Of a DNA stretch of 64,000 nucleotides, positions 1-64,000 are shown piece after piece (position 1 is the first letter of the stretch; each line of letters begins with the position of its first letter). Below the pieces are notes generated by a model. It was not told the origin of the DNA and did no database searches. It saw only the letters and a list, made by a program, of their open reading frames with translations. The position numbers and the translations under genes were made by a program. The DNA is from Minwuia thermotolerans (GTDB lineage Bacteria > Pseudomonadota > Alphaproteobacteria > Minwuiales > Minwuiaceae), in the NCBI RefSeq assembly GCF_002924445.1, contig NZ_PIGG01000040.1, positions 124,001 to 188,000 of the forward strand, given 5' to 3'.

Positions 1-36
1 CCTAGGCGGACGGCGCTTAAGCGTGCCGGGTTTCGC

Positions 37-1284
37 TCAATAGACCGCCTTCGCCGCCGATGCCCCGCCCTCGCGGCGGACGGCGTCCACCGCCTCGGCG
101 AGATCGGCGAGATAGGCTTCGCGCGCCCGCGCATGCAGCATCGACAGCATCAGGTGCAGCCCGCGCGGGTCCTGGGTCCGCCCCGGCAGCCAGCCCTTCG
201 CAGCCATGCGGTCGGCGGCGGCGAAGATATCGAACCCGTCCGCGCCGAAGTTCAGGATCGTCAGGTCCGGCTCGGCCAGCATGTGCAGCCCCTCGACCGC
301 CTCGATCCCGGCGCGGTAGGCGCGCGCCATCTTCAGCAGATCGCGGGCGACGGCGCAGTAGCCTTCCCGGCCCAGATGGTTCAGCACCGCCCAGGCCCCG
401 GCGACCGCGCCCGCCGGCCGCGTGCCGGCAATGGTGTGGGTGACGAAGCGGCCATTGGCCCAGACGTCGAAATCGAAGGCACTGCGCGCCATGTCGTCGG
501 CGTCGCGGAAGAAGACGGTGGATGCCGGCTTGGGGCAGAAGCCGTACTTGTGCAGGTCCGCAGAGATCGAGCGCACGCCCTCGACCTGGAAGTCGAAGTC
601 CGGCAGGTCTTCGCCATTGGCCTTCGCGAAGGGGATCAGATAGCCGCCGACACAGGCGTCGACATGCAGCCAGATCCCGCGCTCGCGCGCCACCGCCGCC
701 ACCTCCGCGACCGGATCGATGACGCCGAAGGGAAAGCACGGCGCGGAGGCGACCATCATCATGGTGCGCGCGTCGGCGGCATCCGCCATCGCCGCCGGAT
801 CGGCGCGGCGGCTCTGCGCCAGACCAACGCGCCGCATCTCGATCTCCATCGCCTGTGCGGCCTTGTCGAAGGCGGGATGGGCGCTTTCCGGCATGACGAT
901 GTTGAGCTGCTGGCCGGCCTTCGATCCGGCGGCGCGGTGGGCGTCGCGGGCGGCCTTCACCGCCATGAAGATGCTCTCCGAGCCGCCCGTGGTCATGTGG
1001 CCGTCCGCGTCCCCGGGCGCATGGAAGAGATCGAGCGCCATGTCGATCACCTCCCGCTCCATGCGGCCGACGGACAGGAAGGCGCGTTTTCCGCCCAGCG
1101 CGTTCTCGGTGAAGAAGCGGTTGAACGCGGCCTGACCGATCTCCGCCGCGCTGTCCGTCGCCCGGAAGACGTAAAGCGGGGTCCGCCCCGCCCGCCAGTC
1201 GATGTCGCCGGCCTTCATCGCCTCCATGGCGTCGAGCAGGTCATCGGCATCGGTTCCGTGGTCGGGGAAGGTGGTCCTGGTCAT
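37..1284 (-). CDS. PLP-dependent decarboxylase/lyase (sphingosine-phosphate lyase/GAD-like)
   Basis: This 415-residue protein is a group II pyridoxal-phosphate enzyme of the glutamate decarboxylase / sphingosine-1-phosphate lyase type. The glycine-rich phosphate-binding turn TTGGSESIFMAVKAARD is near residues 98-114, the pyridine-binding Asp is in HVDACVGG (about 209), and the Schiff-base Lys is in SADLHKYGF (about 246). The arrangement in which this Lys follows Asp-Leu-His is typical of the lyase branch. The substrate cannot be read from the sequence; a long-chain aldehyde-forming lyase or an amino-acid decarboxylase are both possible. It starts 25 bases after the stop of the acyl-CoA synthetase on the same strand, so the two are probably co-transcribed, which would fit a lyase product being activated as an acyl-CoA. 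Confidence 0.8.
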   Translation of the reverse strand: MTRTTFPDHGTDADDLLDAMEAMKAGDIDWRAGRTPLYVFRATDSAAEIGQAAFNRFFTENALGGKRAFLSVGRMEREVIDMALDLFHAPGDADGHMTTGGSESIFMAVKAARDAHRAAGSKAGQQLNIVMPESAHPAFDKAAQAMEIEMRRVGLAQSRRADPAAMADAADARTMMMVASAPCFPFGVIDPVAEVAAVARERGIWLHVDACVGGYLIPFAKANGEDLPDFDFQVEGVRSISADLHKYGFCPKPASTVFFRDADDMARSAFDFDVWANGRFVTHTIAGTRPAGAVAGAWAVLNHLGREGYCAVARDLLKMARAYRAGIEAVEGLHMLAEPDLTILNFGADGFDIFAAADRMAAKGWLPGRTQDPRGLHLMLSMLHARAREAYLADLAEAVDAVRREGGASAAKAVY

Positions 1285-1309
1285 CGGGAGCTTCCCCCTC
1301 TGCTCTGCG

Positions 1310-2878
1310 CTAACTCACCTGCCGGCCGATCTCTTCCCAGTAAGGCTTGCGCAGTTCGCGCTTGAGGATCTTGCCCGTCGGGTTGCGCGGCAGTTCGTCG
1401 ACGAAGTCCACCGATTTCGGGCACTTGTAGTGCGCGATGCGCTGGCGGGCGTAGTCGATGACCTCCGCTTCGGAGAGCGCCGCATCGGGCTTCTTCACGA
1501 CGACCGCCTTCACCGCCTCGCCCCAGCGCTCGTCGGGCACGCCGATGATGGCGACGTCGGCGATCGCCGGATGGCCGAACAGGGCGCTCTCGATCTCGGC
1601 GGGATAGATGTTCTCGCCGCCGGAGATGATCATGTCCTTCACCCGGTCGTAGATGTAGAGGAAGCCTTCGTCGTCGAAATAGCCGGCGTCGCCCGACCAG
1701 AGCCAGCCGTCGCGCAGCGTCTTCGCCGTCGCCTCGGGCAGGTTCCAGTAGCCGGCCATCAGCGTGTTCGACTTCAGGATGATCTCGCCCACCTCGCCTG
1801 TCGGCACTTCGTTGCCGTCCTCGTCGACCACCTTCACCTCATAGCCCGGCGCCGGCTTGCCGCAGGACTTCAGCCGTTCCGGCTTCGACAGGTCGTGATC
1901 GGCCTTGGGCATGTAGACGCCGCCGCCGTTGGATTCGGTCATGCCGTAGGCCTGCCCGAAGACAGGGCCGAAGACCTCCAGCGCCTGCTTCAGCAACTCG
2001 ACCGGGATCGGCGCCGCGCCGTACCAGATCTCGTCCAGCGAGGAGAAATCGGTGTCGCGGCAGCCCGGCGTCTGCAACAGGAACAGGATCAGCGCCGGCA
2101 CCAGGAAGCTTTTGGTGACCCTCTGCTCGGGGATCAGCTTCAGGATCTCGGCCGGCACCGCCTCGGCCATGATCACCGTCCGCGCGCCCACATAGAGGCC
2201 GGCCAGCGCGTTGTTCAGCCCGCCCACGTGATAGAGCGGCATGCAGACCAGGTTGACGTCGGCCTCCGACCAGCGGCCATAAGCCGGTTCGTTCGGGTCG
2301 GCCAGCAGCGGCCAGAGGTTGAGGCCACTCTGATGGCTGAGTTGCACTCCCTTCGGATGCCCCGTGGTGCCGCTGGAATAGAGCTGGGAGGCGATATCGT
2401 CGGGGTCGTTGTCGACCATCGGGTCGGCGCCGGACTGCCGGTCGCGCCAGGCGGCGTAGTCCTCGTAGCCGCCCTCCCCCTCGAGCGAGACCACCTGCCG
2501 GACCTTCGGCATGTCGGCCATGTTCTCCGCCGCCAGTTCCGCGAAGCCCTCGCCGACGAAGAACACCTCCGCCCCGGCGTCGTTGACGATGTAGGCGATC
2601 TCCGGCCCGGCCAGGCGGAAGTTCACCGGGACGATCACCGCATTGGCCTTGGCGCAGCCGTAGTAGAGCTCCATGAACTGGTCGCAGTTCCGGGTCAGCA
2701 GGGCGACGCGCTGCTGCGGCTTCACGCCCGCCGCGATCAGCCCGTTGGCGACCCGGCTGGCGCGCCGGTCCAGGGTCGCGAAATCCGTCTCGCGTCCGCG
2801 ATAGACCAGCGCGATCTTGTCTCCGCGGGTCTTCGCGTGGCCGCGCAGCACGTCCGCGACGTTCTTCATTCCGGACAT
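1310..2878 (-). CDS. Fatty-acyl-CoA synthetase (AMP-binding family)
   Basis: This 522-residue ANL-superfamily ligase activates a carboxylic acid as acyl-AMP and then acyl-CoA. The P-loop YSSGTTGHPKGV is seen near residues 168-179, the YGMTE-type A5 motif (QAYGMTESNGGG) in the middle, the WSGDAGYFDDEGFLYIYDR hinge block towards the C-terminus, and the terminal catalytic lysine segment NPTGKILKRELR. Length and motif order are those of a complete enzyme. A GGGAGG-type ribosome site precedes the ATG. The promoter lies in the 125-base divergent gap shared with znuA, so it could be read against the Zur site, although there is no direct reason to think it zinc-regulated. Substrate is unknown; medium- or long-chain acids are most likely. 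Confidence 0.88.
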   Translation of the reverse strand: MSGMKNVADVLRGHAKTRGDKIALVYRGRETDFATLDRRASRVANGLIAAGVKPQQRVALLTRNCDQFMELYYGCAKANAVIVPVNFRLAGPEIAYIVNDAGAEVFFVGEGFAELAAENMADMPKVRQVVSLEGEGGYEDYAAWRDRQSGADPMVDNDPDDIASQLYSSGTTGHPKGVQLSHQSGLNLWPLLADPNEPAYGRWSEADVNLVCMPLYHVGGLNNALAGLYVGARTVIMAEAVPAEILKLIPEQRVTKSFLVPALILFLLQTPGCRDTDFSSLDEIWYGAAPIPVELLKQALEVFGPVFGQAYGMTESNGGGVYMPKADHDLSKPERLKSCGKPAPGYEVKVVDEDGNEVPTGEVGEIILKSNTLMAGYWNLPEATAKTLRDGWLWSGDAGYFDDEGFLYIYDRVKDMIISGGENIYPAEIESALFGHPAIADVAIIGVPDERWGEAVKAVVVKKPDAALSEAEVIDYARQRIAHYKCPKSVDFVDELPRNPTGKILKRELRKPYWEEIGRQVS

Positions 2879-2957
2879 TCGTGACGCCTCCCCGTTTCGT
2901 CCTTCTCGCTCTGCATCCTATGCCAGAGCCGGGACGCTTGCGCCATATGGGGGATGA

Positions 2958-2992
2958 TGTTACGTAATTACATAACATGTAATGTTGTAACA
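2958..2992. promoter_or_regulatory. Probable Zur operator(s) upstream of znuA
   Basis: A nearly perfect 20-bp palindrome, TGTTACGTAATTACATAACA (2958-2977), is followed directly by TGTAATGTTGTAACA (2978-2992), which runs into the znuA ribosome site (GGAGGG, 2993-2998). The second element shares TGTAATG-N-T-R-TAAC with the site at 11596 in front of znuC, the other half of the same transporter. The AT-rich palindromic form matches what is known of alphaproteobacterial Zur boxes. Repression when zinc is replete is inferred; binding was not tested. Confidence 0.75.
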
Positions 2993-3003
2993 GGAGGGAA
3001 AAG

Positions 3004-3993
3004 ATGGCGCGGGGATTGAAAACGGGACTGCTGGCCGCCGCCGCGGTTGTGATGGGCGCGGCGTCCCAGCTCTCGGCGGCGCCGAAGGTCGTGGCCTCGA
3101 TCCAGCCGGTCCACTCGCTGGCGGCTTCGGTGATGGAAGGCGTCGGCCAGCCCTATCTGCTGGTCCCGCCGGGCGCCTCGCCGCACAGCCATGCGCTGAA
3201 GCCCTCCGACGCCCGGGCCCTGTCCGAAGCGGATGTCGTCTTCTGGATCGGCCCCGCGATCTCGACTTTCCTGCGCAAACCCCTCGAGGAGCTCGCGGGC
3301 AATGCCGAAATCGTCACGCTGATGGACGCGCCGGGTCTGCGTCTTCTGCCCGTGCGCGAGGGCGGCGAGTTCGAGGCCCATGGCCATGACCATGGCGAGG
3401 GCCACGGGCACGACGACCACGGGCACCAGGACGAGAAGCACGAGGGCCATGCTCACGGCGAGAACGCGCGCCCCGAACACCCGGAAGCGCATGTCTGGCT
3501 GGAGACCGGCAACGCCGCCGCCATGGCGCGGGCTATGGCCGAACACCTCGCCCGGGCCGATCCCGGCAACGCGGCGCGATACCGCGCCAACGCCGAGACG
3601 CTGAGCGCGCGGCTCGCGGCGCTGGGCGAGGAATTGCACGAGATGCTCGAGCCGGTCGAGGACCGGCCCTTCGTCGTCTTCCACGACGCCTGGGCGCATT
3701 TCGAGACGCAGTTCCACCTGCGCGCCGTCGGTTCGATCACCATCAGCTCCGAGGTCCAGCCCGGCGCCAGGCGCATCAGCCGCCTGAAGTCCCGCGTCAG
3801 CGACCTGGGCGCGGTCTGCGTCTTCGCCGAACCGCAGTTCGACAGCCGTCTCGTCGCCACCATCGCCGACGGGACGGCGGTGCGCGTCGGCATCGCCGAT
3901 CCGCTGGGCGCGGACATTCCGCCCGGCCCCGGCCACTACGAGACGCTGATGCGCCGCGCCGCGGCCGCCTTCCGGGACTGCCTGGGCGGGTAG
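3004..3993 (+). CDS. znuA: Zinc ABC transporter substrate-binding protein ZnuA
   Basis: This 329-residue periplasmic cluster A-I metal-binding protein captures Zn2+ for the ZnuBC importer. A signal peptide covers about residues 1-24 (hydrophobic run LLAAAAVVMGAA). Expected ligand regions are visible: ASPHSHALKPSDA near residue 60, HPEAHVWLE near 160, FHDAWAHFE near 230 and an acidic FAEPQFDSR near 278. The segment around residues 119-157 is a His/Asp/Glu-rich loop with many HGHDH-type repeats, as in other ZnuA proteins, thought to scavenge or sense zinc. The gene sits apart from znuCB-zur, 7.6 kb downstream, but has its own Zur-like operator. It is followed after 47 bases by a secreted His-rich protein probably in the same transcript. 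Confidence 0.93.
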   Translation: MARGLKTGLLAAAAVVMGAASQLSAAPKVVASIQPVHSLAASVMEGVGQPYLLVPPGASPHSHALKPSDARALSEADVVFWIGPAISTFLRKPLEELAGNAEIVTLMDAPGLRLLPVREGGEFEAHGHDHGEGHGHDDHGHQDEKHEGHAHGENARPEHPEAHVWLETGNAAAMARAMAEHLARADPGNAARYRANAETLSARLAALGEELHEMLEPVEDRPFVVFHDAWAHFETQFHLRAVGSITISSEVQPGARRISRLKSRVSDLGAVCVFAEPQFDSRLVATIADGTAVRVGIADPLGADIPPGPGHYETLMRRAAAAFRDCLGG

Positions 3994-4040
3994 ATCCCTC
4001 CGCGGAACAAACCAACACCCGAGAAATGCAGGAGCGATCC

Positions 4041-4826
4041 ATGGGAATCAGAACCGTCGCGACGGCGGCCGCTTTCGCGCTGGCTGTCGGCAGCGCCAAC
4101 GCAAACGTGTTCGAGGTCATCCACGCCGATGTGGAGAAGGACGGCTTCGAGTTCGAATCGATCAACACCCTGACCTTGTCGGATGTCGCCGCGGGCGACG
4201 AGAAGTCGGTGCACGAGATCGCGTTTTCCTATGCGCCGACATCATGGTGGAAGCCGATCGCCGCCCTGGAAATTGCGAACCCGCAAGGCGGCAACGCCGA
4301 GATCGAGGCGTTCGAATTCGGCAGCGTCTTCCTGCTGCCCCTCGGCGACGGGCACGCACACAGCCACGATCATTCCCATGGCGCGGGCGGCGCGCGGGAG
4401 ACCCATTTCACCCTGGCCGGTTTCGTCGGTTTCGAGCTACCCAATGAGGCGGGACTCAATGAGGCTGCCCTCAGCTTCGGTCCGATCATCGAGGTCGAGC
4501 ATGGGCCATGGCTCGTGATCGGCAACCTTTTCGCCGAGGTGCCGTTTGCGGACGGCGTCGACCCCGGTCTGGCCTATGCGGCCTCGGCGGCGCACAGCGT
4601 CGGCCCCAACTGGCGTCTGGGGGTCGAGGCCCATGGCGAGGTGCAGGAGGCCTTCGGCAATGCGCCGGCCTTCGATCAGCAGGAGCATTTCATCGGACCG
4701 GCGGCGTATTCCGCCTTCGATCTCGGTCACGGGCGCATCCTCGAACCCCGCATCGCCCTGCTGGCAGGCTACACTGACGCGGCCGCCGATGCCGTTCTCT
4801 CCTTCAACCTCGAACTGAAGTTCTGA
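4041..4826 (+). CDS. Secreted His-rich protein, predicted outer-membrane beta-barrel
   Basis: This 261-residue protein is of no family I can name. The ATG at 4041 is preferred over 4026 because CAGGAG lies at the right distance and a clean signal peptide follows (GIRTVATAAAFALAVGSANA, cleavage before NVFEV). The mature chain is a series of alternating polar/hydrophobic strands and ends in ...NLELKF, a C-terminal aromatic residue as in outer-membrane barrels. Around residues 103-118 a loop contains GHAHSHDHSHGAGG. Its position directly behind znuA and the shared Zur-like operator suggest a role in zinc capture or passage across the outer membrane. This is inference; a periplasmic zinc chaperone is the alternative. 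Confidence 0.6.
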   Translation: MGIRTVATAAAFALAVGSANANVFEVIHADVEKDGFEFESINTLTLSDVAAGDEKSVHEIAFSYAPTSWWKPIAALEIANPQGGNAEIEAFEFGSVFLLPLGDGHAHSHDHSHGAGGARETHFTLAGFVGFELPNEAGLNEAALSFGPIIEVEHGPWLVIGNLFAEVPFADGVDPGLAYAASAAHSVGPNWRLGVEAHGEVQEAFGNAPAFDQQEHFIGPAAYSAFDLGHGRILEPRIALLAGYTDAAADAVLSFNLELKF

Positions 4827-4899
4827 GCACGACCGCGCCCGTGCGGCAGCGGCCATCGGTCACGGCGCGGAACCGGGGCGCGCGGGACAGATTGCGGCG

Positions 4900-5400
4900 A
4901 TGTCAGAGACCCGGCCGAAACGACTGTCGACGCTCAGTCACGCCCTGGTTCTCGCCCTTGCGCTGGCCGGCGCCTGGGCCTGGGCCTCGGCCGACTATTG
5001 CGGCCCGCCGGCCTACCCGCTCTGGATCCCCGCTCTGGCGGTCTGGCTGGGCGCCAGCGCGTTCTGGCTGGGCTTCGTCAGCGACGACCTGAAGCTGCTG
5101 TTCCTGCTCGCCGCCGGCTGGGTGGGGGTGGCCGCCAGCCTCGCCGTATTCGCCATCTTCATCGGCGGCGGCGTCGCGGCCTCGGGCGAGGTCACCGCCA
5201 TCCGGATCGCCGTGGCCGGCGTACTGCTCCTGCCGGTCGTGCTGCTGCCCCGGCTGAAGCTGCTCTGGCCGGGCATGTCCACGCCGTCGTCGGCGGCCGT
5301 TCACGCCGCCCGCTCGCTGTTCGTGCTGCTGCAATATGGCGGTATCGCGCTGCTGGTCGCCTCGCTGATCCGCTTCTGTCCGGAGACGCCCGCGGGCTGA
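4900..5400 (+). CDS. Small integral membrane protein of unknown function
   Basis: This 166-residue protein has about five hydrophobic helices: LVLALALAGAWAWA near residue 20, IPALAVWLGASAFWLGFV, LLFLLAAGWVGVAASLAVFAIFIGGG, IAVAGVLLLPVVLLP and SLFVLLQYGGIALLVASLI. There are no recognisable catalytic or ligand residues. It follows the His-rich barrel gene by 73 bases with only a weak ribosome site, so operon membership is uncertain. It ends four bases before the stop of the convergent metallo-beta-lactamase gene. Function cannot be assigned. Confidence 0.6.
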   Translation: MSETRPKRLSTLSHALVLALALAGAWAWASADYCGPPAYPLWIPALAVWLGASAFWLGFVSDDLKLLFLLAAGWVGVAASLAVFAIFIGGGVAASGEVTAIRIAVAGVLLLPVVLLPRLKLLWPGMSTPSSAAVHAARSLFVLLQYGGIALLVASLIRFCPETPAG

Positions 5401-5404
5401 GCCG

Positions 5405-6232
5405 TCAGCCGACGCGCAGGCGCATGTTCTCCCGCGCCACGGTGTTGCCGATCCACTGGAAACGCGCCTCTTCCTCGAGACGCTCCATGTACATGTCCTC
5501 GTGGTCGGGATCGTGGTGGAAGATGATGTGCTGGCGGACGTTCGCGGCCTGGCAGAGGCGCATGCCCTCCTGCCAGGTGGAATGGCCCCAGCCGACCTTG
5601 CTCTCGAATTCCTTGTCGGAATAGGTGCAGTCGTAGATCACCACATCCGCGCCCTCGATCAGGGCGAGGATGTTTTCGTCGGGCTTGCCCGGCACGTGCT
5701 CGGTGTCGGTGACGTAGCACATGGAGTTGCCCTGATAGTCGACGCGGTAGGCAGTGGCCCCGTCGGGATGGTTGAGCGCCGTGGTGCGGATCGTGATGTC
5801 GTTGTCGATGGTGAAGGTGTCGCCGGCGCTGAAATCCTCGAAGTCCATCTTCGCCTGCATGATCTCGATCGGCACGGGAAAGGTCGGCTGGGTCATCTGG
5901 CTGGCCAGCACCTCCCGGATACCGGACCCCTGATCGGAAAGGTGGCCGGCCATGATGGTAAAGTGCTGATCCTTCTTGAAGGCGGGCGAGAAGAAGGGAA
6001 AGCCGTTGATGTGATCCCAGTGGGTATGGCTGAGCAGCATGTGCGCATGCTTGACGTTCTTTCTGGTCAGCCAGTGGCCCAGGTTCCGGATGCCCGTGCC
6101 GGCGTCGAATATGATCCGTCGACCGCCGCAGGCGACCTCGATACAGCTCGTATTGCCGCCGAAGGAGACGTAACGCGGGCCGGGCGTGGCGATCGAGCCG
6201 CGGACGCCCCAGAACTTGACCTTGAAACTCAA
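5405..6232 (-). CDS. MBL-fold metallohydrolase (phosphodiesterase-like)
   Basis: This 275-residue metallo-beta-lactamase fold protein has the canonical zinc motif LSHTHWDHINGFPFF near residues 87-101. It opens with VKFWGVRGSIATPGP and has the FGGNTSCIEV segment found in the RNase Z/phosphodiesterase-like branch that acts on phosphodiesters. Later ligand regions include CYVTDTEH and DCTYSD (Asp) and a C-terminal FHHDPDHED segment. Cytoplasmic; no signal peptide. It faces the upstream membrane-protein gene with only four bases between the stops. The 175-base gap upstream of its start carries a 15-bp palindrome at 6356. The natural substrate is unknown; a cyclic-nucleotide phosphodiesterase is possible. 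Confidence 0.82.
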   Translation of the reverse strand: MSFKVKFWGVRGSIATPGPRYVSFGGNTSCIEVACGGRRIIFDAGTGIRNLGHWLTRKNVKHAHMLLSHTHWDHINGFPFFSPAFKKDQHFTIMAGHLSDQGSGIREVLASQMTQPTFPVPIEIMQAKMDFEDFSAGDTFTIDNDITIRTTALNHPDGATAYRVDYQGNSMCYVTDTEHVPGKPDENILALIEGADVVIYDCTYSDKEFESKVGWGHSTWQEGMRLCQAANVRQHIIFHHDPDHEDMYMERLEEEARFQWIGNTVARENMRLRVG

Positions 6233-6355
6233 TTCAGCCTTCCTTCACTGTCCGGCCGATCCGGCGCCGGACTTCAACCACGATGTGTCACAATTCGATA
6301 CCGGCTCAACACCACGAAGCCTCTTATTGTTCGCATTCCCATGACGCCTGTCACA

Positions 6356-6370
6356 TTGACCATGGGTCAA
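6356..6370. promoter_or_regulatory. 15-bp palindrome, possible operator
   Basis: TTGACCATGGGTCAA is a perfect 6-bp inverted repeat with a 3-base centre in the non-coding gap between two minus-strand genes (M20 peptidase stop 6408, MBL gene start 6232). It is about 124 bases upstream of the MBL start. The surrounding 100 bases are less GC-rich than the genes, as expected for a promoter. The binding factor is unknown. Confidence 0.35.
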
Positions 6371-6407
6371 GCAAGTTCGGGGCCACGTTGTGGGCGCCGG
6401 ATACCCG

Positions 6408-7592
6408 TCACCCGGCGGCGCGGTCGGCGGGAAGCTGCATCCGGACGAGCTGAGACCAGTAGGCGGCGCCGACGGGCAGGGTATCGTCGTTGAAGTCGTA
6501 GTTCGGATTGTGTACCTCGCAGCCGCCCTGCTGACCTTCCCCATTGCCGACGAAGACGTAGCAGCCCGGCCGCTCACGCAGCATCCAGCCGAAGTCCTCC
6601 GCGCCCATCACCGGCGTCAGGTGGTCGTTGACGTTGGCCTCACCCACCAGCGCCCGGGCCGCGGCCATGGCGTGACCGAACTCTTCGGGGGAATTCACCG
6701 TGGGCGCGTAACGCCGGTCGTAGCGGAAGTCGGCGCGCATTCCGAAACCCTCGGCCAGGCTGCGCGCCAGCGCGCCCATGCGTTCCTCGACCATGTCCTG
6801 GACGCCGGCATCGAAGGTCCGCGTGGTGCCGCGGATCACGGCCGTCTCCGGGATGACATTGCCGGTGAAGCCCGATTCGATCTGCGTCGCGCTGATCACG
6901 GCGGCCTTCATGGGATCGGTGTTGCGGCTGACGATGCTCTGCCAGGCGGTGATGATGTGGGCCGCGGCCAGCACAGGATCGCGCGACAGATGCGGGAAGG
7001 CGCCGTGGCCGCCCCGGCCGGTCAGCTTCAGCTCGAAGAAATCGGCCGACGCCATCATCGGCCCGACGCAGGCGGCGAACTTGCCCACCGGCAGGCCGGG
7101 CCAGTTGTGCATGCCATAGACGGCTTCGACGGGGAAACGCTCGAAAAGCCCGTCCTGGACCATGACCCGGCCGCCGGCCAGGTTCTCCTCGGCCGGCTGG
7201 AAGATGAAGTGCACCGTGCCGTCGAAATCCGGATTGGCCGACAGGTGCCGCGCCGCGCCCAGCAGCATGGCCGTGTGCCCGTCATGGCCGCAGGCGTGCA
7301 TCTTGCCGTCATTGACCGAGCGGTGATCGAATTCGTTGAGTTCCTGCAGATCCAGCGCGTCCATGTCGGCGCGCAGCCCGATGGCGCGGTTGCCCGTGCC
7401 GGCCTTCAGCGTGCCGACAACGCCGGTCTTCGCCAGGCCCCGATGCACCTGCAGGCCGAATTCCTCCAGCAGGCCGGCCACCTTGTCGGCGGTGCGGTCC
7501 TCCTCGAAGGCGGTCTCGGGATGACGGTGGATATCGCGCCGCCATTCGGTCATCTCCGGCTGGATGCGTTTCAGCTCATCGATCAGGCTCAT
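6408..7592 (-). CDS. M20 family amidohydrolase (hippurate/N-acyl-amino-acid hydrolase)
   Basis: This 394-residue cytoplasmic zinc amidohydrolase is related to HipO/IAA-amino-acid hydrolases, which release an amino acid from an N-acyl conjugate. Motifs in order: DIHRHPETAFEE (start of the domain), GLRADMDALDLQE, MHACGHDGHTAMLLGAA (metal His and Asp), IFQPAEENLAGG (catalytic Glu pair), the dimerisation domain segment GRGGHGAFPH, and the C-terminal MGAEDFGWML motif. The start at 7592 is chosen because GGGGAG precedes it and the protein then begins like its relatives (MSLIDELKRIQPEMTEWRRD). It is divergent from the phage portal gene; the shared 184-base gap contains a 20-bp palindrome. Confidence 0.88.
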   Translation of the reverse strand: MSLIDELKRIQPEMTEWRRDIHRHPETAFEEDRTADKVAGLLEEFGLQVHRGLAKTGVVGTLKAGTGNRAIGLRADMDALDLQELNEFDHRSVNDGKMHACGHDGHTAMLLGAARHLSANPDFDGTVHFIFQPAEENLAGGRVMVQDGLFERFPVEAVYGMHNWPGLPVGKFAACVGPMMASADFFELKLTGRGGHGAFPHLSRDPVLAAAHIITAWQSIVSRNTDPMKAAVISATQIESGFTGNVIPETAVIRGTTRTFDAGVQDMVEERMGALARSLAEGFGMRADFRYDRRYAPTVNSPEEFGHAMAAARALVGEANVNDHLTPVMGAEDFGWMLRERPGCYVFVGNGEGQQGGCEVHNPNYDFNDDTLPVGAAYWSQLVRMQLPADRAAG

Positions 7593-7711
7593 GGCCGCTC
7601 CCCATGGTTGTCTCGACATGTTGCGCCAGCGGACGCGCGCCGTTCGGGGCGGACCGCGCCAGCGCAGGCCGCCATGCTGGGACCGGACCCGGCGGGGCGC
7701 AACGAAAAACC

Positions 7712-7731
7712 GGGAAACGCTTAGCGTTCCC
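7712..7731. promoter_or_regulatory. 20-bp inverted repeat between M20 and portal genes
   Basis: GGGAAACGCTTAGCGTTCCC reads as GGGAA/TTCCC and CGCT/AGCG arms with one unpaired base. It lies between two divergent genes, 46 bases upstream of the portal ATG, so it is well placed to act as an operator for one or both. It could also be a stem in the 5' leader of the portal transcript. I found no second copy in front of the other phage-type genes in the window. Confidence 0.35.
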
Positions 7732-7776
7732 GACCCTAGACTTGAGCCGGTCACCCACGTTCTCCCGAGGCGCAAG

Positions 7777-9309
7777 ATGACCGACCGATCCGCCGCCAGC
7801 CCCGAATCCCGCACCCTGCAGCGCTTTCACCGCGCCGAGCGCCGCCGCCGCGCCTGGGACGCCCTGCTGGACGACGCCTACGCCTTCGCCCTGCCTCATC
7901 ACGACGCCGCCGCCAGCGGCCGGGCCGGCGGGCGGCGCGACCGGGAGATCTTCGACAATACCGCGGTACAGGCGGTGCAGTGGCGGCGCTCGCGGCTGCA
8001 CGGGCAGCTCTTCCCGCCATTCCGCGAATGGATGGACTTCGAGGCGCCGGAGAGTTTCGGCTTCGGGGACGATCTGCGGCGCGGCTACGAGACCTGGCTG
8101 GACGATGTGCGCGCCCGCTTCCACGTGGCGATCGAGGCGTCGAACTTTCACATCGAGGTCGACCCGGCCATCGGCGACGCGCTGATCTCGACCGGCGCGC
8201 TGATGGTGCACGAAGGCAGCTTCGCGCGCCCGCTGCGCTTCGAGGCCATCCCGGCGCGGGAACTGGTGCCGGAGGAAGGACCCGACGGCATGCTGGCCAC
8301 GGTCTTCCGCCAGATGCGGCTGACGGCGCGACGTATCGCCGAGAAATGGCCCGACGCCGATCTGCCGCCCGACCTCGCGAAGCTCGCCGCGGAGAAGCCG
8401 GATACCGAGATCGAGCTGATCGAGGCGGTGATGGCCGATCACCCCGGCGGCCCGGCGGACTACGAGCTGTGGTGCGTCGATCAGCCGGGCGCCGACGGCG
8501 AGAACCTGCTGCTGAAGCGCGCCTACGCCGCCTCTCCGGTGATCGCCTTCCGCATGGACAAGGCGCCGGGCGAATGGATGGGGCGCGGGCCGGTGCTGAG
8601 CGTGCTGGCCGATATCAAGACCGCCAACAAGGTGGTCGAACTGATCCTGAAGAACGCCTCCATCGCGGTCACCGGCATCTGGCAGGCCGAGGACGACGGC
8701 GTGCTCAACCCCGCCAACATCCGCCTGGTGCCGGGCGCGATCATCCCCAAGGCCGTGGGCTCGGCGGGACTGACGCCGCTCGACGCGCCGGGGCGCTTCG
8801 ACGTCAGCCAGATCGTGCTGGAGCGCCTGCAGGAGACCATCCGCCGCGGCATCATGGGGCCGACCCTGCCGCCTGCGGAGGCGGGCCAGCGCACGGCCTT
8901 CGAGATCGACGTCCGCCAGCAGGAGTTCGCGGCGGTGGAACTTCCCATGTCGCTCAGGCTGCTGACCGAGCTGGACTACCCGCTGGCGCGGCGCGTGTTG
9001 GCGATCCTCTCCGGCCCGGCCATGGTCGGCTCCCCCTTCCATGTCGAACCCTTCTCGGCCGGCGGCGAGGCGGTCAGGCCGAAGCCGACCTCGCCGCTGA
9101 TCCGCCTGCAGGACATCGCCGAGGCGGCCGAGGCGCAGTCGGCCTATCTCCGCGCCGCCCAGGCCTTCCCCGACATGATCGGACAGGTGGTCGACCGCGC
9201 CGGCTATCTGCGCCACTACCTGAAGCGCGCCGGCTTTCCTGCGGCGCATCTGCAGGACGCGGCGGCGCCAGCGGCGGCCACGGCTGACATGCTGCCGTCA
9301 TCGCCCTGA
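7777..9309 (+). CDS. Podovirus-type portal (head-to-tail connector) protein
   Basis: This 510-residue protein is close in length to T7 gp8 (about 536). Portals form the dodecameric ring through which DNA enters the capsid. Recognisable family segments are the N-terminal ALLDDAYAFALPH and IFDNTAVQAVQWRRSRLHG, the middle block GRGPVLSVLADIKTANKVV (about 268-286), NASIAVTGIWQAEDDGV and LNPANIRLVPGAIIPKA (about 291-325), and the alpha-helical C-terminal QQEFAAVELPMSLRLLTELD. The ATG at 7777 starts after CGAGG; longer upstream readings have no phage-like sequence. The frame is intact and GC-rich like its neighbours. It stands alone: the next gene, 46 bases on, is a secreted phosphoesterase, and no terminase or capsid gene adjoins it. 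A gene-transfer-agent component or a remnant are the two explanations. Confidence 0.85.
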   Translation: MTDRSAASPESRTLQRFHRAERRRRAWDALLDDAYAFALPHHDAAASGRAGGRRDREIFDNTAVQAVQWRRSRLHGQLFPPFREWMDFEAPESFGFGDDLRRGYETWLDDVRARFHVAIEASNFHIEVDPAIGDALISTGALMVHEGSFARPLRFEAIPARELVPEEGPDGMLATVFRQMRLTARRIAEKWPDADLPPDLAKLAAEKPDTEIELIEAVMADHPGGPADYELWCVDQPGADGENLLLKRAYAASPVIAFRMDKAPGEWMGRGPVLSVLADIKTANKVVELILKNASIAVTGIWQAEDDGVLNPANIRLVPGAIIPKAVGSAGLTPLDAPGRFDVSQIVLERLQETIRRGIMGPTLPPAEAGQRTAFEIDVRQQEFAAVELPMSLRLLTELDYPLARRVLAILSGPAMVGSPFHVEPFSAGGEAVRPKPTSPLIRLQDIAEAAEAQSAYLRAAQAFPDMIGQVVDRAGYLRHYLKRAGFPAAHLQDAAAPAAATADMLPSSP

Positions 9310-9355
9310 GGCACAGTTCCGGATAGTGAATCCGGGGACGGGAGCGTCGAGAAGG

Positions 9356-10309
9356 ATGAAACAATGGCTGGCCGCCGGCCTGGTCGCCGCATCGGTGGGA
9401 TTTCCGGCCCACGCGGGCGAGCCCTTCAGCTTCGTGGCGCTGGGCGACATGCCCTACAACCTGCCCGCCGACTACGCGAAGTTCGACCGGCTGGTCGAGC
9501 GGATCAACGCGGAAGGGCCGGCCTTCTCGATCCACATCGGCGACATCAAATCCGGCGCCTGGCCCTGCGACGACGCGACATTCCAGGCGATCCGGGACCG
9601 CTTCGACGCCTTCGACGCGCCGCTGTTCTACACCCCGGGCGACAACGAATGGACAGACTGCCACCGCGCTGCAGCCGGCGGATTCGATCCGCTGGAACGA
9701 TTGTCGGCTGTCCGGCGGATGTTCTTCGCCGCGGCCGAGAGCCACGGCCGCGCGTCGAAGTCCTATCGCCGCCAGTCCGACCTGTCGCCCGAGCACGGCG
9801 AGATGGTCGAGAACGCGATCTGGCGGCATCAAGACGTACTGTTTGCAACCGTCCACGTCGTGAGCTCCAACAACGGGCTGGAGCGCAGCCCGGCGGCAGT
9901 CGCCGAATTTCTGGCGCGCGACGCCGCCAATCTCGACTGGATCGCCCGCGCCTTCCGCGAGGCCGCCGAGACCGATGCCCGCGCCGTTGTCGTCGCCATG
10001 CACGCCAACCCGATATTCGAAGCCGAGAAGCCCTGGGACTATGCCAATTCGGGCTTCAAGCGGACGATCACGGCGCTGTCGGCGGGCGCGTCGGCGTTCG
10101 GTCGGCCGGTGCTGATCGTCCATGGCGATTTTCACACCTTCCGCCTTGACCAACCGCTGAAGGGACCGGACGGCAAGGTCCTGAAGCAGGTCTGGCGGCT
10201 GGAGGTGATGGGCGCGTCCGACGTCCATGCCGTCGAGGTCGAGGTCCGGCCCGAAGATCCCGGCGTCTTCGCCTTCCGTCCGTTGATCGTGGCCGGAAAC
10301 CTGGACTGA
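9356..10309 (+). CDS. Secreted metallophosphoesterase
   Basis: This 317-residue calcineurin-like phosphoesterase carries a signal peptide (MKQWLAAGLVAASVGFPAHA, cleaved before GEPFS), so it acts in the periplasm or outside the cell. Metal motifs are degenerate but visible: VALGDMPYN in place of DxH, HIGDIKSG (GD), TPGDNEWTDC for GNH(E/D), AMHANPIFE and HGDFHTF near the end. The pattern resembles a family of bacterial exported phosphoesterases of unknown substrate. The start at 9356 is preferred to 9326 because it gives the signal peptide at the N-terminus and has GAGAAGG upstream. It follows the portal gene by 46 bases on the same strand and is convergent with the methyltransferase gene, 13 bases apart. 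Confidence 0.78.
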   Translation: MKQWLAAGLVAASVGFPAHAGEPFSFVALGDMPYNLPADYAKFDRLVERINAEGPAFSIHIGDIKSGAWPCDDATFQAIRDRFDAFDAPLFYTPGDNEWTDCHRAAAGGFDPLERLSAVRRMFFAAAESHGRASKSYRRQSDLSPEHGEMVENAIWRHQDVLFATVHVVSSNNGLERSPAAVAEFLARDAANLDWIARAFREAAETDARAVVVAMHANPIFEAEKPWDYANSGFKRTITALSAGASAFGRPVLIVHGDFHTFRLDQPLKGPDGKVLKQVWRLEVMGASDVHAVEVEVRPEDPGVFAFRPLIVAGNLD

Positions 10310-10322
10310 CCGGCAGGCCGCC

Positions 10323-10958
10323 TCACACCCGGCGCATGACGTGCACACGGGCCTCGACGCGCTCGGCCTCGGGCGCGCCGGGCAGACCGACATAATGGTT
10401 CGTGCGGTACAGGGGGGTGATCTTGTGGTCGGCGGCGAGGCGCTCGGCGACGTTGCGGAACCCGGACTCCCACGCTTCCCGCACGATCGCGACCACCAGG
10501 TGGCCGCCGGGCCTGGTCACCCGCGCCAGTTCCACCAGCGCCTCCGGCGGCGCATGGCCTACGGTCATCACACCGGCGCTGACGACCGCATCGAAGGTGC
10601 CGTCCTCGTATTCCAGATCCTCCCCCAGCATCACCTGCTGAAGGTCGGCATAGCAGGTCTTGGCGGCGGCCTGTTCCAGCATCCCCTCCGAGAGGTCGAT
10701 GCCGACGACCTCGGCGTAGCCGAGCAGGCTCAGCGCTTCCCCCAGCAGGCCGCTGCCGCAGCCGGCGTCGAGCACGGTGATGTCCAGGTTCGGCGCGAAG
10801 CGGGCCAGCGTGCCGGCGACGACGACGGGATGGCGGTAGCCCATGGCGAAGAGGTCGCGGTCATAGCTGGAGGCCCAGCGGTCATAGCTTTCGATGAGCT
10901 TTTCCGGATCGCCGTCCGCCGCATATACGCGCGCCAGCATGTCGTCCCGGTCCGCCAT
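10323..10958 (-). CDS. Class I SAM-dependent methyltransferase
   Basis: This 211-residue cytoplasmic protein has the Rossmann-fold methyltransferase signature: motif I VLDAGCGSGLLGEAL, the acidic ribose-binding end GIDLSEGML, motif II around EDGTFDAVVSAGV and motif III ELARVTRPGGHLVV. N-terminal residues ESYDRWASSYDRDL are typical of the Williams-Beuren-like small-molecule methyltransferases. The start at 10958 is chosen over 10991 because AAGGGG lies nine bases upstream and the longer form has no ribosome site. Substrate unknown. Its neighbours (secreted phosphoesterase, PAS protein) do not suggest a pathway. Confidence 0.8.
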   Translation of the reverse strand: MADRDDMLARVYAADGDPEKLIESYDRWASSYDRDLFAMGYRHPVVVAGTLARFAPNLDITVLDAGCGSGLLGEALSLLGYAEVVGIDLSEGMLEQAAAKTCYADLQQVMLGEDLEYEDGTFDAVVSAGVMTVGHAPPEALVELARVTRPGGHLVVAIVREAWESGFRNVAERLAADHKITPLYRTNHYVGLPGAPEAERVEARVHVMRRV

Positions 10959-11012
10959 GTCCCCATACCCCTTGCTCTTGTTTTGAGGCATCCTAGGACG
11001 GAATCCGCCAGT

Positions 11013-11489
11013 TTACCCAGCGATGTTTTCCTTGATGTCGAGCAGGCTGATCAGCATGTCGACATGCCTCCCGCCATCGGAGGAGAGGGGCAGAATCAGC
11101 CGCTCCATGTCGAATTTCACGCCATCCTTGTTGATGAACCCCATGCGCCGGTGATGCGGCGACGCATGCGCCAGCGCCAGGCCGTAGGATTCCAGGATCG
11201 CGGGCCGCTGTTCGCCGAAATCGACCTCGTCGAGATAGCGCCCGGTATTGTCGGCGCCGAACATCACGACGACCCGCGTGCCCACCAGGCGGAAGCGCAT
11301 CCGGCCGGTTCCGGGCAGAACGTCCATCAGCATGATGTGCGGCAGAAGTTTCGGGATATCGACGGGATCGAGGTCGGCGCGCGCCGGCATCGGCCGCCCG
11401 CCCCGCCGCTCCATCCAGTAGTCGAGCAGCGCCGCGCAGAGCGGCCCGGGTTCGCCCGTCAGACCGATGATTTCGGGTCTCGCCGGCAT
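11013..11489 (-). CDS. PAS domain protein (PAS_5-like)
   Basis: This 158-residue protein resembles the alphaproteobacterial PAS_5 family of single-domain proteins. The pattern LLDYWMERRGGRPMPARADLDPVD, then a beta-rich core with MRFRLVGTRVVVMFGADNTGRYLDE, then ERLILPLSSDGGRHVDMLI is typical; the RLVGT and TGRYLDE-like positions are the family's most conserved. There is no attached output domain, so it is a stand-alone sensor or adaptor. The start at 11489 follows GGAGGAAGG at a slightly long spacing. It is divergent from znuC; the intervening 156 bases hold the Zur-like operator. Confidence 0.75.
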   Translation of the reverse strand: MPARPEIIGLTGEPGPLCAALLDYWMERRGGRPMPARADLDPVDIPKLLPHIMLMDVLPGTGRMRFRLVGTRVVVMFGADNTGRYLDEVDFGEQRPAILESYGLALAHASPHHRRMGFINKDGVKFDMERLILPLSSDGGRHVDMLISLLDIKENIAG

Positions 11490-11595
11490 TGCGCAGGCCT
11501 TCCTCCGACGGGATGCAACATTCGCCCCAATTCCTAGCACAGCTTCGGCGCGGCGCGTACAGACGGGGCGGCGGGGCGGCGCGGCGGCTTGCCTG

Positions 11596-11615
11596 TGTAA
11601 TGGTATAACGCTACA
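11596..11615. promoter_or_regulatory. Probable Zur operator upstream of znuCB-zur
   Basis: TGTAATGGTATAACGCTACA has TGTA/TACA outer arms and a TATA centre, and matches the element at 2978 upstream of znuA in TGTAATG-N-T-R-TAAC. It is 31 bases before the annotated znuC start, in the promoter position. Because zur is the third gene of this operon, binding here would give autoregulation. Operator assignment rests on the shared motif plus gene context. Confidence 0.75.
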
Positions 11616-11645
11616 TCTGCCCTCCGGAACGGCGTGGAGGACGAA

Positions 11646-12470
11646 GTGCCTGCTAGCGGCGACATGCTGGTGAAGGGCGAGGATCTGGGCATCGAGCGGG
11701 GCGGCCGCTGGCTGATCCGCCATGTGGACCTGGAGATCCACCGCGGCGAGATCGTCACGCTGATCGGGCCCAACGGCTCGGGCAAGAGCACCACGGCGCG
11801 GCTGGCCACCGGGGTCTGGCGTCCCGACGAGGGCCGCGTGCGCCGCGCCGCCGGCCTGACCATCGGCTATGTGCCGCAGAAGCTGAGCATCGACCGCACG
11901 CTGCCGCTGACGGTCGAGCGGCTGATGCGTCTCACGTCCCGGCGCGAGGCCGCCGCCGTCGAGCGGGCGCTTGAGCGGACCGGTATCGGCCATCTGCGCC
12001 GCGCCGAGGTGCAGAACCTGTCGGGCGGCGAATTCCAGCGCGCGCTGCTCGCCCGGGCCATCGTCGGCGAGCCGGATCTGCTGGTGCTCGACGAGCCGGT
12101 GCAGGGCGTCGACTTCTCCGGACAGGTGGCGATCTACGACCTGATCGGCCAGATCCGCGACGAGACCGGCTGCGGCGTGCTGCTGATCTCCCACGACCTG
12201 CACATCGTCATGGCCTCCACCGACACGGTGCTCTGTCTCAACGGCCATGTCTGCTGCGCCGGGGCGCCGCGATCCGTGGCGAACGATCCCGAATACCTGA
12301 AGCTGTTCGGCGACCGCGCCGCCGGCACCCTGGCGGTCTACCGCCACCAGCATGACCACAGCCACCTGCCGGACGGCCGCATCCAGCACCCCGACGGCAC
12401 CATCACCGAGGGCCATGACGACGATCACGCCCACCGGCCGGATCCGGGAGGGCATGGCGTTGGTGGATGA
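11646..12470 (+). CDS. znuC: Zinc ABC transporter ATPase ZnuC
   Basis: This 274-residue ATPase energises zinc import. Walker A GPNGSGKST is at residues 41-49, the signature LSGGEFQRALLARAI near 124-138, Walker B LLVLDEPVQGVD near 147-158, and the switch His in LLISHDLHIV. The C-terminal tail (from about residue 234) is His/Asp-rich, HQHDHSHLPDGR and further His pairs, as in other ZnuC proteins, and may bind zinc. The start chosen is GTG at 11646, because GGAGG (11636-11640) is five bases upstream; the alternative GTG at 11634 overlaps that Shine-Dalgarno sequence. The gene overlaps znuB by 17 bases. Confidence 0.92.
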   Translation: MPASGDMLVKGEDLGIERGGRWLIRHVDLEIHRGEIVTLIGPNGSGKSTTARLATGVWRPDEGRVRRAAGLTIGYVPQKLSIDRTLPLTVERLMRLTSRREAAAVERALERTGIGHLRRAEVQNLSGGEFQRALLARAIVGEPDLLVLDEPVQGVDFSGQVAIYDLIGQIRDETGCGVLLISHDLHIVMASTDTVLCLNGHVCCAGAPRSVANDPEYLKLFGDRAAGTLAVYRHQHDHSHLPDGRIQHPDGTITEGHDDDHAHRPDPGGHGVGG

Positions 12471-13254
12471 CTTCCTGCTCAGGGCGCTTGCCGCCGGCGC
12501 CGGCGTGGCCCTGATCGCCGGCCCGCTCGGCGCCTTCGTCGTCTGGCGGCGCATGGCCTATTTCGGCGACACCATCGCCCACGCGGCGCTGCTGGGCGTC
12601 GCGCTGTCGCTGCTGATAGAGATCGACCTGACGCTGGGCGTGTTCGTCGCCGCGGCGCTTACCTCCGTGCTGCTGCTGGTGCTGGAACGCCGCCGCGCCC
12701 TGCCCACCGACGCCCTGCTGGGCATCCTGGCGCATTCGACGCTGGCCATCGGGCTGGTGATCGTGGCGCTGATGGAGGGCGTGCGCGTCGACCTGCTGAG
12801 CTATCTGTTCGGCGACATCCTGGCCGTCGGCGCGCGCGATCTCTGGCTGATCTGGATCGGCGGCGCGGTGGTCCTCGCCCTCCTCGCCTGGATCTGGCGG
12901 CCACTGCTGGCCGCCACGGTGAGCGAGGAACTGGCCGAGGCGGAAGGCCTGAAGCCCCAGCGCGCGCGTCTGCTGTTCATGCTGGCCATGGCGCTGACCA
13001 TCGCCATCGCCATGAAGATCGTCGGCATCCTGCTGATCACCTCGCTGCTGATCATTCCCGCGGCGGCGGCCCGGCGCTTCGCCGCCACGCCGGAAGCGAT
13101 GGCGGCGCTGGCCTCCCTGATCGGCGTCGCCGCCGTGGCCGCCGGCCTCAGTGGCTCCTGGTTCTGGGACACGCCCTCGGGCCCCTCCATCGTGGTCGCG
13201 GCGCTGCTCGGCTTTCTGATAAGCTTCGTCGCAGTACGGCGCAGGACGGCATGA
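12454..13254 (+). CDS. znuB: Zinc ABC transporter permease ZnuB
   Basis: This 266-residue integral membrane permease of the ZnuB/MntB family forms the inner-membrane channel. About eight hydrophobic helices run from LAAGAGVALIAGPLGAFVVW through FVAAALTSVLLLVLE to IVVAALLGFLISFVAV. The family segment WRRMAYFGDTIAHAALLG is present near residue 30 and KIVGILLITSLLIIPAAAA near 190. The start may be ATG 12454, TTG 12460 or GTG 12463; GGGAGG at 12447-12452 is better spaced for the latter two. A much longer upstream reading is only the shadow of the znuC His-rich tail. It overlaps znuC and zur at its ends, so translation is coupled. Confidence 0.92.
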   Translation: MALVDDFLLRALAAGAGVALIAGPLGAFVVWRRMAYFGDTIAHAALLGVALSLLIEIDLTLGVFVAAALTSVLLLVLERRRALPTDALLGILAHSTLAIGLVIVALMEGVRVDLLSYLFGDILAVGARDLWLIWIGGAVVLALLAWIWRPLLAATVSEELAEAEGLKPQRARLLFMLAMALTIAIAMKIVGILLITSLLIIPAAAARRFAATPEAMAALASLIGVAAVAAGLSGSWFWDTPSGPSIVVAALLGFLISFVAVRRRTA

Positions 13255-13658
13255 TGGCGGAACGGACACGCAAGCTCACCCGCAACCAGGGCCTGGTCCA
13301 CGACGTGCTCGACCGCGCGGGCGGCCCGCTCTCGGCCTACGCCATTCTCGATCAGCTCCGCGGCGAAGGCCTGCGCGCGCCGCTGCAGGTCTACCGCGCG
13401 CTGGAGAAGCTGCTCGAGTTCGGGCTGGCCCACCGCCTCGAATCGCTGAACGCCTATGTCGCCTGCAGCCACCGACACCGGCCCGGCGGCATCGCCGTCT
13501 TCGCCATCTGCGATGACTGCGGCGAGGTCTCCGAGTTCCAGGACGAACAGGTGCGCGACCGCCTGGCGGAACAGGCCGAAAGCCGGCGCTTCACGCTGGA
13601 TCACGCCACGGTCGAACTGCACGGGCTCTGCCGCGACTGCGCGGAGGACGCGGCTTGA
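13251..13658 (+). CDS. zur: Zinc uptake regulator Zur (Fur family)
   Basis: This 135-residue Fur-family repressor has an N-terminal winged helix (TRNQGLVHDVLDRAGGPLSAYAILDQL...VYRALEKLLEFGL) and a C-terminal dimerisation domain with the structural zinc cysteines CDDC and CRDC. It has His-rich sensing residues around CSHRHRPGG. Placement in the znuCB operon and absence of the haem/iron HHHDH run point to zinc rather than iron sensing. It is expected to shut off znuA and znuCB-zur when zinc is abundant. Its start overlaps the znuB stop by four bases (ATGA). The next gene begins inside the zur stop. Confidence 0.92.
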   Translation: MMAERTRKLTRNQGLVHDVLDRAGGPLSAYAILDQLRGEGLRAPLQVYRALEKLLEFGLAHRLESLNAYVACSHRHRPGGIAVFAICDDCGEVSEFQDEQVRDRLAEQAESRRFTLDHATVELHGLCRDCAEDAA

Positions 13659-14455
13659 GCGGCCGCGCCCCCGCCGGACCCGGCGAGGCGGCCTTCCACG
13701 ACTTCTGGCGCGAGGCGGAATTCGGCCGCCTGGAACCCGTCGACATGGCGGTGGAGGGCGGCCGGGCGGCGCTGTCGCTGCCCCAGGTCTTCATCGCCGG
13801 CTACCAGGCGTCACTGCGCAAGGTCTTTCCCGACCTGCCGGCGGCGGGCTGGGCGGCGTTGGCCGCCGCCGAGGACCGCAAGGATCCCGAGCGCTTCCCC
13901 GGCACGGTTCTGACGGCGGACGGCGCCGGCTTCCGCCTCGGCGGCTGCAAGTCATGGATCGGGCAGTCGCGCCATGTCCGCCACCTGCTGGTCACCGCGA
14001 AGCTGGACGGCGCGGTGCGGATCGCGCGGCTGCCGCGGGACCGGGCCGGGGTCACGATCACGCACAGGGAAAGCCCCGGCTTCCTGCCCGGCCTGAGCCA
14101 GGGTTTCGGCCGCTTCGAGCGCGTCGCCGTTGCGCCCGGCGAGCTTCTGCCGGGGGAACGCGGCCGCGATTTCGCCCGCGCCGAGCGGCTCTTTGTCATG
14201 CTGGCCTGCGCGGCCTTTCTGGAGGCCCGTTCGGTGGGCGCGGCGCAATCGCCGGTGGACGGTCTGGCCGCCTATTGCGCCGAAGGCCGCCACGACCCGG
14301 CCCGCCTTGCGGCGCTGGACCGGGACCTGCAGGCCGCCGGCGAACGTTTCGGGGCCAGCGCGGCCGCCGGTGCCGTGCCCGACTGGAACGGCGACCGCGG
14401 GCTGATCGCCATGTACAGCCGGCGCATCCAGGCGCGCGACCCTGCGGCTGCGTGA
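13655..14455 (+). CDS. Acyl-CoA dehydrogenase-like protein, incomplete domain set
   Basis: This 266-residue protein begins with TTG in the sequence TTGA that ends zur, with GCGGAGGA just upstream, so it is translationally coupled. Residues about 70-170 look like the middle beta-domain of acyl-CoA dehydrogenases (GAGFRLGGCKSWIGQSRHV..LLVTAKLDG, then a helix with RLFVMLACAAFLEARSVG). The long N-terminal helical domain is short and the C-terminal helical bundle with the catalytic Glu is missing, so ordinary dehydrogenase activity is doubtful. Co-expression with the zinc uptake operon suggests a link to zinc stress, but no mechanism can be read. It could equally be a hitch-hiker at the end of an operon. 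Confidence 0.6.
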   Translation: MSGRAPAGPGEAAFHDFWREAEFGRLEPVDMAVEGGRAALSLPQVFIAGYQASLRKVFPDLPAAGWAALAAAEDRKDPERFPGTVLTADGAGFRLGGCKSWIGQSRHVRHLLVTAKLDGAVRIARLPRDRAGVTITHRESPGFLPGLSQGFGRFERVAVAPGELLPGERGRDFARAERLFVMLACAAFLEARSVGAAQSPVDGLAAYCAEGRHDPARLAALDRDLQAAGERFGASAAAGAVPDWNGDRGLIAMYSRRIQARDPAAA

Positions 14456-14548
14456 CCGCCGCCGCATTCCAACCCGTGACAGTTGATTTTTCGCTTGCCG
14501 GGGCGATAGTGGGCGGCAGAGGGATCCTGATCGCCTGAGGGGGCTAAA

Positions 14549-16858
14549 ATGAGCGACGAACTCGACAAGATGGCGCTGGACTACCACCGGTATCCGACGC
14601 CCGGCAAGATTTCCGTCCAGCCCACCACCAAGCTCGCGAACCAGCGCGATCTGTCGCTGGCCTACAGCCCCGGCGTTGCCGCTGCCTGCAACGCGATCGT
14701 CGCGGATCCGCTGGAGGCCGCGAACATGACCGCGCGCGGCAACCTGGTCGCCGTGATCTCCAACGGCACCGCGGTGCTGGGCCTCGGCAATATCGGCGCG
14801 CTGGCCTCCAAGCCCGTGATGGAGGGCAAGGGCGTCCTGTTCAAGAAGTTCGCCGGCATCGACGTCTTCGACATCGAGATCGACGCCACCGACATCGACA
14901 AGGTCGTCGATATCGTCGTCGCGCTGGAGCCCACATTCGGCGGCATCAACCTGGAGGACATCGGCGCGCCGGCCTGCTTCGAGATCGAGCGGAAGTGCCG
15001 CGAGCGCATGGGCATTCCGGTCTTCCATGACGACCAGCACGGCACCGCCATCTGCGTCGGCGCGGCGATCTACAACGCGCTCAGGCTGGTCGAGAAGGAC
15101 ATCGACAAGGTCAAGGTGGTCTGCTCCGGCGCCGGCGCCGCGGCCCAGGCCTGCATGGCGCTGATCGTCTCGATGGGCGTGACCAAGGAGAACATCATCG
15201 TCTGCGACCGCTCCGGCCCGATCTACAAGGGCCGGACGGAAAAGATGGACAAGTACAAGGAGTACTGGGCCGTCGAGACCGATGCGCGCTCCATCATGGA
15301 AGCGGTCAAGGGCGCCGACGTCTTCGTGGGCGTCTCCGGCCCCGGCACGCTGACCGGCGAGATGGTCAGGACCATGGCCGACAACCCGATCATCATGGCG
15401 CTCGCCAACCCGACGCCGGAGATCATGCCCGAGGAGGCGAAGGCCGCCCGGCCCGACGCCATCATCGCCACCGGCCGGTCGGACTTTCCCAACCAGGTCA
15501 ACAACGTGCTCTGCTTCCCCTTCCTGTTCCGCGGCGCGCTGGATTGCGGCGCGACCACGATCAACGAGGAGATGAAGGTCGCGGCCACCAAGGCCATCGC
15601 CGACCTGACCATGCAGGAAGTCTCCGAGGTGGTGGCCAAGGCCTATGGCGTCGAGAGCCTGTCCTTCGGCCGCGAGTACATCATTCCGAAGCCCTTCGAC
15701 CCGCGCCTGATCGTGGAGGTCTCGGCCGCCGTCGCCCAGGCGGCGATGGATTCCGGCGTCGCGCAGCGCCCGATCGAGGACATGGCGGCCTACCGCCAGA
15801 AGCTGGCCCAATACATGTACAAGACCGGCTTCGCCATGAAGCCCGTCTTCGACCGGGCCAAGCAGGACCCGAAGAAGATCGCCTATGCCGACGGCGAGCA
15901 GGAGCGGATCCTGCGCGCCGCCCAGGTGATCGTCGACGACGGCCTGGCGCGGCCGGTGCTGATCGGCCGGCGCGAGGTGATCGAGCGGCGCATCAACCGC
16001 TTCGGCCTGCGCATCAAGGTGGGCCAGGATGTCGACGTCTTCGACGTCACCTCCGCCGATTCCGTCGACTCGCTGGCCGACACGCTGCGCCAGATCATGG
16101 GCCGCAGCGGCGTGACCCCGGCGGACGCGCGTTATCAGGTCCGCACCAACCCGACCGTCATCGCCTCGCTGCTGGCCCATCGTGGCGAGGTCGACGGCAT
16201 GCTTTGCGGCCTGGTCGGGCGTTATGACCGCCACATCGCCTGGGTGCGCGACATCATCGGCCTCCGGCGCGGCGTGCGCGAGCCGTCGGGCCTGGAGCTG
16301 ATCGTCATGGACCGCGGCACCATCGCCATCTGCGACACCCATGTCACCGACGATCCGGACGCCGAGGAAGTGGCCGAAATGGCGGTGATGGCGGCGGAAG
16401 TGGTCAACCGCTTCGGCATCGAGCCGCGCGTCGCCCTGCTGGCGCATTCCAACTATGGCGACAATGACGACCCGTCGTCGCGCAAGATGCGGGAGGCCTA
16501 CGGCATCATCCGCAAGATCGCGCCGGATCTGGAGATCGACGGCGAGATGAAGGGCGATACGGCGCTGAACAAGTCCGTCCGCGATCGCGTGAACCCGGAT
16601 TCCACGCTGACCGACAACGCCAACGTTCTGGTCTGCCCGAACATGGACGCCGCCAACATCGCCTACAACCTGGTCAAGGAAACCAATGAAGGCATGTCGG
16701 TCGGCCCGATCCTGATCGGCATGGCGAAGTCGGCGCACGTGATCACCCCGGCGATCACCACCCGCGGCATCGTCAACATGACCGCGGTCGCGGTGGTGGC
16801 AGCGCAGGATCACGAGTCCGGGGCGATCCCGGCCGGCCCCTTGTCGCAGATGACCTGA
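14549..16858 (+). CDS. maeB: NADP-dependent malic enzyme fused to phosphotransacetylase-like domain
   Basis: This 769-residue protein oxidatively decarboxylates malate to pyruvate with NADP+. Residues 1-430 form the malic enzyme: [50 protein letters not shown], the nucleotide fold [21 protein letters not shown] and [16 protein letters not shown]. Residues about 450-769 form a phosphotransacetylase-like domain ([24 protein letters not shown], later [17 protein letters not shown] and [10 protein letters not shown]), thought to be regulatory in this family. The length equals that of MaeB enzymes. It has its own GGGGGCT leader upstream and sits alone. Together with pckA at 51 kb it connects C4 acids to pyruvate and PEP. 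Confidence 0.95.
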
Positions 16859-16885
16859 GCCCGTCGTCGCCTATATGGGTGATTC

Positions 16886-18280
16886 ATGAATGAGCGGGAC
16901 AGCGTCGCAGAGGAAGAAGACGAGGAGGAGGGCGCGGAAGGCCGCGGCCTGACTCCGGACATTGTCCGCGAAATCCGCGTCGCGCTCGACGACGAGCGGT
17001 TCGGCGAGGTCCGCGAGCAATTCGCCGGGCTGCATGCGGCCGACCAGGCCGACCTGTTCGAACTGTTCGACCGGGACCGGCGGCAGAAGCTGCTGGAAGC
17101 GATCGGCGCGCGGCTGGATCCGGAGGCGCTGGCCGAGCTGGAAAGGCCGGTACGCGACGCCCTCGTGGAAATGCTGGGGCCGAAGCGGGTGGCGGAGGCC
17201 GTCGCCGAACTGAACGAGGACGACGCGGTCTACGTCCTCGACGCGCTTTCCGAGGAACAGCAGAAGGCCGTGCTGGCGGCGGTCGCCGAGGACATCCGGC
17301 GACCCCTCGAGGAAGGGCTGGCCTTCGGCGAGGACACCGCCGGGCGGCTGATGCAGCGCGACTTCGTCGCCGTCCCCGCCTACTGGTCCATGGGCCAGGT
17401 GATCGACTACCTGCGCTCCGCCGAGGATCTGCCCGACGAATTCTACTCGATCTACGTCATCGACCCGGCCTTCCGGCCGATCGGCTGGGTGCCGCTGGAC
17501 CGGGCCATGCGCACCAAGCGGCCCATCCGCATCGGCGACATCATGGAAGCCGATCCGGTGGTCTTCCGGCCGGAGATGGACGTCGAGGACGTGGCCTACG
17601 AGGTGCGCCAGTACGACCTGACCTCGGCGCCGGTGGTCGACGAATCCGGGCGCATGATCGGCGTCATCATGGTCGACGACATTCTCGACGTGGTCGAGGA
17701 GGAGGCCGAGGAGGACCTGTTCCAGATCTCCGGCGTCAGGGAGGACGACCTCAATCGCTCGGTCTTCCGAACCACGCGCACCCGCTTCTCCTGGCTGGTC
17801 ATCAATCTGGTGACCGCCATCCTCGCCTCGGTCGTCATCGGGTTCTTCGACGCCACCATCGAACAGGTGGTGGCGCTGGCCGTGCTGATGCCCATTGTCG
17901 CCTCCATGGGCGGCAACGCCGGCACCCAGACGCTCGCCATCGCCGTGCGCGCGCTCGGCACCAAGGATCTGACGGCGGCCAACGCCATGCGCCAGGTGAG
18001 CAAGGAGCTGCTGGTCGGCGTACTCAACGGCATCGCCTTCGCGATCCTGATCGGTCTGGCGACCTATGTCTGGTTCTCCGACCCCATCCTCGGCGGCGTC
18101 ATCGCCGCGGCCATGGTTCTCAACATGATCATCGCCGGGCTGGCCGGCATCCTGATCCCGCTGGGCCTGGACAAGGCCGGCGTCGACCCGGCGGTCTCCA
18201 GCGCGGTGTTCCTGACCACGGTCACCGACATCGTCGGCTTCTTCGCCTTCCTCGGCCTGGGGGCGCTGTTCCTGTTGTGA
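16886..18280 (+). CDS. mgtE: Magnesium transporter MgtE
   Basis: This 464-residue inner-membrane Mg2+ channel has an acidic N-terminal leader (EEEDEEEGAEG), then the helical N domain (residues about 25-155, LPxD-like repeats such as ELFDRDRRQKLLEAIG). Paired CBS domains (about 160-285, IMEADPVVFRPEMDVEDVAYEV) are followed by five membrane helices with the pore motif MGGNAGTQTLAIAVRAL and LNMIIAGLAGILIPL. All parts of a Mg2+-gated channel are present. No M-box-like leader fits in the 27-base gap after maeB, so read-through from maeB is possible. Its stop overlaps the GTG start of the thioesterase gene by four bases. Confidence 0.95.
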   Translation: MNERDSVAEEEDEEEGAEGRGLTPDIVREIRVALDDERFGEVREQFAGLHAADQADLFELFDRDRRQKLLEAIGARLDPEALAELERPVRDALVEMLGPKRVAEAVAELNEDDAVYVLDALSEEQQKAVLAAVAEDIRRPLEEGLAFGEDTAGRLMQRDFVAVPAYWSMGQVIDYLRSAEDLPDEFYSIYVIDPAFRPIGWVPLDRAMRTKRPIRIGDIMEADPVVFRPEMDVEDVAYEVRQYDLTSAPVVDESGRMIGVIMVDDILDVVEEEAEEDLFQISGVREDDLNRSVFRTTRTRFSWLVINLVTAILASVVIGFFDATIEQVVALAVLMPIVASMGGNAGTQTLAIAVRALGTKDLTAANAMRQVSKELLVGVLNGIAFAILIGLATYVWFSDPILGGVIAAAMVLNMIIAGLAGILIPLGLDKAGVDPAVSSAVFLTTVTDIVGFFAFLGLGALFLL

Positions 18281-18738
18281 CGATCCTTCAGCCCCGCGAT
18301 CCGGACTGGGAAGCCAAGGTGCGCGCGAGCTTCGCGCGGCAGCCCTTCGCGCATCTGGTCGGCTTCCACCTGGAGCGCCTCGAGCCCGGCTTCGCGGCGT
18401 TCCGTCTGCCGCTCCGCGACGAGGTCACCCAGCAGCACGGCTTCGCCCATGGCGGGGCCATCGCGACGATCGCCGACAACGCCGCCTCCTATGCCGCGTT
18501 CTCGATGATGCCGCCGGGCTCCGCGCCGCTGACGGTGGAGATGAAGCTCAACTGGCTGGCGCCGGGGCGTGGCGAAGCGCTCGTCGCCCGCGGGCAGGTG
18601 CTGAAAGCCGGCCGCACGCTGGTCCCCGCCGAGGCCAAGGTCTACGCCCTGGACAATGGTGAGGAGACGCTGGTCGCCCAGGCGCTGGTGACGGTGATGT
18701 GCATGGCGGGCCGCGACGACGCGAAGCGGCCCGGCTGA
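18277..18738 (+). CDS. PaaI-family hotdog thioesterase
   Basis: This 153-residue single hotdog-fold protein probably hydrolyses acyl- or aryl-CoA thioesters. The hotdog helix segment TQQHGFAHGGAIATIADNAASYAA contains the conserved HGG and the catalytic acidic residue on the central helix (ADNAA). The strand after it, LTVEMKLNWLAP, is typical of PaaI proteins. GTG start at 18277 lies in the GTGA overlap with the mgtE stop, so the gene is translated with mgtE. The physiological substrate is unknown; the downstream acyl-CoA dehydrogenase, 76 bases on, suggests acyl-CoA metabolism. Confidence 0.85.
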   Translation: MTILQPRDPDWEAKVRASFARQPFAHLVGFHLERLEPGFAAFRLPLRDEVTQQHGFAHGGAIATIADNAASYAAFSMMPPGSAPLTVEMKLNWLAPGRGEALVARGQVLKAGRTLVPAEAKVYALDNGEETLVAQALVTVMCMAGRDDAKRPG

Positions 18739-18814
18739 CACGGCTGGCGCGCCGCGTGCGGGCGGTCCATGATCCGGCCGGAGAGCAGAGAACGACCGGG
18801 AGGGGAGGCCCGTC

Positions 18815-19966
18815 ATGATACCGAACCAGCCCGAGAACCCCTACTACACCGCCGACCACGAGGCCTGGCGCGACACGGTGCGCCGCTTCGTGGAAAAGGA
18901 AATCGAACCCTTCGTCGACGAATGGGAAGAGGCCGAAAGGCTGCCGCGCGAGCTGTTCCGCAAGGCCGGCGACATCGGTCTGATCGGCGCCCATCACCGG
19001 CCCGACGCGGGCGGCATCATGGAAGACCTGTTCTACATGATCATCGCCGGTCAGGAGGTGGCCCGCGCCGGCGCGGGCGGCGTCTCGGCCAGCCTCAACA
19101 GCCACGCCATCGGCCTGCCGCCGATCACGCGCGCCGCCACCGAAGCGGTGAAACGGCGTGTCGTGCCGGCAGTGCTGTCGGGGGACAAGATCGCCGCGCT
19201 CGCCATCACGGAGCCCTCGGGCGGCTCCGACGTCGCCAATCTGGAGACCACGGCCCGGCGCGAGGGCGACCACTACATCGTCAACGGCCAGAAGACCTTC
19301 ATCACCTCGGGCATGCAGGCCGACTACATCTCGACCGCCGTGCGCACCGGCGGCCCCGGCATGGGCGGCGTCTCCATGCTGCTGATCGAGGCGGACATGT
19401 CGGGCTTCAACCGCACGCCGCTGAAGAAGATGGGCTGGCACGCCTCCGACACGGCGATGCTCTACTTCGACGACGTCCGCGTGCCGGCGGAGAACCTGAT
19501 CGGCGAGGAGAATCAGGGCTTCAGGATCGTCATGCAGAACTTCAACTTCGAGCGGCTGATGATGGCCGCCGGCTGCAACGGCTTCTCGCAGACCTGCTTC
19601 GACGAGACGGTGGCCCATGCCCGCGAACGGATGACCTTCGGCAAGCGGCTGATCGACCATCAGGCGGTGCGCCACAAGCTGGTCGACATGGCGATGAAGA
19701 TCAACGCGACCCAGGCCTGGCTGGAGAACCTCGCCTGGCGGATCGACCGGGGCGAAAGCCCGGTGGCCGAGATCTGCATGCTGAAGAACCAGGCGACCCT
19801 GACCATGGAGTACTGCGCCCGGGAAGCGGTGCAGACCTTCGGCGGCGCCGGCTATCTCAAAGGCCAGAAGGTGGAACGCATCTACCGTGAGGTCCGGGTC
19901 AACGCCATCGGCGGCGGGGCCGAGGAGATCATGCGCGATCTCGCCGCCCGCCAGATGGGGCTCTGA
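18815..19966 (+). CDS. Acyl-CoA dehydrogenase
   Basis: This 383-residue flavoenzyme desaturates an acyl-CoA at alpha-beta. It has the complete three-domain layout: N-terminal helices (YTADHEAWRDTVRRFVEKEIEPFVDEW is the familiar opening), the FAD loop ALAITEPSGGSDVANLETTA, GDHYIVNGQKTFITSGMQAD, and the C-terminal bundle FGKRLIDHQAVRHKLVDMA. The catalytic-base region is seen in AREAVQTFGGAGYLKG, followed by RIYREVRVNAIGGGAEEIM. GGGAGGGGAGG lies upstream of the ATG. Chain-length preference is not evident. It converges on the SDR gene with five bases between the stops. Confidence 0.92.
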   Translation: MIPNQPENPYYTADHEAWRDTVRRFVEKEIEPFVDEWEEAERLPRELFRKAGDIGLIGAHHRPDAGGIMEDLFYMIIAGQEVARAGAGGVSASLNSHAIGLPPITRAATEAVKRRVVPAVLSGDKIAALAITEPSGGSDVANLETTARREGDHYIVNGQKTFITSGMQADYISTAVRTGGPGMGGVSMLLIEADMSGFNRTPLKKMGWHASDTAMLYFDDVRVPAENLIGEENQGFRIVMQNFNFERLMMAAGCNGFSQTCFDETVAHARERMTFGKRLIDHQAVRHKLVDMAMKINATQAWLENLAWRIDRGESPVAEICMLKNQATLTMEYCAREAVQTFGGAGYLKGQKVERIYREVRVNAIGGGAEEIMRDLAARQMGL

Positions 19967-19971
19967 GCCGC

Positions 19972-20712
19972 CTACCAGCTCTCGCCGTAGGGCCGCAGAT
20001 CCAGTTCGAAGGTCCAGGCGCTGCGGTGCTGGACGTGCAGCGCCCAATAGGCGTCGGCGATGGCGTCCGGATCCAGCAGCCCGTCCTCGCCGGCGCGCTT
20101 CGCCCGGTCGGGGAAGGCCCTGAACAGCTTGTCGCCGGCGATGCCCCCATCCACGACAACGTGGCTGACATGGATGCCGTCGGGCCCCAGTTCCCGCGCC
20201 GCCGCCTGGGCGACCGCGCGCAGCGCCGCCTTGGCCGAAGCGAAAGGCAGAAAGGGCGGCCGGGCGCGGAGCGAGGCGGTGGCCCCGGTGAAGATCATCG
20301 TCCCCTGCCCGCGTGCGCGCATGTGCCAGGCCGCGGCCTTCGCAAACAGCGCGCCGCCGAAGGCGTTCTCCCGCCAGGCTTTCTCGAAGACCGCCATGTC
20401 GAGGTCGTCCAGCGTGCCGCGGCGGTTGTTGCCGACATTGTAGACGGCGACGCGCAGGCCGCCGCCCAGCGAATCGGCGTGGGCCATCAGGCGCTCCACG
20501 TCGCCGGCGTTCGTCGCGTCGGTGACGAAGCTCTCGGCGGTCACGCCGGCGTCGCGGATCTCGTCGCGGATCGCGTCCAGCCCGCCTTCGGTCCGGCCGG
20601 CCAGCACGACGTGGAAGCCCTCGCCGGCGAAACGGCGCGCAACCGCGGCGCCGACCCCCCGGCTTGCGCCGACACCCAGCACGACAGCGACGGATTTGTC
20701 TTCGATGGACAT
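19972..20712 (-). CDS. Short-chain dehydrogenase/reductase
   Basis: This 246-residue NAD(P)-dependent oxidoreductase of the classical SDR type has cofactor loop LGVGASRGVGAAVARRFAGEG at the N-terminus with the usual TGxxxGxG partly replaced by GxGASRGVG. NAD-binding VYNVGNNRRG takes the place of NNAG. The usual YxxxK catalytic pair is not in its normal form: the segment around residue 155 reads PPFLPFASAKAALRAVAQ, with F in place of the catalytic Tyr and the Lys retained. The start at 20712 follows GGGGAGGAG; a much longer upstream reading is not coding. Activity may therefore be altered or lost; the family still binds cofactor. Confidence 0.82.
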   Translation of the reverse strand: MSIEDKSVAVVLGVGASRGVGAAVARRFAGEGFHVVLAGRTEGGLDAIRDEIRDAGVTAESFVTDATNAGDVERLMAHADSLGGGLRVAVYNVGNNRRGTLDDLDMAVFEKAWRENAFGGALFAKAAAWHMRARGQGTMIFTGATASLRARPPFLPFASAKAALRAVAQAAARELGPDGIHVSHVVVDGGIAGDKLFRAFPDRAKRAGEDGLLDPDAIADAYWALHVQHRSAWTFELDLRPYGESW

Positions 20713-20778
20713 GTCGGCTCCTCCCCGGTAGGTCCTGCCGTCAGATGATGGGACAGGCTGCGCGGGAGGCAAGCGGCA

Positions 20779-21132
20779 ATGGCTGCATGGAAGGTCTACG
20801 GGCTGAAGAACTGCGACACCTGCCGCAAGGCGCGGAAATGGCTGGCGGCCGAAGGCGTCGCCCATGACTTCGTCGATGTCCGCGCCGACGGCGTCGAGGC
20901 GGCCGACATAGAGCGGTGGGCCGCGGCGGTAGGCTGGGAGAGCCTGATCAACCGCCGCGGCGCCACCTGGCGGGGCCTGTCGGAACAGGATCGCGCGGCG
21001 GCCCTGGGCGGGGAGGGCGCGCCGGGGCTTGTCGCCGCGCAACCGGCGCTGGTGAAGCGGCCCGTGTTCGAAAACGGACCCCGCGTCCTGGTCGGCTTCA
21101 CCGATGCGGTGAAGGCGGAAGTGAAGGGCTAG
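20779..21132 (+). CDS. ArsC/Spx-family thioredoxin-fold protein (YffB-like)
   Basis: This 117-residue ArsC-family protein has the N-terminal VYGLKNCDTCRKARKWLAAEG, containing the CxxC pair next to a helix, then HDFVDVRADGVEAADIERW and the conserved NRRGATWRGL. The C-terminal PALVKRPVFENGPRVLVGF has the cis-Pro/Arg region of ArsC-like proteins. It fits the YffB group, of unclear in vivo role (glutathione- or thiol-dependent reductase), better than a true arsenate reductase, because no ars genes are nearby. Divergent from the SDR gene with a 66-base gap. Confidence 0.85.
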   Translation: MAAWKVYGLKNCDTCRKARKWLAAEGVAHDFVDVRADGVEAADIERWAAAVGWESLINRRGATWRGLSEQDRAAALGGEGAPGLVAAQPALVKRPVFENGPRVLVGFTDAVKAEVKG

Positions 21133-21227
21133 GCACAGGCGGGCCGGGGATGGCATGGCCGGCCGGCGCGCCGTCTCCAGGATTCAGGCGCGCGAGCCAG
21201 CCAGACCACCTATCGCGCGCAGAGCGC

Positions 21228-21965
21228 CTATCCCACCAGCCTCTGCCAGCCATCGCGGACCTTGCGCACCACCGCGTCATGGTCCGGATGGCGGGCGTTG
21301 AGATAGGCGTCGGAGGCCTGCAGCCGCCGGAGCGCGGCCTCGTCCATGCCGGCGGCGGGCTGGTCGCGGTGACCCGGCACGCCGCGCTCGGTCAGGCGGT
21401 CGCGCAGCGCCTTCAGCAGCATCACGCCGCGGGCATCGGACGCCAGCTCCTCTGCCGCCTCCAGCAGTTCGGGCCGGTCCGCGAAGTCGCGCTGCAGCAG
21501 CGCGCCGAACCAGTGGCCGACCTCCTGGCAGACCTCGTCGCAGCGGTGGCCATAGGCCTCCTTCAACTGCGCCATCTGGGCCGTGTGGAAGGCTTCCGGG
21601 TCGCGGGCGTCGGCTTCGGCGCGGGCGAATCCCTCGACCAGTTCGCCGAAGGCTTCCTGGGAGAGACCATGCTTCTTCGCCCAGGCCATGGCCGCGGCCG
21701 CCGCCGGGTCGGCCGGATCGATGGCGACGCGGTCGGCGATATCGTCGGGCACCTTCAGCTCGTAGGTTTCGGGCGCCTTCGGCCGGCCCGAAACCTGGCG
21801 GCGCAGGTCCGCCTGGCTCTTCAGCAGGGCGGCGAGGTCGATATCGTTCGCCTCCCGGTCCCAGAACTGATCCGGCACTTCGTAGGCCATATCCCGGTAC
21901 GTGAACCGGTGCATTTTCCGGCCTGAATCGCCGCCACCGGCGTAGTCGATCATGCTGGTGTTCAT
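21228..21965 (-). CDS. Phage capsid assembly scaffolding protein (T7 gp9-like)
   Basis: This 245-residue acidic, largely helical protein has features of podovirus scaffolding proteins. After a short leader comes VPDQFWDREANDIDLAALLKS (residues 30-50, one residue type per turn), the opening typical of phage scaffolds that begin with a 'PEKFWD...LLKSY' block. Next is a PETYELKVPDD linker and then a long helical region rich in Ala/Glu (AWAKKHGLSQEAFGELVEGFA). Scaffolds direct procapsid assembly and normally sit between portal and major capsid genes. Here neither is adjacent: upstream (overlapping by four bases) is a Bbp19-like gene and downstream is an ArsC-like host gene. The frame is intact. 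Confidence 0.72.
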   Translation of the reverse strand: MNTSMIDYAGGGDSGRKMHRFTYRDMAYEVPDQFWDREANDIDLAALLKSQADLRRQVSGRPKAPETYELKVPDDIADRVAIDPADPAAAAAMAWAKKHGLSQEAFGELVEGFARAEADARDPEAFHTAQMAQLKEAYGHRCDEVCQEVGHWFGALLQRDFADRPELLEAAEELASDARGVMLLKALRDRLTERGVPGHRDQPAAGMDEAALRRLQASDAYLNARHPDHDAVVRKVRDGWQRLVG

Positions 21966-22162
21966 CTGCGTCCCCTTTCGACCATGTTGATGATTGTCCG
22001 AACGATGAAGCGCTGACCTTCCAGGTGACGCAGCCGGCGGTCCTCGATCTCGGGCCCGGCGGCGATCTCGACAGTCAGACCGCGCAGATAGGCCAGCGCC
22101 GCCTCGCCGTCCGCGCCGCGAAAACAGCGGGCGAAGATCCTATCCAGCTCAGGACCGGCCAT
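21962..22162 (-). CDS. Bbp19-like small phage protein
   Basis: This 66-residue protein resembles the Bbp19 family, named from the Bordetella podovirus BPP-1 and found next to head genes in many podoviruses and prophages. The recognisable parts are LDRIFARCFRGADGEAALAYL at the start and RHLEGQRFIVRTI followed by an arginine-rich end. Its precise role in phage is unknown. The start overlaps the end of a 37-residue membrane peptide by 14 bases and its stop overlaps the scaffold start by four, so the three are a tightly coupled unit. The assignment is by remembered family pattern and is less certain than for the portal. Confidence 0.62.
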   Translation of the reverse strand: MAGPELDRIFARCFRGADGEAALAYLRGLTVEIAAGPEIEDRRLRHLEGQRFIVRTIINMVERGRR

Positions 22163-22262
22163 CGTCGCCGCCGAGCGCCTGCGCCACGTGAACGCCGAAG
22201 AGGAAACCGGCGACGAAGCCGCAGAGCGGCAGCCAGAGCGGCAGATCGGTCATCGGCGTCAA
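22149..22262 (-). CDS. 37-residue single-span membrane peptide, first gene of the scaffold unit
   Basis: The peptide starts at TTG 22262 with AGGAGG five bases upstream; an in-frame ATG lies three codons later at 22253. Residues about 7-30 form one hydrophobic helix (LPLWLPLCGFVAGFLFGV is its core) and the end is short and charged (GGDDGRS). The reading frame ends 14 bases inside the Bbp19-like gene, an arrangement typical of real translational coupling. Such tiny membrane peptides are frequent at the head-gene end of podovirus genomes, but I cannot assign a family. The AT-rich 174-base region upstream looks like a divergent promoter shared with the zinc-ribbon gene. Confidence 0.55.
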   Translation of the reverse strand: MTPMTDLPLWLPLCGFVAGFLFGVHVAQALGGDDGRS

Positions 22263-22436
22263 ACGGGCCTCCTCTCGCTTCCCGCCGCCGGCGCAACGCC
22301 CGGCGAGCGCGATCCTTATAGCGTCATTTTCGGTATATTTGCAATTATTTTCCCAATTACCCGGTATTTATGCTTGTGCAGAGGGGCGTCGCCGCTATCC
22401 TTGGGTCCACAGGTTCAGCCAAGGAGGAGCATCGAC
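22263..22436. promoter_or_regulatory. AT-rich divergent promoter region between the scaffold unit and the zinc-ribbon gene
   Basis: The central 60 bases (about 22316-22375) are strikingly AT-rich for this chromosome, with two related blocks CGGTATATTT (near 22332) and CGGTATTTAT (near 22362) and ATT-rich sequence between them. Both flanking genes start with good ribosome sites pointing outwards. This is where a regulator of the scaffold unit would be expected to bind. No known operator was recognised. Confidence 0.5.
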
Positions 22437-22619
22437 ATGGCGGGAAAGCGCCGGGGACGTCCCCGCATCATCATCGGACGCACGGAAACGCGCCGCCGGC
22501 GCGACTGCCTCTGCTGCGGCGCGGGTTTCACCAGCCACGGACCGCACAACCGGCTGTGTTCGCGCTGCCGCGACGATGAGGGGGACTATTCGTCGCTCGG
22601 ATTCATCCAGCGGCGGTGA
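22437..22619 (+). CDS. Small zinc-ribbon protein
   Basis: This 60-residue basic protein starts MAGKRRGRPRIIIGRTETRR and contains one zinc ribbon, CLCCGAGFTSHGPHNRLCSRCR, with two CxxC pairs. The pattern Cys-x-x-Cys...F-x-S-x-G-x-H-N-R-x-C-x-x-C-R recurs in small proteins of alphaproteobacteria and of phages. AAGGAGG lies nine bases before the ATG; the longer upstream reading has no start signal. It may bind nucleic acid. It is divergently arranged with the scaffold unit, so it is a candidate regulator or helper, but nothing shows this directly. Confidence 0.68.
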   Translation: MAGKRRGRPRIIIGRTETRRRRDCLCCGAGFTSHGPHNRLCSRCRDDEGDYSSLGFIQRR

Positions 22620-22661
22620 GGGGGCGTGGCCGGACCGGCCGGCTCCGCGCCCGTCCCGCGT

Positions 22662-23468
22662 TCAGTCGAGCTTGACGTCGACGAGGACCGGATGATCGCC
22701 GATAGGCAGCAGGTGGGTCACGAGGCCGCTCGCCGGCCGATATAGGTGCAACAGCGCCTGCGCCGGCTCGTCCATGATCGCCACGCCGTCCTGGCGCTCG
22801 ATGTCGAAGGCGATCTGGTGCGACGTGCTGGGGCAGGTCATGGCCAGCCGCCCGCCGAACATGGCGGTGAAGGGCCGGTGCACATGGCCGGCCACCACGC
22901 GGACCACCTGGCCGGCGCGCGCCAGCAGAGATTCCAGCGCCGGCCCCCCGCGGATCAGACTGTGGGCGTCCATCTTCTCGATGCCCCCCGGGAAGGGCGG
23001 GTGGTGCAACGCGACAATGGTCGGCTTCGCCGTTTCCTCGGCCAGGCGCGCCTCCAGCCAGGCCAGCCGCCGGGCGCAGAGTTCGCCGCCGATCTCGCCC
23101 GGGATCTGGGAATCGAGGGCGATCACCCGCACGTCCAGATGGTCGACCGTGTAGTGCACGAAAGGACCGTCCGGCAGGTAGTCGTGATCGTCGAAGACCG
23201 CACGCAGGTGGTCGCGGTCGTCGTGATTGCCGACCATCAGCCGGATCGGCGCCCTCAGGTCCGCCAGCTCCGCCTTCAGCCGCTCGTACTCGCTCCGCCG
23301 GCACTGGTCGACCAGATCGCCGCTCGCCAGCACCAGATCCGGCTGCGGCCGCAGGCGGTTGATCCAGGCCACGGCCCGGGCCAGACGGTCCGCCTGGCGG
23401 ACGATCCGGTCCGACGGACTGTCCGGATCGGAGACGTGCAGATCGCTGATCTGGACGATCATGGACAT
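22662..23468 (-). CDS. Calcineurin-like phosphodiesterase (CpdA/GpdQ type)
   Basis: This 268-residue cytoplasmic class III phosphodiesterase contains all metal motifs: QISDLHVSDP (DxH), ASGDLVDQ (GD), LMVGNHDDRDHL (GNHD), VALHHPPFPGG (H) and VVAGHVHRPF (GHxH). Length and order match cAMP or glycerophosphodiester phosphodiesterases. It lies downstream of fprA and paaX on the same strand, 16 bases after fprA, and is probably co-transcribed. Whether it hydrolyses cAMP cannot be decided from sequence; the LDSQIPGEIGGEL segment resembles the GpdQ-like branch. Confidence 0.88.
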   Translation of the reverse strand: MSMIVQISDLHVSDPDSPSDRIVRQADRLARAVAWINRLRPQPDLVLASGDLVDQCRRSEYERLKAELADLRAPIRLMVGNHDDRDHLRAVFDDHDYLPDGPFVHYTVDHLDVRVIALDSQIPGEIGGELCARRLAWLEARLAEETAKPTIVALHHPPFPGGIEKMDAHSLIRGGPALESLLARAGQVVRVVAGHVHRPFTAMFGGRLAMTCPSTSHQIAFDIERQDGVAIMDEPAQALLHLYRPASGLVTHLLPIGDHPVLVDVKLD

Positions 23469-23484
23469 GGGTCAGGGATCCCGT

Positions 23485-24789
23485 TCAGGCCTCGTCGACG
23501 ATCGCCAGCATGTCGGGAATGGTGACGAACTTCCGCCTGGGCGCCGCCTCCGGCGCATTGGCCTGCTCGGCCTCGTCGATCTTCATCCAGTCCTCGTAGT
23601 CGGTATGGCGCAGCCCGCGGTCCTGCAGCAGCGTGTCCAGCGCCGCCCCGCCGGGCTTGCCGGCGCCCTGGCCCAGGTCCTCGATCACCAGCCGGGCGAC
23701 GTCCTGCGCGTCCGGGCGGTTGGTGCCGATGGTGCCGGTCGGCCCGCGCTTGGCCCAGCCGACGCAGTAGACGCCGGGTCCGACGCGACCATCCTCGTTG
23801 ACGATCTTGCCCCACTCCATCGGCAGCCCCTCGACCTCCCGGCTGACATAGCCGATGCAGGTGATGACGATGCCGCAGGGGATGTCGAAGATCTCGCCGG
23901 TGCCGATGGCGCGGCCGTTCTCCAGGCGCGTGCGCTCGACCCGGATGCCGGTGACCCGGTCGTCGCCCAGCACCTCGACAGGCCGGAGGAAGAACTCGAA
24001 ATGCACCGTCTTCGGCTTGGTGCCGGAGCGGTTCTGGCGGAAGCTCTTCAGCACCTCCAGCACCGGCTTGCGGCTGCGCGCCTCCCTGGCGTCCATGTCC
24101 TCGGGCAGTTCCTCGGGAATCTGGTCGTCGTGCACGACGGAGACGCCCTGCTCAAGTTCGCCCATCTCCCGCATCTCCGCGATCGAGAAGCTGGCCTCGA
24201 CGGGGCCGCGCCGTCCGAGGATGTAGATGTCGCGGATCGGGCTGTTGTACATCGCCTCCCCGGCGTCCTCGAAGACGTCGGAGGCCTTCATCTCGTTCGC
24301 GGTCCGGGCCAGCAGCCGGGCGCAGTCCAGCGCCACGTTGCCATTGCCGACGACGACGGCCGATTCGGTGTTCAGGTCCGGATCGAGGTCGACGAAATCG
24401 GGATGGCCGTTGTACCAGCCGACAAAGGCGAAGGAGCCGTAGACGCCCTCCTTGTCCTCTCCGGGCACGCCTAGCGGCCGGTCACCCTCCGCGCCGAAAG
24501 CGATGATGACGGCGTCGTAGATCTCCTTCAGCTCGGCGACGCTGACGTCGCGGCCCAGCATGACATTGCCGACATAGCGGACATTGTCGCGGCTGGCGGT
24601 CTGGTCGTATTTCCGGGTGACGTTCTTGGTCTTCTGATGATCGGGCGCCACGCCGGAGCGGATCAGCCCGTGCGGCGTCGGCAGCCGGTCGATCAGATCC
24701 ACATGCACCGTCTCGTCCGCCGAGGCCAGCGCCTCGGCCGCGTAGAACCCCGCCGGCCCCGCGCCGACAATGGCCACCTTCAAACTCAT
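23485..24789 (-). CDS. Ferredoxin-NADP reductase, adrenodoxin-reductase type (FprA)
   Basis: This 434-residue FAD enzyme transfers electrons between NADPH and a ferredoxin. The FAD fold is VAIVGAGPAGFYAAEAL at the start, then PTPHGLIRSGVAPDHQKTK, a diagnostic block of the FprA/adrenodoxin reductase family. The NADPH fold is VVGNGNVALDCARLL and the C-terminal block is YCVGWAKRGPTGTIGTNRPDA. Length (about 450 in relatives) is slightly short at the C-terminus but complete in motifs. Start and the paaX stop share ATGA, so the two are coupled: a PaaX-type repressor directly upstream suggests substrate-controlled expression with an unidentified ferredoxin-dependent oxygenase elsewhere. Confidence 0.9.
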   Translation of the reverse strand: MSLKVAIVGAGPAGFYAAEALASADETVHVDLIDRLPTPHGLIRSGVAPDHQKTKNVTRKYDQTASRDNVRYVGNVMLGRDVSVAELKEIYDAVIIAFGAEGDRPLGVPGEDKEGVYGSFAFVGWYNGHPDFVDLDPDLNTESAVVVGNGNVALDCARLLARTANEMKASDVFEDAGEAMYNSPIRDIYILGRRGPVEASFSIAEMREMGELEQGVSVVHDDQIPEELPEDMDAREARSRKPVLEVLKSFRQNRSGTKPKTVHFEFFLRPVEVLGDDRVTGIRVERTRLENGRAIGTGEIFDIPCGIVITCIGYVSREVEGLPMEWGKIVNEDGRVGPGVYCVGWAKRGPTGTIGTNRPDAQDVARLVIEDLGQGAGKPGGAALDTLLQDRGLRHTDYEDWMKIDEAEQANAPEAAPRRKFVTIPDMLAIVDEA

Positions 24790-25757
24790 CTATCGGTTCC
24801 TCCCCTTGCGGCGGCCTGTTGCCGGTCGCCGTTCTCCCAGTCAATTCCCCCGAAGCGATCGTAGTAGGCCGCGCGCGGCTTGGGTAGACGTCCGGCGCGC
24901 GTTTCCAGCACCGCCATGGCATGGCGCGCCGCGCCGGCATGGATGGCGCGGTAGATGGCCGCGCACAGGTCGCGCGCCCGCTGGCCCGGCCAGTCCGCCG
25001 GCAGCAGCTCCGCCGGCAGCATCGGGTCGCGCAGGGTGACCCGGCGGAACTCGTGGATCAACAGGGTGCGGACCACGAAACGGGCGCGGTCGTCGAGCCC
25101 TGCGGCCTCCGCCAGCACCGGCCGGAAAAGCTGGATGAACTCGCGGTAGCCCTGCTCCAGCGCCGCATGATCCCAGGCGTGCGCCACCATGCGCCGGACG
25201 GGGCCCAGCCCGTCGGTCAGGGCGCCGTCGGAATGGAACGCCACAACGTCCTCGGCGACGCCGAACTCCTCCAGCAGGTCGCGGGCCGAGGCGAAATCGC
25301 CGTCGGGGCGGACGAAGACGCCGGGCGACGGGCTGCCGAAGCCCTGCAGCAGCAGTTCCCGGCGCAGCTTCTCCCGCACCTCCGCCGTTGACGGTCCCAG
25401 GATCAGCACCAGCCATTCGCCGCGCCATTCGGGCGGCGCCGGCCGGTAGATGCGGCTGTCGCCGGCGGCCGATATGCGCCGCGCCGAAGGGGTCAGATCG
25501 TAGAGGCTGCGCCGGCCGATCTGCTCCCGGGCCAGCCAGTTGTCCTTCTGCAGGCGGAAGACCGAGGTCCTGACCACCCGCTCGTTGAGGCCGAAATCGC
25601 CCATAAGCCGAATCAGGCTGCCCAGCCACACGGCCTCGCCATGGGCGGCGATGGTGTCGCCCCAGACGGTCACGATCAGCGACGGCGCGCGGATGGCGAT
25701 CCGCTCGATCAGTCGGCCGGCGATGTCGGGCAGGGGTGCAGCGGTCGCTTCGGGCAT
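24786..25757 (-). CDS. PaaX-family transcriptional regulator
   Basis: This 323-residue regulator has an N-terminal winged helix (SLIVTVWGDTIAAHGEAVWLGSL then NERVVRTSVFRLQKDNWL), the central YSxL-like RRSLYDLTPSARR, and the PaaX C-terminal domain with FVRPDG and FRRVTLRDPMLPAELLP. PaaX proteins repress phenylacetate degradation when free of phenylacetyl-CoA; relatives control other catabolic genes. No paa genes are in the window, so the ligand is open. The start at 25757 gives a normal PaaX N-terminus; upstream extension runs into the divergent MBL gene region. It is the first gene of a unit with fprA. Confidence 0.82.
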   Translation of the reverse strand: MPEATAAPLPDIAGRLIERIAIRAPSLIVTVWGDTIAAHGEAVWLGSLIRLMGDFGLNERVVRTSVFRLQKDNWLAREQIGRRSLYDLTPSARRISAAGDSRIYRPAPPEWRGEWLVLILGPSTAEVREKLRRELLLQGFGSPSPGVFVRPDGDFASARDLLEEFGVAEDVVAFHSDGALTDGLGPVRRMVAHAWDHAALEQGYREFIQLFRPVLAEAAGLDDRARFVVRTLLIHEFRRVTLRDPMLPAELLPADWPGQRARDLCAAIYRAIHAGAARHAMAVLETRAGRLPKPRAAYYDRFGGIDWENGDRQQAAARGGTDR

Positions 25758-25866
25758 GGGCGCCGAGATTAACCTGTTCGCGGGGGCTTTCAACGACCGG
25801 GCGCTTGAAGGCGGCGCGGCGGCGGTCTTAAGTGATGTTCGAGGAACGAAACGGGGAGAAACATCA

Positions 25867-26820
25867 ATGGCGCGCTCGTTCGCATCGACCGACGTCAACG
25901 AGGAGAAGGAGATCTCCTTCGAGCAACTCACCGAGAACGCCTGGGTCTATGTGGAGGAAGGCGACCCCACGTCCGGCGTGGTGATCGGCGACGACGGGGT
26001 GATGGTGATCGACACCCGCGCAACGCCCATCGCCGCCCAGGACCTGAAACGCCGCGTCGCCGCGATCACCGACAAGCCGTTCAAGTACGTGGTGCTGACC
26101 CACTATCACGCCGTCCGGGTGCTGGGGGCCGCCGCCTACGGGGCGGAGCACGTGATCTGTTCGGAGCCGACGCACGACCTGATCCGGGAGCGCGGCCAGC
26201 AGGACTACGATTCGGAAGCCGGACGCTTCCCGCGTCTGTTCCGCGGCATCGAGAGCATTCCGGGCCTGACCTGGCCCACCATCACCTTCAGGGAGCGCAT
26301 GACGGTGATGATGGGCGGTCTGGAGGTCCAGATCATCCATCCCGGCCGCGGCCACACCAAGGGCGACACGGTGGTCTGGCTGCCGGAACAGCGGGTGCTG
26401 TTCTCCGGCGATCTGGTCGAGAACGGGGCCACGCCCTATACCGGCGACGCCTATCTGCGCGACTGGCCGCAGACGCTGGAGAAGCTGCGCCAGCTGCAGC
26501 CGCGCTACCTGGTGCCGGGGCGCGGCCCGGCGATGACGACGCCGGAGGACTGCGAGGCGGCGATGGCCGGCACCGAAAGCTTCATCCGCGCGCTCTACGA
26601 GGGCGCGAGCCAGGGCGTCGGCCAGGATCAGTCGCTGAAACAGGTCTACGACAGCGTGGTGCCGCGCCTGGAGGAAAAGTACGGCCACTGGTCGATTTTC
26701 GACCACTGCATGCCCTTCGACATCTCCCGCGCCTATGACGAGGCCGCGGGCATCGAGCATCCGCGCATCTGGACGGCCGAACGCGACCGGGAAATGTGGA
26801 AACAGCTCGAGGACGGCTGA
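25867..26820 (+). CDS. MBL-fold hydrolase with altered zinc motif
   Basis: This 317-residue metallo-beta-lactamase fold protein has GDDGVMVIDTRATP in the early strand and LTHYHAVRVLGAAAYGA at the metal site, where the usual HxHxDH is HxHxVR: the Asp and third His are replaced. Other ligand positions seem kept: IIHPGRGHTKGDTVVW (His) and VLFSGDLVENG (Asp). A group of bacterial MBL proteins shares this HYHAVR form, so it is a subfamily trait, not a mutation. One metal site may be weakened. It starts after GGGGAG at 25867. Divergent from paaX, hence a likely target of that repressor. Confidence 0.8.
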   Translation: MARSFASTDVNEEKEISFEQLTENAWVYVEEGDPTSGVVIGDDGVMVIDTRATPIAAQDLKRRVAAITDKPFKYVVLTHYHAVRVLGAAAYGAEHVICSEPTHDLIRERGQQDYDSEAGRFPRLFRGIESIPGLTWPTITFRERMTVMMGGLEVQIIHPGRGHTKGDTVVWLPEQRVLFSGDLVENGATPYTGDAYLRDWPQTLEKLRQLQPRYLVPGRGPAMTTPEDCEAAMAGTESFIRALYEGASQGVGQDQSLKQVYDSVVPRLEEKYGHWSIFDHCMPFDISRAYDEAAGIEHPRIWTAERDREMWKQLEDG

Positions 26821-26889
26821 GGCCCTCCGCACCTGCCAGGGCCATCCCTTACCCTGCCCTCCCCCTTTCCCGGCGCCCCTTTTCCTGTC

Positions 26890-26984
26890 ACCCCCGCCCT
26901 GTGCGGGGGTCCGGAACGGCTTCGCCGCGAGTCATGCGGGTAACCGGATGCCCGCACAAGGCGGGCATGCCCCCGTTCGGGGGC
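26890..26984. repeat. Cluster of three palindromic hairpins (REP-like) between convergent genes
   Basis: Three perfect stems occur in 95 bases: ACCCCCGC/GCGGGGGT (26890-26910), ATGCCCGC/GCGGGCAT with loop ACAAG (26948-26968) and GCCCCC/GGGGGC with loop GTTC (26969-26984). The CCCGC-ACAAG-GCGGG core recurs at 32046. The gap lies between the MBL gene and the convergent cytochrome gene, so the hairpins may also end transcription from both sides. The rest of the 198-base gap shows nothing else. Confidence 0.65.
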
Positions 26985-27018
26985 GGACCTTGATCCGAGG
27001 GCGCCTATCCCGGGCAAT

Positions 27019-27426
27019 TCAATCGGAAGCTGTTCCGCTCCCACTCCTCGGCTCCAGCGCCTTCAGGAAGGCGATCAGGTCGTCGCGGTGGGAACCGCGG
27101 CGCACACCCTTGAAGACCATGATGGAGCCCGGAATGAAATCGCGCGGATGGCGCAGGAAGGCGTCCAGGTTCTCCTCGGTCCAGATCATCCCCTCCTCGC
27201 GGCGGGCCAGGAAGGCGTCGGAATAGCGGTAGCCCTGCTCGGCAGCGACGGGCCGGCCGACCACCCCCGACAGATCCGGCGCGGTCAGCGGATCGCCGGG
27301 AATCGGGATGTGGCACTGCTTGCAGAAGCGCATGAAGATCTCTTCGCCGCTGGCGGCGTCGCCCTCGCCGGCGGCGGCGGGCAGGGAAAGGAGCGTGGCC
27401 AGGCAGGCGGCCAGGATCAGTCGCAT
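27019..27426 (-). CDS. Secreted monohaem c-type cytochrome
   Basis: This 135-residue protein has a signal peptide (MRLILAACLATLLSLPAAAG) and one haem site, FCKQCHIP (CxxCH), near residue 35. It also has a C-terminal helix with the axial-ligand region IPGSIMVFKGVRR (Met) and DLIAFLKAL. It is a class I cytochrome c located in the periplasm that shuttles electrons. The usual PGTKM is replaced by PGSIM. No oxidase or dehydrogenase genes lie next to it. The gene is isolated between convergent and tandem neighbours, with an 87-base gap before the isomerase-like gene. Confidence 0.88.
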   Translation of the reverse strand: MRLILAACLATLLSLPAAAGEGDAASGEEIFMRFCKQCHIPIPGDPLTAPDLSGVVGRPVAAEQGYRYSDAFLARREEGMIWTEENLDAFLRHPRDFIPGSIMVFKGVRRGSHRDDLIAFLKALEPRSGSGTASD

Positions 27427-27513
27427 GTCGTCTCACCGTTCCGTTCATCCGTGGTCTCGTGCCCGTCCGGTCTGGCCCAGCGCGCCGACGCGGACAATGC
27501 GCGCCGTCACGCC

Positions 27514-28302
27514 TCAGCCCGCCCCGGCGCCCAGCCCCCAGGGCGCGCCCCAGGCCAGGCTCTCGGACGTCGTCGTGGCGGGACGGTACTCCAGGCTGAC
27601 CCGGCCGTCATAGCCCAGCGCGTCGACCTGTTCGAAGAAGAAGGCGAAGTCGATCTCGCCGCGGCCCGGTTCGTGGCGGTCCGGCGGGTTGGCGATCTGC
27701 ACATGGCCGATGCGGTCGAAGGCGGCGCGGAAGCGGTGCACGATGTCGCCGCTCATCACCTGCACATGATAGGCGTCGAACTGCAGGAACACGTTGTCGC
27801 GTCCGACCCGGTCGAGGATGCGCAGGGCCTGGTCGACCGTGCGCAGGAAGTAGCCCGGAATGTCGCGCGTGTTGATCGGCTCCAGCATCAGCCGGACTCC
27901 CGCGTCCGCCGCCATGGCGGCGGCGCGCTGGACATGCTCGACGAAGGCGGCCTCGGCGGCGGCGTCGCCGGGCTCGGCCCGGCCGGCCAGCACATGGACG
28001 CGCGGCGCTTCCAGGAAGCGGGCGAGGTCGAGCGTCCGCTCCGCCTCTTCCAGGAAACGCTCCGTCGCCGCCGGGTCGACCGCCGCGCCCCTGTCGCCGT
28101 CAGCCATGCGCGGGATCGGCATGTTGATCAGCGTGATGCCGAGGCCGTGGCGGTCCCGTTCGGCGCGCATCGCCTCGCGGTCGTGGATGTGGGGATTGAG
28201 GATCTCGACTTCGGTGAAACCGTGCGCGGCGGCGGCCTCGAACCGCTCCAGGAAGGGCAGTTCGGTAAACAGCATGTCGATGTTGGCGCTGAAGCGGGGC
28301 AT
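27514..28302 (-). CDS. Hydroxypyruvate isomerase-like TIM-barrel protein
   Basis: This 262-residue sugar-isomerase/AP-endonuclease fold protein of the Hyi type interconverts hydroxypyruvate and tartronate semialdehyde. The start MPRFSANIDMLFTELPFLER is highly typical of Hyi. Metal ligands are placed in LMLEPINTRDIPGYF (Glu), FLQFDAYHVQVM (Asp, His) and VSLEYRPATTT (Glu). The motif order matches the family. No glyoxylate carboligase or tartronate semialdehyde reductase genes are nearby, so the pathway is inferred from family alone; a related epimerase is possible. Confidence 0.85.
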   Translation of the reverse strand: MPRFSANIDMLFTELPFLERFEAAAAHGFTEVEILNPHIHDREAMRAERDRHGLGITLINMPIPRMADGDRGAAVDPAATERFLEEAERTLDLARFLEAPRVHVLAGRAEPGDAAAEAAFVEHVQRAAAMAADAGVRLMLEPINTRDIPGYFLRTVDQALRILDRVGRDNVFLQFDAYHVQVMSGDIVHRFRAAFDRIGHVQIANPPDRHEPGRGEIDFAFFFEQVDALGYDGRVSLEYRPATTTSESLAWGAPWGLGAGAG

Positions 28303-28350
28303 GATGCAGATTCCCTTCCCTCATAAACGGAACGCGGGCCGCGTCGAGAC

Positions 28351-29496
28351 TTGACTACCATCGCCGACGACAATTCCGAACAGAAAGGCGGCGGGGCGGA
28401 CCGCGCCGCGGCGCCGGGGCTGGAAGTCACCGAGGGCGCGGCGCGCGCCCATGGCGCCTGGTCGGTCGCGCACGCCCGGTTGCTGGACCGGCAGGCCGCC
28501 GCCGCGCCGGCAGACCTGACCGTGATCGACGTCTCCGGCGTCACCTGGCTGGACACCTCCGGCGCCTATCTTCTGGTCCGTCTGGCCGACCGGACGGGCG
28601 CCCGGATCGACGGCGCGAGCGAGGTCCAGCGCCAGCTCATCGAACGGGTGGCGGAAGCCCATGCCCGGCCCGTGGTGCTGCCCGACGATGGCAACCCGGT
28701 GGTCCGCCTGGTCGCCGCGCTCGGCGAAGGCGTGCTGGCCGCCGGCGCGCGCGCCACCTCCATTGTCGGCTTCCTGGGCGCGACGATAGAGTGCGCGGCG
28801 CGAACCGCGCTCCGCCCCGGCCGCCTGCGCCTGACCGCCACCGTCCACCACATGGAGCAGGCCGGCGTGAAGGCGTTCCCAATCGTCGCCCTGATCTCCT
28901 TCCTGGTCGGCGTCGTGCTCGCCTTTCAGGGCGCGGCGCAGCTCGAACGGTTCGGGGCGCAGATCTTCACCGTCAACCTGATCGGCATATCCGTGCTGCG
29001 CGAAATCGGCATCCTGCTGACGGCGATCGTCGTCGCCGGCCGCTCGGGCAGCGCCTTCGCCGCCCAGATCGGCTCCATGAAGGTCAACGAGGAAGTCGAC
29101 GCCATGCGGGCCCTCGGCCTCGACCCGATGGAGGTCCTGGTGCTGCCCAGGGTGCTGGCGCTCTGCCTGATGATGGGGCCGCTGGCGCTGCTGGCCGATA
29201 TCAGCGGCCTGATCGGCGGCGGGCTGATGGCCTGGATCGCGCTCGACATCCCGCCGGCAATGTTCGCCGAGCGACTGGTGGCGGCGGTCAAGCTGTCGAC
29301 CCTGCTGGTGGGCCTGGTCAAGGCGCCGGTCTTCGGCGCGCTGATCGCGATGGTCGGATGCTACGAGGGGCTGCGCACCGCCGGCAGCGCGGAATCGCTG
29401 GGTCAGCAGACCACCCGGGCCGTTGTCGAGGGCATCTTCATCGTCATCGTCGTCGATGCCATGTTCTCGGTCTTCTTCAACCTGATCGGGGTCTGA
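28351..29496 (+). CDS. mlaE: MlaE-type lipid ABC permease with N-terminal STAS domain
   Basis: This 381-residue inner-membrane permease of an MCE/Mla system moves phospholipids between inner and outer membranes. Residues about 20-110 form a STAS domain (DLTVIDVSGVTWLDTSGAYLLVR), and from about 140 the MlaE domain starts (VKAFPIVALISFLVGVVLAFQGA) with the family block AGRSGSAFAAQIGSMKVNEEVDAMRALG and five or six helices. The fused STAS domain is common in alphaproteobacterial MlaE. The TTG start at 28351 gives the full STAS domain, but it lacks a clear ribosome site, so the true start may differ. First gene of a four-gene operon. Confidence 0.88.
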   Translation: MTTIADDNSEQKGGGADRAAAPGLEVTEGAARAHGAWSVAHARLLDRQAAAAPADLTVIDVSGVTWLDTSGAYLLVRLADRTGARIDGASEVQRQLIERVAEAHARPVVLPDDGNPVVRLVAALGEGVLAAGARATSIVGFLGATIECAARTALRPGRLRLTATVHHMEQAGVKAFPIVALISFLVGVVLAFQGAAQLERFGAQIFTVNLIGISVLREIGILLTAIVVAGRSGSAFAAQIGSMKVNEEVDAMRALGLDPMEVLVLPRVLALCLMMGPLALLADISGLIGGGLMAWIALDIPPAMFAERLVAAVKLSTLLVGLVKAPVFGALIAMVGCYEGLRTAGSAESLGQQTTRAVVEGIFIVIVVDAMFSVFFNLIGV

Positions 29497-29499
29497 ACC

Positions 29500-30270
29500 G
29501 TGGCTTGCCCGATCATCCGCGTCTCCGGCCTCGTCACCCGCTTCGGGCCCCAGACCGTGCACGACGGCGTAGACCTGGAAGTGCGCCAGGGCGAGGTGCT
29601 GGGCGTGGTCGGCGGCTCGGGCACCGGCAAGTCGGTGTTGCTCCGCGCCATCATCGGTCTGCTCCGGCCGAGCGCGGGGCGCATCGAGGTTTTCGGCGAG
29701 CACCTCGGCGCGCTCGACCCCGACCGCCGCCGCCTGCTGGAACGGCGCTGGGGCGTGCTGTTCCAGAACGGCGCCCTGTTCAGCTCGCTGTCCGTCGCCG
29801 AGAACGTTGAAGCGCCGATGCGCGAGCACACGGACCTGCCGCAGGGGCTGATGAACGAACTCGCAGGGCTGAAGATCGCCATGGTCGGCCTGCCCGCCGA
29901 CGCCGCGCCGAAATATCCCTCGGAGCTGTCGGGCGGCATGCGCAAGCGCGCAGGCCTGGCGCGGGCGCTGGCCCTGGATCCGGAGATCGTCTTTCTCGAC
30001 GAACCGACCGCAGGTCTGGATCCCATCGGCGCGGCGCAGTTCGACGAGCTGATCGGTGAGCTGTCCCGCGCGCTGGGGCTGACCGTGGTCATGGTCACCC
30101 ACGATCTGGACAGCCTCTATGCGATCTGCGACCGTGTCGCGGTTCTCGCGGATCACAAGGTTCTTTCGGTGGCGCCCGTCAGGGAGCTGGAGCGGCACGA
30201 CCATCCCTGGATCCGCGAATATTTCCACGGACCCCGCGCCCGCGCCGCGCGGGACAGCGAAGCGGAGTAG
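29500..30270 (+). CDS. mlaF: MlaF-type ABC transporter ATPase
   Basis: This 256-residue ATPase powers the MlaE permease. Walker A GGSGTGKSVLL lies near residue 43, the Q-loop is FQNGALFSSLSV, the signature LSGGMRKRAGLARAL, Walker B EIVFLDEPTAGLDPI and H-loop VMVTHDLDSL. The LFSSLSVAENVEAPMREH region after the Q-loop is characteristic of MlaF. The start is GTG at 29500, three bases after the mlaE stop. No membrane segments, so it binds the permease at the cytoplasmic face. Confidence 0.9.
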   Translation: MACPIIRVSGLVTRFGPQTVHDGVDLEVRQGEVLGVVGGSGTGKSVLLRAIIGLLRPSAGRIEVFGEHLGALDPDRRRLLERRWGVLFQNGALFSSLSVAENVEAPMREHTDLPQGLMNELAGLKIAMVGLPADAAPKYPSELSGGMRKRAGLARALALDPEIVFLDEPTAGLDPIGAAQFDELIGELSRALGLTVVMVTHDLDSLYAICDRVAVLADHKVLSVAPVRELERHDHPWIREYFHGPRARAARDSEAE

Positions 30271-30273
30271 GCT

Positions 30274-31284
30274 GTGGAGACCCGGGCCAGCCATCTGCTG
30301 ATCGGCAGCGTCGTGCTGATCTTCACCCTCGCCTTCTTCGGCTTCGCGATCTGGATCTCCCAGGCCGGGCTGGACGAGGCCAAGCGGATCTACGACATCT
30401 ATTTCCGCGGTTCGGTGGCCGGCCTCTCGGTCGGCGGCGATGTCCGCTACCGCGGCATCAAGGTCGGTTCCGTCACCGATATCCGCATCGATCCCGACGA
30501 CCCCACCCAGGTCCGCACGGTGGTCGAGATCGACGAAGACGTGCCGATCCGCGAGGGCGATATCGCCACGCTGAAGCTGCAGGGCATCACCGGCGTCGCC
30601 TATGTCAACATCGAGGGCGCGGCCGCCAAGAGCCCGCCCCTGACCACCCCGCCGCTGGCGCCCAGGCCGATCATCCCCTCGGCGCCGTCGGACATCGAGA
30701 GGCTGTTCTCCGGCGCGCCGGAACTGCTCAGCCGGGCCATCGTTGTCACCGAACGGCTGGCCGATCTGCTGGGTTCGGAGAATCAGGATTCGATCGCCGG
30801 CATCCTGTCGGACCTGAAGACCGTCACCGGCACCCTGGCCGGCCAGGACATGCGCATCGACAGCGTGCTGCGCTCGCTCGACAGCAGCGCCGCGGACATC
30901 GCCGCGACGATGAAGAGCGCGCGTCAACTGGTCGACCGTTCGTCGGGCGTGATCGACGACGCGGAGGAAACGCTGGCGGTGGCCCGCGGCGCCATGACCG
31001 GCGTCGACCAGGTGGTTACCAAGGACGCCAGGGCGCTGATCGGTGAACTGCGCCAGACCAACCGGGATCTGGGAGAAATGATGTCGACGCTGAACGGATT
31101 GCTGCAGAACAACGAGGAGTATCTGAGCAGCTTCGCCAATGACGGGCTGGGCGAATTCCAGCGCTTCATCACCGAGGCGCGGCTGCTGATCGCCTCGCTC
31201 TCCCGCCTGACCGAGCGGCTGGAGGCCGGCGGGGCCCAGTCGCTGTTCGGCAGCGGGGGCGCGGTCGTGGAGCGCAATCAGTGA
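30274..31284 (+). CDS. mlaD: MlaD-type MCE domain protein
   Basis: This 336-residue protein is anchored by one N-terminal helix (LLIGSVVLIFTLAFFGFAIWI) and carries the periplasmic MCE domain: YFRGSVAGLSVGGDVRYRGIKVG, then TLKLQGITGVAYVNIEG. After residue 125 comes a long helical stretch (ERLADLLGS...ATMKSARQLVDRSS) that may form a multimer or tunnel. It binds lipids between the permease and the outer membrane. GTG start at 30274, three bases after mlaF. The stop overlaps the lipoprotein gene start by four bases. The extended C-terminal half is longer than E. coli MlaD and resembles the form in alphaproteobacteria. Confidence 0.88.
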   Translation: METRASHLLIGSVVLIFTLAFFGFAIWISQAGLDEAKRIYDIYFRGSVAGLSVGGDVRYRGIKVGSVTDIRIDPDDPTQVRTVVEIDEDVPIREGDIATLKLQGITGVAYVNIEGAAAKSPPLTTPPLAPRPIIPSAPSDIERLFSGAPELLSRAIVVTERLADLLGSENQDSIAGILSDLKTVTGTLAGQDMRIDSVLRSLDSSAADIAATMKSARQLVDRSSGVIDDAEETLAVARGAMTGVDQVVTKDARALIGELRQTNRDLGEMMSTLNGLLQNNEEYLSSFANDGLGEFQRFITEARLLIASLSRLTERLEAGGAQSLFGSGGAVVERNQ

Positions 31285-31913
31285 AGCGCCGGTTCCGGGC
31301 CGGTCCGGCGCTCGCGCTGGCCGCGGCGATGCTGCTGCTGGCCGCCTGCGGCGGCATCCTGCCGGTGCCGAAGGCGCCCAGCAATCTCTACAACCTGTCG
31401 CCCAAGAGCAATTTCGATCCCGGTCTGCCCCGGGTCGAATGGCAACTCGTGATCGAGGAGCCCGTCGCCGCCGGCGGCCTGGACACGGCGCGGATCGCCG
31501 TGAGGCCCTCGCATCTGGAACTGGGCTATTTCGGCGATATCCGCTGGACCGAGCGCGCCCCGAAGATGGTCCAGACCCTGCTGGTGGAAAGTTTCGAGAA
31601 CAGCGGCACCATCGTCGCCGTCGGCCGTCAGGCCATCGGGCTGCGCGCCGACTTCAGCCTGAAGACCGAGATCCGCGAATTCCAGGTGGAGAACTTCGGC
31701 GGCGGCAAGATCCGCGTGCGGATCAACGCCAAGCTGATCCGCCAGCCGCGCCAGATCATCGTCCGCTCCGCCAGCTTCGAGGCTGCGGTCGACGATCCGC
31801 CGACCGAGAACATGGAAGATTCCATCCGCGCCTGGGACGAGGCCATGGGCACGGTGCTGCGCGACATCGTCGAATGGACGATCGTCGAGGGTCAGCGCGC
31901 CTACGGGGGGTAG
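31281..31913 (+). CDS. ABC-type transport auxiliary lipoprotein (MCE operon)
   Basis: This 210-residue lipoprotein is exported by a lipobox: LAAAMLLLAACGG (Cys near residue 17). It belongs to the PqiC/ABC-transport auxiliary lipoprotein family (LPLYNLSPKS-like NLYNLSPKSNF; RIAVRPSHLELGYFGDIRWTERAP; TEIREFQVENFGGGKIRVRINAKLI), which sits in the outer membrane and receives lipid from the MCE protein. GTG start in the GTGA overlap with mlaD. It completes a permease-ATPase-MCE-lipoprotein operon; no MlaA homologue is present in the window. Confidence 0.86.
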   Translation: MKRRFRAGPALALAAAMLLLAACGGILPVPKAPSNLYNLSPKSNFDPGLPRVEWQLVIEEPVAAGGLDTARIAVRPSHLELGYFGDIRWTERAPKMVQTLLVESFENSGTIVAVGRQAIGLRADFSLKTEIREFQVENFGGGKIRVRINAKLIRQPRQIIVRSASFEAAVDDPPTENMEDSIRAWDEAMGTVLRDIVEWTIVEGQRAYGG

Positions 31914-32045
31914 GCTGTCCGGCCTCCGGTCGAACGCCTTGCCGCCCCTGGCCCCGTTCGGGGCGGCGGGCATGCCCGCGATTGAAATGCCATCGTCCTG
32001 AGAGGCCATAGCCTGCGCTTCATGCAAAGGCTCTGGAAACAACCT

Positions 32046-32072
32046 GTCATCCCCGCACAAGGCGGGGATGAC
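32046..32072. repeat. REP-like hairpin (GTCATCCCCGC-ACAAG-GCGGGGATGAC)
   Basis: An 11-bp perfect stem with the loop ACAAG lies in the 236-base gap between convergent genes. It shares the CCCGC-ACAAG-GCGGG core with the hairpin at 26948. The first part of the same gap (about 31945-31980) holds another GC-rich inverted run (GCCCC/GGGGC, CGGGCATGCCCG). These may be transcription terminators as well as dispersed repeats. I see no gene in the gap. Confidence 0.65.
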
Positions 32073-32149
32073 CGGTCGGGGGGAGGCGCGGGCATGACGC
32101 CGCCGGGCGACGGCCTTGTTCTCAGCGGAACGGATCCCCGCCCCCGGGG

Positions 32150-33736
32150 TCAGCCCTGGTAGCGCTTGCGGAGTTCGCCCTTCTGGATCTTGCCGGTCGC
32201 GGTCATGGCGAAATCGTCGACGAACTCCACGACACGGGGCACCTTGTAGGCGGCCAGATGTTCCCGGCAGTGCTTCTGCACGTCCTCGGCCGCCAGCGCC
32301 CTGCCCTTCCGGGTCTGGATGAAGACGCCGACTTCCTCGCCGAACAGCTTGTCGGGCACCCCGATCACCGCGCAGAGCGAAACCGCGTCCAGCATGTAGA
32401 CGACATCCTCGACCTCGGTGGAGTAGATGTTCTCGCCGCCGCGGATGATCATGTCCTTGGAGCGGTCGACCAGATAGAGATAGCCGTCCTCGTCCTGATA
32501 GCCGAGATCGCCGGTGTGCAGCCAGCCGCCGCGCAGGGTCTCCGCCGTCGCGTCCGGGCGGTTGAGATAGCCGATCATGTTCTGCGGGCCGCGGCTGACC
32601 AGTTCGCCGATCTCCCCCCGGGGCACGTCGTTGTCGTCCGCGTCGACCACACGGATGACGTTGCCCGGCACGGGCACGCCGACCGAGCCGATCTTCTCGA
32701 AGGCCCGTTTCGAGGACAGGGTGACGATCATGCCGCAGCTTTCGGTCTGCCCCATGGCGTGGACGAGGCCGGCATTGGGGAACATGTCCTGCACGGCCTG
32801 CAACCGGTCCATGGCCATCGGCGCGGCGCCGAAACAGACCATCTTGACGTGGGAGAAATCGAGTTCGTCCTTCAGCGGGTGCTGCTCCATCATCAGAAGC
32901 TGCGAGGGCACCGCGAAGAACGCGTCGATGCGGTGATCCGCGATCTGGCGCATGGTGCGCTCGGTCTGATAGCTGTCGACCACCAGCGTCGCGCCCAGCG
33001 CCAGGATCACCAGGAAGAAGACGTGGCTGGCAATATGGAACATCGGCGTGCAGGCCAGAAAGCGCGTCTCCGGCCCGGTGTGCTCCCAGGCTTCCGGACA
33101 GAGGACGGCGCCGGCCATCAGGCTGTAGTGGGTGTGGATCACGCCCTTGGGCGCCCCCGTGGTGCCGGAGGTGTAGTAGATCGCCGCCGGACTGTGGACG
33201 TCGATGCCCCGCGTCGGCTGCCACTCGCCGGCATAGGGCGGCGGCGGGTCGCGGTCGACCACGAAGCGCGGCACGTCGCGTCCCGCCATCGCCAGGGCGT
33301 CGTCGATCAGCTTCTCGAATCGGGTCTCCTCGACGAACAGCACGGGCTCCGCGTCGCCGACCATGTAGCCCAGTTCCCGGGCCACCAGCTTGGGGTTGAT
33401 CGGCACCGCGACGGCTCCGGCCGCCAGGATGCCGAAATACCAGATCGGATAGTGGTCGGAGTTGTCGACCAGCAGCGCCACCCGCTGGCCCGGCTTCGCA
33501 CGGTCCGCCACGAAACGGCGCACGGCCGCCACCTTCCGTATGAGCTGGGCGTAGGTCAGGATGCGGCCATGATGGACGATCGCGACCTTGGCCGGAAACT
33601 GTTCGGCGGCCCGGGCGACCAGGTCGGCGAAGGTGGTCTCGCCGGCGATGCCGTAATGGCGCTCCAGCTCCCGCGCCGCCGCTTCCGGACTCAGGTCGTA
33701 GCGGCGTTCCCGGTTGTCCCAATCGGTCAGATTCAC
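32150..33736 (-). CDS. AMP-dependent acyl-CoA synthetase
   Basis: This 528-residue ANL-family ligase is complete: P-loop YYTSGTTGAPKGVIHTHYSL, GQTESCGM as the A5 region, WLHTGDLGYQDEDGYLYLVDR at the hinge, RGGENIYSTEVEDVVYML, and C-terminal KIQKGELRKRY with the catalytic Lys. The GTG start at 33736 has GGGGAGG nine bases upstream and is preferred; the reading frame continues far upstream but that part matches no family. Substrate unknown, perhaps medium- or long-chain fatty acids. It is one of three AMP-forming ligases in the window (others at 1310 and 49293), each in a separate locus. Confidence 0.88.
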   Translation of the reverse strand: MNLTDWDNRERRYDLSPEAAARELERHYGIAGETTFADLVARAAEQFPAKVAIVHHGRILTYAQLIRKVAAVRRFVADRAKPGQRVALLVDNSDHYPIWYFGILAAGAVAVPINPKLVARELGYMVGDAEPVLFVEETRFEKLIDDALAMAGRDVPRFVVDRDPPPPYAGEWQPTRGIDVHSPAAIYYTSGTTGAPKGVIHTHYSLMAGAVLCPEAWEHTGPETRFLACTPMFHIASHVFFLVILALGATLVVDSYQTERTMRQIADHRIDAFFAVPSQLLMMEQHPLKDELDFSHVKMVCFGAAPMAMDRLQAVQDMFPNAGLVHAMGQTESCGMIVTLSSKRAFEKIGSVGVPVPGNVIRVVDADDNDVPRGEIGELVSRGPQNMIGYLNRPDATAETLRGGWLHTGDLGYQDEDGYLYLVDRSKDMIIRGGENIYSTEVEDVVYMLDAVSLCAVIGVPDKLFGEEVGVFIQTRKGRALAAEDVQKHCREHLAAYKVPRVVEFVDDFAMTATGKIQKGELRKRYQG

Positions 33737-33813
33737 GTCCCGCGGCCTCCCCTTGGCGTTCGACCGGGGGAGAATAGGGCGTGCGTGCGGCGATGCAACG
33801 GCGGCGCCGCGCC

Positions 33814-35034
33814 TCAGGCGCGCCGCCAGGCCCCGCCGCGCACCGCCATGCCGCCCAGGCAGCGATAGACCGCGTCCACCAGCGCCTGGCCGCGCTCGTT
33901 GAGCAGCAGGCCTTCGCCCATCCGGTTCATGGTGTAGCCGAAACTGAGTCCCAGCTCCGGATCGGCGAAACCGATGGAGCCGCCCGCGCCCACATGGCCG
34001 AAGGCGCCCGCGCCGATGATCGCACTCTCGAAGCCGAGGCCGCGATTGTCCATCGACTTCATGAAGCCCGGCGCGAAGCGGGTCGGGATCTGCAGGTTGG
34101 CATCCAGGTTGGTCGCGGTCGAGACCTCCCCCATGGCGGCGAGGGTGTCCGGCCCCACCATGTCCACGCCGTCCCACGAACCGCCATTGGCGAAGGGGCG
34201 GTACATCAGCGCCAGTCCGCGGGCATTGGTGATGCCGCCGGCGCCGCCCAGCTCCGCCGCGTGGCCCTCACGGGTATTGCAGCCGCGCGAGAGAAAGCCG
34301 CCGGAGTTGAACAGGAACAGATGCGGGATCGAGCCCGGCTGGTTCAGCCCCACCTCCAGGAAGGGCGGCTGCGCGTCGCCGGGCTGGTGGCGGCGGAAGA
34401 TCATCGGCGCCACCCGCGGCTCCATTTCTTCCGGCAGGCCGATCCAGAAGTCGATGCCGAGCGGTTCGGCCACATTCTCGCGAAAATAGGTTCCAAGCGA
34501 TTTTCCCGAGGCCCGGCGCACCAGCTCGCCCACCGTCCAGCCGAAGGTCAGTCCGTGATAGCCGTTGCGCTCGCCCGGCTGCCAGAACGGCTGTTCGGCG
34601 GCAAGACGATCGCACATGTAATCCCAGTCATAGATGCCGTCTTCTTTCAGTTTTTCTCGCAGAACGGGGACGCCGGCAGAATGGTCGAGCATCATGCGGA
34701 CCGTGGCGCCGTCCTTGCCCTGGGCGCCGAATTCCGGCCACAATTCGACGACCGGCGTGTCGAGTGTGAAGGCGTCACGCTCGATCAGGTGATGGGCGCA
34801 GATCGCCGTGGCGCCCTTGGTGGCGGAGAAAACCACGGAAATCGTGTCCTCCTCCCAGGGGCGCGAGGTAGCCTGATCCGCAACGCCGCCCCACAGGTCG
34901 ACGACCGTTTCGCCCCCGAGCGTGACGCAGCAACTCGCCCCAATTTCGCCATAGTCGTGAAAATTTGATGCGAAAGCCTGTCGCACTTCATTGAAGTCGG
35001 CTCTAGCATGGCCATTTATGTTGTCGTGAGGCAA
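33814..35034 (-). CDS. Serine beta-lactamase-like hydrolase/esterase (EstB type)
   Basis: This 406-residue class C beta-lactamase fold protein has the active-site SxxK as FSATKG near residue 90 and the second motif as YHGLTFGWTVGEL (Tyr kept; Asn replaced). The third is HVGAGGSIGF in the place of KTG (HxGxGG). The same pattern is found in EstB-like esterases and D-aminopeptidase-type proteins, so it is probably an esterase rather than an antibiotic resistance enzyme. No signal peptide, so cytoplasmic. The start is TTG at 35034, with GGAGG seven bases upstream. The 223-base gap to the OmpA gene holds only promoters as far as I can see. Confidence 0.82.
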   Translation of the reverse strand: MPHDNINGHARADFNEVRQAFASNFHDYGEIGASCCVTLGGETVVDLWGGVADQATSRPWEEDTISVVFSATKGATAICAHHLIERDAFTLDTPVVELWPEFGAQGKDGATVRMMLDHSAGVPVLREKLKEDGIYDWDYMCDRLAAEQPFWQPGERNGYHGLTFGWTVGELVRRASGKSLGTYFRENVAEPLGIDFWIGLPEEMEPRVAPMIFRRHQPGDAQPPFLEVGLNQPGSIPHLFLFNSGGFLSRGCNTREGHAAELGGAGGITNARGLALMYRPFANGGSWDGVDMVGPDTLAAMGEVSTATNLDANLQIPTRFAPGFMKSMDNRGLGFESAIIGAGAFGHVGAGGSIGFADPELGLSFGYTMNRMGEGLLLNERGQALVDAVYRCLGGMAVRGGAWRRA

Positions 35035-35257
35035 AAGAAGTCCTCCGGTTATGCTCGGGTCAGTAAAGGGTTGCGTGCGGTTTCAATGCAATACCGGTCA
35101 CGAAACAGCCACGCGCCCGTCATGGCACGGACATGTGACAAGGACAAGCTTCCGGCCCAGGCAGATCGGCGCTCGGTAGCGTTTGGTCGTTCTGCGTCAT
35201 GTGCAACGGTCAAATCAATCCGACCTGAAGATGCGAATAGGAAATAGGGGAATAAGA

Positions 35258-36130
35258 ATGAAAAACCTCGCCAGAATAACTGCGTCGTCGGCTGCTATCG
35301 CTGCTGTCGCAATGTTCTTGCTGCCTCAGCAGGCGTTCGCTGCGGCGCACGAGAAAGAGGCGATGATGACGTCGGAGGCCACGGCGCTGAACCAGGCGCT
35401 GGCCGGCGAGTACGCCCACCTGGCGTCCGAGGAGGATATCCAGAAGGATATCGACTCCCTGCGCCATTTCCAGGACAAGGCCCAGGCGGCTGCGGACGGC
35501 TTCGTGGTGAAGCCGGATCTGCCCAACAGCCGCTCCATTCCGGGCACCGAGACGGCCTATGCCGAGCGCACCTACCAGCGCATTCTGGCCGCCTATGACG
35601 GTGGCGCCGCGACGGAAACGCCGCGTCTGCTGGCGCAGGCCCAGTCCGGCTACGACTGCTGGCTGGAGCAGGTCGAGGAAGGCTATCAGCTGCTGCACAT
35701 CTGGCGCTGCCGCGACAAGGCCAATGCGGCCCTGAACGCGATCGAGAACCCGCCGGTCGCCGTCGCGCCGAAGCCTGAGGCTGCAGTTCCGGCGCGGACC
35801 TACACGGTCTACTTCGAGTTCGACGAGTCCGAGATCGAATCCGAGGCGTTCAATGTGATCGATGAGGCGATGGCGGACTTCCGCGCCCGGCCGAATGCCG
35901 AGATCGACGTGACCGGCCATGCCGACACTTCGGGCCCGGCGGACTACAACGTGGCTCTGTCGAACCGCCGTGCCGACGCCGTGACCGACGTGCTCGAGCT
36001 GCGGGGCGTCGCCGCCGACCGCATCGAGGCTGCGGCCCTGGGCGAGAGCCTGCCGGCCGTGCAGACGGGCGACGGCGTGCGTGAGCCGCTGAACCGCCGC
36101 GTGGTCATCATCGTGCAGGATCGCCAGTAA
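35258..36130 (+). CDS. OmpA-family outer-membrane protein
   Basis: This 290-residue protein has a signal peptide (MKNLARITASSAAIAAVAMF and a cleavage site after QQAFA). It then has an alpha-helical middle with DCWLEQVEEGYQLLHIWRCRD (two Cys) and a C-terminal OmpA-like peptidoglycan-binding domain: YTVYFEFDESEIESEAFNVI, then GHADTSGPADYNVALSNRRAD and the GESLPAVQTGDGVREPLNRRV segment. There is no transmembrane barrel; it is a periplasmic anchor protein attached to the wall. Relatives are common in alphaproteobacteria. Start at 35258, since it gives the signal peptide and has an AGGGG-type site. A strong terminator follows. Confidence 0.86.
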   Translation: MKNLARITASSAAIAAVAMFLLPQQAFAAAHEKEAMMTSEATALNQALAGEYAHLASEEDIQKDIDSLRHFQDKAQAAADGFVVKPDLPNSRSIPGTETAYAERTYQRILAAYDGGAATETPRLLAQAQSGYDCWLEQVEEGYQLLHIWRCRDKANAALNAIENPPVAVAPKPEAAVPARTYTVYFEFDESEIESEAFNVIDEAMADFRARPNAEIDVTGHADTSGPADYNVALSNRRADAVTDVLELRGVAADRIEAAALGESLPAVQTGDGVREPLNRRVVIIVQDRQ

Positions 36131-36185
36131 GAGGCGACCCGGCGCCGGGGCTCCGGCCCCGGCCCCGCACGAACCGACAGGAAGA

Positions 36186-36214
36186 GGCAGTCGTCTTCGG
36201 ACGGCTGCCTTTTT
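36186..36214 (+). terminator. Rho-independent terminator after the OmpA-family gene
   Basis: The sequence GGCAGTCGTC-TTCG-GACGGCTGCC-TTTTT forms a 10-bp stem (one G-T pair) with a TTCG tetraloop followed by five T residues. It is 55 bases after the OmpA stop and before the deacetylase gene. It is a canonical intrinsic terminator on the plus strand. Confidence 0.9.
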
Positions 36215-36289
36215 CGTTGCGCGGACGCTGCCCGCTCTTGGTCCCGGCGGCGGCGGATGCATAATCGGACCCGATACGGGGAGACGATC

Positions 36290-37177
36290 ATGCTGAACGA
36301 GTTCCGGGGCCCATGGCCCGACGGCCGGCGCGGCGCCATGGCGCTGACCTTCGACTGCGACGTGACCTACGCCTACGCGCCGGCCCGGCCCGACCCGGCC
36401 GGCCCGCGCACGGGCGAGCGGCTGTTCGAGAAGAAGCCGAAGCGGCTGCAGGGCTACAGCCGCGGCATGTACGGCCTGCACACGGCCCTGCCGCGCATTC
36501 TCGATTTCCTGAAACGGCGCGGGATCCGTGGCGGCTTCTACGTGCCCGGCGCGAACGTGGAGCGCTGGCCCGAATCCTTCCGCGCGATCGTCGAGCAGGG
36601 CCACGAGATCGGCGCCCATGGCCACGAGCACGAGAACGTCTCGCTCTACAAGGACGATCCGGAGGCCGAGGCGGCGGTGCTCGACGCCGCGCTCGCGGCC
36701 TTCGAGATGCATCTGGGCGTCAGGCCCGCCGGCTACCGCTCGCCGGCCTGGGACATGAACCTGCACACGGCGCGCCTGCTGGCGGAGCGCGGCTTCACCT
36801 ATGATTCCAGCCTGTTCGCGGGCGAGGCGCCGCACATGCTCTCCGACATCTACCCGGATCAGCCGGACCTGCTGGAGTTTCCCATCGACTGGTGCCTGGA
36901 TGACGCGGTCTACTTCATGTGGTTCATGCCGCCGCACCTGATGGCGCAGCTGCACGGACCCGAGGAAGTCTTCCGCATCTGGCGCGACGAACTGGACGGC
37001 ATCGTCGGCGAGGGCGGCGTCTTCACGCTGACCTGCCACCCCTCGGTCATCGGCCGCCACCACCGCATGAACATCCTGGAGCGGCTGGTCGACCACGCCG
37101 AAGCCCGGGGCGACGTCTGGATCGCGCCGCTCGACGAGATCGCCGGCCATGTCATGCGGCGGAAGGCCGCCGCCTGA
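36290..37177 (+). CDS. Polysaccharide deacetylase family protein
   Basis: This 295-residue NodB-homology protein removes N-acetyl groups from a sugar or acts on a similar amide. The metal and catalytic motifs are ALTFDCDVTY (TFDDxxx replaced by Cys-Asp), EIGAHGHEHENVS (H-x-x-x-H), YRSPAWDMNLHT and the C-terminal LTCHPSVIGRHH. The metal triad Asp/His/His is present. It has no signal peptide and is probably cytoplasmic, like the puuE-type allantoinase/urate-related branch. ATG at 36290 follows ACGGGGAGA. Its substrate is unknown. Confidence 0.85.
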   Translation: MLNEFRGPWPDGRRGAMALTFDCDVTYAYAPARPDPAGPRTGERLFEKKPKRLQGYSRGMYGLHTALPRILDFLKRRGIRGGFYVPGANVERWPESFRAIVEQGHEIGAHGHEHENVSLYKDDPEAEAAVLDAALAAFEMHLGVRPAGYRSPAWDMNLHTARLLAERGFTYDSSLFAGEAPHMLSDIYPDQPDLLEFPIDWCLDDAVYFMWFMPPHLMAQLHGPEEVFRIWRDELDGIVGEGGVFTLTCHPSVIGRHHRMNILERLVDHAEARGDVWIAPLDEIAGHVMRRKAAA

Positions 37178-37273
37178 GCCGGAGACCCGGCGCATCTTGC
37201 GGGCGGGCGCGGCCTCGCCTATCTTCTCGCCGGAATTTCAGGTCTGCAAGGCCACAGGGAAAGGGCGGAAATC

Positions 37274-37402
37274 ATGCACGAGCCGGGTTCGATGGATATC
37301 TCCCAGCACAGGTCGGTCTATGGCGCGTTCACCGGGCTGGTGAAATGGGGCGTGATCGGCTGCATCGTCCTGCTGGCGCTGATGGCGATCTTCCTGGTCT
37401 GA
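37274..37402 (+). CDS. aa3-type cytochrome c oxidase subunit IV (small subunit)
   Basis: This 42-residue membrane peptide begins MHEPGSMDISQHRSVYGAF and ends in one hydrophobic helix (IGCIVLLALMAIFLV). The 'MDI...H...Y..F' entry followed by a single helix is the hallmark of the alphaproteobacterial aa3-type oxidase subunit IV family. In the cell it packs against the oxidase core and is not catalytic. The core subunits are not in this window. A TTGCGG...TATCTT-like promoter is about 50 bases upstream. A convergent terminator hairpin follows. Confidence 0.85.
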   Translation: MHEPGSMDISQHRSVYGAFTGLVKWGVIGCIVLLALMAIFLV

Positions 37403-37440
37403 CCGCTCGGCCAGCCGGCCGGCGCCACACGGGAAACGAC

Positions 37441-37479
37441 GAAGGGGCGCGCCGCGGTTGCATCACGGCGCGCCCCTTC
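37441..37479. terminator. Bidirectional terminator hairpin between coxIV and rpsU
   Basis: GAAGGGGCGCGCCG (37441-37454) pairs perfectly with CGGCGCGCCCCTTC (37466-37479) around an 11-base loop, a 14-bp stem. It lies in the 174-base gap between convergent genes. Neither side has a long T run, so it may act with a factor. A second, shorter palindrome follows at 37521. Confidence 0.7.
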
Positions 37480-37520
37480 CGATTCCGGGCCCCCGCCAGT
37501 TCGGCGCGGACAAACGCGAT

Positions 37521-37542
37521 CGGCCGGTCGATGGACCGGCCG
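37521..37542. repeat. 9-bp palindromic hairpin near the end of rpsU
   Basis: CGGCCGGTC-GATG-GACCGGCCG forms a perfect 9-bp stem with a GATG loop, 34 bases after the rpsU stop on the minus strand. It is probably part of the rpsU 3' end. No matching copy was found elsewhere in the window. Confidence 0.5.
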
Positions 37543-37576
37543 ACATCCTGTTCGGCAATGACGGTGGCTTCGGGGC

Positions 37577-37780
37577 TCAGAGCCCGTCGCGCTGAGCCCG
37601 CTTGCGCGCGAGCTTCCGCGCCCGGCGAACGGCCTCGGCCTTCTCCCTGGCGCGCCGCTGCGACGGCTTCTCGTAGTAGTTGCGAAGCTTCATTTCGCGG
37701 AAGATGCCTTCCCGCTGCATCTTCTTCTTCAGGACCTTGAGGGCCTGATCGACATTGTTGTCACGAACGCTGACTTCCAA
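37577..37780 (-). CDS. rpsU: 30S ribosomal protein S21
   Basis: This 67-residue basic protein is the small-subunit ribosomal protein S21. It begins [20 protein letters not shown], has the family core [18 protein letters not shown], and ends in an Arg/Lys-rich helix ([20 protein letters not shown]). The length matches alphaproteobacterial S21. The gene is monocistronic and its promoter lies in the 211-base gap with the thioesterase gene, which reads away on the other strand. Confidence 0.97.
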
Positions 37781-37991
37781 GACGTTCCTCTTTCGCTGTT
37801 CGCCGTTACCTTGACATTCTCACGTCCGTTGCCCGCCATTGCAGGCAACACCGATCCGTTCGGCGAATCGAACTCCGCCGTTGGAGCGCGGTCTATATCA
37901 CGATCGGATCGTCGCGCCAAGGGCCCGCTGGCGGTTGCCCGGCGTGTCCGAAACGCGGTTAAGTGCCGCTGTCGGAGATATGGGAGGCGGC

Positions 37992-38483
37992 ATGCAGGCG
38001 ATCAAGGCGCCGTTCGAAGGCTATCGGGACAAGGTGCGGCCGGCGTGGATCGACCACAACGGTCACATGAACATGGGCTACTACCTGGTGGTCTTCGATT
38101 TCGCCACGGACGCCTTCCTGGACGATTGCGGGCTCACCGCCGATCACCGCGAGACGCAGCAGATCACGACTTTCTCGCTGGAGGCCCATATCAACTACCT
38201 GCAGGAGGTCCGCGAAGGCGATCCGCTGCTGTTCCGGACCTGGCTGCTTGGCTTCGACGAGAAGCGCATCCACTACATTCACGAGATGGTTCACGCCGAG
38301 GACGGCTACCGGGCCGCCACCAACGAACTGATGAGCCTGCATGTCAGCCGGGAGACGCGCCGCGCCGCGCCCATGCACCCGGACATCCAGGCCCGACTCG
38401 CCGCGATGCAGGCGGCGCACGCCCGCCTCGATCCGCCGCCGGAGGCCGGGCGCTCCATCGGCCTGAAGAACCGCCGGAAATAG
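37992..38483 (+). CDS. Hotdog thioesterase (4HBT_2-like)
   Basis: This 163-residue hotdog thioesterase has the family motif AWIDHNGHMNMGYYLVVFDFATDAF near residues 15-39, with the active-site Asp-His-Asn cluster typical of 4-hydroxybenzoyl-CoA-type thioesterases. It has a second conserved region, INYLQEVREGDPLLFRTWLLGFDEKRIHYI. It is closely similar in plan to the gene at 40309, and the two flank the ClC gene on opposite strands, suggesting duplication. The start is ATG 37992 (GGGAGG four bases upstream) or 37980. Possible substrate: a quaternary-ammonium CoA ester such as betainyl-CoA, as for carnitine-related thioesterases; this is inference. Confidence 0.82.
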   Translation: MQAIKAPFEGYRDKVRPAWIDHNGHMNMGYYLVVFDFATDAFLDDCGLTADHRETQQITTFSLEAHINYLQEVREGDPLLFRTWLLGFDEKRIHYIHEMVHAEDGYRAATNELMSLHVSRETRRAAPMHPDIQARLAAMQAAHARLDPPPEAGRSIGLKNRRK

Positions 38484-38502
38484 AGAAGCAGACCGCCCGG
38501 GC

Positions 38503-40302
38503 CTATCGCGTCTCCGCCTGGGCGGCCTTGAGCGCGCGGTTGTGGGCCTCCAGCACCGTGCGGAAGGCGACGGTGCCGAGCAGCCGGCGGCCAACGGGAC
38601 TGTCGACCACGGCCAGGAAGCGATGCGCCGTGCCCCGGAAGGCGGTCAGCGCCTCGTCCAGCGGCATGTCGGGGGTCAGCAGCGGCCCGGTCTGGGAAGC
38701 GATGTCGACGGCGCGGCCGAGGTTGTCCAGCATCGGATCCAGCAGGGCGTATTTCACGTCGGCCTCGTTCAGCGCGCCCTGGATGCGCCCGTCGGCGTCG
38801 ACGACGTAATAGGCCTGGGCGCTGCTGTCGCGGTAGACCTCGCGCAGTTCGCCGAAGCTCATCTCCGGGCTGATCGTCTCCACGTCGGTCACCATGACGT
38901 CGGCGACGACCTGGGCGTGCAGCAGCACCTCGTCGGTCTCGGCGAGCTTCACCGCGCGGCGGGCGAGCTGCCAGTGGAAGAAGCTGGGATAGCGGAACTG
39001 CCGCGCCATGACGGTGGCCAGCACCACGGCCACCATCAACGCAATGGTGACGCGATAGTCGCCGGTGAGCTCGAAGACGATCAGCGTGGTCGAGATCGGC
39101 GCGCCCAGCACGGCCGAAGCCACCGCCCCCATGCCGACGATGGCGTAGAGGCCATGCTCGGCGGCCAGTTCGGGGAAGACATTGGCGGCGATCAGGCCGA
39201 AGGCGCCGCCGGTCATCGCGCCGATGAACAGCGCCGGCGAGAAGACGCCGCCGCCGAAGCCGCCGGAGACGCAGATCGAGGTCGCGGCCATCTTCGCCGC
39301 CACCAGCAGGATCAGCAGGTGCAGGGGGTAGACCTGGTTCAGCGCATTGTCGGTCGCCTCGTAGCCGACGCCCAGCACCTCCGGGAACTGCAACGCAATG
39401 ACGCCGACGGCGAGGCCGGCGATGGGCGGCCGCCAGAAGTCCGGGATGCGCGTCCGACCGATGACATCCCTGGTGAAGCCCACCGACCAGAAGAAGATCA
39501 GCGCCATCAGGCCGGAGACGAGCCCCAGCATCATGAAGGCGGGGAACTGCCAGAAGCTGAGAATGTCGTAGTCGGGGATCAGGAAGGCCGGGAAGTCGCC
39601 GATGTGGATGCGGGTGACGATGGTGCCGCAGACCCCCGAGATCACCACCGGCGCCAGCGCGCGCAGCGCGTAATGGCCCAGCACCACCTCGTGGGCGAAG
39701 ATCACGCCCGCGATGGGCGCGTTGAACGACGCCGCGACGCCCGCGGCCACGCCGCAGGCCAGCATGGTGTGGCCGTCCAGACGGCTCAGGTTGAGGCGCT
39801 TGGTCAGGATGCTGGCGATGGAGCCGCCGAGATGGACCAGCGGCCCCTCCCGCCCGACCGAGGCGCCGGCGCCGATCGACAGCGCGCTGGTGAACGCCGC
39901 CCCCATGCCTGCGCGGAACGACATCCGCCCGTTGTGGTACATGCCGGCCTCGATCACCTCGGCGACGCCCTGCGGCCGGTGGCCGGGCATCACGAACTTC
40001 AGGAACAGCGCCACCGCCAGGCCGCCCAGCGCCGGGGCCAGCACGACGTGCCACCAGGGCAGGACCAGGATCGTCTGCACCAGATACTCGGTGCCGACGC
40101 CGTAGAACAGGTACTGGACCGCCGACAGCGACAGGCGGAAGCCGTAGGCCGCGTAGCCGACGGTCAGGCCGGTGAGCACCGCGAACAGCAGCATCGTCAT
40201 CTGTTCGCGCGCGGCCAGATCGCGGAAGGGCCGGAAGTCGCGCAGGCTTTCGCGGAACAGCTTCGTGATCCATTCGCGGGCGCGCTGGACCACGGGCGGC
40301 AT
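38503..40302 (-). CDS. ClC-type chloride channel/antiporter with CBS domains
   Basis: This 599-residue protein has about ten membrane helices of the ClC fold followed by two CBS domains. The typical GREGPLVHLGGSIAS (GxEGP) is near residue 145, and SGGFGGGVFSPALFIGAMTGG (the GxFxP selectivity region) near residue 345. The first selectivity signature is unusual, with GVAEVIEAG in place of GSGIPxxxG. The CBS domains (from about residue 470, VADVMVTDVETISPEMSFGEL) may sense nucleotides. It may exchange Cl-/H+ or act as a channel. It overlaps nothing and reads away from the flanking plus-strand thioesterase. Confidence 0.9.
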   Translation of the reverse strand: MPPVVQRAREWITKLFRESLRDFRPFRDLAAREQMTMLLFAVLTGLTVGYAAYGFRLSLSAVQYLFYGVGTEYLVQTILVLPWWHVVLAPALGGLAVALFLKFVMPGHRPQGVAEVIEAGMYHNGRMSFRAGMGAAFTSALSIGAGASVGREGPLVHLGGSIASILTKRLNLSRLDGHTMLACGVAAGVAASFNAPIAGVIFAHEVVLGHYALRALAPVVISGVCGTIVTRIHIGDFPAFLIPDYDILSFWQFPAFMMLGLVSGLMALIFFWSVGFTRDVIGRTRIPDFWRPPIAGLAVGVIALQFPEVLGVGYEATDNALNQVYPLHLLILLVAAKMAATSICVSGGFGGGVFSPALFIGAMTGGAFGLIAANVFPELAAEHGLYAIVGMGAVASAVLGAPISTTLIVFELTGDYRVTIALMVAVVLATVMARQFRYPSFFHWQLARRAVKLAETDEVLLHAQVVADVMVTDVETISPEMSFGELREVYRDSSAQAYYVVDADGRIQGALNEADVKYALLDPMLDNLGRAVDIASQTGPLLTPDMPLDEALTAFRGTAHRFLAVVDSPVGRRLLGTVAFRTVLEAHNRALKAAQAETR

Positions 40303-40308
40303 GGCGCG

Positions 40309-40803
40309 TCAGGCCGCCGCGCCGCGGCGGCGGATCTTCATGCCGCGGCCGGCCTGCTCGGGCCAGGGCAGGTCACGGTGCGCCAGGCCGAGCTTCTCCA
40401 CCCGGGCGTAGAGATCGTCGGGCATCGCCGCGGTGCGGCGGGTGGCCAGGTCGACATGGACGCACATCTGCTCCGACGTCGCGGACAGATAGCCCTCCTC
40501 GGCGTGGAACATCTGGAAGAAGGCGTGCACGCGCTTGGCGTCGAAGTCGAGGAGCTGGACCGTGTAGCGCAGCGGCGTGCCTTCCAGGACCTCGCGGACA
40601 TAGTGGACATGGGTCTCCAGCGTGAAGAACGACTTGTTCTCCCGCTGCACGTAGTCCAGCCCCATGTCGAGATGGTCGAACAGGCCGTCCGTCGCCTTGT
40701 CGAAGGCCACATTGTAGTAGCCCACGTTCATGTGGCCGTTGTAGTCGATCCATTCCGGCAGGACGACCGCCTGCAGAATGTCCATCGGAGCGTTGCTCGA
40801 CAT
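40309..40803 (-). CDS. Hotdog thioesterase (4HBT_2-like), paralogue of the gene at 37992
   Basis: This 164-residue protein has the same motifs as its neighbour across the ClC gene: WIDYNGHMNVGYYNVAFDKATDG near residue 20, and VHYVREVLEGTPLRYTVQLLDFDAKRVHAFFQMFHAEEG later, then a basic C-terminus. A Tyr replaces His in the D-H-N cluster (DYNGH against DHNGH). It probably acts on an acyl-CoA. It lies six bases before the ClC start on the same strand and is likely in one operon with it. The start at 40803 is preceded by GGGGAGGATAGGGT. Confidence 0.82.
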   Translation of the reverse strand: MSSNAPMDILQAVVLPEWIDYNGHMNVGYYNVAFDKATDGLFDHLDMGLDYVQRENKSFFTLETHVHYVREVLEGTPLRYTVQLLDFDAKRVHAFFQMFHAEEGYLSATSEQMCVHVDLATRRTAAMPDDLYARVEKLGLAHRDLPWPEQAGRGMKIRRRGAAA

Positions 40804-40945
40804 ACCCTATCCTCCCCGATTCGAGTCCGCCGGTCAGCCGTTTCGCCACAGCGTCATAGCCTATTGTCCGCGCCAGTCAAACCGCGCTTCCCCGGCGGCG
40901 GAGCGGCTGTCTATGCTGGGCGAAAGCAGGCGGAAGGAAACGACC

Positions 40946-41581
40946 ATGATCACGATACACCATCTCGGCGTCTCCCAGTCGGACCGGGTTGTCTGGCTGA
41001 TGGAGGAACTCGGCCTGCCCTACGAGCTGAAATGGTATCGCCGGAAGGCCAACCGGCTGATGCCGGACGACTATGTGGCGCTGCACCCGGCGGCGACCGC
41101 GCCGGTCATCGACGACGACGGCCGGCGGCTGACGGAATCCGCGGTGATCCTGGAACATATCTGCCACCGCCATGCCGGCGGCCGGTTCACGGTCTCGCCC
41201 GACCAGGCGAACTATCCCGACTACCTCTACTGGATGCACTTCAACAACAACGCGCTGGGCCTGTACTTCGCTCAGCTGGCGTTGGGCGCCAACCCGGAGG
41301 GGGAGACGACGCCGCTGGTCAGGGAACTGCTGCGGCGGCGCTGGGACGGCTACTACGCCATGCTCGAACAGACTCTGGGCCGCACGCCCTACCTGGCCGG
41401 CGACGAGATCACCTGCGCCGATTTCATGACCATGTACGACGTCGTCCGCATCATCCCCTCGGGCGGCCGGTCCATCGACGACCTGCCGAACACGAAAGCC
41501 TACGCCGCGCGCATCGGCCAGCGCCCCGCCTACCGCAAGGCCATGGAAATCGCCGGGCCGGAGGCGACCCCGCCTGGGTGA
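40946..41581 (+). CDS. Glutathione S-transferase family protein
   Basis: This 211-residue cytoplasmic GST-fold protein has an N-terminal thioredoxin-like domain (ITIHHLGVSQSDRVVWLMEELGLPYELKWY, with Ser in the first-loop position), then a TAPVIDDDGRRLTESAVILEHI block containing the conserved cis-Pro and Glu-Ser of the glutathione site. The C-terminal helical domain has RTPYLAGDEITCADFMTMYDV (N-capping box). Reaction and substrate are not defined; class beta/theta-like. The start at 40946 follows GGAAGGA; the longer upstream reading has no signal. It converges with pheT through a gap full of palindromes. Confidence 0.88.
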   Translation: MITIHHLGVSQSDRVVWLMEELGLPYELKWYRRKANRLMPDDYVALHPAATAPVIDDDGRRLTESAVILEHICHRHAGGRFTVSPDQANYPDYLYWMHFNNNALGLYFAQLALGANPEGETTPLVRELLRRRWDGYYAMLEQTLGRTPYLAGDEITCADFMTMYDVVRIIPSGGRSIDDLPNTKAYAARIGQRPAYRKAMEIAGPEATPPG

Positions 41582-41612
41582 AGGCGGGATGGCGAAGCCG
41601 CCTAAACAATAT

Positions 41613-41680
41613 GGGTCCTGGGGCTTGACCCCAGGACCCAGTTCAATGGTGCGCTGGGCCCTTGGATCAAGTCCAAGGGC
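41613..41680. repeat. Two adjacent REP-like palindromes between GST and pheT
   Basis: GGGTCCTGGGG-CTTGA-CCCCAGGACCC (41613-41639, 11-bp perfect stem) is followed 18 bases later by GCCCTTGGA-TCAAG-TCCAAGGGC (41658-41680, 9-bp perfect stem). They fill most of the 118-base gap between two convergent genes. Sequences of this sort are dispersed in alphaproteobacterial genomes and can act as terminators or RNA stabilisers. The remainder of the gap shows nothing. Confidence 0.7.
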
Positions 41681-41699
41681 GACAATATCGGGCGAACTA

Positions 41700-44108
41700 C
41701 TAGCCCCTGAGGACGCCCCCAGTCGACTTCGTCACATTGGCGACGATCTTGCCGGCGACCTGCTCGATCTCCTCGTCGGTGAGCGTGCGGTCCGTGGGCT
41801 GCAGCTTCACCGCCAGCGCAATCGACTTCCTGCCCTCGCCGATACTGGCGCCCTCGTAGACGTCGAAGACCTGGACGTCCTCGATCAGGTTGCGGTCGGC
41901 CCCGCGGGCGGCGCGGATCATCTCGGCCACGGCGACTGAGCGGTCGACGATGAAGGCGAAGTCGCGGCTGACCGCCGGATAGTCGGAAATCTTCAGCGGC
42001 GGACGGGTGGTCTTGCGCCCGGCCTTGGGCAGCGGCGCGCGCTCCACGAAGACTTCGAAGCCGACCAGCGGCCCCTTCACGTCCAGCGCGTCGAGTACCG
42101 CCGGGTGGATCTCACCGAAATGCGCCAGCACCAGCTTCGGTCCCAGCCGGATCACGCCCGAGCGGCCCGGATGGTACCAGCCGGGCGCTTCCGCCGCGAT
42201 CTGCGCCTTCTCAGCGTCCACGCCCAGCGCCGTGAGCGCGGCCAGCGCGTCGGCCTTGGCGTCGAAGGCGTCTGCGGGGCGCGGGCCGCCGGCCCAGTGG
42301 CGGGCGCCGATCTGGCCGCGGCGGACGCCGCCGGCGACGGTGTCCTGCTCGTCGGGGCCGTCGCCGCGGTATTGCGGGCCGACCTCGAACAGCGCCGTGT
42401 CGGGGGCGCCCCGGTCGGCATTGCGCCCGGCGGCGGCGATCAGGTTCGCCAGCAGCGAGGGCCGCATGCAGTCGAGATCGGCGGAGATCGGGTTGGAGAG
42501 GACCAGCGCATCCTGCCCGCCGCCGAACAGCGCCGCATGAGCGCGCGGCAGGAAGGACCAGGTGACGGCCTCCACCATCCCGCGGCCGGCCAGCACGCGG
42601 CGCGCGGTGCGCACGTTGCGCTGGCCCGGCGTCAGCGACGGCCGCGCCACGTCGGAGACAGGCGGCAGCTGCGCCGAGCGGATATGGTCATAGCCGTGGA
42701 TGCGCACGACCTCCTCGACCAGGTCGGCCTCCCCGTCGATATCGCGCCGCCATGACGGCACCGCCACCCGGATGGCCTCGCCCGAGCCGGAGACGCCGAA
42801 ACCCAGCGCTTCCAGGATGCGGCGGCATTCGGCCTCGTCGACCTCGACGCCGCCCAGGCTGGCGACGCGGGAGGCGCGGAGCGTGACCGTGCGGCCGGTG
42901 TCGGGTATCTCGCCGGCGGTGACGATTTCGCTCGGCTCGCCGCCGCAGAGTTCGGTGACCAGCCGGGCCGCGACCCGGATGCCCCAGGCGACGCTCTCCG
43001 GGTCGACGCCGCGCTCGAAGCGGTAGCGGGCATCCGAATCGATGCTGTGGCGGCGGCCGGTGCGCGCGGTCCGCACGGGATCGAACCAGGCGCTTTCGAT
43101 GAAGACGTTGACGGTCTCCGCGGTGACGCCGTTCGCCTCGCCGCCCATCACGCCGCCGAAGCCGTGCGCGCCGCCATCGTCGGCGATGACGCATTCCTCG
43201 CCGGTCATCTCGTAGGTCTCGCCGTCGAGCGCCATGAAGCTCTCGCCCGGCCGGCCGAGGCGGACCTGGATGTCGCCCTTCACCTTGTCGGCGTCGAAGA
43301 CATGCAGCGGCCGGCCCAGGTCGAAGGTGACGAAATTGGTGATGTCGACCAGCGTGGAGATGGGCCTGAGGCCGATGGCCAGCAGCCGCTCCTGCAGCCA
43401 TTTGGGGCTCGGCCCGTTCTTCACGCCGCGGACATGGCAGCCGTGATAAACCGGGCAGGCATCGGCCGTTTCCGGGTCCTCGAAGGCCAGGCGCACGCCG
43501 ACGGGGCTCTGGTACTTGCCTTCCGGGCCGGTGAGGTCCGGCGCCATCAGCCGGCCCAGACCGGCGGCGGCCAGGTCGCGGGCGATGCCGTTCACGCCCA
43601 GGCAGTCCTGGCGGTTCGGGGTGATCGCGATCTCGATCATCGGATCGTCCAGACCCATGACCGGCGCGAAAGGCTGGCCCACGACCGCGTCTTCGGGCAG
43701 TTCGATGATGCCGGTATGCTCGTCGGAAAGGCCCATTTCCCGCTCCGAGACCAGCATGCCGTTGGAATCGACGCCGCGGATCTTCGTCGGCTTCAGCAGC
43801 AGGCCCGTCCCCGGCACGGTGAGGCCCGAGCGCGCGAAGACGCCTTTCATGCCCGTCCGGGCGTTGGGCGCGCCGCAGACCACCTGCACGGTCTCCGCGC
43901 CGGTATCGACGGTGCAGACGCGCAGCCGGTCGGCGTCCGGATGCGGCGCGGCCTCGACCACGCGGCAGACGGTGAAATCCTTCAGCTCCGCCGCCCGGTC
44001 TTCCACCGCCTCGACCTCCAGGCCGATGGCGGTCAGCTTCGCCGTGATCTCGTCCAGGTTGGCGTCGGTGTCGAGATGCTCCTTCAGCCAGCTCAGCGTG
44101 AACTTCAT
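41700..44108 (-). CDS. pheT: Phenylalanyl-tRNA synthetase beta subunit
   Basis: This 802-residue subunit of the heterotetrameric enzyme charges tRNA-Phe. Order: N-terminal tRNA-binding domain ([21 protein letters not shown] near residue 45), B3/B4 editing core with [23 protein letters not shown]5 ([23 protein letters not shown]), and the C-terminal FDX-ACB anticodon-binding region beginning near [14 protein letters not shown] and ending in the last 90 residues ([20 protein letters not shown]). Length matches pheT. It overlaps the pheS stop by ATGA, so the two are coupled. It is the last gene of the rpmI-rplT-pheS-pheT string. Confidence 0.97.
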
Positions 44109-45178
44109 CGGCTGAGCCCTCCGCCCAGCGCCGGCACGTCGAAGGGCATGAAGCCGTAATGCTTCAGCCAGCGCAGATCGGCCTCGAAGAAGGCGCGCAG
44201 ATCGGGAATGCCGTATTTCAGCATGGCGATCCGGTCGATGCCCATGCCCCAGGCGAAGCCCTGCCACTCGTCCGGGTCCAGGCCGCAGAAGCGCAGCACG
44301 TTGGGATGCACCATGCCGCAGCCGAGGATCTCCAGCCAGTCGTCGCCCTCGCCGATGCGGATCTGGCCCTCGTCGAAGGCGCAGCCGATATCGACCTCGG
44401 CCGACGGCTCCGTGAAGGGGAAGAAGCTGGGACGGAAGCGCATCTGCACCTCGTCGACCTCGAAGAAGGCCTCGCAGAAGGCCTCCAGCACGCCCTTCAG
44501 GTGGCCCATGTGCACGTTCCGGTCGATCACCAGACCCTCGATCTGGTGGAACATGGGCGTATGGGTCATGTCGCTGTCGGAGCGGTAGGTCCGCCCCGGC
44601 ACGACGATGCGGTGCGGCGGCGGGTTGTTCTCCATCCAGCGGATCTGCACCGAGGAGGTGTGGGTGCGCAGCAGCTTGCGCTCGCCCGCCTCGTCGGGAT
44701 GGAAGAAGAAGGTGTCGTGCATCTCCCGGGCCGGGTGGGCCGGCGGGAAGTTCAGCGCCGTGAAGTTGTGGAAGTCGTCCTCGATGTCCGGGCCCTCGGC
44801 CACGGCGAAGCCGAGATCGGCGAAGATCTCGGTGATCTCGTCCACCACCTGGCTGACGGGATGGATGCGGCCCGTCTCCTCGGGGCGGACCGGCAGGGTG
44901 ACGTCGACCGCCTCGGTGGCCAGCCTCGCCTCCATCTCGGCCCGCTTGAGCTCGGCCCGGCGGGTCTCGATGGCGGCGGTGATCTCGTTCTTGAGGCGGT
45001 TGAGCTCGGGGGCGACCTGCTGACGCTCCGCCGGGTCCATCTTGCCCAGCGAGCGCATCAGCTCGGTCAGCCGCCCCTTCTTGCCCAGCGCGGCGATACG
45101 CGCGTCCTCGAGCGCCGCCATGGAGGCGGCGCTCTCGATCGGACCGGTCAGCTCGGTCTCGAGTTTCTGGATGTCCAT
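44105..45178 (-). CDS. pheS: Phenylalanyl-tRNA synthetase alpha subunit
   Basis: This 357-residue class II synthetase subunit has a coiled-coil N-terminal arm (first 100 residues, rich in Glu/Arg), then class II motif 1 (near [16 protein letters not shown]), [20 protein letters not shown] and [20 protein letters not shown], and motif 3 ([18 protein letters not shown]). The catalytic core is complete and the Phe-binding region is conserved. The gene lies 46 bases after rplT and overlaps pheT. No feedback leader is evident before it, so it probably depends on the upstream rpmI promoter. Confidence 0.97.
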
Positions 45179-45224
45179 GTCAAACGCTTCCGCGATAGTT
45201 CGGGCGAAGCGTCAGCCGGCGATC

Positions 45225-45599
45225 TCAGTTCCCGGCGTATTTCGCTTCGTGGGCGTCCTTGGCCTTCTCGACCAGGACCTTGAAGCCGTCGGGATCGCGC
45301 ACGGCGATATCGGCCAGCACCTTGCGGTCAACTTCGATACCGGCGGACCGCAGGCCGTCGATAAAGACCGCGTAGGTCAGGCCGTGTTCGCGCACGCCCG
45401 CGTTGATGCGCTGGATCCACAGGCTGCGGAAGTTGCGCTTGCGGACCTTGCGGTCGCGGTACTGGTACTGCAGGCCCTTCTCGACGCGCTGGCGCGCGAT
45501 GGAGAGGACGTTCTTCTGGCGGCCGCGGTAGCCCTTGGCCTGTTCCAGGATTTCCTTGCGCCGCGCACGACTGGCGACGCCACGTTTCACACGTGCCAT
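45225..45599 (-). CDS. rplT: 50S ribosomal protein L20
   Basis: This 124-residue protein is ribosomal protein L20: [20 protein letters not shown], then [45 protein letters not shown] and the C-terminal [19 protein letters not shown]. It is needed for early 50S assembly and, in many bacteria, represses its own mRNA. It follows rpmI by 24 bases. The start codon and length match family members. Confidence 0.98.
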
Positions 45600-45623
45600 G
45601 AGTTACGTCTCCTTGGTCAGCGT

Positions 45624-45824
45624 TCAGTCGTTGGGCAGGAAGTATTTCTTGACGAACTTGGCGTCGCTGTCGGCCATGATCGTCGTGCCGCGCTGGTCGC
45701 GGATCTGCTTGTTGGTGCGCTTGATCATGCCGTGCTGCTTGCCGGCCTGCTGGCGCCGCACCTTGCCGGTGGCGGTGAGGCTGAATCGCTTCTTCGCCCC
45801 GCTCTTCGTCTTCATCTTGGGCAT
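45624..45824 (-). CDS. rpmI: 50S ribosomal protein L35
   Basis: This 66-residue L35 protein begins [20 protein letters not shown], has [22 protein letters not shown] in the middle and ends KKYFLPND. The start at 45824 has AGAGGAA upstream; a longer upstream reading is not coding. It is the first gene of the operon and is preceded by a hairpin-rich leader at 45846-45885. infC, often upstream in other genera, is not adjacent here. Confidence 0.97.
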
Positions 45825-45845
45825 TTGCTTCCTCTTGAACATAAG

Positions 45846-45885
45846 GTGTCGGGAGCCTTGCGCTCCCAAGCTTCTGGGCCGACAC
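45846..45885 (-). promoter_or_regulatory. Structured 5' leader of rpmI-rplT (possible L20 autoregulatory site)
   Basis: Read on the minus strand, an outer 7-bp pair (GTGTCGG/CCGACAC) encloses an inner GGGAGC-GCAAG-GCTCCC stem. The element ends 22 bases before the L35 start. L20 controls its own operon by binding mRNA in several bacteria, so this leader is a candidate. The alternative is an ordinary transcription attenuator. The structure was read by eye only. Confidence 0.4.
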
Positions 45886-45948
45886 GGCATGCCCTGCCGG
45901 ACGACCGGAACCGCGGCTTATAGCGGCGGGAATGACAGGGTTCAAGTC

Positions 45949-46452
45949 CTAGCGCGCGAGCTTCTCCATCAGCTCCGCCAGCTTGTCGGCGTCGGCCTCG
46001 TCCAGGCGGGCCATGACGTGGCGTTCGACCGCCTGGCGGTAGACCGGCCAGCTCTCGTCCAGGCGCTGGCGGCCCCTGTCGGTGATGGTCAGCACCTGAC
46101 CGCGGCGGTCCGCCTCGGGACGGCGCCGGGCCACCAGCCCGTCGATGGCCATGCGCTCGACCAGGCGGGAGGCGTTGTACTGGCGCAGGCGGAGTTCGTC
46201 CTGCAGTTCGTACATGCGCAGGCCGTCATCGCCGGCGCGTTTCAGCGCCTGCAGCGCGTCGTGCCAGATCACCGGCGGCAGGCCCTGCGCCTTCAATTCC
46301 CCCTCGATCCGCGCCGAGAGCTCGCCGGCGGCCTGGCGCAGGCGCGTCCAGGCGCCCATGGCGAGAATCAGCCGCGCGACGCTCAACGGTCCGCGTTCCG
46401 GTCTGTGGCTGTCATCGCGGCCCTCCCTGACGCGCGGAACATGCGTCTGCAT
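45949..46452 (-). CDS. MarR-family transcriptional regulator
   Basis: This 167-residue MarR-type winged-helix protein has a helix-turn-helix around HDALQALKRAGDDGLRMYELQDEL then NASRLVERMAIDGLVARRR (recognition helix and wing) and a C-terminal helix (LDEADADKLAELMEKLA). MarR proteins bind DNA as dimers and respond to small phenolic or acid ligands. The N-terminal 22 residues before the first helix are weak, so the start may be further downstream. No regulated gene is evident next to it; the plus-strand small transcription unit at 46.5-46.85 kb starts in the gap beside it. Confidence 0.82.
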   Translation of the reverse strand: MQTHVPRVREGRDDSHRPERGPLSVARLILAMGAWTRLRQAAGELSARIEGELKAQGLPPVIWHDALQALKRAGDDGLRMYELQDELRLRQYNASRLVERMAIDGLVARRRPEADRRGQVLTITDRGRQRLDESWPVYRQAVERHVMARLDEADADKLAELMEKLAR

Positions 46453-46505
46453 CCATAGGACGGACCGGCCCCTGTGACAATGCCGCCCGGCGCCGCCGAA
46501 TCCCG

Positions 46506-46535
46506 TTGACCGCGCCCCCGGCGGAGGCGTAGCTT
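46506..46535 (+). promoter_or_regulatory. Putative sigma-70 promoter of a short plus-strand unit
   Basis: TTGACC (46506-46511) and TAGCTT (46530-46535) are spaced by 18 bases, which is close to a housekeeping promoter. Immediately after it an inverted pair CCTAGC (46537-46542)/GCTAGG (46561-46566) brackets the GGGAGG ribosome site, so translation of the following ORF could be controlled by this hairpin. Confidence 0.45.
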
Positions 46536-46569
46536 ACCTAGCGTCAACAGTGAACGGGAGGCTAGGAAT

Positions 46570-46849
46570 ATGAAGCCGCCCAAGCAGGCTCGGCTCTGAC
46601 CCCACGCATACGGCCCGCCGGCGCCGCCAATGAAGCCGGCATCACCGAAAGACGGCGGTCCATCCGCCGCAGACTGCCGGAGAACACATCCTCCGGCGCC
46701 CGGAAACAGCCCGGGCAGCGCCGCGAAAGGTTCCGCGGCCGCGACGCGCCCTCCTCTGATGCCGGCGCGCACGCGGAACCCGCACCGGCGGCGCCGAAAG
46801 CCAACGGTGCGAAGGGGAAGCCCCGCCGACCACCTCACCGGCGGGGCTT
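46570..46849 (+). other. Short orphan transcription unit with a broken small ORF
   Basis: The 406-base gap between the MarR and TetR genes is not empty. It has a promoter-like sequence (46506), a good ribosome site (GGGAGG, 46556-46561), an ATG at 46570 and a terminator at 46818. The ATG frame reads MKPPKQARL and stops at TGA 46597. In the next frame (-1) there is an open stretch of over 80 codons with about 79% G/C at third positions, encoding a basic low-complexity sequence that begins with AGITERRRSIRRRLPENTSSG. It does not close before the terminator. This could be a frameshifted gene, a gene with translational recoding, or a non-coding RNA. I do not recognise it. Confidence 0.4.
46818..46849. 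terminator. Intrinsic terminator (plus strand; shared with tetR end)
   Basis: AAGCCCCGCCG (46818-46828) pairs with CGGCGGGGCTT (46839-46849), an 11-bp perfect stem with a 10-base loop, followed on the plus strand by TTCTTCTGTTTC. The T-rich side is on the plus strand. It lies nine bases before the end of tetR, so it may also terminate tetR from the other direction. Confidence 0.75.
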
Positions 46850-46858
46850 TCTTCTGTT

Positions 46859-47479
46859 TCAGCGGCCGACGCGCGGCGACAGCAGCAGCTTGACATAGGA
46901 CCGCAGCAGCAGGACCTGGCGCGCCAGCAGCGGTGGATCGCGCAACGCCTTGGACATCACGATGCCGCCCTCGATCACGGTCGAGAACATGTCGGCCAGA
47001 TCGTCGAGATCGACCTCGTCGCGGGGCGGATAGGTCGCCACGATGTCGTCGAGCAGGCTGCGGAAGCGCCGCCGCCAGGCCTGCACCGCGCGCGCGTTGA
47101 TCTCGCGGATCTCGCTGTCGAACAGCCGCTCCTGATAGCAATAGGTCGCCACCAGGCAGCCCGGATGGCCGGCCGGCAGGTCGGCCATCAGCTCGGCGAA
47201 CAGTTTCAGCCCCACCAGCATGGCCTGCAGCGGGTCGTCGGTCAGTTCGAAGGCGCGGCCGAAGATGTCGTCCAGCACCTGATCGTCGCGCTCGATATAG
47301 CGCTCCAGCAAGGCCCGCGCGAGCGCCGGCTTGTCGGGGAAATGGTAGATGAAGCCGCTCTTGGTGATCTCGGCAGCGGCGATGATCTCGTCGATCGAGG
47401 TGGCGCCGAACCCCTTCTCCAGGACCGCCTGCTCCGCGACGTCCATGATGCGTTCACGCGTCTCGAAGCCCTTGCGCAT
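46859..47479 (-). CDS. TetR-family transcriptional regulator
   Basis: This 206-residue regulator has an N-terminal helix-turn-helix (ETRERIMDVAEQAVLEKGFGATSIDEII...ITKSGFIYHFPDKPALARALL) and a helical ligand domain containing CLVATYCYQERLFDSEIREI. The start at 47479 gives the normal 'RKGFETRERI' entry with GGAGAAATGCG ahead of it. It is divergent from the homocysteine methyltransferase gene, with a perfect inverted repeat 16 bases upstream of its start, so autorepression and control of the methyltransferase are likely. Its ligand is unknown. Confidence 0.88.
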   Translation of the reverse strand: MRKGFETRERIMDVAEQAVLEKGFGATSIDEIIAAAEITKSGFIYHFPDKPALARALLERYIERDDQVLDDIFGRAFELTDDPLQAMLVGLKLFAELMADLPAGHPGCLVATYCYQERLFDSEIREINARAVQAWRRRFRSLLDDIVATYPPRDEVDLDDLADMFSTVIEGGIVMSKALRDPPLLARQVLLLRSYVKLLLSPRVGR

Positions 47480-47494
47480 CGCATTTCTCCGGCG

Positions 47495-47519
47495 AAAACC
47501 GTATCGCGAGTACGGTTTT
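47495..47519. promoter_or_regulatory. TetR-type operator palindrome
   Basis: AAAACCGTA (47495-47503) and TACGGTTTT (47511-47519) form a perfect 9-bp inverted repeat with a 7-base centre. It is located 16 bases upstream of the tetR start and 197 bases before the homocysteine methyltransferase start. Such symmetric sites close to the regulator's own start are the typical TetR operator. Confidence 0.75.
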
Positions 47520-47715
47520 TGCCGCACGACCGTCACGCTGGCAACGCCAAAGAGCCGGCCGCGGTCCCCCAGGCAATTGAAACAGCGGCGAAACGCGGAA
47601 ACCGGGCTTTCCGCACCACGCGTCTTCTATCGCCGTGCGCCCGGGCGCGCGATGGTCGCCTCGCCTGCCGCGGGACGACGCCGCGGCGCATCATGCAGCG
47701 ACAGGAGATCGAGCC

Positions 47716-48678
47716 ATGAACGCGAAATACCGTGACAACCTCCCCCAGCTTGACGGCGGAATGTTCCTGACCGACAGCGGCATGGAAACCACGCTGGCGT
47801 TCCAGATCGGCCTGGAGATGCCGCATTTCGCCGCCTTCGACCTGCTGCGCGACCGGGTCGGCCGCCAGGTGATCGACAGCTACTACCGCCGGCACGTGAA
47901 GATCGCGCGCGACCGGGGCTGCGGCTTCGTGCTCGAATCCCCCACCTGGCGGGCCAATCCGGACTGGGGCGCGAAGCTGGGCTATGACGCGCACGGCCTC
48001 GACGCCGTCAACCGCGACGCCATCGCCATGCTGAAATCGATCCGCGACGACCTGGAAACGGCGGCGACGCCCTGTGTCATCTCCGGCAATCTCGGCCCGC
48101 GCGGCGACGGCTATGACCCGGGCGAGGTGATGACCGAGGCGGCGGCCTGCGACTACCATGCCGCCCAGATCGCCACCTTCGCCAGCGCCGGCGCCGACAT
48201 GGTCGCCGCGCTGACCATCACCAACACCCCCGAGGCCATCGGCATCGTCCGCGCCGCCCGGGCGGCCGGCATGCCCGCGGCCATTTCCTTCACGGTGGAA
48301 ACGGACGGACGGCTGCCGACCGGCGAGACGCTGGGCCAGGCCATCCGGGCGGTCGACGCCGCGACCGACGGCTTCGCCGCCTATTTCATGATCAACTGCG
48401 CCCACCCGGACCATTTCGCCGGGACGCTGCGGCAGGGCGGCGACTGGATCCGGCGCATCCGGGGACTGCGGGCCAACGCCTCCCGGCTCAGCCATGCCGA
48501 ACTGGACGCCGCGGAGGAACTGGACGACGGCAACCCTGCCGAACTCGGCCGGGACTATGCCGAACTGCTGTCGCTCCTGCCCGCCACCGCCGTGGTCGGC
48601 GGCTGCTGCGGCACGGACCACCGCCATGTGGAGGCCATTGCAGCCCATTGCGTGGCCCCGGCGCGCCAGGCGGCCTGA
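47716..48678 (+). CDS. Homocysteine S-methyltransferase family protein
   Basis: This 320-residue barrel enzyme of the MHT/BHMT type transfers a methyl group to a thiol such as homocysteine, using zinc. It begins with FLTDSGMETTLAFQIGLEMPHFAAFDLL, has NPDWG...GPRGDGYDP and the zinc ligands in MINCAHPDHF (Cys) and VVGGCCGTDHRH (Cys pair). Methyl donor unknown: S-methylmethionine or betaine is usual. The start at 47716 follows CAGGAGA; the upstream extension is not family-like. It is divergent from tetR and probably controlled by it. A strong terminator follows at 48701. Confidence 0.88.
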   Translation: MNAKYRDNLPQLDGGMFLTDSGMETTLAFQIGLEMPHFAAFDLLRDRVGRQVIDSYYRRHVKIARDRGCGFVLESPTWRANPDWGAKLGYDAHGLDAVNRDAIAMLKSIRDDLETAATPCVISGNLGPRGDGYDPGEVMTEAAACDYHAAQIATFASAGADMVAALTITNTPEAIGIVRAARAAGMPAAISFTVETDGRLPTGETLGQAIRAVDAATDGFAAYFMINCAHPDHFAGTLRQGGDWIRRIRGLRANASRLSHAELDAAEELDDGNPAELGRDYAELLSLLPATAVVGGCCGTDHRHVEAIAAHCVAPARQAA

Positions 48679-48700
48679 CCATTGCGCCTTCCCGGGCAGC

Positions 48701-48730
48701 AAACCCCGCCGGTGACGCCGGCGGGGTTTT
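48701..48730 (+). terminator. Intrinsic terminator after the homocysteine methyltransferase gene
   Basis: AAACCCCGCCGG (48701-48712) pairs perfectly with CCGGCGGGGTTT (48718-48729) around the loop TGACG, followed by T. The 12-bp stem and T residues are canonical. The next gene starts only five bases after the T run, so its ribosome site lies in the terminator. Confidence 0.88.
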
Positions 48731-48734
48731 CTGT

Positions 48735-49211
48735 ATGAACAGCAGTCCCATGACCGTGCTGATTCGCTCCGCCACGCCGGCCGACGCGCCGGCCACCCTC
48801 CGCCTCTTTCGCCGTGCGGTCCGGATCGGCGCCGCCGGGCTCTATTCCCTGCCCCAGCGGCGGGCCTGGGCGCCGGCCCGCCTGCCGCTCGCGGCCTGGC
48901 GGACCCGGCAGACACGCAACCTGACCCTGATCGCGGAAATCGGGGGCGCGATCGCGGGCTTCGCCGAGCTGCGGCCCGACGGCCATGTGCACATGCTCTA
49001 CACCGATCCCGCCTTCACCCGGCGCGGCGTCGGCCGGGCGCTGCTCGCCGCCGGCGACGAAGCGCTCGCCGTCCGGGGCGTGCGCCACCGCAGCGCCTGG
49101 GCCAGCGCCGTCTCCCGCGCCGTTTTCGAGCGCGCCGGCTACCGGATCACGGGCCGCCGGGTCGCGGCGCGGCGCGGGCAACGCTTCCTAACCTTCCGCG
49201 TTGTACGCTGA
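48735..49211 (+). CDS. GNAT-family N-acetyltransferase
   Basis: This 158-residue acetyltransferase uses acetyl-CoA. Conserved strand and loop: LTLIAEIGGAIAGFAEL, then HVHMLYTDPAFTRRGVGRALLAAG (the Q/RxxGxG/A acetyl-CoA loop) and SRAVFERAGYRITGRR at the C-terminus. The substrate is unknown. Two starts compete: ATG 48735, only five bases after the terminator T run, or ATG 48750 (MTVLIRSATPAD, more like family N-termini), with no clear ribosome site. The second may be the real one. Confidence 0.82.
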   Translation: MNSSPMTVLIRSATPADAPATLRLFRRAVRIGAAGLYSLPQRRAWAPARLPLAAWRTRQTRNLTLIAEIGGAIAGFAELRPDGHVHMLYTDPAFTRRGVGRALLAAGDEALAVRGVRHRSAWASAVSRAVFERAGYRITGRRVAARRGQRFLTFRVVR

Positions 49212-49292
49212 CGCGCGGGTGAAGCTTGCGCCGCACCTCGGTTCCGAGCCAAAAGAGCGAAGCTTGAGATCGTTGACCTGGGGAGGGACGAA

Positions 49293-50831
49293 ATGGATGT
49301 ACGCACGCTGATGGAACGTTCGGCGACGTTCTACGCCGACCGGGAATGCATCGTCTGGCGCGACCGGCGGCTGACGTTCCGGCAGGCCTGGGACCGCGGC
49401 GTCCGGCTGGCCAACGCGCTGCTCGGCATGGGACTGAAACCCGGCGACCGGGTCGGCGTGCTGGAGGACAACTCCATCGAGGCCGCCGACTTCTTCCTCG
49501 GCGCGGCGATCGCCAACATCGTCCGCGTGCCGCTCTATGCCCGCGACCGGCGCGAGATGCACCTGCACATGCTGGGACACACCAACTGCCGCGCGGTGCT
49601 GGTCGCCGAGCACTATGCCGGCGACATGGACGGCTTCGTCGACGAACTGCCCGATCTGGAGCGCGTCATCGTGCGCGATGGCGGCTACGAGGACTGGCTG
49701 ATGAAGCAGTCCGCCGAGACACCCGACATCGCGATCGATCCGGACGACAAGTTCATCATCCGCCATACCGGCGGCACCACGGGCCGGCCCAAGGGCGTGG
49801 CCTATTCCCACAGGGCCTGGCTCGCCGCCGGGCGCGACTGGTTCTATCTGTTCCCGCCGGTGGAGCCGGGCGATGTCTGCCTGCATGTCGGGCCGATCAG
49901 CCACGGTTCGGGCTACCAGTTCCTGCCGGTCTTCCTGGGCGGCGGCTGCAACCTGCTGCTGGACCATTTCCACCCCGGCGAGACGCTGGAGATCATGGAG
50001 AAGGAGCGTGTCGCCTACGCCTTCTTCGTGCCGACCATGCTGAACACCATGCTGCAGGACCCGAGCGCCGAGACCCGGGACTTCTCGAAGCTGAAGTGCA
50101 TCCTGGCCGCCGCTGCGCCCATCGCCGACGCCACCGCGCTGAAAGCTTACGAAGTCTTCGGCGACGCCATGTACCAGGGCTATGGCCAGACCGAGGTGCT
50201 GCCCGTCGCCATCATGGGGCCGCGCCAGTGGTTCGCGGAGATCGAGGGCTCGACGCCGCTGCGCGCCTGCGGCATGCCGCTGCCCTATATCGAGGTGCAG
50301 ATCTGGGACGAGGAGAACAATCCCGTGCCGCTGGGCGATCCGGGCGAGATCGTCGCCAAGTCGGACGGGCAGATGACCGAGTTCTGGAACAACCCCGAGG
50401 CCACGGCCGAGCGCATCGTCGACGGCTGGGTGAAGACCGGCGATGTCGGCCGCCTCGACAGGAACGGCTATCTCTACATCCTCGACCGCGCCGACGACAT
50501 GATCATCTCCGGCGGCTACAACATCTGGCCGCTGGAGCTGGAGAACGTCATCGCCGACCTGCCCGGCGTGGTCGAGGTCGCGGTCTTCGGCGTGCCGCAC
50601 GAACGCTGGGGCGAGACGCCGATGGCGCTCTGCGTCCTCGACGGCAGCCACGAGGTCACGGAAGACGACGTGATCCGCACCTGCACCGAGCGCCTCGGCT
50701 CCTACAAGAAGCCCTCGCAGGTCGTCTTCCGCAAGGAGCCGCTGCCCAAGTCTCCGGTCGGCAAGATCCGCCGCAAGGAGCTGCGCGAGCCATACTGGGA
50801 AGGCGTCGACCGCCGCGTCGCGGGTAGCTGA
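49293..50831 (+). CDS. AMP-dependent acyl-CoA synthetase
   Basis: This 512-residue ANL-family ligase is complete: RHTGGTTGRPKGVAYSH (P-loop, with Gly for the usual Ser), YGQTEVLP (A5), WVKTGDVGRLDRNGYLYILDR, SGGYNIWPLELENVI and the C-terminal GKIRRKELREPY with catalytic Lys. A GGGGAGGG site precedes the ATG. Product and substrate unknown: fatty acids or aromatic acids are both used by this branch. It stands alone, not in an operon. Confidence 0.9.
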   Translation: MDVRTLMERSATFYADRECIVWRDRRLTFRQAWDRGVRLANALLGMGLKPGDRVGVLEDNSIEAADFFLGAAIANIVRVPLYARDRREMHLHMLGHTNCRAVLVAEHYAGDMDGFVDELPDLERVIVRDGGYEDWLMKQSAETPDIAIDPDDKFIIRHTGGTTGRPKGVAYSHRAWLAAGRDWFYLFPPVEPGDVCLHVGPISHGSGYQFLPVFLGGGCNLLLDHFHPGETLEIMEKERVAYAFFVPTMLNTMLQDPSAETRDFSKLKCILAAAAPIADATALKAYEVFGDAMYQGYGQTEVLPVAIMGPRQWFAEIEGSTPLRACGMPLPYIEVQIWDEENNPVPLGDPGEIVAKSDGQMTEFWNNPEATAERIVDGWVKTGDVGRLDRNGYLYILDRADDMIISGGYNIWPLELENVIADLPGVVEVAVFGVPHERWGETPMALCVLDGSHEVTEDDVIRTCTERLGSYKKPSQVVFRKEPLPKSPVGKIRRKELREPYWEGVDRRVAGS

Positions 50832-50917
50832 CCGGGGCGGCCGGCGGACGGGGTTAACGGCATCTTTACCGCCGCCGGCGAGGATGGCCGGATCGCGAGA
50901 AGCCGGGAGCTGGCCCG

Positions 50918-51133
50918 ATGTCCGACGTCTATCTGGAATATACGGTCATGGACGACATGGTCCGGGTCGCCGCCATCGACGAGGCGACGGGTACGGAAGC
51001 CATACTGATCGGTCCCGTCAGCGCCGGCCGCAAGGCCCTGAAGCAGGCCGCGATCCAGAAACTGGAATACGTGCTGGCGAAGCAGGCGAAGGCGGCCCGC
51101 TCCGACACCCCCCGCCCCGGCTACTGGGCGTAG
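50918..51133 (+). CDS. Small conserved protein, DUF6898-like
   Basis: This 71-residue protein has the pattern VYLEYTVMDDMVRVAAIDEATGTEAILIGP, followed by a helical tail (LKQAAIQKLEYVLAKQ). It resembles small proteins found throughout the alphaproteobacteria (DUF6898-like: a beta-sheet with a 'DxxTGxE' turn and a helix 'A..KLEYVL'). Function is unknown. The ATG at 50918 is preceded by GGGAGC. It is placed between an AMP ligase and pckA, transcribed towards pckA. Confidence 0.65.
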   Translation: MSDVYLEYTVMDDMVRVAAIDEATGTEAILIGPVSAGRKALKQAAIQKLEYVLAKQAKAARSDTPRPGYWA

Positions 51134-51247
51134 TTCACCTAATACCGGGGGTCGTTCCGGGAAGTGTTGTCCGGTGTCCTCGGACCTGATCCCGGGCGCC
51201 CGGTCCTTCAGAGAATTCAGCAGGCGCGCGGGCCCGCCAGACCATCC

Positions 51248-51264
51248 CCCCGCGCCATGCGGGG
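51248..51264. terminator. Short hairpin at the end of pckA
   Basis: CCCCGC-GCCAT-GCGGGG is a perfect 6-bp stem eight bases beyond the pckA stop on the minus strand. It may end pckA transcription, but there is no T run. The rest of the 138-base gap shows no other structure. Confidence 0.4.
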
Positions 51265-51271
51265 ACCCTGT

Positions 51272-52882
51272 CTACGCCGCCTTGCGCGGCGCCGCCTGGC
51301 GGATCTCGCTTTCGACGTAGCCCTCGAACTGGGTGAAGTTGTCGTTGAAGCGGCCCACCAGCTCTCCGGCCTTGGCGTCATAGGCGCCGCCGTCGTCCCA
51401 GGTGCCGCGCGGGTTGAGAACCTCCTCGGGCACCTCCGGACAGGCGGTCGGCACCTGAAAGCCGAAGTTCGGATCGGTCTTGGTCGGGACGTTGTCCAGC
51501 GAGCCGTCCAGGGCCGCGTTCAGCAGCGCGCGGGTGTAGGCGATGGGCATGCGCCGGCCGACGCCGTAGACGCCGCCGGTCCAGCCCGTGTTGACCAGCC
51601 AGCAGGCCGCGCCATGACGGGCGATCTTCTCGCCCAGCAGCTTGGCGTAGACCGAAGGATGGCGCGGCATGAACGGCGCGCCGAAACAGGTGGAGAAGGT
51701 CGCCTGCGGTTCGCTGCCGAGACCCTTTTCGGTGCCGGCCACCTTGGCGGTGTAGCCCGACAGGAAGTGATACATCGCCTGTTCCGGCGTCAGCTTCGCG
51801 ATGGGCGGCAGCACGCCGAAGGCGTCGGCGGTCAGCATGACCACGTTCTTCGGATGGCCCGCAACGCCGGTCGCCGAGGCGTTGGGGATGAAGTCGATCG
51901 GATAGGAGGCGCGCGTGTTCTGCGTCAGCGTGCCGTCGTCGAGATCGAGGACACCGCTCAGCGGGTCCATGACCACGTTCTCCAGCACCGTGCCGAACAT
52001 GCGCGTCGTCGCGTAGATCTCCGGCTCGGCGTCCGCCGAAAGGTTGATCACCTTGGCGTAGCAGCCACCCTCGAAGTTGAAGACTCCGTCATCCGACCAG
52101 CCATGCTCGTCATCGCCGATCAGTTCGCGGCGCGGGTCGGCCGACAGCGTTGTCTTGCCGGTGCCGGAAAGGCCGAAGAAGATCGCCGAATCGCCCGCCT
52201 CGCCGACGTTGATCGAACAGTGCATCGGCATCACCTGGCGCGCCGGCAGCAGGTAGTTGAGGATTGAGAACACCGACTTCTTGATCTCGCCGGCATAGTG
52301 GGTGCCGCCGATGATCACGATCTTCTTCGCGAAGTTGGCGATGATGAAGCAGTCGGAGCGGGTGCCGTCGCGCTCGGGCGAGGCGCGGAAGTTCGGCGCC
52401 TGGATGACGGTGAACTCGGGATCGAACCCGGCCAGCTCATCCGCCGTCGGCTGGATGAACATGTTGCGCGCGAACAGGTTGTGCCAGGCCTTCTCGGTAA
52501 TCACCCGCACGCCCAGCCGGTAGTCGCGCGACGCGCCCGCCCAGCAGTCCTGCACGAAGACCTCCCGGCCGCTCAGATAGCCCTGCACGCGGGCCAGCAG
52601 GGCGTCAAAACGGTCGGCGTCGAAGGGCTTGTTGATCGCGCCCCACGAGATCTCGCTCTCGGAAGACGGTTCCTTGACGATGAACTTGTCCTGGGCCGAG
52701 CGGCCGGTATGCACGCCCGTCGTCGCGACCAGCGGACCGCCCACGCCCAGCTTGCCCTCGCCGCGGGCCAGCGCAGCGGTGTAGAGCGCGGCGGTGCCGT
52801 AGTTCCAGTGCGCCGTCGCCACGCCGTCCAGCCCCAGTCGGTCCAGCCCGTTGCTGCTGATCGTCGGTCCCAGGTTCTCCAA
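51272..52882 (-). CDS. pckA: Phosphoenolpyruvate carboxykinase (ATP)
   Basis: This 536-residue gluconeogenic enzyme converts oxaloacetate and ATP to PEP. The P-loop [18 protein letters not shown] is near residue 234, followed by [10 protein letters not shown] (metal site). Also present are [12 protein letters not shown] and a nearby [17 protein letters not shown]. The N-terminal third includes [21 protein letters not shown], typical of ATP-dependent enzymes (not GTP). Length is as expected. It is needed for growth on organic acids and matches maeB. A pair of direct repeats lies 150 bases upstream of its start. Confidence 0.97.
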
Positions 52883-53031
52883 AGCTTCCTCCCGATGGAA
52901 TAGGTCCCGCCACGGCGTCGGACGCCAGAAACAGATGCGGAAGTAACGCCCTTCTCCGCGTCACCCTGATTCCGCGCGCTGTCACGAAAGAGCCGCAACC
53001 ATATCCAAGGCGGCGACCGTTTCAACCGGAT

Positions 53032-53069
53032 TTACTGTCACATGCCGTGCGTTACTGTCACATGCCGTG
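53032..53069. promoter_or_regulatory. Tandem 18-bp direct repeats upstream of pckA and hugZ-like gene
   Basis: TTACTGTCACATGCCGTG occurs at 53032-53049 and again at 53052-53069, a period of 20 bases, i.e. two helical turns. On the minus strand the site is about 150-190 bases upstream of the pckA ATG. Two identical copies on the same face of DNA suggest binding by a dimeric regulator. The rest of the 219-base gap shows nothing else. Confidence 0.55.
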
Positions 53070-53101
53070 AGAAGGATTCGCAACAGACTTTCGGATTGTT
53101 T

Positions 53102-53827
53102 TCATCCGCGCCCGCGCGCCGTCCTCACCAGCCGGACCAGTTCCGCACGGGCGCCGTCGGCATCCGCAACGGGCTTGCCGAAGGCGACACGGCAGTGCGC
53201 ACCGGCGCGCGCCAGGTCCGCGCCTTCCGGGTCGACGCCGGTCATGCGCCAGCCGACGCCGTCCTGTCCGCAGAGTACGTTGGCATAGAGGCCGACCGCG
53301 TCCGAATGATCCTCGTTCATGTGCCGGACGATGCCCGACTCGGCCCCGGCCAGCGCGGCCGCGCCGGAAACGTCGGTCAGCAGGCTGTCCGCGTCCACCC
53401 AGTCGATCCGCCCGAAGCCGGCGACGATGTGGGCGCGCTCGGGCTCGATTCGCCAGAAGGCGAAGTCGCCGAAGCCGGCGTACATGGCCGCCGAGGGGTG
53501 ACGGGCGAGGAACCGCGCCTTGGCGTGTTCGTCGTCGGTCTTCGCCGCCCGGCCCAGCACGGTGACCCGCGGCCCGGTCAGGCGCTCGCGATGGCCGCCG
53601 GTGCCGTCGAACAGCAGCGAAACCCGGTCGTCGCGGGCGAGGTTCTTCGTGTGCTCGGCCAGGGTCGAGATCAGCAGGATCGGCCGCGCCGCATGATCGA
53701 CCGCCGTCAGCACCAGGGAGCCGTAGGGCCAGCCGTCGGCGCCCAGTCCTGTCGAGAGCACCGCCGTCGGCTCGCTCCGCATCAGCCGCCGCGATTCGGC
53801 GGCCGCGTCCTGGCCTGCGCCGCTCAT
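53102..53827 (-). CDS. HugZ-like haem-utilisation/pyridoxamine oxidase-fold protein
   Basis: This 241-residue protein has a split-barrel FMN-like domain (RLMRSEPTAVLSTGLGADGWPYGSLVL, TLAEHTKNLARDDRVSLLFDG, and the LGRAAKTDD stretch) followed by a DUF2470-like C-terminal domain (SGIVRHMNEDHSDAVGLYANVLCG). This two-domain plan is that of HugZ/HutZ haem-degrading proteins. No haem transporter genes are near, so its role is inferred. The start at 53827 overlaps the stop of the mesaconyl-CoA hydratase gene (ATGA). It may function in redox or haem metabolism. Confidence 0.8.
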   Translation of the reverse strand: MSGAGQDAAAESRRLMRSEPTAVLSTGLGADGWPYGSLVLTAVDHAARPILLISTLAEHTKNLARDDRVSLLFDGTGGHRERLTGPRVTVLGRAAKTDDEHAKARFLARHPSAAMYAGFGDFAFWRIEPERAHIVAGFGRIDWVDADSLLTDVSGAAALAGAESGIVRHMNEDHSDAVGLYANVLCGQDGVGWRMTGVDPEGADLARAGAHCRVAFGKPVADADGARAELVRLVRTARGRG

Positions 53828-54867
53828 TTCACCATCAGCGCCCAGTAGTCGAGGTCCAGCACCACCGAAGGATCGCGCTTGCCGTCTTCGGCCTTGTCGG
53901 GGAAGTCTACGGCCGCGTGGTCCTTGCAGGCGACGGTGCGCAACCGCAGCGCGCCCACCGGCCCCGGCAGGTCGGCGGTCTCCAGCACCTCCGACCAGGC
54001 GTAGATGGTGTCGCCCGCGAAGGTCGGCGCGGTATGCGCCCCGCCGTTGATCGCCGCGATCCACATGGCCGGCGCCAGGCCGTTGTAGCTCAGCGACCGC
54101 GCGAGACTGATGATGTGGCCGCCATAGATCAGCCGCCGCCCGAACCGGCCCTGGCCCTCGGTGTGCTGGTTGAAGTGCACCCTGGCCGTGTTCTGGTAGA
54201 GCCGGGTCGCCATCATGTGCTCGGCTTCCTCGATGGTGACGCCGTCGGCATGGTCGATGCGCTCGCCCGCCTGGTAGTCGCCGAAGCGGTGCGGCTGGCC
54301 CACCCAGGCCGCGTTGTAGCCCGCGGCCTCGATGTCGGGGATCGCCAGGTCGCCCGGGTCGACGCGGGCCGGCAGGTCGGGCACCACCGGCGCGGGCGCC
54401 GGCGCATTCTCGTCGCGCTTGCGGATCATCACCCAGCGGCAGTAGTCGAGCACCGTCTCGCCGGCCTGGTTGGTGCCGGTCGAGTTGACGTAGACCGTGC
54501 CGGTCTTGCCGTTGGAATTCTCCTTCAGCCCGATCACCTTCGAGGCGGCGGCCAGCGTGTCGCCGGGAAAGACCGGGGCCAGGAAGCGGCCCCGGGCGTA
54601 GCCCAGATTGGCCACGGCGTTGAGCGAGACGTCGGGCACGGTCTTGCCGAAGACGATGTGGAAGACCAGCCAGTCGTCGACCGGCGCGCCGGGATAGCCC
54701 AGCGCCTGCGCGGCCATATCCGCGCTCTGCAGCGCGAAGCGCCCGCCATAGAGCGCGGTGTAGAGCGCCACCTCGCCCTCGGTGATGGTCCGCGGCGTGG
54801 CGTGGACCAGCTCCTGCCCGATCTCGAAATCCTCGAAGAAATTGCCTGGTTTGGTCTTGTCCGACAT
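53824..54867 (-). CDS. mch: Mesaconyl-CoA hydratase (double-hotdog MaoC family)
   Basis: This 347-residue double-hotdog hydratase has the MaoC-type first half (GNFFEDFEIGQELVHATPRT, TEGEVALYTALYGGRFALQSADM) and second half (DHADGVTIEEAEHMMATRLYQN, RLIYGGHIISLARSLSYNG). The opening and the LGYARGRFLAPVFPGDTL, GLKENSNGKTGTVYV segments are those of mesaconyl-CoA hydratase (beta-methylmalyl-CoA dehydratase) of the ethylmalonyl-CoA pathway. The start at 54867 follows GGAG; the 15-codon extension is not conserved. If correct, this bacterium assimilates acetyl-CoA without the glyoxylate bypass. Confidence 0.78.
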   Translation of the reverse strand: MSDKTKPGNFFEDFEIGQELVHATPRTITEGEVALYTALYGGRFALQSADMAAQALGYPGAPVDDWLVFHIVFGKTVPDVSLNAVANLGYARGRFLAPVFPGDTLAAASKVIGLKENSNGKTGTVYVNSTGTNQAGETVLDYCRWVMIRKRDENAPAPAPVVPDLPARVDPGDLAIPDIEAAGYNAAWVGQPHRFGDYQAGERIDHADGVTIEEAEHMMATRLYQNTARVHFNQHTEGQGRFGRRLIYGGHIISLARSLSYNGLAPAMWIAAINGGAHTAPTFAGDTIYAWSEVLETADLPGPVGALRLRTVACKDHAAVDFPDKAEDGKRDPSVVLDLDYWALMVK

Positions 54868-54918
54868 GGGCGCTCCGGCTGGGTTGAGTTGGTGGATGAA
54901 GGCGTTTTCCACCTATCA

Positions 54919-56298
54919 CTAATCCTTCGGGGGCTCCACCGCCTCGTCCGGCCGCCGGGACGCCGCGCCGTCGCCGCCCCTTTCCACCACCTCCAGCGGG
55001 TTGCGGAAATAGACCTCGCGGTGCGGGAAGGGGATGGTGACGCCGTGCTCCTGGAAGGTGTCCCAGAGCGCCAGCATCACCTTGCCCTTGATGTTGACCA
55101 CGCCGTCCGCCGGGTCGCGGATCCAGAAGCGCAGCACGAACTTCAACGAGCTGTCGCCGAACTCGACGAAGTGGCAGACCGGCGTCGGCGTCTTCAGCAC
55201 CCGGTCGGCGGATCGCGCGGCCTCGACGGCGAGTTCCCGGACCTGATGGGGATTGCTGCCATAGGCGACGCCAAAGGCGATCTCCAGGCGGACATTGGTG
55301 TCCGTGTAGGACCAGTTGATCACCCGGTTGGTGATCAGGTCCTCGTTGGGAATCAGGTACTCCCGCCCGTCGCGGGTGATGACGGAGACGTAGCGCGCCT
55401 GCAGCCTGGTGATCCAGCCGAAGGTCTCGTCCAGTTCGATCACGTCGCCGGGCTTGATCGACTTGTCCATCAGCAGGATGAAGCCGCTGACCAGGTTGGA
55501 GATCACCTTCTGCAGGCCGAAGCCGAGGCCGAGGCCCAGCGCGCCGCCGAACACCGCCAGCGCCGTCAGATCGATGCCGGTCAGGTCGAGGGCCACGAGC
55601 ACCGCGAGCGACAGCACGACGATGCGGAACAGCTTGGCCAGCAGCACCCGCGTGGCCGGCCGCAGATCCTGGCTGGCCTCCAGCCTGCTTTCCACCAGGC
55701 GGCTGGCCAGCACCGACAGCCAGATCAGGATGACCGAGAGTCCGATGGCGTTGACCACGGAAAGCGCCGTGATCCGCGTGTCGCCGATGCTCAGGCCGAT
55801 ATTGTCCAGCGCATCCACGGTCGCCGGCAGGATGCCGAGGATGTTCAGCGCCGCCACCAGCCAGATGACGAAGGCGACCGAACGCGCCAGCGCCTTGTTG
55901 CGGATGATGCGGGAGATGATGGAAATCACCACCCAGGCCGTGACCAGATTGGCGAGCACGCCGAGCAGTTCGGTCCTGGCCGGCGGCGCATTGGCCAGCA
56001 CGATGACGGCCAGCCAGAGCAGGATCATGTAGAGAATCTGCTGCCGGCGGCTGACGAACAGCATGACGAAGCGCTGCAGCGTGCGCTGCCCGGCCATCCG
56101 TCCGACCAGACCGAGCAGCAGCGGCCCGGAACGGCGCCGCAGCCAGACAGAGGCGAGCAGCAGCCCCAGCGCCAGCGCCATCTGCAGCAGCACCCATCGC
56201 TCCAGCACCCGCTCGGTCCAGAAGGCGCGGTCCTGGATCAGCGGCAGGACCTCGCCGATCCACTGACTCAGTTCCTGTACGAGCGGGATTTCCTCCAT
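54919..56298 (-). CDS. MscS-family mechanosensitive channel
   Basis: This 459-residue inner-membrane protein has about five to six hydrophobic helices (ALGLLLASVWL, FVMLFVSRRQQILYMILLWLAVIVLA, LVTAWVVISIIS and others) before the MscS core. The core includes LAVFGGALGLGLGFGLQKVISNL (TM3 pore helix), SIKPGDVIELDETFGWI and the beta-domain YLIPNEDLITNRVINWSYTD. It opens under membrane tension and protects against osmotic down-shock. The C-terminal tail is charged. It lies between the D-aminoacylase and hydratase genes on the same strand, eight bases from the former. Confidence 0.92.
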   Translation of the reverse strand: MEEIPLVQELSQWIGEVLPLIQDRAFWTERVLERWVLLQMALALGLLLASVWLRRRSGPLLLGLVGRMAGQRTLQRFVMLFVSRRQQILYMILLWLAVIVLANAPPARTELLGVLANLVTAWVVISIISRIIRNKALARSVAFVIWLVAALNILGILPATVDALDNIGLSIGDTRITALSVVNAIGLSVILIWLSVLASRLVESRLEASQDLRPATRVLLAKLFRIVVLSLAVLVALDLTGIDLTALAVFGGALGLGLGFGLQKVISNLVSGFILLMDKSIKPGDVIELDETFGWITRLQARYVSVITRDGREYLIPNEDLITNRVINWSYTDTNVRLEIAFGVAYGSNPHQVRELAVEAARSADRVLKTPTPVCHFVEFGDSSLKFVLRFWIRDPADGVVNIKGKVMLALWDTFQEHGVTIPFPHREVYFRNPLEVVERGGDGAASRRPDEAVEPPKD

Positions 56299-56306
56299 TC
56301 AGGGCG

Positions 56307-58010
56307 CTATTCGGCCGCGGCCCGTTCCGGCCTCGCGCTGCGGCGGCGGAGAACCCGGCCGGGACCGGCGACGTCCCTGTAGCCCTTGCCGTCATGCACC
56401 TGCACCCCGTTGACCCAGGTGCCCTTCAGCCCCGGCGCCTCCCGCACCAGCCGCTCCCCGCCCGCGGGCAGGTCGGCCAGCTTGATGGTCTTCGAGAGCT
56501 TCAGCGCCGCCGGGTCGAAGCGGATGAAGTCGGCCGCCGCGCCGGGGCGCAGCTCGCCGCGGCCGTCCAGGCCATAGATCCGCGCCGGCTCCGAGGTCAG
56601 CTTGGCGATGGCCTGGGCCAGGGTGAACTTCTGCGCCTCGCGCACCCAGTGGCTGAGGAAATGGATGCCGAAGCCGGCATCGCAGAACAGCGTGTGATGG
56701 GCGCCGGCGTCGGAGAGGCTGACCAGGTTGCCGGGCATCGCCAGCAGTTCCGCCACGCGGTCCTCCTCGACGTTCAGCAGCTTGGCGGTGAAGACCGTCT
56801 TCAGGTCTTCCGCCAGCGCCAGGTCGAGACAGGCGTCCAGCGGATCCTTGCCCTGCCGCTGGCCCAGATCGGCCAGGGTCAGACCGACCAGGTCCGCGTT
56901 CTCCGGCTTCTGCGCGATGGTGATCTCCACCCGGTCCCAGTGACCGTTGAAGATGCGGGTGCCCGACGGCTTCGCCAGATCGTCGCGGATGCGCCGGCGT
57001 ACGGCCGGGTCGGCGAAGGCGCGCTTCAGTTCCGCGGCGTCCTCGCTGCCGGGCCAGCCGTCGATGGTCAGCATCGGGTAGGCGGCCTCCAGCGTGAAAT
57101 CCATGGACAGCGGCTGGCAGGAGCATTGCGGAAAGACCGGCCGGCCCTTCTCGCGCTCGGCGGCGCATTCGCGGGCGAGGCCGATGGCGCGCTCGGGCTG
57201 GTTGGAATAGTGCAGCAGCGGCGCATAGATCGTCGCCCCCTGCGACAGCTCGGCCAGTTCGCCCAGAAGCGGGATGGAGGTGGCGTTGCCGCAGGTCGCC
57301 ATCATGATGCCGCCGCCCCCGGCCTCGCCCAGGGTGCGGGCGAAGGCGCGGAACTCGGCGTCGTCGGCCATGCGCGACGGCACGGGCCGGTTGCCGGCGC
57401 CGAAATGGTTCTCGAAGGTGGACGAACCCATGCCCAGCGCGCCGGCCGCCAGCGCGTCGCGGAACAGCGCCTGCATTTCCGCCAGTTCCGCCTCGGTCGC
57501 GGCGCGCTCGGAGCCCGCATCGCCCATCACCGCCGTGCGCATCACCGAATGCGAGGCCAGGGCCGCGACGTTCGGGAAGGGCCGCTTGGCCTGGATCAGG
57601 TCGAGATACTCGTCGAAGCTCTCGAACGACCAGTCGACGCCCGCGTGCAGGCTTTCCAGCGACATGGCCTCCACGACGGAGAGATTGGCGAGAATCGTGT
57701 CCCGCGCCGCCGGCGGCGCCGGGGCGATGCCGAAGCCGCAATTGCCGATGACCACCGTGGTGACCCCCAGCGCCGGCGACGGCGAGGCCGTCGGGTCCCA
57801 GGTCAGCTGGGCGTCGTAGTGGGTGTGGACGTCGACGATGCCCGGGGCGATGGCGTCGCCGCCGGCGTCGATCTCCTCGGCGCCCCGGCCATCGACCTTG
57901 CCGACCGCGCCGACCACGCCGTCCCGGACCGCCAGATCGCCTTCGACCGGATCGTTGCCCAGCCCGTCGTAGATCCGCGCATTGCGGATCACCAGATCCC
58001 AGTCGCTCAC
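56307..58010 (-). CDS. N-acyl-D-amino-acid deacylase family amidohydrolase
   Basis: This 567-residue amidohydrolase has the D-aminoacylase pattern: NARIYDGLGNDPVEGDLAVRDG, the metal site IVDVHTHYDAQLTWDPT, VIGNCGFGIAP (Cys), later QCSCQPLSMDFT, and the Asp ligand in SLSDAGAHHTLFCDAGFG. The final part contains the RPGAAADFIRFDPAALKLS strand. It probably hydrolyses N-acyl-D-amino acids or a similar amide. Complete in length. It lies eight bases upstream of mscS, so the two are in one operon on the minus strand. Confidence 0.88.
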   Translation of the reverse strand: MSDWDLVIRNARIYDGLGNDPVEGDLAVRDGVVGAVGKVDGRGAEEIDAGGDAIAPGIVDVHTHYDAQLTWDPTASPSPALGVTTVVIGNCGFGIAPAPPAARDTILANLSVVEAMSLESLHAGVDWSFESFDEYLDLIQAKRPFPNVAALASHSVMRTAVMGDAGSERAATEAELAEMQALFRDALAAGALGMGSSTFENHFGAGNRPVPSRMADDAEFRAFARTLGEAGGGGIMMATCGNATSIPLLGELAELSQGATIYAPLLHYSNQPERAIGLARECAAEREKGRPVFPQCSCQPLSMDFTLEAAYPMLTIDGWPGSEDAAELKRAFADPAVRRRIRDDLAKPSGTRIFNGHWDRVEITIAQKPENADLVGLTLADLGQRQGKDPLDACLDLALAEDLKTVFTAKLLNVEEDRVAELLAMPGNLVSLSDAGAHHTLFCDAGFGIHFLSHWVREAQKFTLAQAIAKLTSEPARIYGLDGRGELRPGAAADFIRFDPAALKLSKTIKLADLPAGGERLVREAPGLKGTWVNGVQVHDGKGYRDVAGPGRVLRRRSARPERAAAE

Positions 58011-58078
58011 CGTCGCCTCCTCCCGTTTACGCCGGTGAGGAGTCTGCCACCCGCCCGGACAGGCGGCAATGGCGGGGG

Positions 58079-58495
58079 CTATTTCGCCTTGCCGCCGAAT
58101 TTCTCCACCGTGCGGAAGGCGCCGAGGCCGAGCATGCCGAGCAGCACGGTCAGCAGTTCCTCCATGGCAAGATCGGGCGGCATGGAGGCCTGCAGACCGG
58201 TGTTGAGAATCGTCCAGGCGAGCAGATCGCGGGCGACGAAGTTGTAGAACAGCGCCATCCCGCAGACCCAGCCGATGAACGGCCGCCAGCCGGCAACGAA
58301 GACGGAGCGGTGGCCGGCCTCCACCTTGTTCAGTTCCGCCTGCACCAGCGACGGCTGCATCATCAGCCGGGCCTTGATCAGGCCGGCGGCGCGCTTCTCC
58401 TCGTCGGTCTCGACGAAACGGTCGATGATGCCGGCGACGCCCTCGGCGGCGGAGAGCACCGCGCCGCCGAACAGGTTCTGCAGCAGGCCCGTCAC
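58079..58495 (-). CDS. Three-helix holin of gene-transfer/phage release type
   Basis: This 138-residue protein matches the GTA-type '3TM holin' family. A short amphipathic start (LLQNLFGGAVLSAAEGV) is followed by a charged helix, then HRSVFVAGWRPFIGWVCG with ALFYNFVARDLLAW and ELLTVLLGMLGLGAFRTVEK, i.e. two or three membrane helices. Motif RSVFVAGWRPF...G is the family hallmark. Holins open the inner membrane at the end of the lytic phase. GTG start at 58495 shares GTGA with the upstream gene stop. It ends the unit that begins with the tail fibre. No endolysin gene follows. Confidence 0.82.
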   Translation of the reverse strand: MTGLLQNLFGGAVLSAAEGVAGIIDRFVETDEEKRAAGLIKARLMMQPSLVQAELNKVEAGHRSVFVAGWRPFIGWVCGMALFYNFVARDLLAWTILNTGLQASMPPDLAMEELLTVLLGMLGLGAFRTVEKFGGKAK

Positions 58496-58848
58496 CGCGC
58501 TGCCTCCGCCGTCGCCCGGCGGCGCTCGGCCAGCAGCATCTCGTGGATTCGTTCCACCTGGACGCCGATCGCGCGGGTGCGTTCGTCCACCTGCCCGACG
58601 CCGCGGTCGAGGCGCGTCAGGCCCGTGTCCAGCCCCTCGATACGCCGCCAGATACGCTCCCGCACCTCCGCCGCGCGGACCAGTTCGTGCTCCAGCCGCT
58701 GGACCCGCCCGTCCAGCGAAGCGCCCCACCAGATGGCGGCGGCGAGGTAGCCGACCAGACCCAGGCCGCCCGCCAGCAGGGACCGCACCGGAATGGCCGC
58801 CGTTCGCGCGGATGCGGCTTCCCCGGTCATCGTCATGGCCGCCGGCAT
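58492..58848 (-). CDS. Membrane-anchored coiled-coil protein of the lysis cassette
   Basis: This 118-residue protein has one membrane helix (LLAGGLGLVGYLAAAIWWG, about 24-42) and then a long coiled coil (LDGRVQRLEHELVRAAEVRERI...RAIGVQVERIHEMLLAERRRA). That plan resembles the inner-membrane spanin (Rz-type) of phages, which works with holin and endolysin, though no outer-membrane partner is seen. The start at 58848 (TGAAATG) directly follows the stop of the previous gene with no strong ribosome site. It overlaps the holin start. Confidence 0.6.
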   Translation of the reverse strand: MPAAMTMTGEAASARTAAIPVRSLLAGGLGLVGYLAAAIWWGASLDGRVQRLEHELVRAAEVRERIWRRIEGLDTGLTRLDRGVGQVDERTRAIGVQVERIHEMLLAERRRATAEAAR

Positions 58849-58849
58849 T

Positions 58850-59161
58850 TCAGGGAAACCGCCGGTGCGGCGTCGCCGGCGCCGGATCGAGCACCCAGGG
58901 CGCAAGAGCGGCGGGCAGGATCGCGCCCGGGCGGAGGCGCAGATTGACGTGCCAGCCGGGTTGCGTCTCCGCCGGCGCGAGCTCCGTGTCGTCGGGGCCG
59001 AGAACGGGCGGCAGGCGGATCTCGCCCACCAGGTCGATCATGGCCGCGCCGGCGCGGGCGACCGGCTGCGCGGCCACGGGCGCCGGCCAGCCGGCGGCGG
59101 CGAAGGCCGCCTCCATCCCGGCATTGTCGGCGAACCTGAGATAAAGGTCGGTGCTGGTCAT
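58850..59161 (-). CDS. Phage-associated small protein of unknown function
   Basis: This 103-residue protein of a type common beside phage tail fibres begins MTSTDLYLRFADNAGMEAAF and ends with WHVNLRLRPG, LPAALAPWVLDPAPATPHRRF. Proteins ending in 'WHVNLR...ALAPxxVxPxxPxRVF' recur next to tail-fibre genes in prophages of alphaproteobacteria. Its function is unknown; probably a virion or fibre accessory. Start overlaps the tail fibre stop (ATGA). Confidence 0.6.
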   Translation of the reverse strand: MTSTDLYLRFADNAGMEAAFAAAGWPAPVAAQPVARAGAAMIDLVGEIRLPPVLGPDDTELAPAETQPGWHVNLRLRPGAILPAALAPWVLDPAPATPHRRFP

Positions 59162-61449
59162 GCGGTAATCTCCGTGAGCTGGGCGTCGGAAAGCCGGACG
59201 GGCCAGAGCGCCGCTTCCTCGAGGCCGATATTGTGGTGGGTGTCCCAGGACTGGGTCGGCTCCGCGCCGACGATCAGATGGGTGAGGCGCGCCGGATCGG
59301 GCTGTGCGGGCGTGGCCGTGGCCGGATCGCCCTCGCCGTCGACCTCGAAGACCGATCCAGCGCCGTCGACGGCCGCCGCCACGGCGACCGAAGCCCCCGC
59401 CACGCGCGCCGCACCCTCGCCCAGGGCATCGAGGCCGCCCGCGGGCGTCTCGATCACCGCGCCCGGCTTCTCGGCAGCCGCGCCGCCGGCATGGCCGTGC
59501 CGGAAGGCCAGATACTGATCGGCGCCGTCCGCGGCGTCGCCGAGGCTGAGCGGATGGGCGTTATCCCCGCCGGCGCCGTCGGGACCCAGATAGCGGTAGC
59601 GAGCCAGCAGCGTGAACTCGGCTGCCGCCACGGGATGGGGCAGCGCCACCTGCAGCGCGTCTGCGGGCCGGGTGACCTGGGCGGCCTCGGTCGGGATATA
59701 GCTTGAGGCGCGCCCGCCCGCCTCGACCTGGTAGCCGAAGAAGTCCGCGAAGCCTTCTGCCGCGGCTTCCGCCGAACCGAGGTCCTGAGCGTTCCAGGCG
59801 GGGAAGGCCCTGACGTCCAGGTAGTCCAGCGCCTGCGCACCGGGATCGGGAAGCGTCAGCCGCCCCCAGCAGCGGACCCAGCCGTCGGCCCAGTGCTCGA
59901 AGCCGTGTGCGTCCCAGGCCCCGGTCAGGTTCGTCGTCTCCGCCGTCGAGAAGGGCAGCAGCGCCGCGTCGAACAGCTTGTTCCGGGCGGGCAGCGCGTC
60001 GTCGAATACGAAGACCCGGAGGGCCGGATAGACGCCAGGGTCGGAGCGGCGCACCCAGGCGCTGACGGTCAGCGCCGAGCCCGGCTGAAAGCCGCTCAGG
60101 TCGATGAACTGGCGCCGGCTGGAGCTGACACCCGATTCGGTATCGGTGACGCGCGTGCTCTGCCCGCCGTCCGGGGCGGTGGCGCCGATGCCGGTCGTGG
60201 GCGCGCCGCTGTCGATCCACGGCGCGGCGGCGAGGTCGGCGGACTGCAGACAGAGATTGGTCGCCGCTTCCTCCTTCAGGACGTAGAGCGGCCGGCCCGA
60301 CTGCGGATCGTGCCACAGCCGCGCGGCGTCCGCGGCGACGGTCGTCAGCCGCCGGCCGGGGCCGGCGGTCGTGGCCGCGCCATCCCTTTCGCAGGTCACG
60401 AGGCCCGTCCCGTGGCCGATCGAAGGCGCCAGCACCAGCGCCGGCGGCGGCGTCGCCGGATGACGGCGCAGGAAATCAGCCCGCGCCGCCACCTGGGCGG
60501 CCTCGCCGACCGCGCCGAGTTCGGCGGCGACCTGCGCGACCGCGCCTGCCGCAATGCCGACGGCCTCGATCTCCGCGGCGAGCGGCGCCAGCGCCGCGAC
60601 AGCGGCGGCATCGACGGCGGCCGTCGCCGAGAGGTCGCGCACACGGATGGCGGCGCCGTCGGCGGGCGCAGCGGCGAAACTCAGCGTCGCACCGTCGACG
60701 GAATAGTCTTGCGGGTCGATGACGGCGCCGTCGACGGTCACGATCAGGGCCAGATGACTGACCGGCGCGGCGGCGAGGGCGAAATCGGTGCCGGTCCCGT
60801 CGCCGGCGAAGGAACTCGCGGCGGGCACGTTCTGCACCAGCGCGGCAATACCGTCCGCATCCTCCTGGGCCGACGCCGCGCTGGCCTCGGCGCTGGCGGC
60901 GGAAGCGGCCGCCGACGCCTCCAGCGCGGCCGCGTTCTCGACCTGCTGCAGGCTGGCGCTGAGGGGGCCGGCCACGGGCTCGCCGTCGCCATCGAAGGCA
61001 AGCAGGCGGTTGGCCAGCGCGGTCTTCGCCGGGGCCTCGGCCAGCGCCGGGGCGGCGTCGCGATCGGCGAGACGCAGCGTGCGGTCCAGCCGGCCGCGCA
61101 GTTCCTGCGCGATCGCGGTGAGGCGGTCCAGCTCCGTGTTCAGCACATCGGCGCGCAGCGCGCCGCCGGGCAGGAAGTCGCTCACGCGCTCGATCGCGGT
61201 GCGCCGGGCGATGACGATCTCGACCCCGGCTGCCGGCGCGACGGCGAACGTCACCGCTCCGCCGCCGCTCTCCCCCGCTCCGTCGACGGTGTAGTCCGCG
61301 TCGAGGGTCTTCACAGCGCCGTCCGCCCAGACGGCGAGATCGGCCGCCGCCAGATACGGAAAGGGCGCGGCGAAGACCGTGGCCGCGCCGTCGCCCAGAT
61401 GGGCGATCCGGGGTTCGGTGTCGTTGATCTTGACGTGTTCGTCGCTCAT
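59158..61449 (-). CDS. Podovirus-type tail fibre with lectin-like C-terminal domains
   Basis: This 763-residue fibre begins with a T7-gp17-like N-terminal adapter (residues 10-130: AHLGDGAATVFAAPFPYLAA, DADYTVDGAGESGG, RRTAIERVSDFLPGG, RADVLNTELDRLTAIAQEL). An Ala-rich coiled coil (170-205) and a second copy of the adapter-like beta module (212-275: SFAGDGTGTDFALAAAPVS, DYSVDGATLSF) follow. The C-terminal half has two carbohydrate-binding-like regions: NLCLQSADLAAAPWIDSG...YQVEAGGRASSYIPTEAA (about 390-600) and a LamG-type end (640-763). Tail fibres choose the host surface. First gene of a four-gene unit with GCCGGT/ACCGGC palindrome 29 bases upstream. Confidence 0.85.
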   Translation of the reverse strand: MSDEHVKINDTEPRIAHLGDGAATVFAAPFPYLAAADLAVWADGAVKTLDADYTVDGAGESGGGAVTFAVAPAAGVEIVIARRTAIERVSDFLPGGALRADVLNTELDRLTAIAQELRGRLDRTLRLADRDAAPALAEAPAKTALANRLLAFDGDGEPVAGPLSASLQQVENAAALEASAAASAASAEASAASAQEDADGIAALVQNVPAASSFAGDGTGTDFALAAAPVSHLALIVTVDGAVIDPQDYSVDGATLSFAAAPADGAAIRVRDLSATAAVDAAAVAALAPLAAEIEAVGIAAGAVAQVAAELGAVGEAAQVAARADFLRRHPATPPPALVLAPSIGHGTGLVTCERDGAATTAGPGRRLTTVAADAARLWHDPQSGRPLYVLKEEAATNLCLQSADLAAAPWIDSGAPTTGIGATAPDGGQSTRVTDTESGVSSSRRQFIDLSGFQPGSALTVSAWVRRSDPGVYPALRVFVFDDALPARNKLFDAALLPFSTAETTNLTGAWDAHGFEHWADGWVRCWGRLTLPDPGAQALDYLDVRAFPAWNAQDLGSAEAAAEGFADFFGYQVEAGGRASSYIPTEAAQVTRPADALQVALPHPVAAAEFTLLARYRYLGPDGAGGDNAHPLSLGDAADGADQYLAFRHGHAGGAAAEKPGAVIETPAGGLDALGEGAARVAGASVAVAAAVDGAGSVFEVDGEGDPATATPAQPDPARLTHLIVGAEPTQSWDTHHNIGLEEAALWPVRLSDAQLTEITA

Positions 61450-61477
61450 CGCGCGCTCCGCATCGGCTGTTGCATCT

Positions 61478-61495
61478 GCCGGTGAAGTTACCGGC
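61478..61495. promoter_or_regulatory. 18-bp palindrome upstream of the tail fibre unit
   Basis: GCCGGTGAAGTTACCGGC has perfect 6-bp arms. It is centred 37 bases upstream of the tail-fibre start in the divergent gap with the LLM oxidoreductase gene. It may be an operator. It does not match the palindrome found before the portal gene, so a shared regulator is not shown. Confidence 0.35.
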
Positions 61496-61589
61496 TGGGC
61501 CGCAAGCCGTATCCGCTTTTCGAAGGGGTGCCCAAGCCGGGGCCTTGCTCTAAAGTGCCGCCTGTCGAGACGAGGGAGAGGAAACCAGC

Positions 61590-62504
61590 ATGAGCGTGAA
61601 GAAGCCGGCGGTCGCCATCGCCGCCCTGCCCGGCCGGCGGCAGCGGATGATCGAGTGGGCCAAGGAAGTGGAGGGCCGCGGCTTCGCCGGCGTCTTCGTG
61701 ACCAGCGTGTCGGCCTGCCTGCCCTTCTGCCAGGCAGTCCTGCAGGAGACGAGCCGCATTACCGTCGGCAGCTCGATCCAGCCGATCTACTTCCAGAGCG
61801 CGCGGCTGCTGGCCGACAATGCGGCCTTCATGCACGAGATCTCCGGCGGCCGGTTCCGTCTCGGCATCGGCATCAGCCACGCGCCGGCGCTGCAGCGCTA
61901 TGGCGTGAACAATTCCGGCAAGCCGCTCACCGACATGCGTCGTTATGTCGAGGAGCTGCGCGACGCAGAGCAGGAGGTCGGCCCGCTGCCGCCCGTGGTG
62001 CTGGCGACGCTGCGCAACCGCATGCTCGATCTCGCCGTCGAGAAGGCCGATGGCGCGGTCTGGGCCAACGGCCCGCGCGAGATGGTCAGGAAGCAACTCG
62101 CCGAGCGTCCGCGCACCGCCGGGGACGACTTCTCCACCTCAGCCATGATCCCGACGGTGATCGACGACGACGTCACCGCGGCCCGCGCCGTGCACCGCAA
62201 GACGCTGGCGCGCTACGTGCAGTTGCCCAATTACCGCGCCTACTGGAAGACCGCCGGCTTCGAGCAGGAGATGACCGACATCGAGGCGGCGATCGAGAGC
62301 GGCGATCTGGACCGGCTGCCCGGGATCATGAGCGACGAATGGCTGGACAGCACCACGCTCTCCGGCCCCGAAAGCCGGGTCATGGAGGGCGTCGAAGCCT
62401 GGTACGAGGCCGGGATCAAGACGCCGATCCTGGTGCCCTCGGCGATCAAGGGCGGCCAGACGGCGGGACTGGCGGCGATCTTCGACATGTTCGACCGCGC
62501 CTGA
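61590..62504 (+). CDS. LLM-class flavin-dependent oxidoreductase
   Basis: This 304-residue luciferase-like monooxygenase fold protein has AIAALPGRRQRMIEWAKEVEGRGFAGVFV, GSSIQPIYFQSARLLADNAAFM and the GRFRLGIGISHAPAL signature of F420- or FMN-dependent LLM enzymes. It is shorter than classical luciferases but complete for this branch. Substrate and cofactor unknown. It is divergent from the tail fibre gene and 12 bases upstream of a phosphoesterase gene on the same strand. Confidence 0.85.
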   Translation: MSVKKPAVAIAALPGRRQRMIEWAKEVEGRGFAGVFVTSVSACLPFCQAVLQETSRITVGSSIQPIYFQSARLLADNAAFMHEISGGRFRLGIGISHAPALQRYGVNNSGKPLTDMRRYVEELRDAEQEVGPLPPVVLATLRNRMLDLAVEKADGAVWANGPREMVRKQLAERPRTAGDDFSTSAMIPTVIDDDVTAARAVHRKTLARYVQLPNYRAYWKTAGFEQEMTDIEAAIESGDLDRLPGIMSDEWLDSTTLSGPESRVMEGVEAWYEAGIKTPILVPSAIKGGQTAGLAAIFDMFDRA

Positions 62505-62516
62505 GGCGGCGGGCCG

Positions 62517-63377
62517 GTGCGGATCGCCCAGATTTCCGACACCCATCTGAGCGACCGCCACGGCTTTTTCCACGACAACTTCCTGCGGGTCGCCGAGGCG
62601 GTGAACGCCTGGGCGCCGGACCTGGTGATCCACACCGGCGACCTGTCGATCAACGGCGCCGACCGGGCCGCCGACATCGCCTTCTCGGTCGCCGAGATGG
62701 CGCGCTTCGACGCGCCGGTCCTGGTCCTGCCCGGCAACCACGACATCGGCGAGGAGCCGGGCTTCATGCAGCTCGGTCAGCCGACGGACGAACGCCGGCT
62801 GGCGCGCTATGGCGCGATCGCGGGTCCGGACCGCTGGGCGCGCGATGCAGGGCGCTGGCGGCTGATCGGCATCAACGCGCAGGTGATCGGCACCGGCCTC
62901 GGCCGGGAGCGTGAACAGGACGCCTGGCTCCGCGGCGAACTCGACGCCGCGAACGGCCGGCCGGTCGGCGTCTTCACCCACAAGCCGCTGTTCTTCCCGC
63001 GCCAGCTGGGGGAAGGCGACCGCCCGGCGGAAATCTTCCTGCCCGCGGGCGCCAGGGCGCGGCTGTTCAGCCTGTTGCGCCGCCACCGGGTCCGCTTCGT
63101 CGCCAGCGGCCATCTGCACAAGTATCTCGACGTCGCCGTAGGGCCGACGCGCTTCGTCTGGGCGCCGGCCACGGCCTACCGCTCCGGTTTGGACGTTGGC
63201 GTCGCCCGGCCCTGTCTGGGGTTCCTCAAGCTGGCGTTGTCAGGCGACGCCTTCCGTTTCGAGCTGGTCGAGCCGGACGGCATGGTCGACCGCCGGCTCA
63301 AACCCTTGAAGGGCGGCGAACGCTATCTCAAGGACGCGCCGCCCGCGCCCGTGACGCCCGACCGGGCGGCGGAATGA
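62517..63377 (+). CDS. Calcineurin-like metallophosphoesterase
   Basis: This 286-residue phosphoesterase has IAQISDTHLSDRHGFFHD (DxH), IHTGDLSINGA (GD), LVLPGNHDIGEEP (GNHD), FTHKPLFFPR (His) and FVASGHLHKY (GHxH). All metal positions of the superfamily are kept. The substrate is not evident. The start is GTG at 62517. Third phosphoesterase in the window (others at 9356 and 22662). Probably co-transcribed with the LLM gene. Confidence 0.85.
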   Translation: MRIAQISDTHLSDRHGFFHDNFLRVAEAVNAWAPDLVIHTGDLSINGADRAADIAFSVAEMARFDAPVLVLPGNHDIGEEPGFMQLGQPTDERRLARYGAIAGPDRWARDAGRWRLIGINAQVIGTGLGREREQDAWLRGELDAANGRPVGVFTHKPLFFPRQLGEGDRPAEIFLPAGARARLFSLLRRHRVRFVASGHLHKYLDVAVGPTRFVWAPATAYRSGLDVGVARPCLGFLKLALSGDAFRFELVEPDGMVDRRLKPLKGGERYLKDAPPAPVTPDRAAE

Positions 63378-63468
63378 CGATCGAGGGGGGTACGCTTGGC
63401 GAGCCACCGCCTATCCTGCCGCCTCGACGGCCGGCGCGGCCGGCCCGGATCGAGCGAGGAGAACGGCA

Positions 63469-63666
63469 ATGGCGAAGATCGGCGGCGGCGGCAACACGGC
63501 CGCGCTCGAAGCGGCGACAAAACGAGAGGAAGAGGAGGCGCAGCGCCTGGAGGCCAAGAACGATGCGCGCGTGCGCAATCTCAGGGCCCGGCGGGGCGGA
63601 CGCCGCGCCCTGCTCGCCTTCACCGACACCGCCCCGACCGCGGGCCTGCAGACCACACTGGGCTAG
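63469..63666 (+). CDS. Small phage-virion-type protein (podovirus family)
   Basis: This 65-residue protein begins MAKIGGGGNTAALEAATKREEEEA, continues with an acidic/basic helix (QRLEAKNDARVRNLRARRGG) and ends RALLAF...GLQTTLG. The plan 'GGG-x-helix-RRG-R..LL..-G.Q.TLG' matches a small structural/packaging-associated protein found near portal or terminase genes of podoviruses. The recognition is by pattern and is tentative. GAGGAG lies at the right distance before the ATG. It is alone, 91 bases after the phosphoesterase. Confidence 0.5.
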   Translation: MAKIGGGGNTAALEAATKREEEEAQRLEAKNDARVRNLRARRGGRRALLAFTDTAPTAGLQTTLG

Positions 63667-63765
63667 GCAAGCGCAACCTCCGGGACCGGCGCGGCGCGCC
63701 CGCTGAATTGTCGCGCCGGCGGTCGGTCGCGTTCTTTCCGAAGGGACGCCGGATCTTGCGGAGAT

Positions 63766-63868
63766 GCTCAGGCATGAATCCCGGGTTCCGGCTGCGCCGG
63801 CCCCGGGATTCGGGCATCGGCTATCTCCTGGACGGGCCGGCGGCCCGATCCGGGACCCATGCCTGAGC
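63766..63868. repeat. 103-bp nested palindromic element
   Basis: Outer arms GCTCAGGCATG (63766-63776) and CATGCCTGAGC (63858-63868) are an 11-bp perfect inverted repeat. Within them GAATCCCGGG (63776-63785) pairs with CCCGGGATTC (63802-63811), and the loop contains a further CCGGC/GCCGG stem. It lies between convergent genes. It may be a MITE-like or REP-like unit; there is no coding sequence in it. The remaining gap (63667-63765) shows nothing else. Confidence 0.6.
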
Positions 63869-63893
63869 CTGTAGGCCTCGACCAGGCAGGCCC

Positions 63894-64000
63894 TCAGACC
63901 CCCGGCGCCCAGTTGCCGTGGAAGCCGTGGGGCACGCGGCAGGGGATCTCGGCCACCGCCACCGGTTCGCCGTCCACGTCCAGGGCGTTGAGGATCACCA
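63894..64000 (-). CDS. Carotenoid oxygenase family protein, C-terminal end (partial)
   Basis: Only the last 34 codons are in the window; the rest continues beyond 64000. The segment PCRVPHGFHGNWAPG matches the conserved C-terminal end of the carotenoid cleavage dioxygenase / lignostilbene oxygenase family, in which 'RVPxGFHGxW' carries the last iron-ligand His. These enzymes cleave double bonds in carotenoids or stilbenes using Fe(II). The stop is at 63894-63896. Confidence 0.75.
   Translation of the reverse strand, partial: VILNALDVDGEPVAVAEIPCRVPHGFHGNWAPGV

Follow-up and report, generated by a model that had tools for sequence, protein, structure and literature searches.

A fibre and lysis operon

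The minus strand of the analysed window (the whole 64,000-nucleotide stretch of Minwuia thermotolerans DNA) carries at positions 58079-61449 an operon of four overlapping genes:

59158..61449, minus strand: tail fibre (ATG start, 763 aa)
58850..59161, minus strand: p103, a small phage protein (ATG start, 103 aa)
58492..58848, minus strand: protein with an N-terminal transmembrane segment and a coiled coil (ATG start, 118 aa)
58079..58495, minus strand: holin of the GTA_holin_3TM family, PF11351 (GTG start, 138 aa)

The coordinates and start codons bear out the original prediction that the genes overlap by four bases or abut: four-base overlaps join the fibre gene to p103 and the coiled-coil gene to the holin gene, while the p103 stop codon (TGA, 58852-58850) directly abuts the coiled-coil start (TGAAATG). 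Codon bias is host-like, with GC3 of about 0.9. All four genes are kept in a second Minwuia species with dN/dS values of 0.09-0.23, and the operon is therefore not a chance arrangement. Its assignment as a fibre and lysis unit was right, and fibre and p103-type genes occupy the same place in other Minwuia.

The fibre N-terminus (residues 18-127) carries the T7 fibre domain PF03906 (E 9e-15), and the protein also matches phrog_1640/5939. Its layout is that of a T7-type N-terminal anchor, a middle region and a C-terminal domain resembling the RcGTA head spike (about residues 353-603); this last domain is related to the RcGTA head-spike fibre Rcc01080, with a sequence-profile E of 3e-53. A second receptor-like domain, at residues 670-757, is weak. 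Lectin-like domains had been predicted at both ends of the fibre, but the N-terminus is a T7-type particle anchor and both receptor-like domains are C-terminal. The N-terminal 320 aa are kept in 7/7 Minwuia species while the C-terminus differs between species; between a pair of Minwuia species the fibre dN/dS is 0.20. A fold search on the C-terminal model was set aside, since the predicted structure was of poor quality (mean pLDDT 41); sequence profiles are the basis for relating the domain to Rcc01080. This relation lends indirect support to the proposal that the fibre recognises a receptor on sister cells, but the domain type is shared with ordinary phage fibres and is no proof of it. In RcGTA, capsule polysaccharide is the ligand of both the head-spike and the tail fibres (PMC10218006).

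The p103 protein matches phrog_18574 (function unknown; E 3e-8) and is 41-44% identical to its positional counterparts in other Minwuia. Its structure model (pLDDT 78) is best matched by an uncharacterised phage protein, and tblastn gave no match in phage records. It is possibly a fibre-associated or chaperone protein.

Membership of the holin in the 3TM family, as predicted, was confirmed by a PF11351 score of 52.3 bits against a curated cut-off of 24.8 and by a match to the PHROG holin family phrog_3427 (E 3e-26). Its dN/dS between the species pair is 0.09, and a PF11351 holin is found in only 2/7 Minwuia species (G000 and G006). The family is named for gene-transfer release. We rejected the name as proof of gene transfer, since the same family occurs in ordinary Roseobacter and Paracoccus phages. 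In the T7-like roseophage CRP-125 (an ordinary isolated phage, unlike the element here) a PF11351-type holin, 38% identical to the one described here, adjoins the terminase genes; the holin family is thus not specific to gene transfer agents (GTAs).

The 118-aa protein has one N-terminal transmembrane segment followed by a coiled coil, and gave sub-threshold family matches only (Rz-like, E 0.37). Its dN/dS, taken over a longer 137-aa reading, is 0.23. In architecture and position it corresponds to the protein that precedes SleB and the holin in a related cluster (L078), and SleB in Azospirillum. Its layout is i-spanin-like, so that the suggested spanin likeness is one of architecture only, and no lipobox ORF of at least 30 aa that could encode an outer-membrane lipoprotein (Rz1) partner was found at 58001-59200. 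An XhlA reading of a 67-aa protein in other Minwuia was rejected, the match being below the cut-off.

No peptidoglycan hydrolase is encoded within the unit, in agreement with the original prediction. The M. thermotolerans genome has no match to SleB (PF07486) or phage lysozyme (PF00959), nor to GH108 (PF05838), the last being a weak negative since control genomes were equally silent. In L078, a relative with an intact cassette, the gene order is coiled coil, SleB hydrolase, holin, so that the missing endolysin fits a gene that was lost or moved. A Mu-like prophage in the M. thermotolerans genome (C4/C15/C37) encodes an Amidase_2 endolysin; it is a separate element with its own holin and we did not assume it to be the supplier. 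The second PF11351 match in this genome belongs to the Mu-like prophage.

Particle genes scattered among host genes

Further particle genes lie on the same contig (C40), the first four within the window:

7777..9309, plus strand: T7-like portal, the head-to-tail connector, alone among host genes (PF12236, E 1.5e-76)
21228..21965, minus strand: scaffold / capsid assembly protein (PF05396, E 4e-12), single copy in 7/7 Minwuia
21962..22162, minus strand: Bbp19-like phage protein (PF25181, E 7e-11), four-base overlap with the scaffold gene
63469..63666, plus strand: 65-aa protein, 95% conserved, dN/dS 0.09 in G006
C40:122502-123962, just before the window: TerL
C40:189537-193782, 1.5 kb past the window: major capsid protein (MCP, family PF19821), p87, tail tubes A and B, p123

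The predicted link of the operon to the portal and scaffold genes, which lie at other places in the window, was correct. The particle loci on the contig are separate, spread over about 71 kb with 57 host genes between them, and the four operon genes are the fibre and lysis end of a T7-like (short-tailed) phage particle gene set scattered among housekeeping genes. In related clusters Bbp19 sits between portal and scaffold; the 65-aa protein, to judge by eye, probably corresponds to the small gene in front of the portal there. No large internal virion proteins were found.

Portal, MCP, fibre, TerL and scaffold are present in one copy each in all seven Minwuia species. Dispersal is wider still in G003, where TerL, MCP and fibre lie at 1.33-1.35 Mb and scaffold and portal at 2.82-2.95 Mb, so that loci are separated by up to 1.6 Mb. 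Between two Minwuia species all 14 genes examined are under purifying selection (dN/dS 0.03-0.23 against a host median of 0.096; the host comparison for G003 was left out as the regions did not match). The Minwuia TerL had no match in the related genomes searched and none to their TerL by BLAST; it is a replacement. A BCAT-repressor pair is found at C14:73829-75331 of the M. thermotolerans genome, with no structural genes beside it, and the cognate repressor is present in only 2/7 Minwuia. Minwuia thus keeps the pair, but the genes of the cluster described below have left. With holin and cognate repressor each in two of the seven species, lysis and control would differ, or have been lost, in the others.

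Related clusters in other Alphaproteobacteria

The related clusters span about 16 kb and have a fixed gene order, an S24 repressor and BCAT and LysRS as recurrent host neighbours. They are carried by all sampled Azospirillum, by Rhodospirillaceae and by many other alphaproteobacteria; the repressor is flanked by BCAT and/or LysRS at 30 of 37 testable loci from about a dozen families. The portal was found in all 7 Minwuia genomes searched and in about 32 other alphaproteobacterial genomes. Of 387 genomes from the class, 96 have the MCP, 63 of them in a tight core (E < 1e-100). Of the core MCPs 61 are free of internal stops; stops interrupt the MCP of at least one genome (G023). Weaker relatives of the MCP are present in some genomes and may be real prophages. 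The clusters that we read contain no integrase or replication genes. A T7-like free phage of the Autographiviridae type would bring its own RNA polymerase and replication genes, but none were seen among the called genes of these clusters or around the Minwuia loci, a check that profiled part of the host-flank genes.

In the MCP tree Azospirillum, Niveispirillum, Minwuia and other genera each form a single group. MCP distances correlate with those of BCAT (r 0.78) and LysRS (r 0.60), the host genes on the flanks, at p 0.0002 in each case. Both host genes are linked to the cluster, however, and joint transfer could account for part of the agreement. With the recurrent address, these comparisons with flanking genes indicate that the particle genes are inherited vertically, like ordinary chromosomal genes, in many alphaproteobacterial families.

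A probable gene transfer agent of T7-like descent

GTA viriforms have an endogenised genome, often in multiple loci, and mostly vertical inheritance with co-diversification with their hosts; their particles carry random host DNA, cannot package their own genome in full and deliver DNA to other cells (PMC9662315). The Minwuia genes occupy separate loci on C40, with the repressor on C14, and their dispersal rules out packaging in one piece; the clustered form in relatives, by contrast, measures only about 16 kb. We consider it probable that the operon provides receptor binding and lysis for a domesticated, vertically inherited T7-like particle element, most likely a gene transfer agent. The argument is built on dispersal, single-copy conservation, the fixed chromosomal address and selection, and not on the name of the holin family.

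From these observations we infer a course of co-expression, particle formation, host-DNA packaging and transfer. The S24 (LexA/CI-type) repressor at the ancestral address would hold the genes down, and its release would allow the dispersed loci to be expressed together. Scaffold, capsid and portal would form a small head, which TerL would fill with chromosomal DNA, since genes at dispersed loci do not make up a single phage genome that could be packaged; the particle would be completed by tail tubes and fibre. The holin and an endolysin presumably encoded elsewhere, with the spanin-like coiled coil, would lyse the producer, and the glycan-binding-type domain of the fibre would attach the particle to kin cells.

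The same genes could belong to a domesticated particle with a role other than DNA transfer, such as competitor killing or sacrifice-linked release. A variable fibre C-terminus behind a conserved N-terminus, as in bacteriocin-like particles, and the linkage of lysis genes to the fibre would suit such a role; we consider it unlikely, because capsid, portal, scaffold and TerL, which are needed for DNA packaging and are useless to a tail-only bacteriocin, are under selection. That the genes are decaying relics of an old T7-like prophage that broke up would account for their dispersal, the missing endolysin, the variation of TerL, holin and repressor between lineages and the broken MCP of G023. However, relics would be lost independently, whereas portal, MCP, scaffold, fibre and TerL persist once each in all seven species; the reading frames of all 14 genes are open, with purifying selection comparable to that on host genes, and 61/63 core MCPs across the class lack internal stops. 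We consider this explanation unlikely too.

The recurrent address would also be explained if a family of mobile prophages preferred to insert next to BCAT/LysRS. IMG/VR, through virus callers, lists pieces of the clusters as proviruses, and free Pelagibacter and Vibrio phages have related MCPs. This explanation we regard as highly improbable: the clusters read lack integrase and replication genes, the Minwuia genes, separated by as much as 1.6 Mb, have no way of excising as a unit, MCP distances match those of host genes, and genera form single groups in the MCP tree. Three phages, MEP301 of Methylophilales, EXVC031P (Hodr) of Pelagibacter and CKB-S2 of Vibrio, have homologous portal, MCP and tail tubes, and MEP301 and Hodr a homologous fibre N-terminus too. 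Unlike the element here, they are free phages, MEP301 with recombination genes and CKB-S2 with an integrase. The MCP of the Minwuia contig is 29-42% identical to those of the three phages as against 47-67% to those of bacterial clusters from other families.

The recognised alphaproteobacterial gene transfer agents are the RcGTA and Bartonella types. With RcGTA (Rhodogtaviriformidae) the element shares an alphaproteobacterial host, vertically inherited phage-derived genes over several host loci and the fibre domain related to Rcc01080. It differs in its T7-like portal (PF12236) and PF19821 capsid, for which PDB searches found podovirus-type structures and no RcGTA capsid or portal. A divided genome is common to the element, BhGTA/VSH-1 of Brachyspira (Brachygtaviriformidae) and BaGTA of Bartonella (Bartogtaviriformidae), which, compared by description only, differ from it in their hosts and in its T7-like head-tail set. 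BhGTA has its TerL encoded outside the main locus (PMC9662315). In a published survey, RcGTA-like clusters were present in 0/12 Azospirillales and 0/15 Rhodospirillales OTUs (PMC6821227).

Taken together, we favour, with somewhat less confidence than the reading of the operon itself, a further GTA family that was independently domesticated from a T7-like phage, is widespread in orders without RcGTA at a recurrent LysRS/BCAT address under an S24 repressor, and has been dissolved in Minwuia yet remains functional. We found no description of such an element in the open literature searched; going by its genes, it seems to be a kind of bacterial DNA-transfer particle that has not been described before. 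If this is true, phages of a further type were also domesticated for DNA exchange, in orders reported without RcGTA. Particles with roughly 10 kb of DNA from Azospirillum lipoferum 4B and strain B510 have been considered GTAs, and until now their origin has been assigned to other phage genes (PMC3899980); the element would give candidate genes for them, and as Azospirillum can be cultured, the claim is open to direct test. In Minwuia the particle gene set survives as scattered single genes, a form likely to escape standard prophage finders.

Fibre-lysis unit

The predicted four-gene unit is genuine. It occupies 61449-58079 on the minus strand, its junctions are 4-base overlaps or TGAAATG, and it is flanked by host genes for an amidohydrolase, an MscS channel, a luciferase-like monooxygenase and a phosphoesterase.

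Genes of the unit
Within 61449-58079, minus strand: fibre, 763 aa, T7-type N-terminus by Pfam and PHROGs
Within 61449-58079, minus strand: p103, small phage protein after the fibre, 103 aa, supported by Pfam/PHROGs search
ATG at 58848, minus strand: coiled coil with N-terminal TM, 118 aa
Within 61449-58079, minus strand: holin, 138 aa, GTG start, PF11351

Both Pfam and PHROGs back the holin, whose Pfam family is the 3TM family PF11351; its third TM is taken from the family model, as the sequence itself displays two clear hydrophobic stretches. The 118-aa coiled coil had no above-threshold family in Pfam or PHROGs. The endolysin is indeed missing from the unit; coiled coil and holin overlap by 4 bases with nothing in between. 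Another locus (L078) has a cassette of coiled coil, SleB hydrolase and holin whose genes overlap or almost overlap; the two holins, from L078 and from the window, share 42% identity. Because SleB lies between coiled coil and holin there and the window has none, the missing endolysin fits a gene that may have been lost or moved; a profile search found no SleB in the window's own genome (G000). A Mu-like prophage in this genome (C4:104001-143850 and the starts of C15 and C37) encodes a PF11351 holin and an Amidase_2 endolysin of its own; the stretch is identical in three contigs and looks like an assembly artefact.

The original prediction also had the fibre recognising a receptor on sister cells. 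The C-terminal family of the fibre matches Rcc01080, the head-spike fibre of the Rhodogtaviriformidae-type gene transfer agent RcGTA (profile E 3e-53, single sequence 1e-7), whose head-spike and tail fibres bind recipient-cell capsule polysaccharide (PMC10218006). This match supports a domain of putative glycan-binding type, but not kin recognition as such, because ordinary phage tails carry similar domains (E about 1e-19 in the same search).

Dispersed particle genes in Minwuia

Portal and scaffold genes, expected elsewhere in the window, were both located, and the rest of the contig (C40) was read; subtracting 124000 from a C40 coordinate gives the window position.

Particle genes elsewhere on the contig
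7777-9309: solitary T7-like portal (Pfam)
21228-22162: scaffold/Bbp19 pair (Pfam)
C40:122502-123962: terminase large subunit (TerL), just left of the window
C40:189537-193782: major capsid protein (MCP, PF19821), p87, tail tubes A and B, 123-aa protein, outside the window

Successive phage loci are separated by 7, 12, 35, 2 and 1 host genes, the GC content of the phage genes resembles that of the host, and several are homologous to genes of Methylophilales phage MEP301, Pelagibacter phage EXVC031P and Vibrio phage CKB-S2.

The MCP has its closest named relatives in Minwuia MAGs and in strain IMCC3096, and portal, MCP, fibre, TerL and scaffold are each present as one copy in 7/7 Minwuia genomes searched. 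The complete genome G006 has the same particle-gene order and spacing as C40; in G003, also complete, the stretch at 1.33-1.35 Mb holds MCP, fibre and TerL, but scaffold is at 2.82 Mb and portal at 2.95 Mb. Between G000 and G006, dN/dS is 0.03-0.23 for 14/14 phage genes (host reference: median 0.096, 64 genes). A scattered set could not be maintained by phage propagation, and therefore the host lineage has kept the particle genes.

The unit is not absent from relatives: in other Minwuia the fibre N-terminus and p103 occupy the same slot between amidohydrolase and luciferase-like gene. There (e.g. L076:2260-3146) the operon ends differently: p103 is followed by a protein of 228 aa and a 67-aa TM coiled-coil protein in place of the coiled coil and holin. 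In Minwuia with this operon end, neither a recognised holin nor a cognate repressor was detected. The PF11351 holin of the unit is limited to G000 and G006 among the Minwuia genomes searched. The fibre C-terminus varies from one Minwuia species to another, as expected of the receptor-binding part.

Compact cluster in other families

The same particle genes form compact clusters in other alphaproteobacterial families, and this compact form appears to be the ancestral one. The order is divergent S24 repressor, two small genes, small gene, portal, Bbp19, scaffold, MCP, p87, tail tubes A and B, internal protein, T7-type fibre, T7-type TerL (PF22530), TM coiled coil and SleB hydrolase (PF07486). 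The Minwuia TerL, 65-95% conserved across the genus and with no relation to the kin-cluster TerL detectable by BLAST, is a terminase replacement inside the scattered particle system.

All Azospirillum species retrieved carry the cluster. Split clusters occur outside Minwuia too, e.g. in G048, G112 and some Azospirillum. Some Azospirillum clusters (L079, L088, L103) have a ~780-aa sensor-kinase-like gene between scaffold and MCP. In an Azospirillum subset (L081-L084, L087, L091, L095) no portal half lies inside 10 kb of MCP; more than one lineage has therefore had its cluster broken close to this scaffold-MCP joint. Two small, conserved, uncharacterised genes, p112 and p134, follow the repressor in kin clusters (L063-L073), one with a 'GFRHCF' motif; neither turned up in the Minwuia sequence that was read. 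Very small low-GC genomes (0.9-2 Mb; L067 in G076, L073, L074) also carry the cluster, reduced genomes of this kind being an unusual place for a prophage.

The host genes BCAT and/or class-I LysRS adjoin the repressor in 30 of 37 testable loci. In G000, BCAT and repressor are still adjacent (C14:73829-75331) and no particle cluster follows, the next gene being a dihydroorotate dehydrogenase (named by eye from sequence); this site appears to be the address that the structural genes left.

The MCP profile matches 96 of 387 class-wide genomes; 63 matches fall below 1e-100 (count from table) with a gap after them, and 61 of these 63 MCPs have no internal stop. Azospirillum (23), Niveispirillum (4), Minwuia and other genera each form a single branch in the MCP tree. 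MCP distances track those of BCAT (r 0.78) and LysRS (r 0.60; p 0.0002 for both), a test somewhat weakened because both genes are linked to the cluster. IMG/VR catalogues pieces of the cluster as viral fragments, mostly of 5-20 kb (L155-L234), some apparently from isolate genomes.

Relation to gene transfer agents

By its anatomy and evolution the element probably works like a gene transfer agent. Two of the five listed attributes of such agents were found, namely endogenisation over several loci and mostly vertical inheritance. The element differs from the RcGTA family, of which it is not a member by capsid or portal; a published survey that included Azospirillales, Rhodospirillales, Kiloniellales and related orders recorded no RcGTA-like cluster in any of them (PMC6821227). 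A T7-like gene transfer agent of these bacteria is not described in the open-access literature searched, which takes in hardly any preprints and no subscription papers, and an earlier description is possible. Experimentally, the nearest lead comes from particles of Azospirillum lipoferum and B510 that contain about 10 kb of DNA and were ascribed to other phage genes (PMC3899980).
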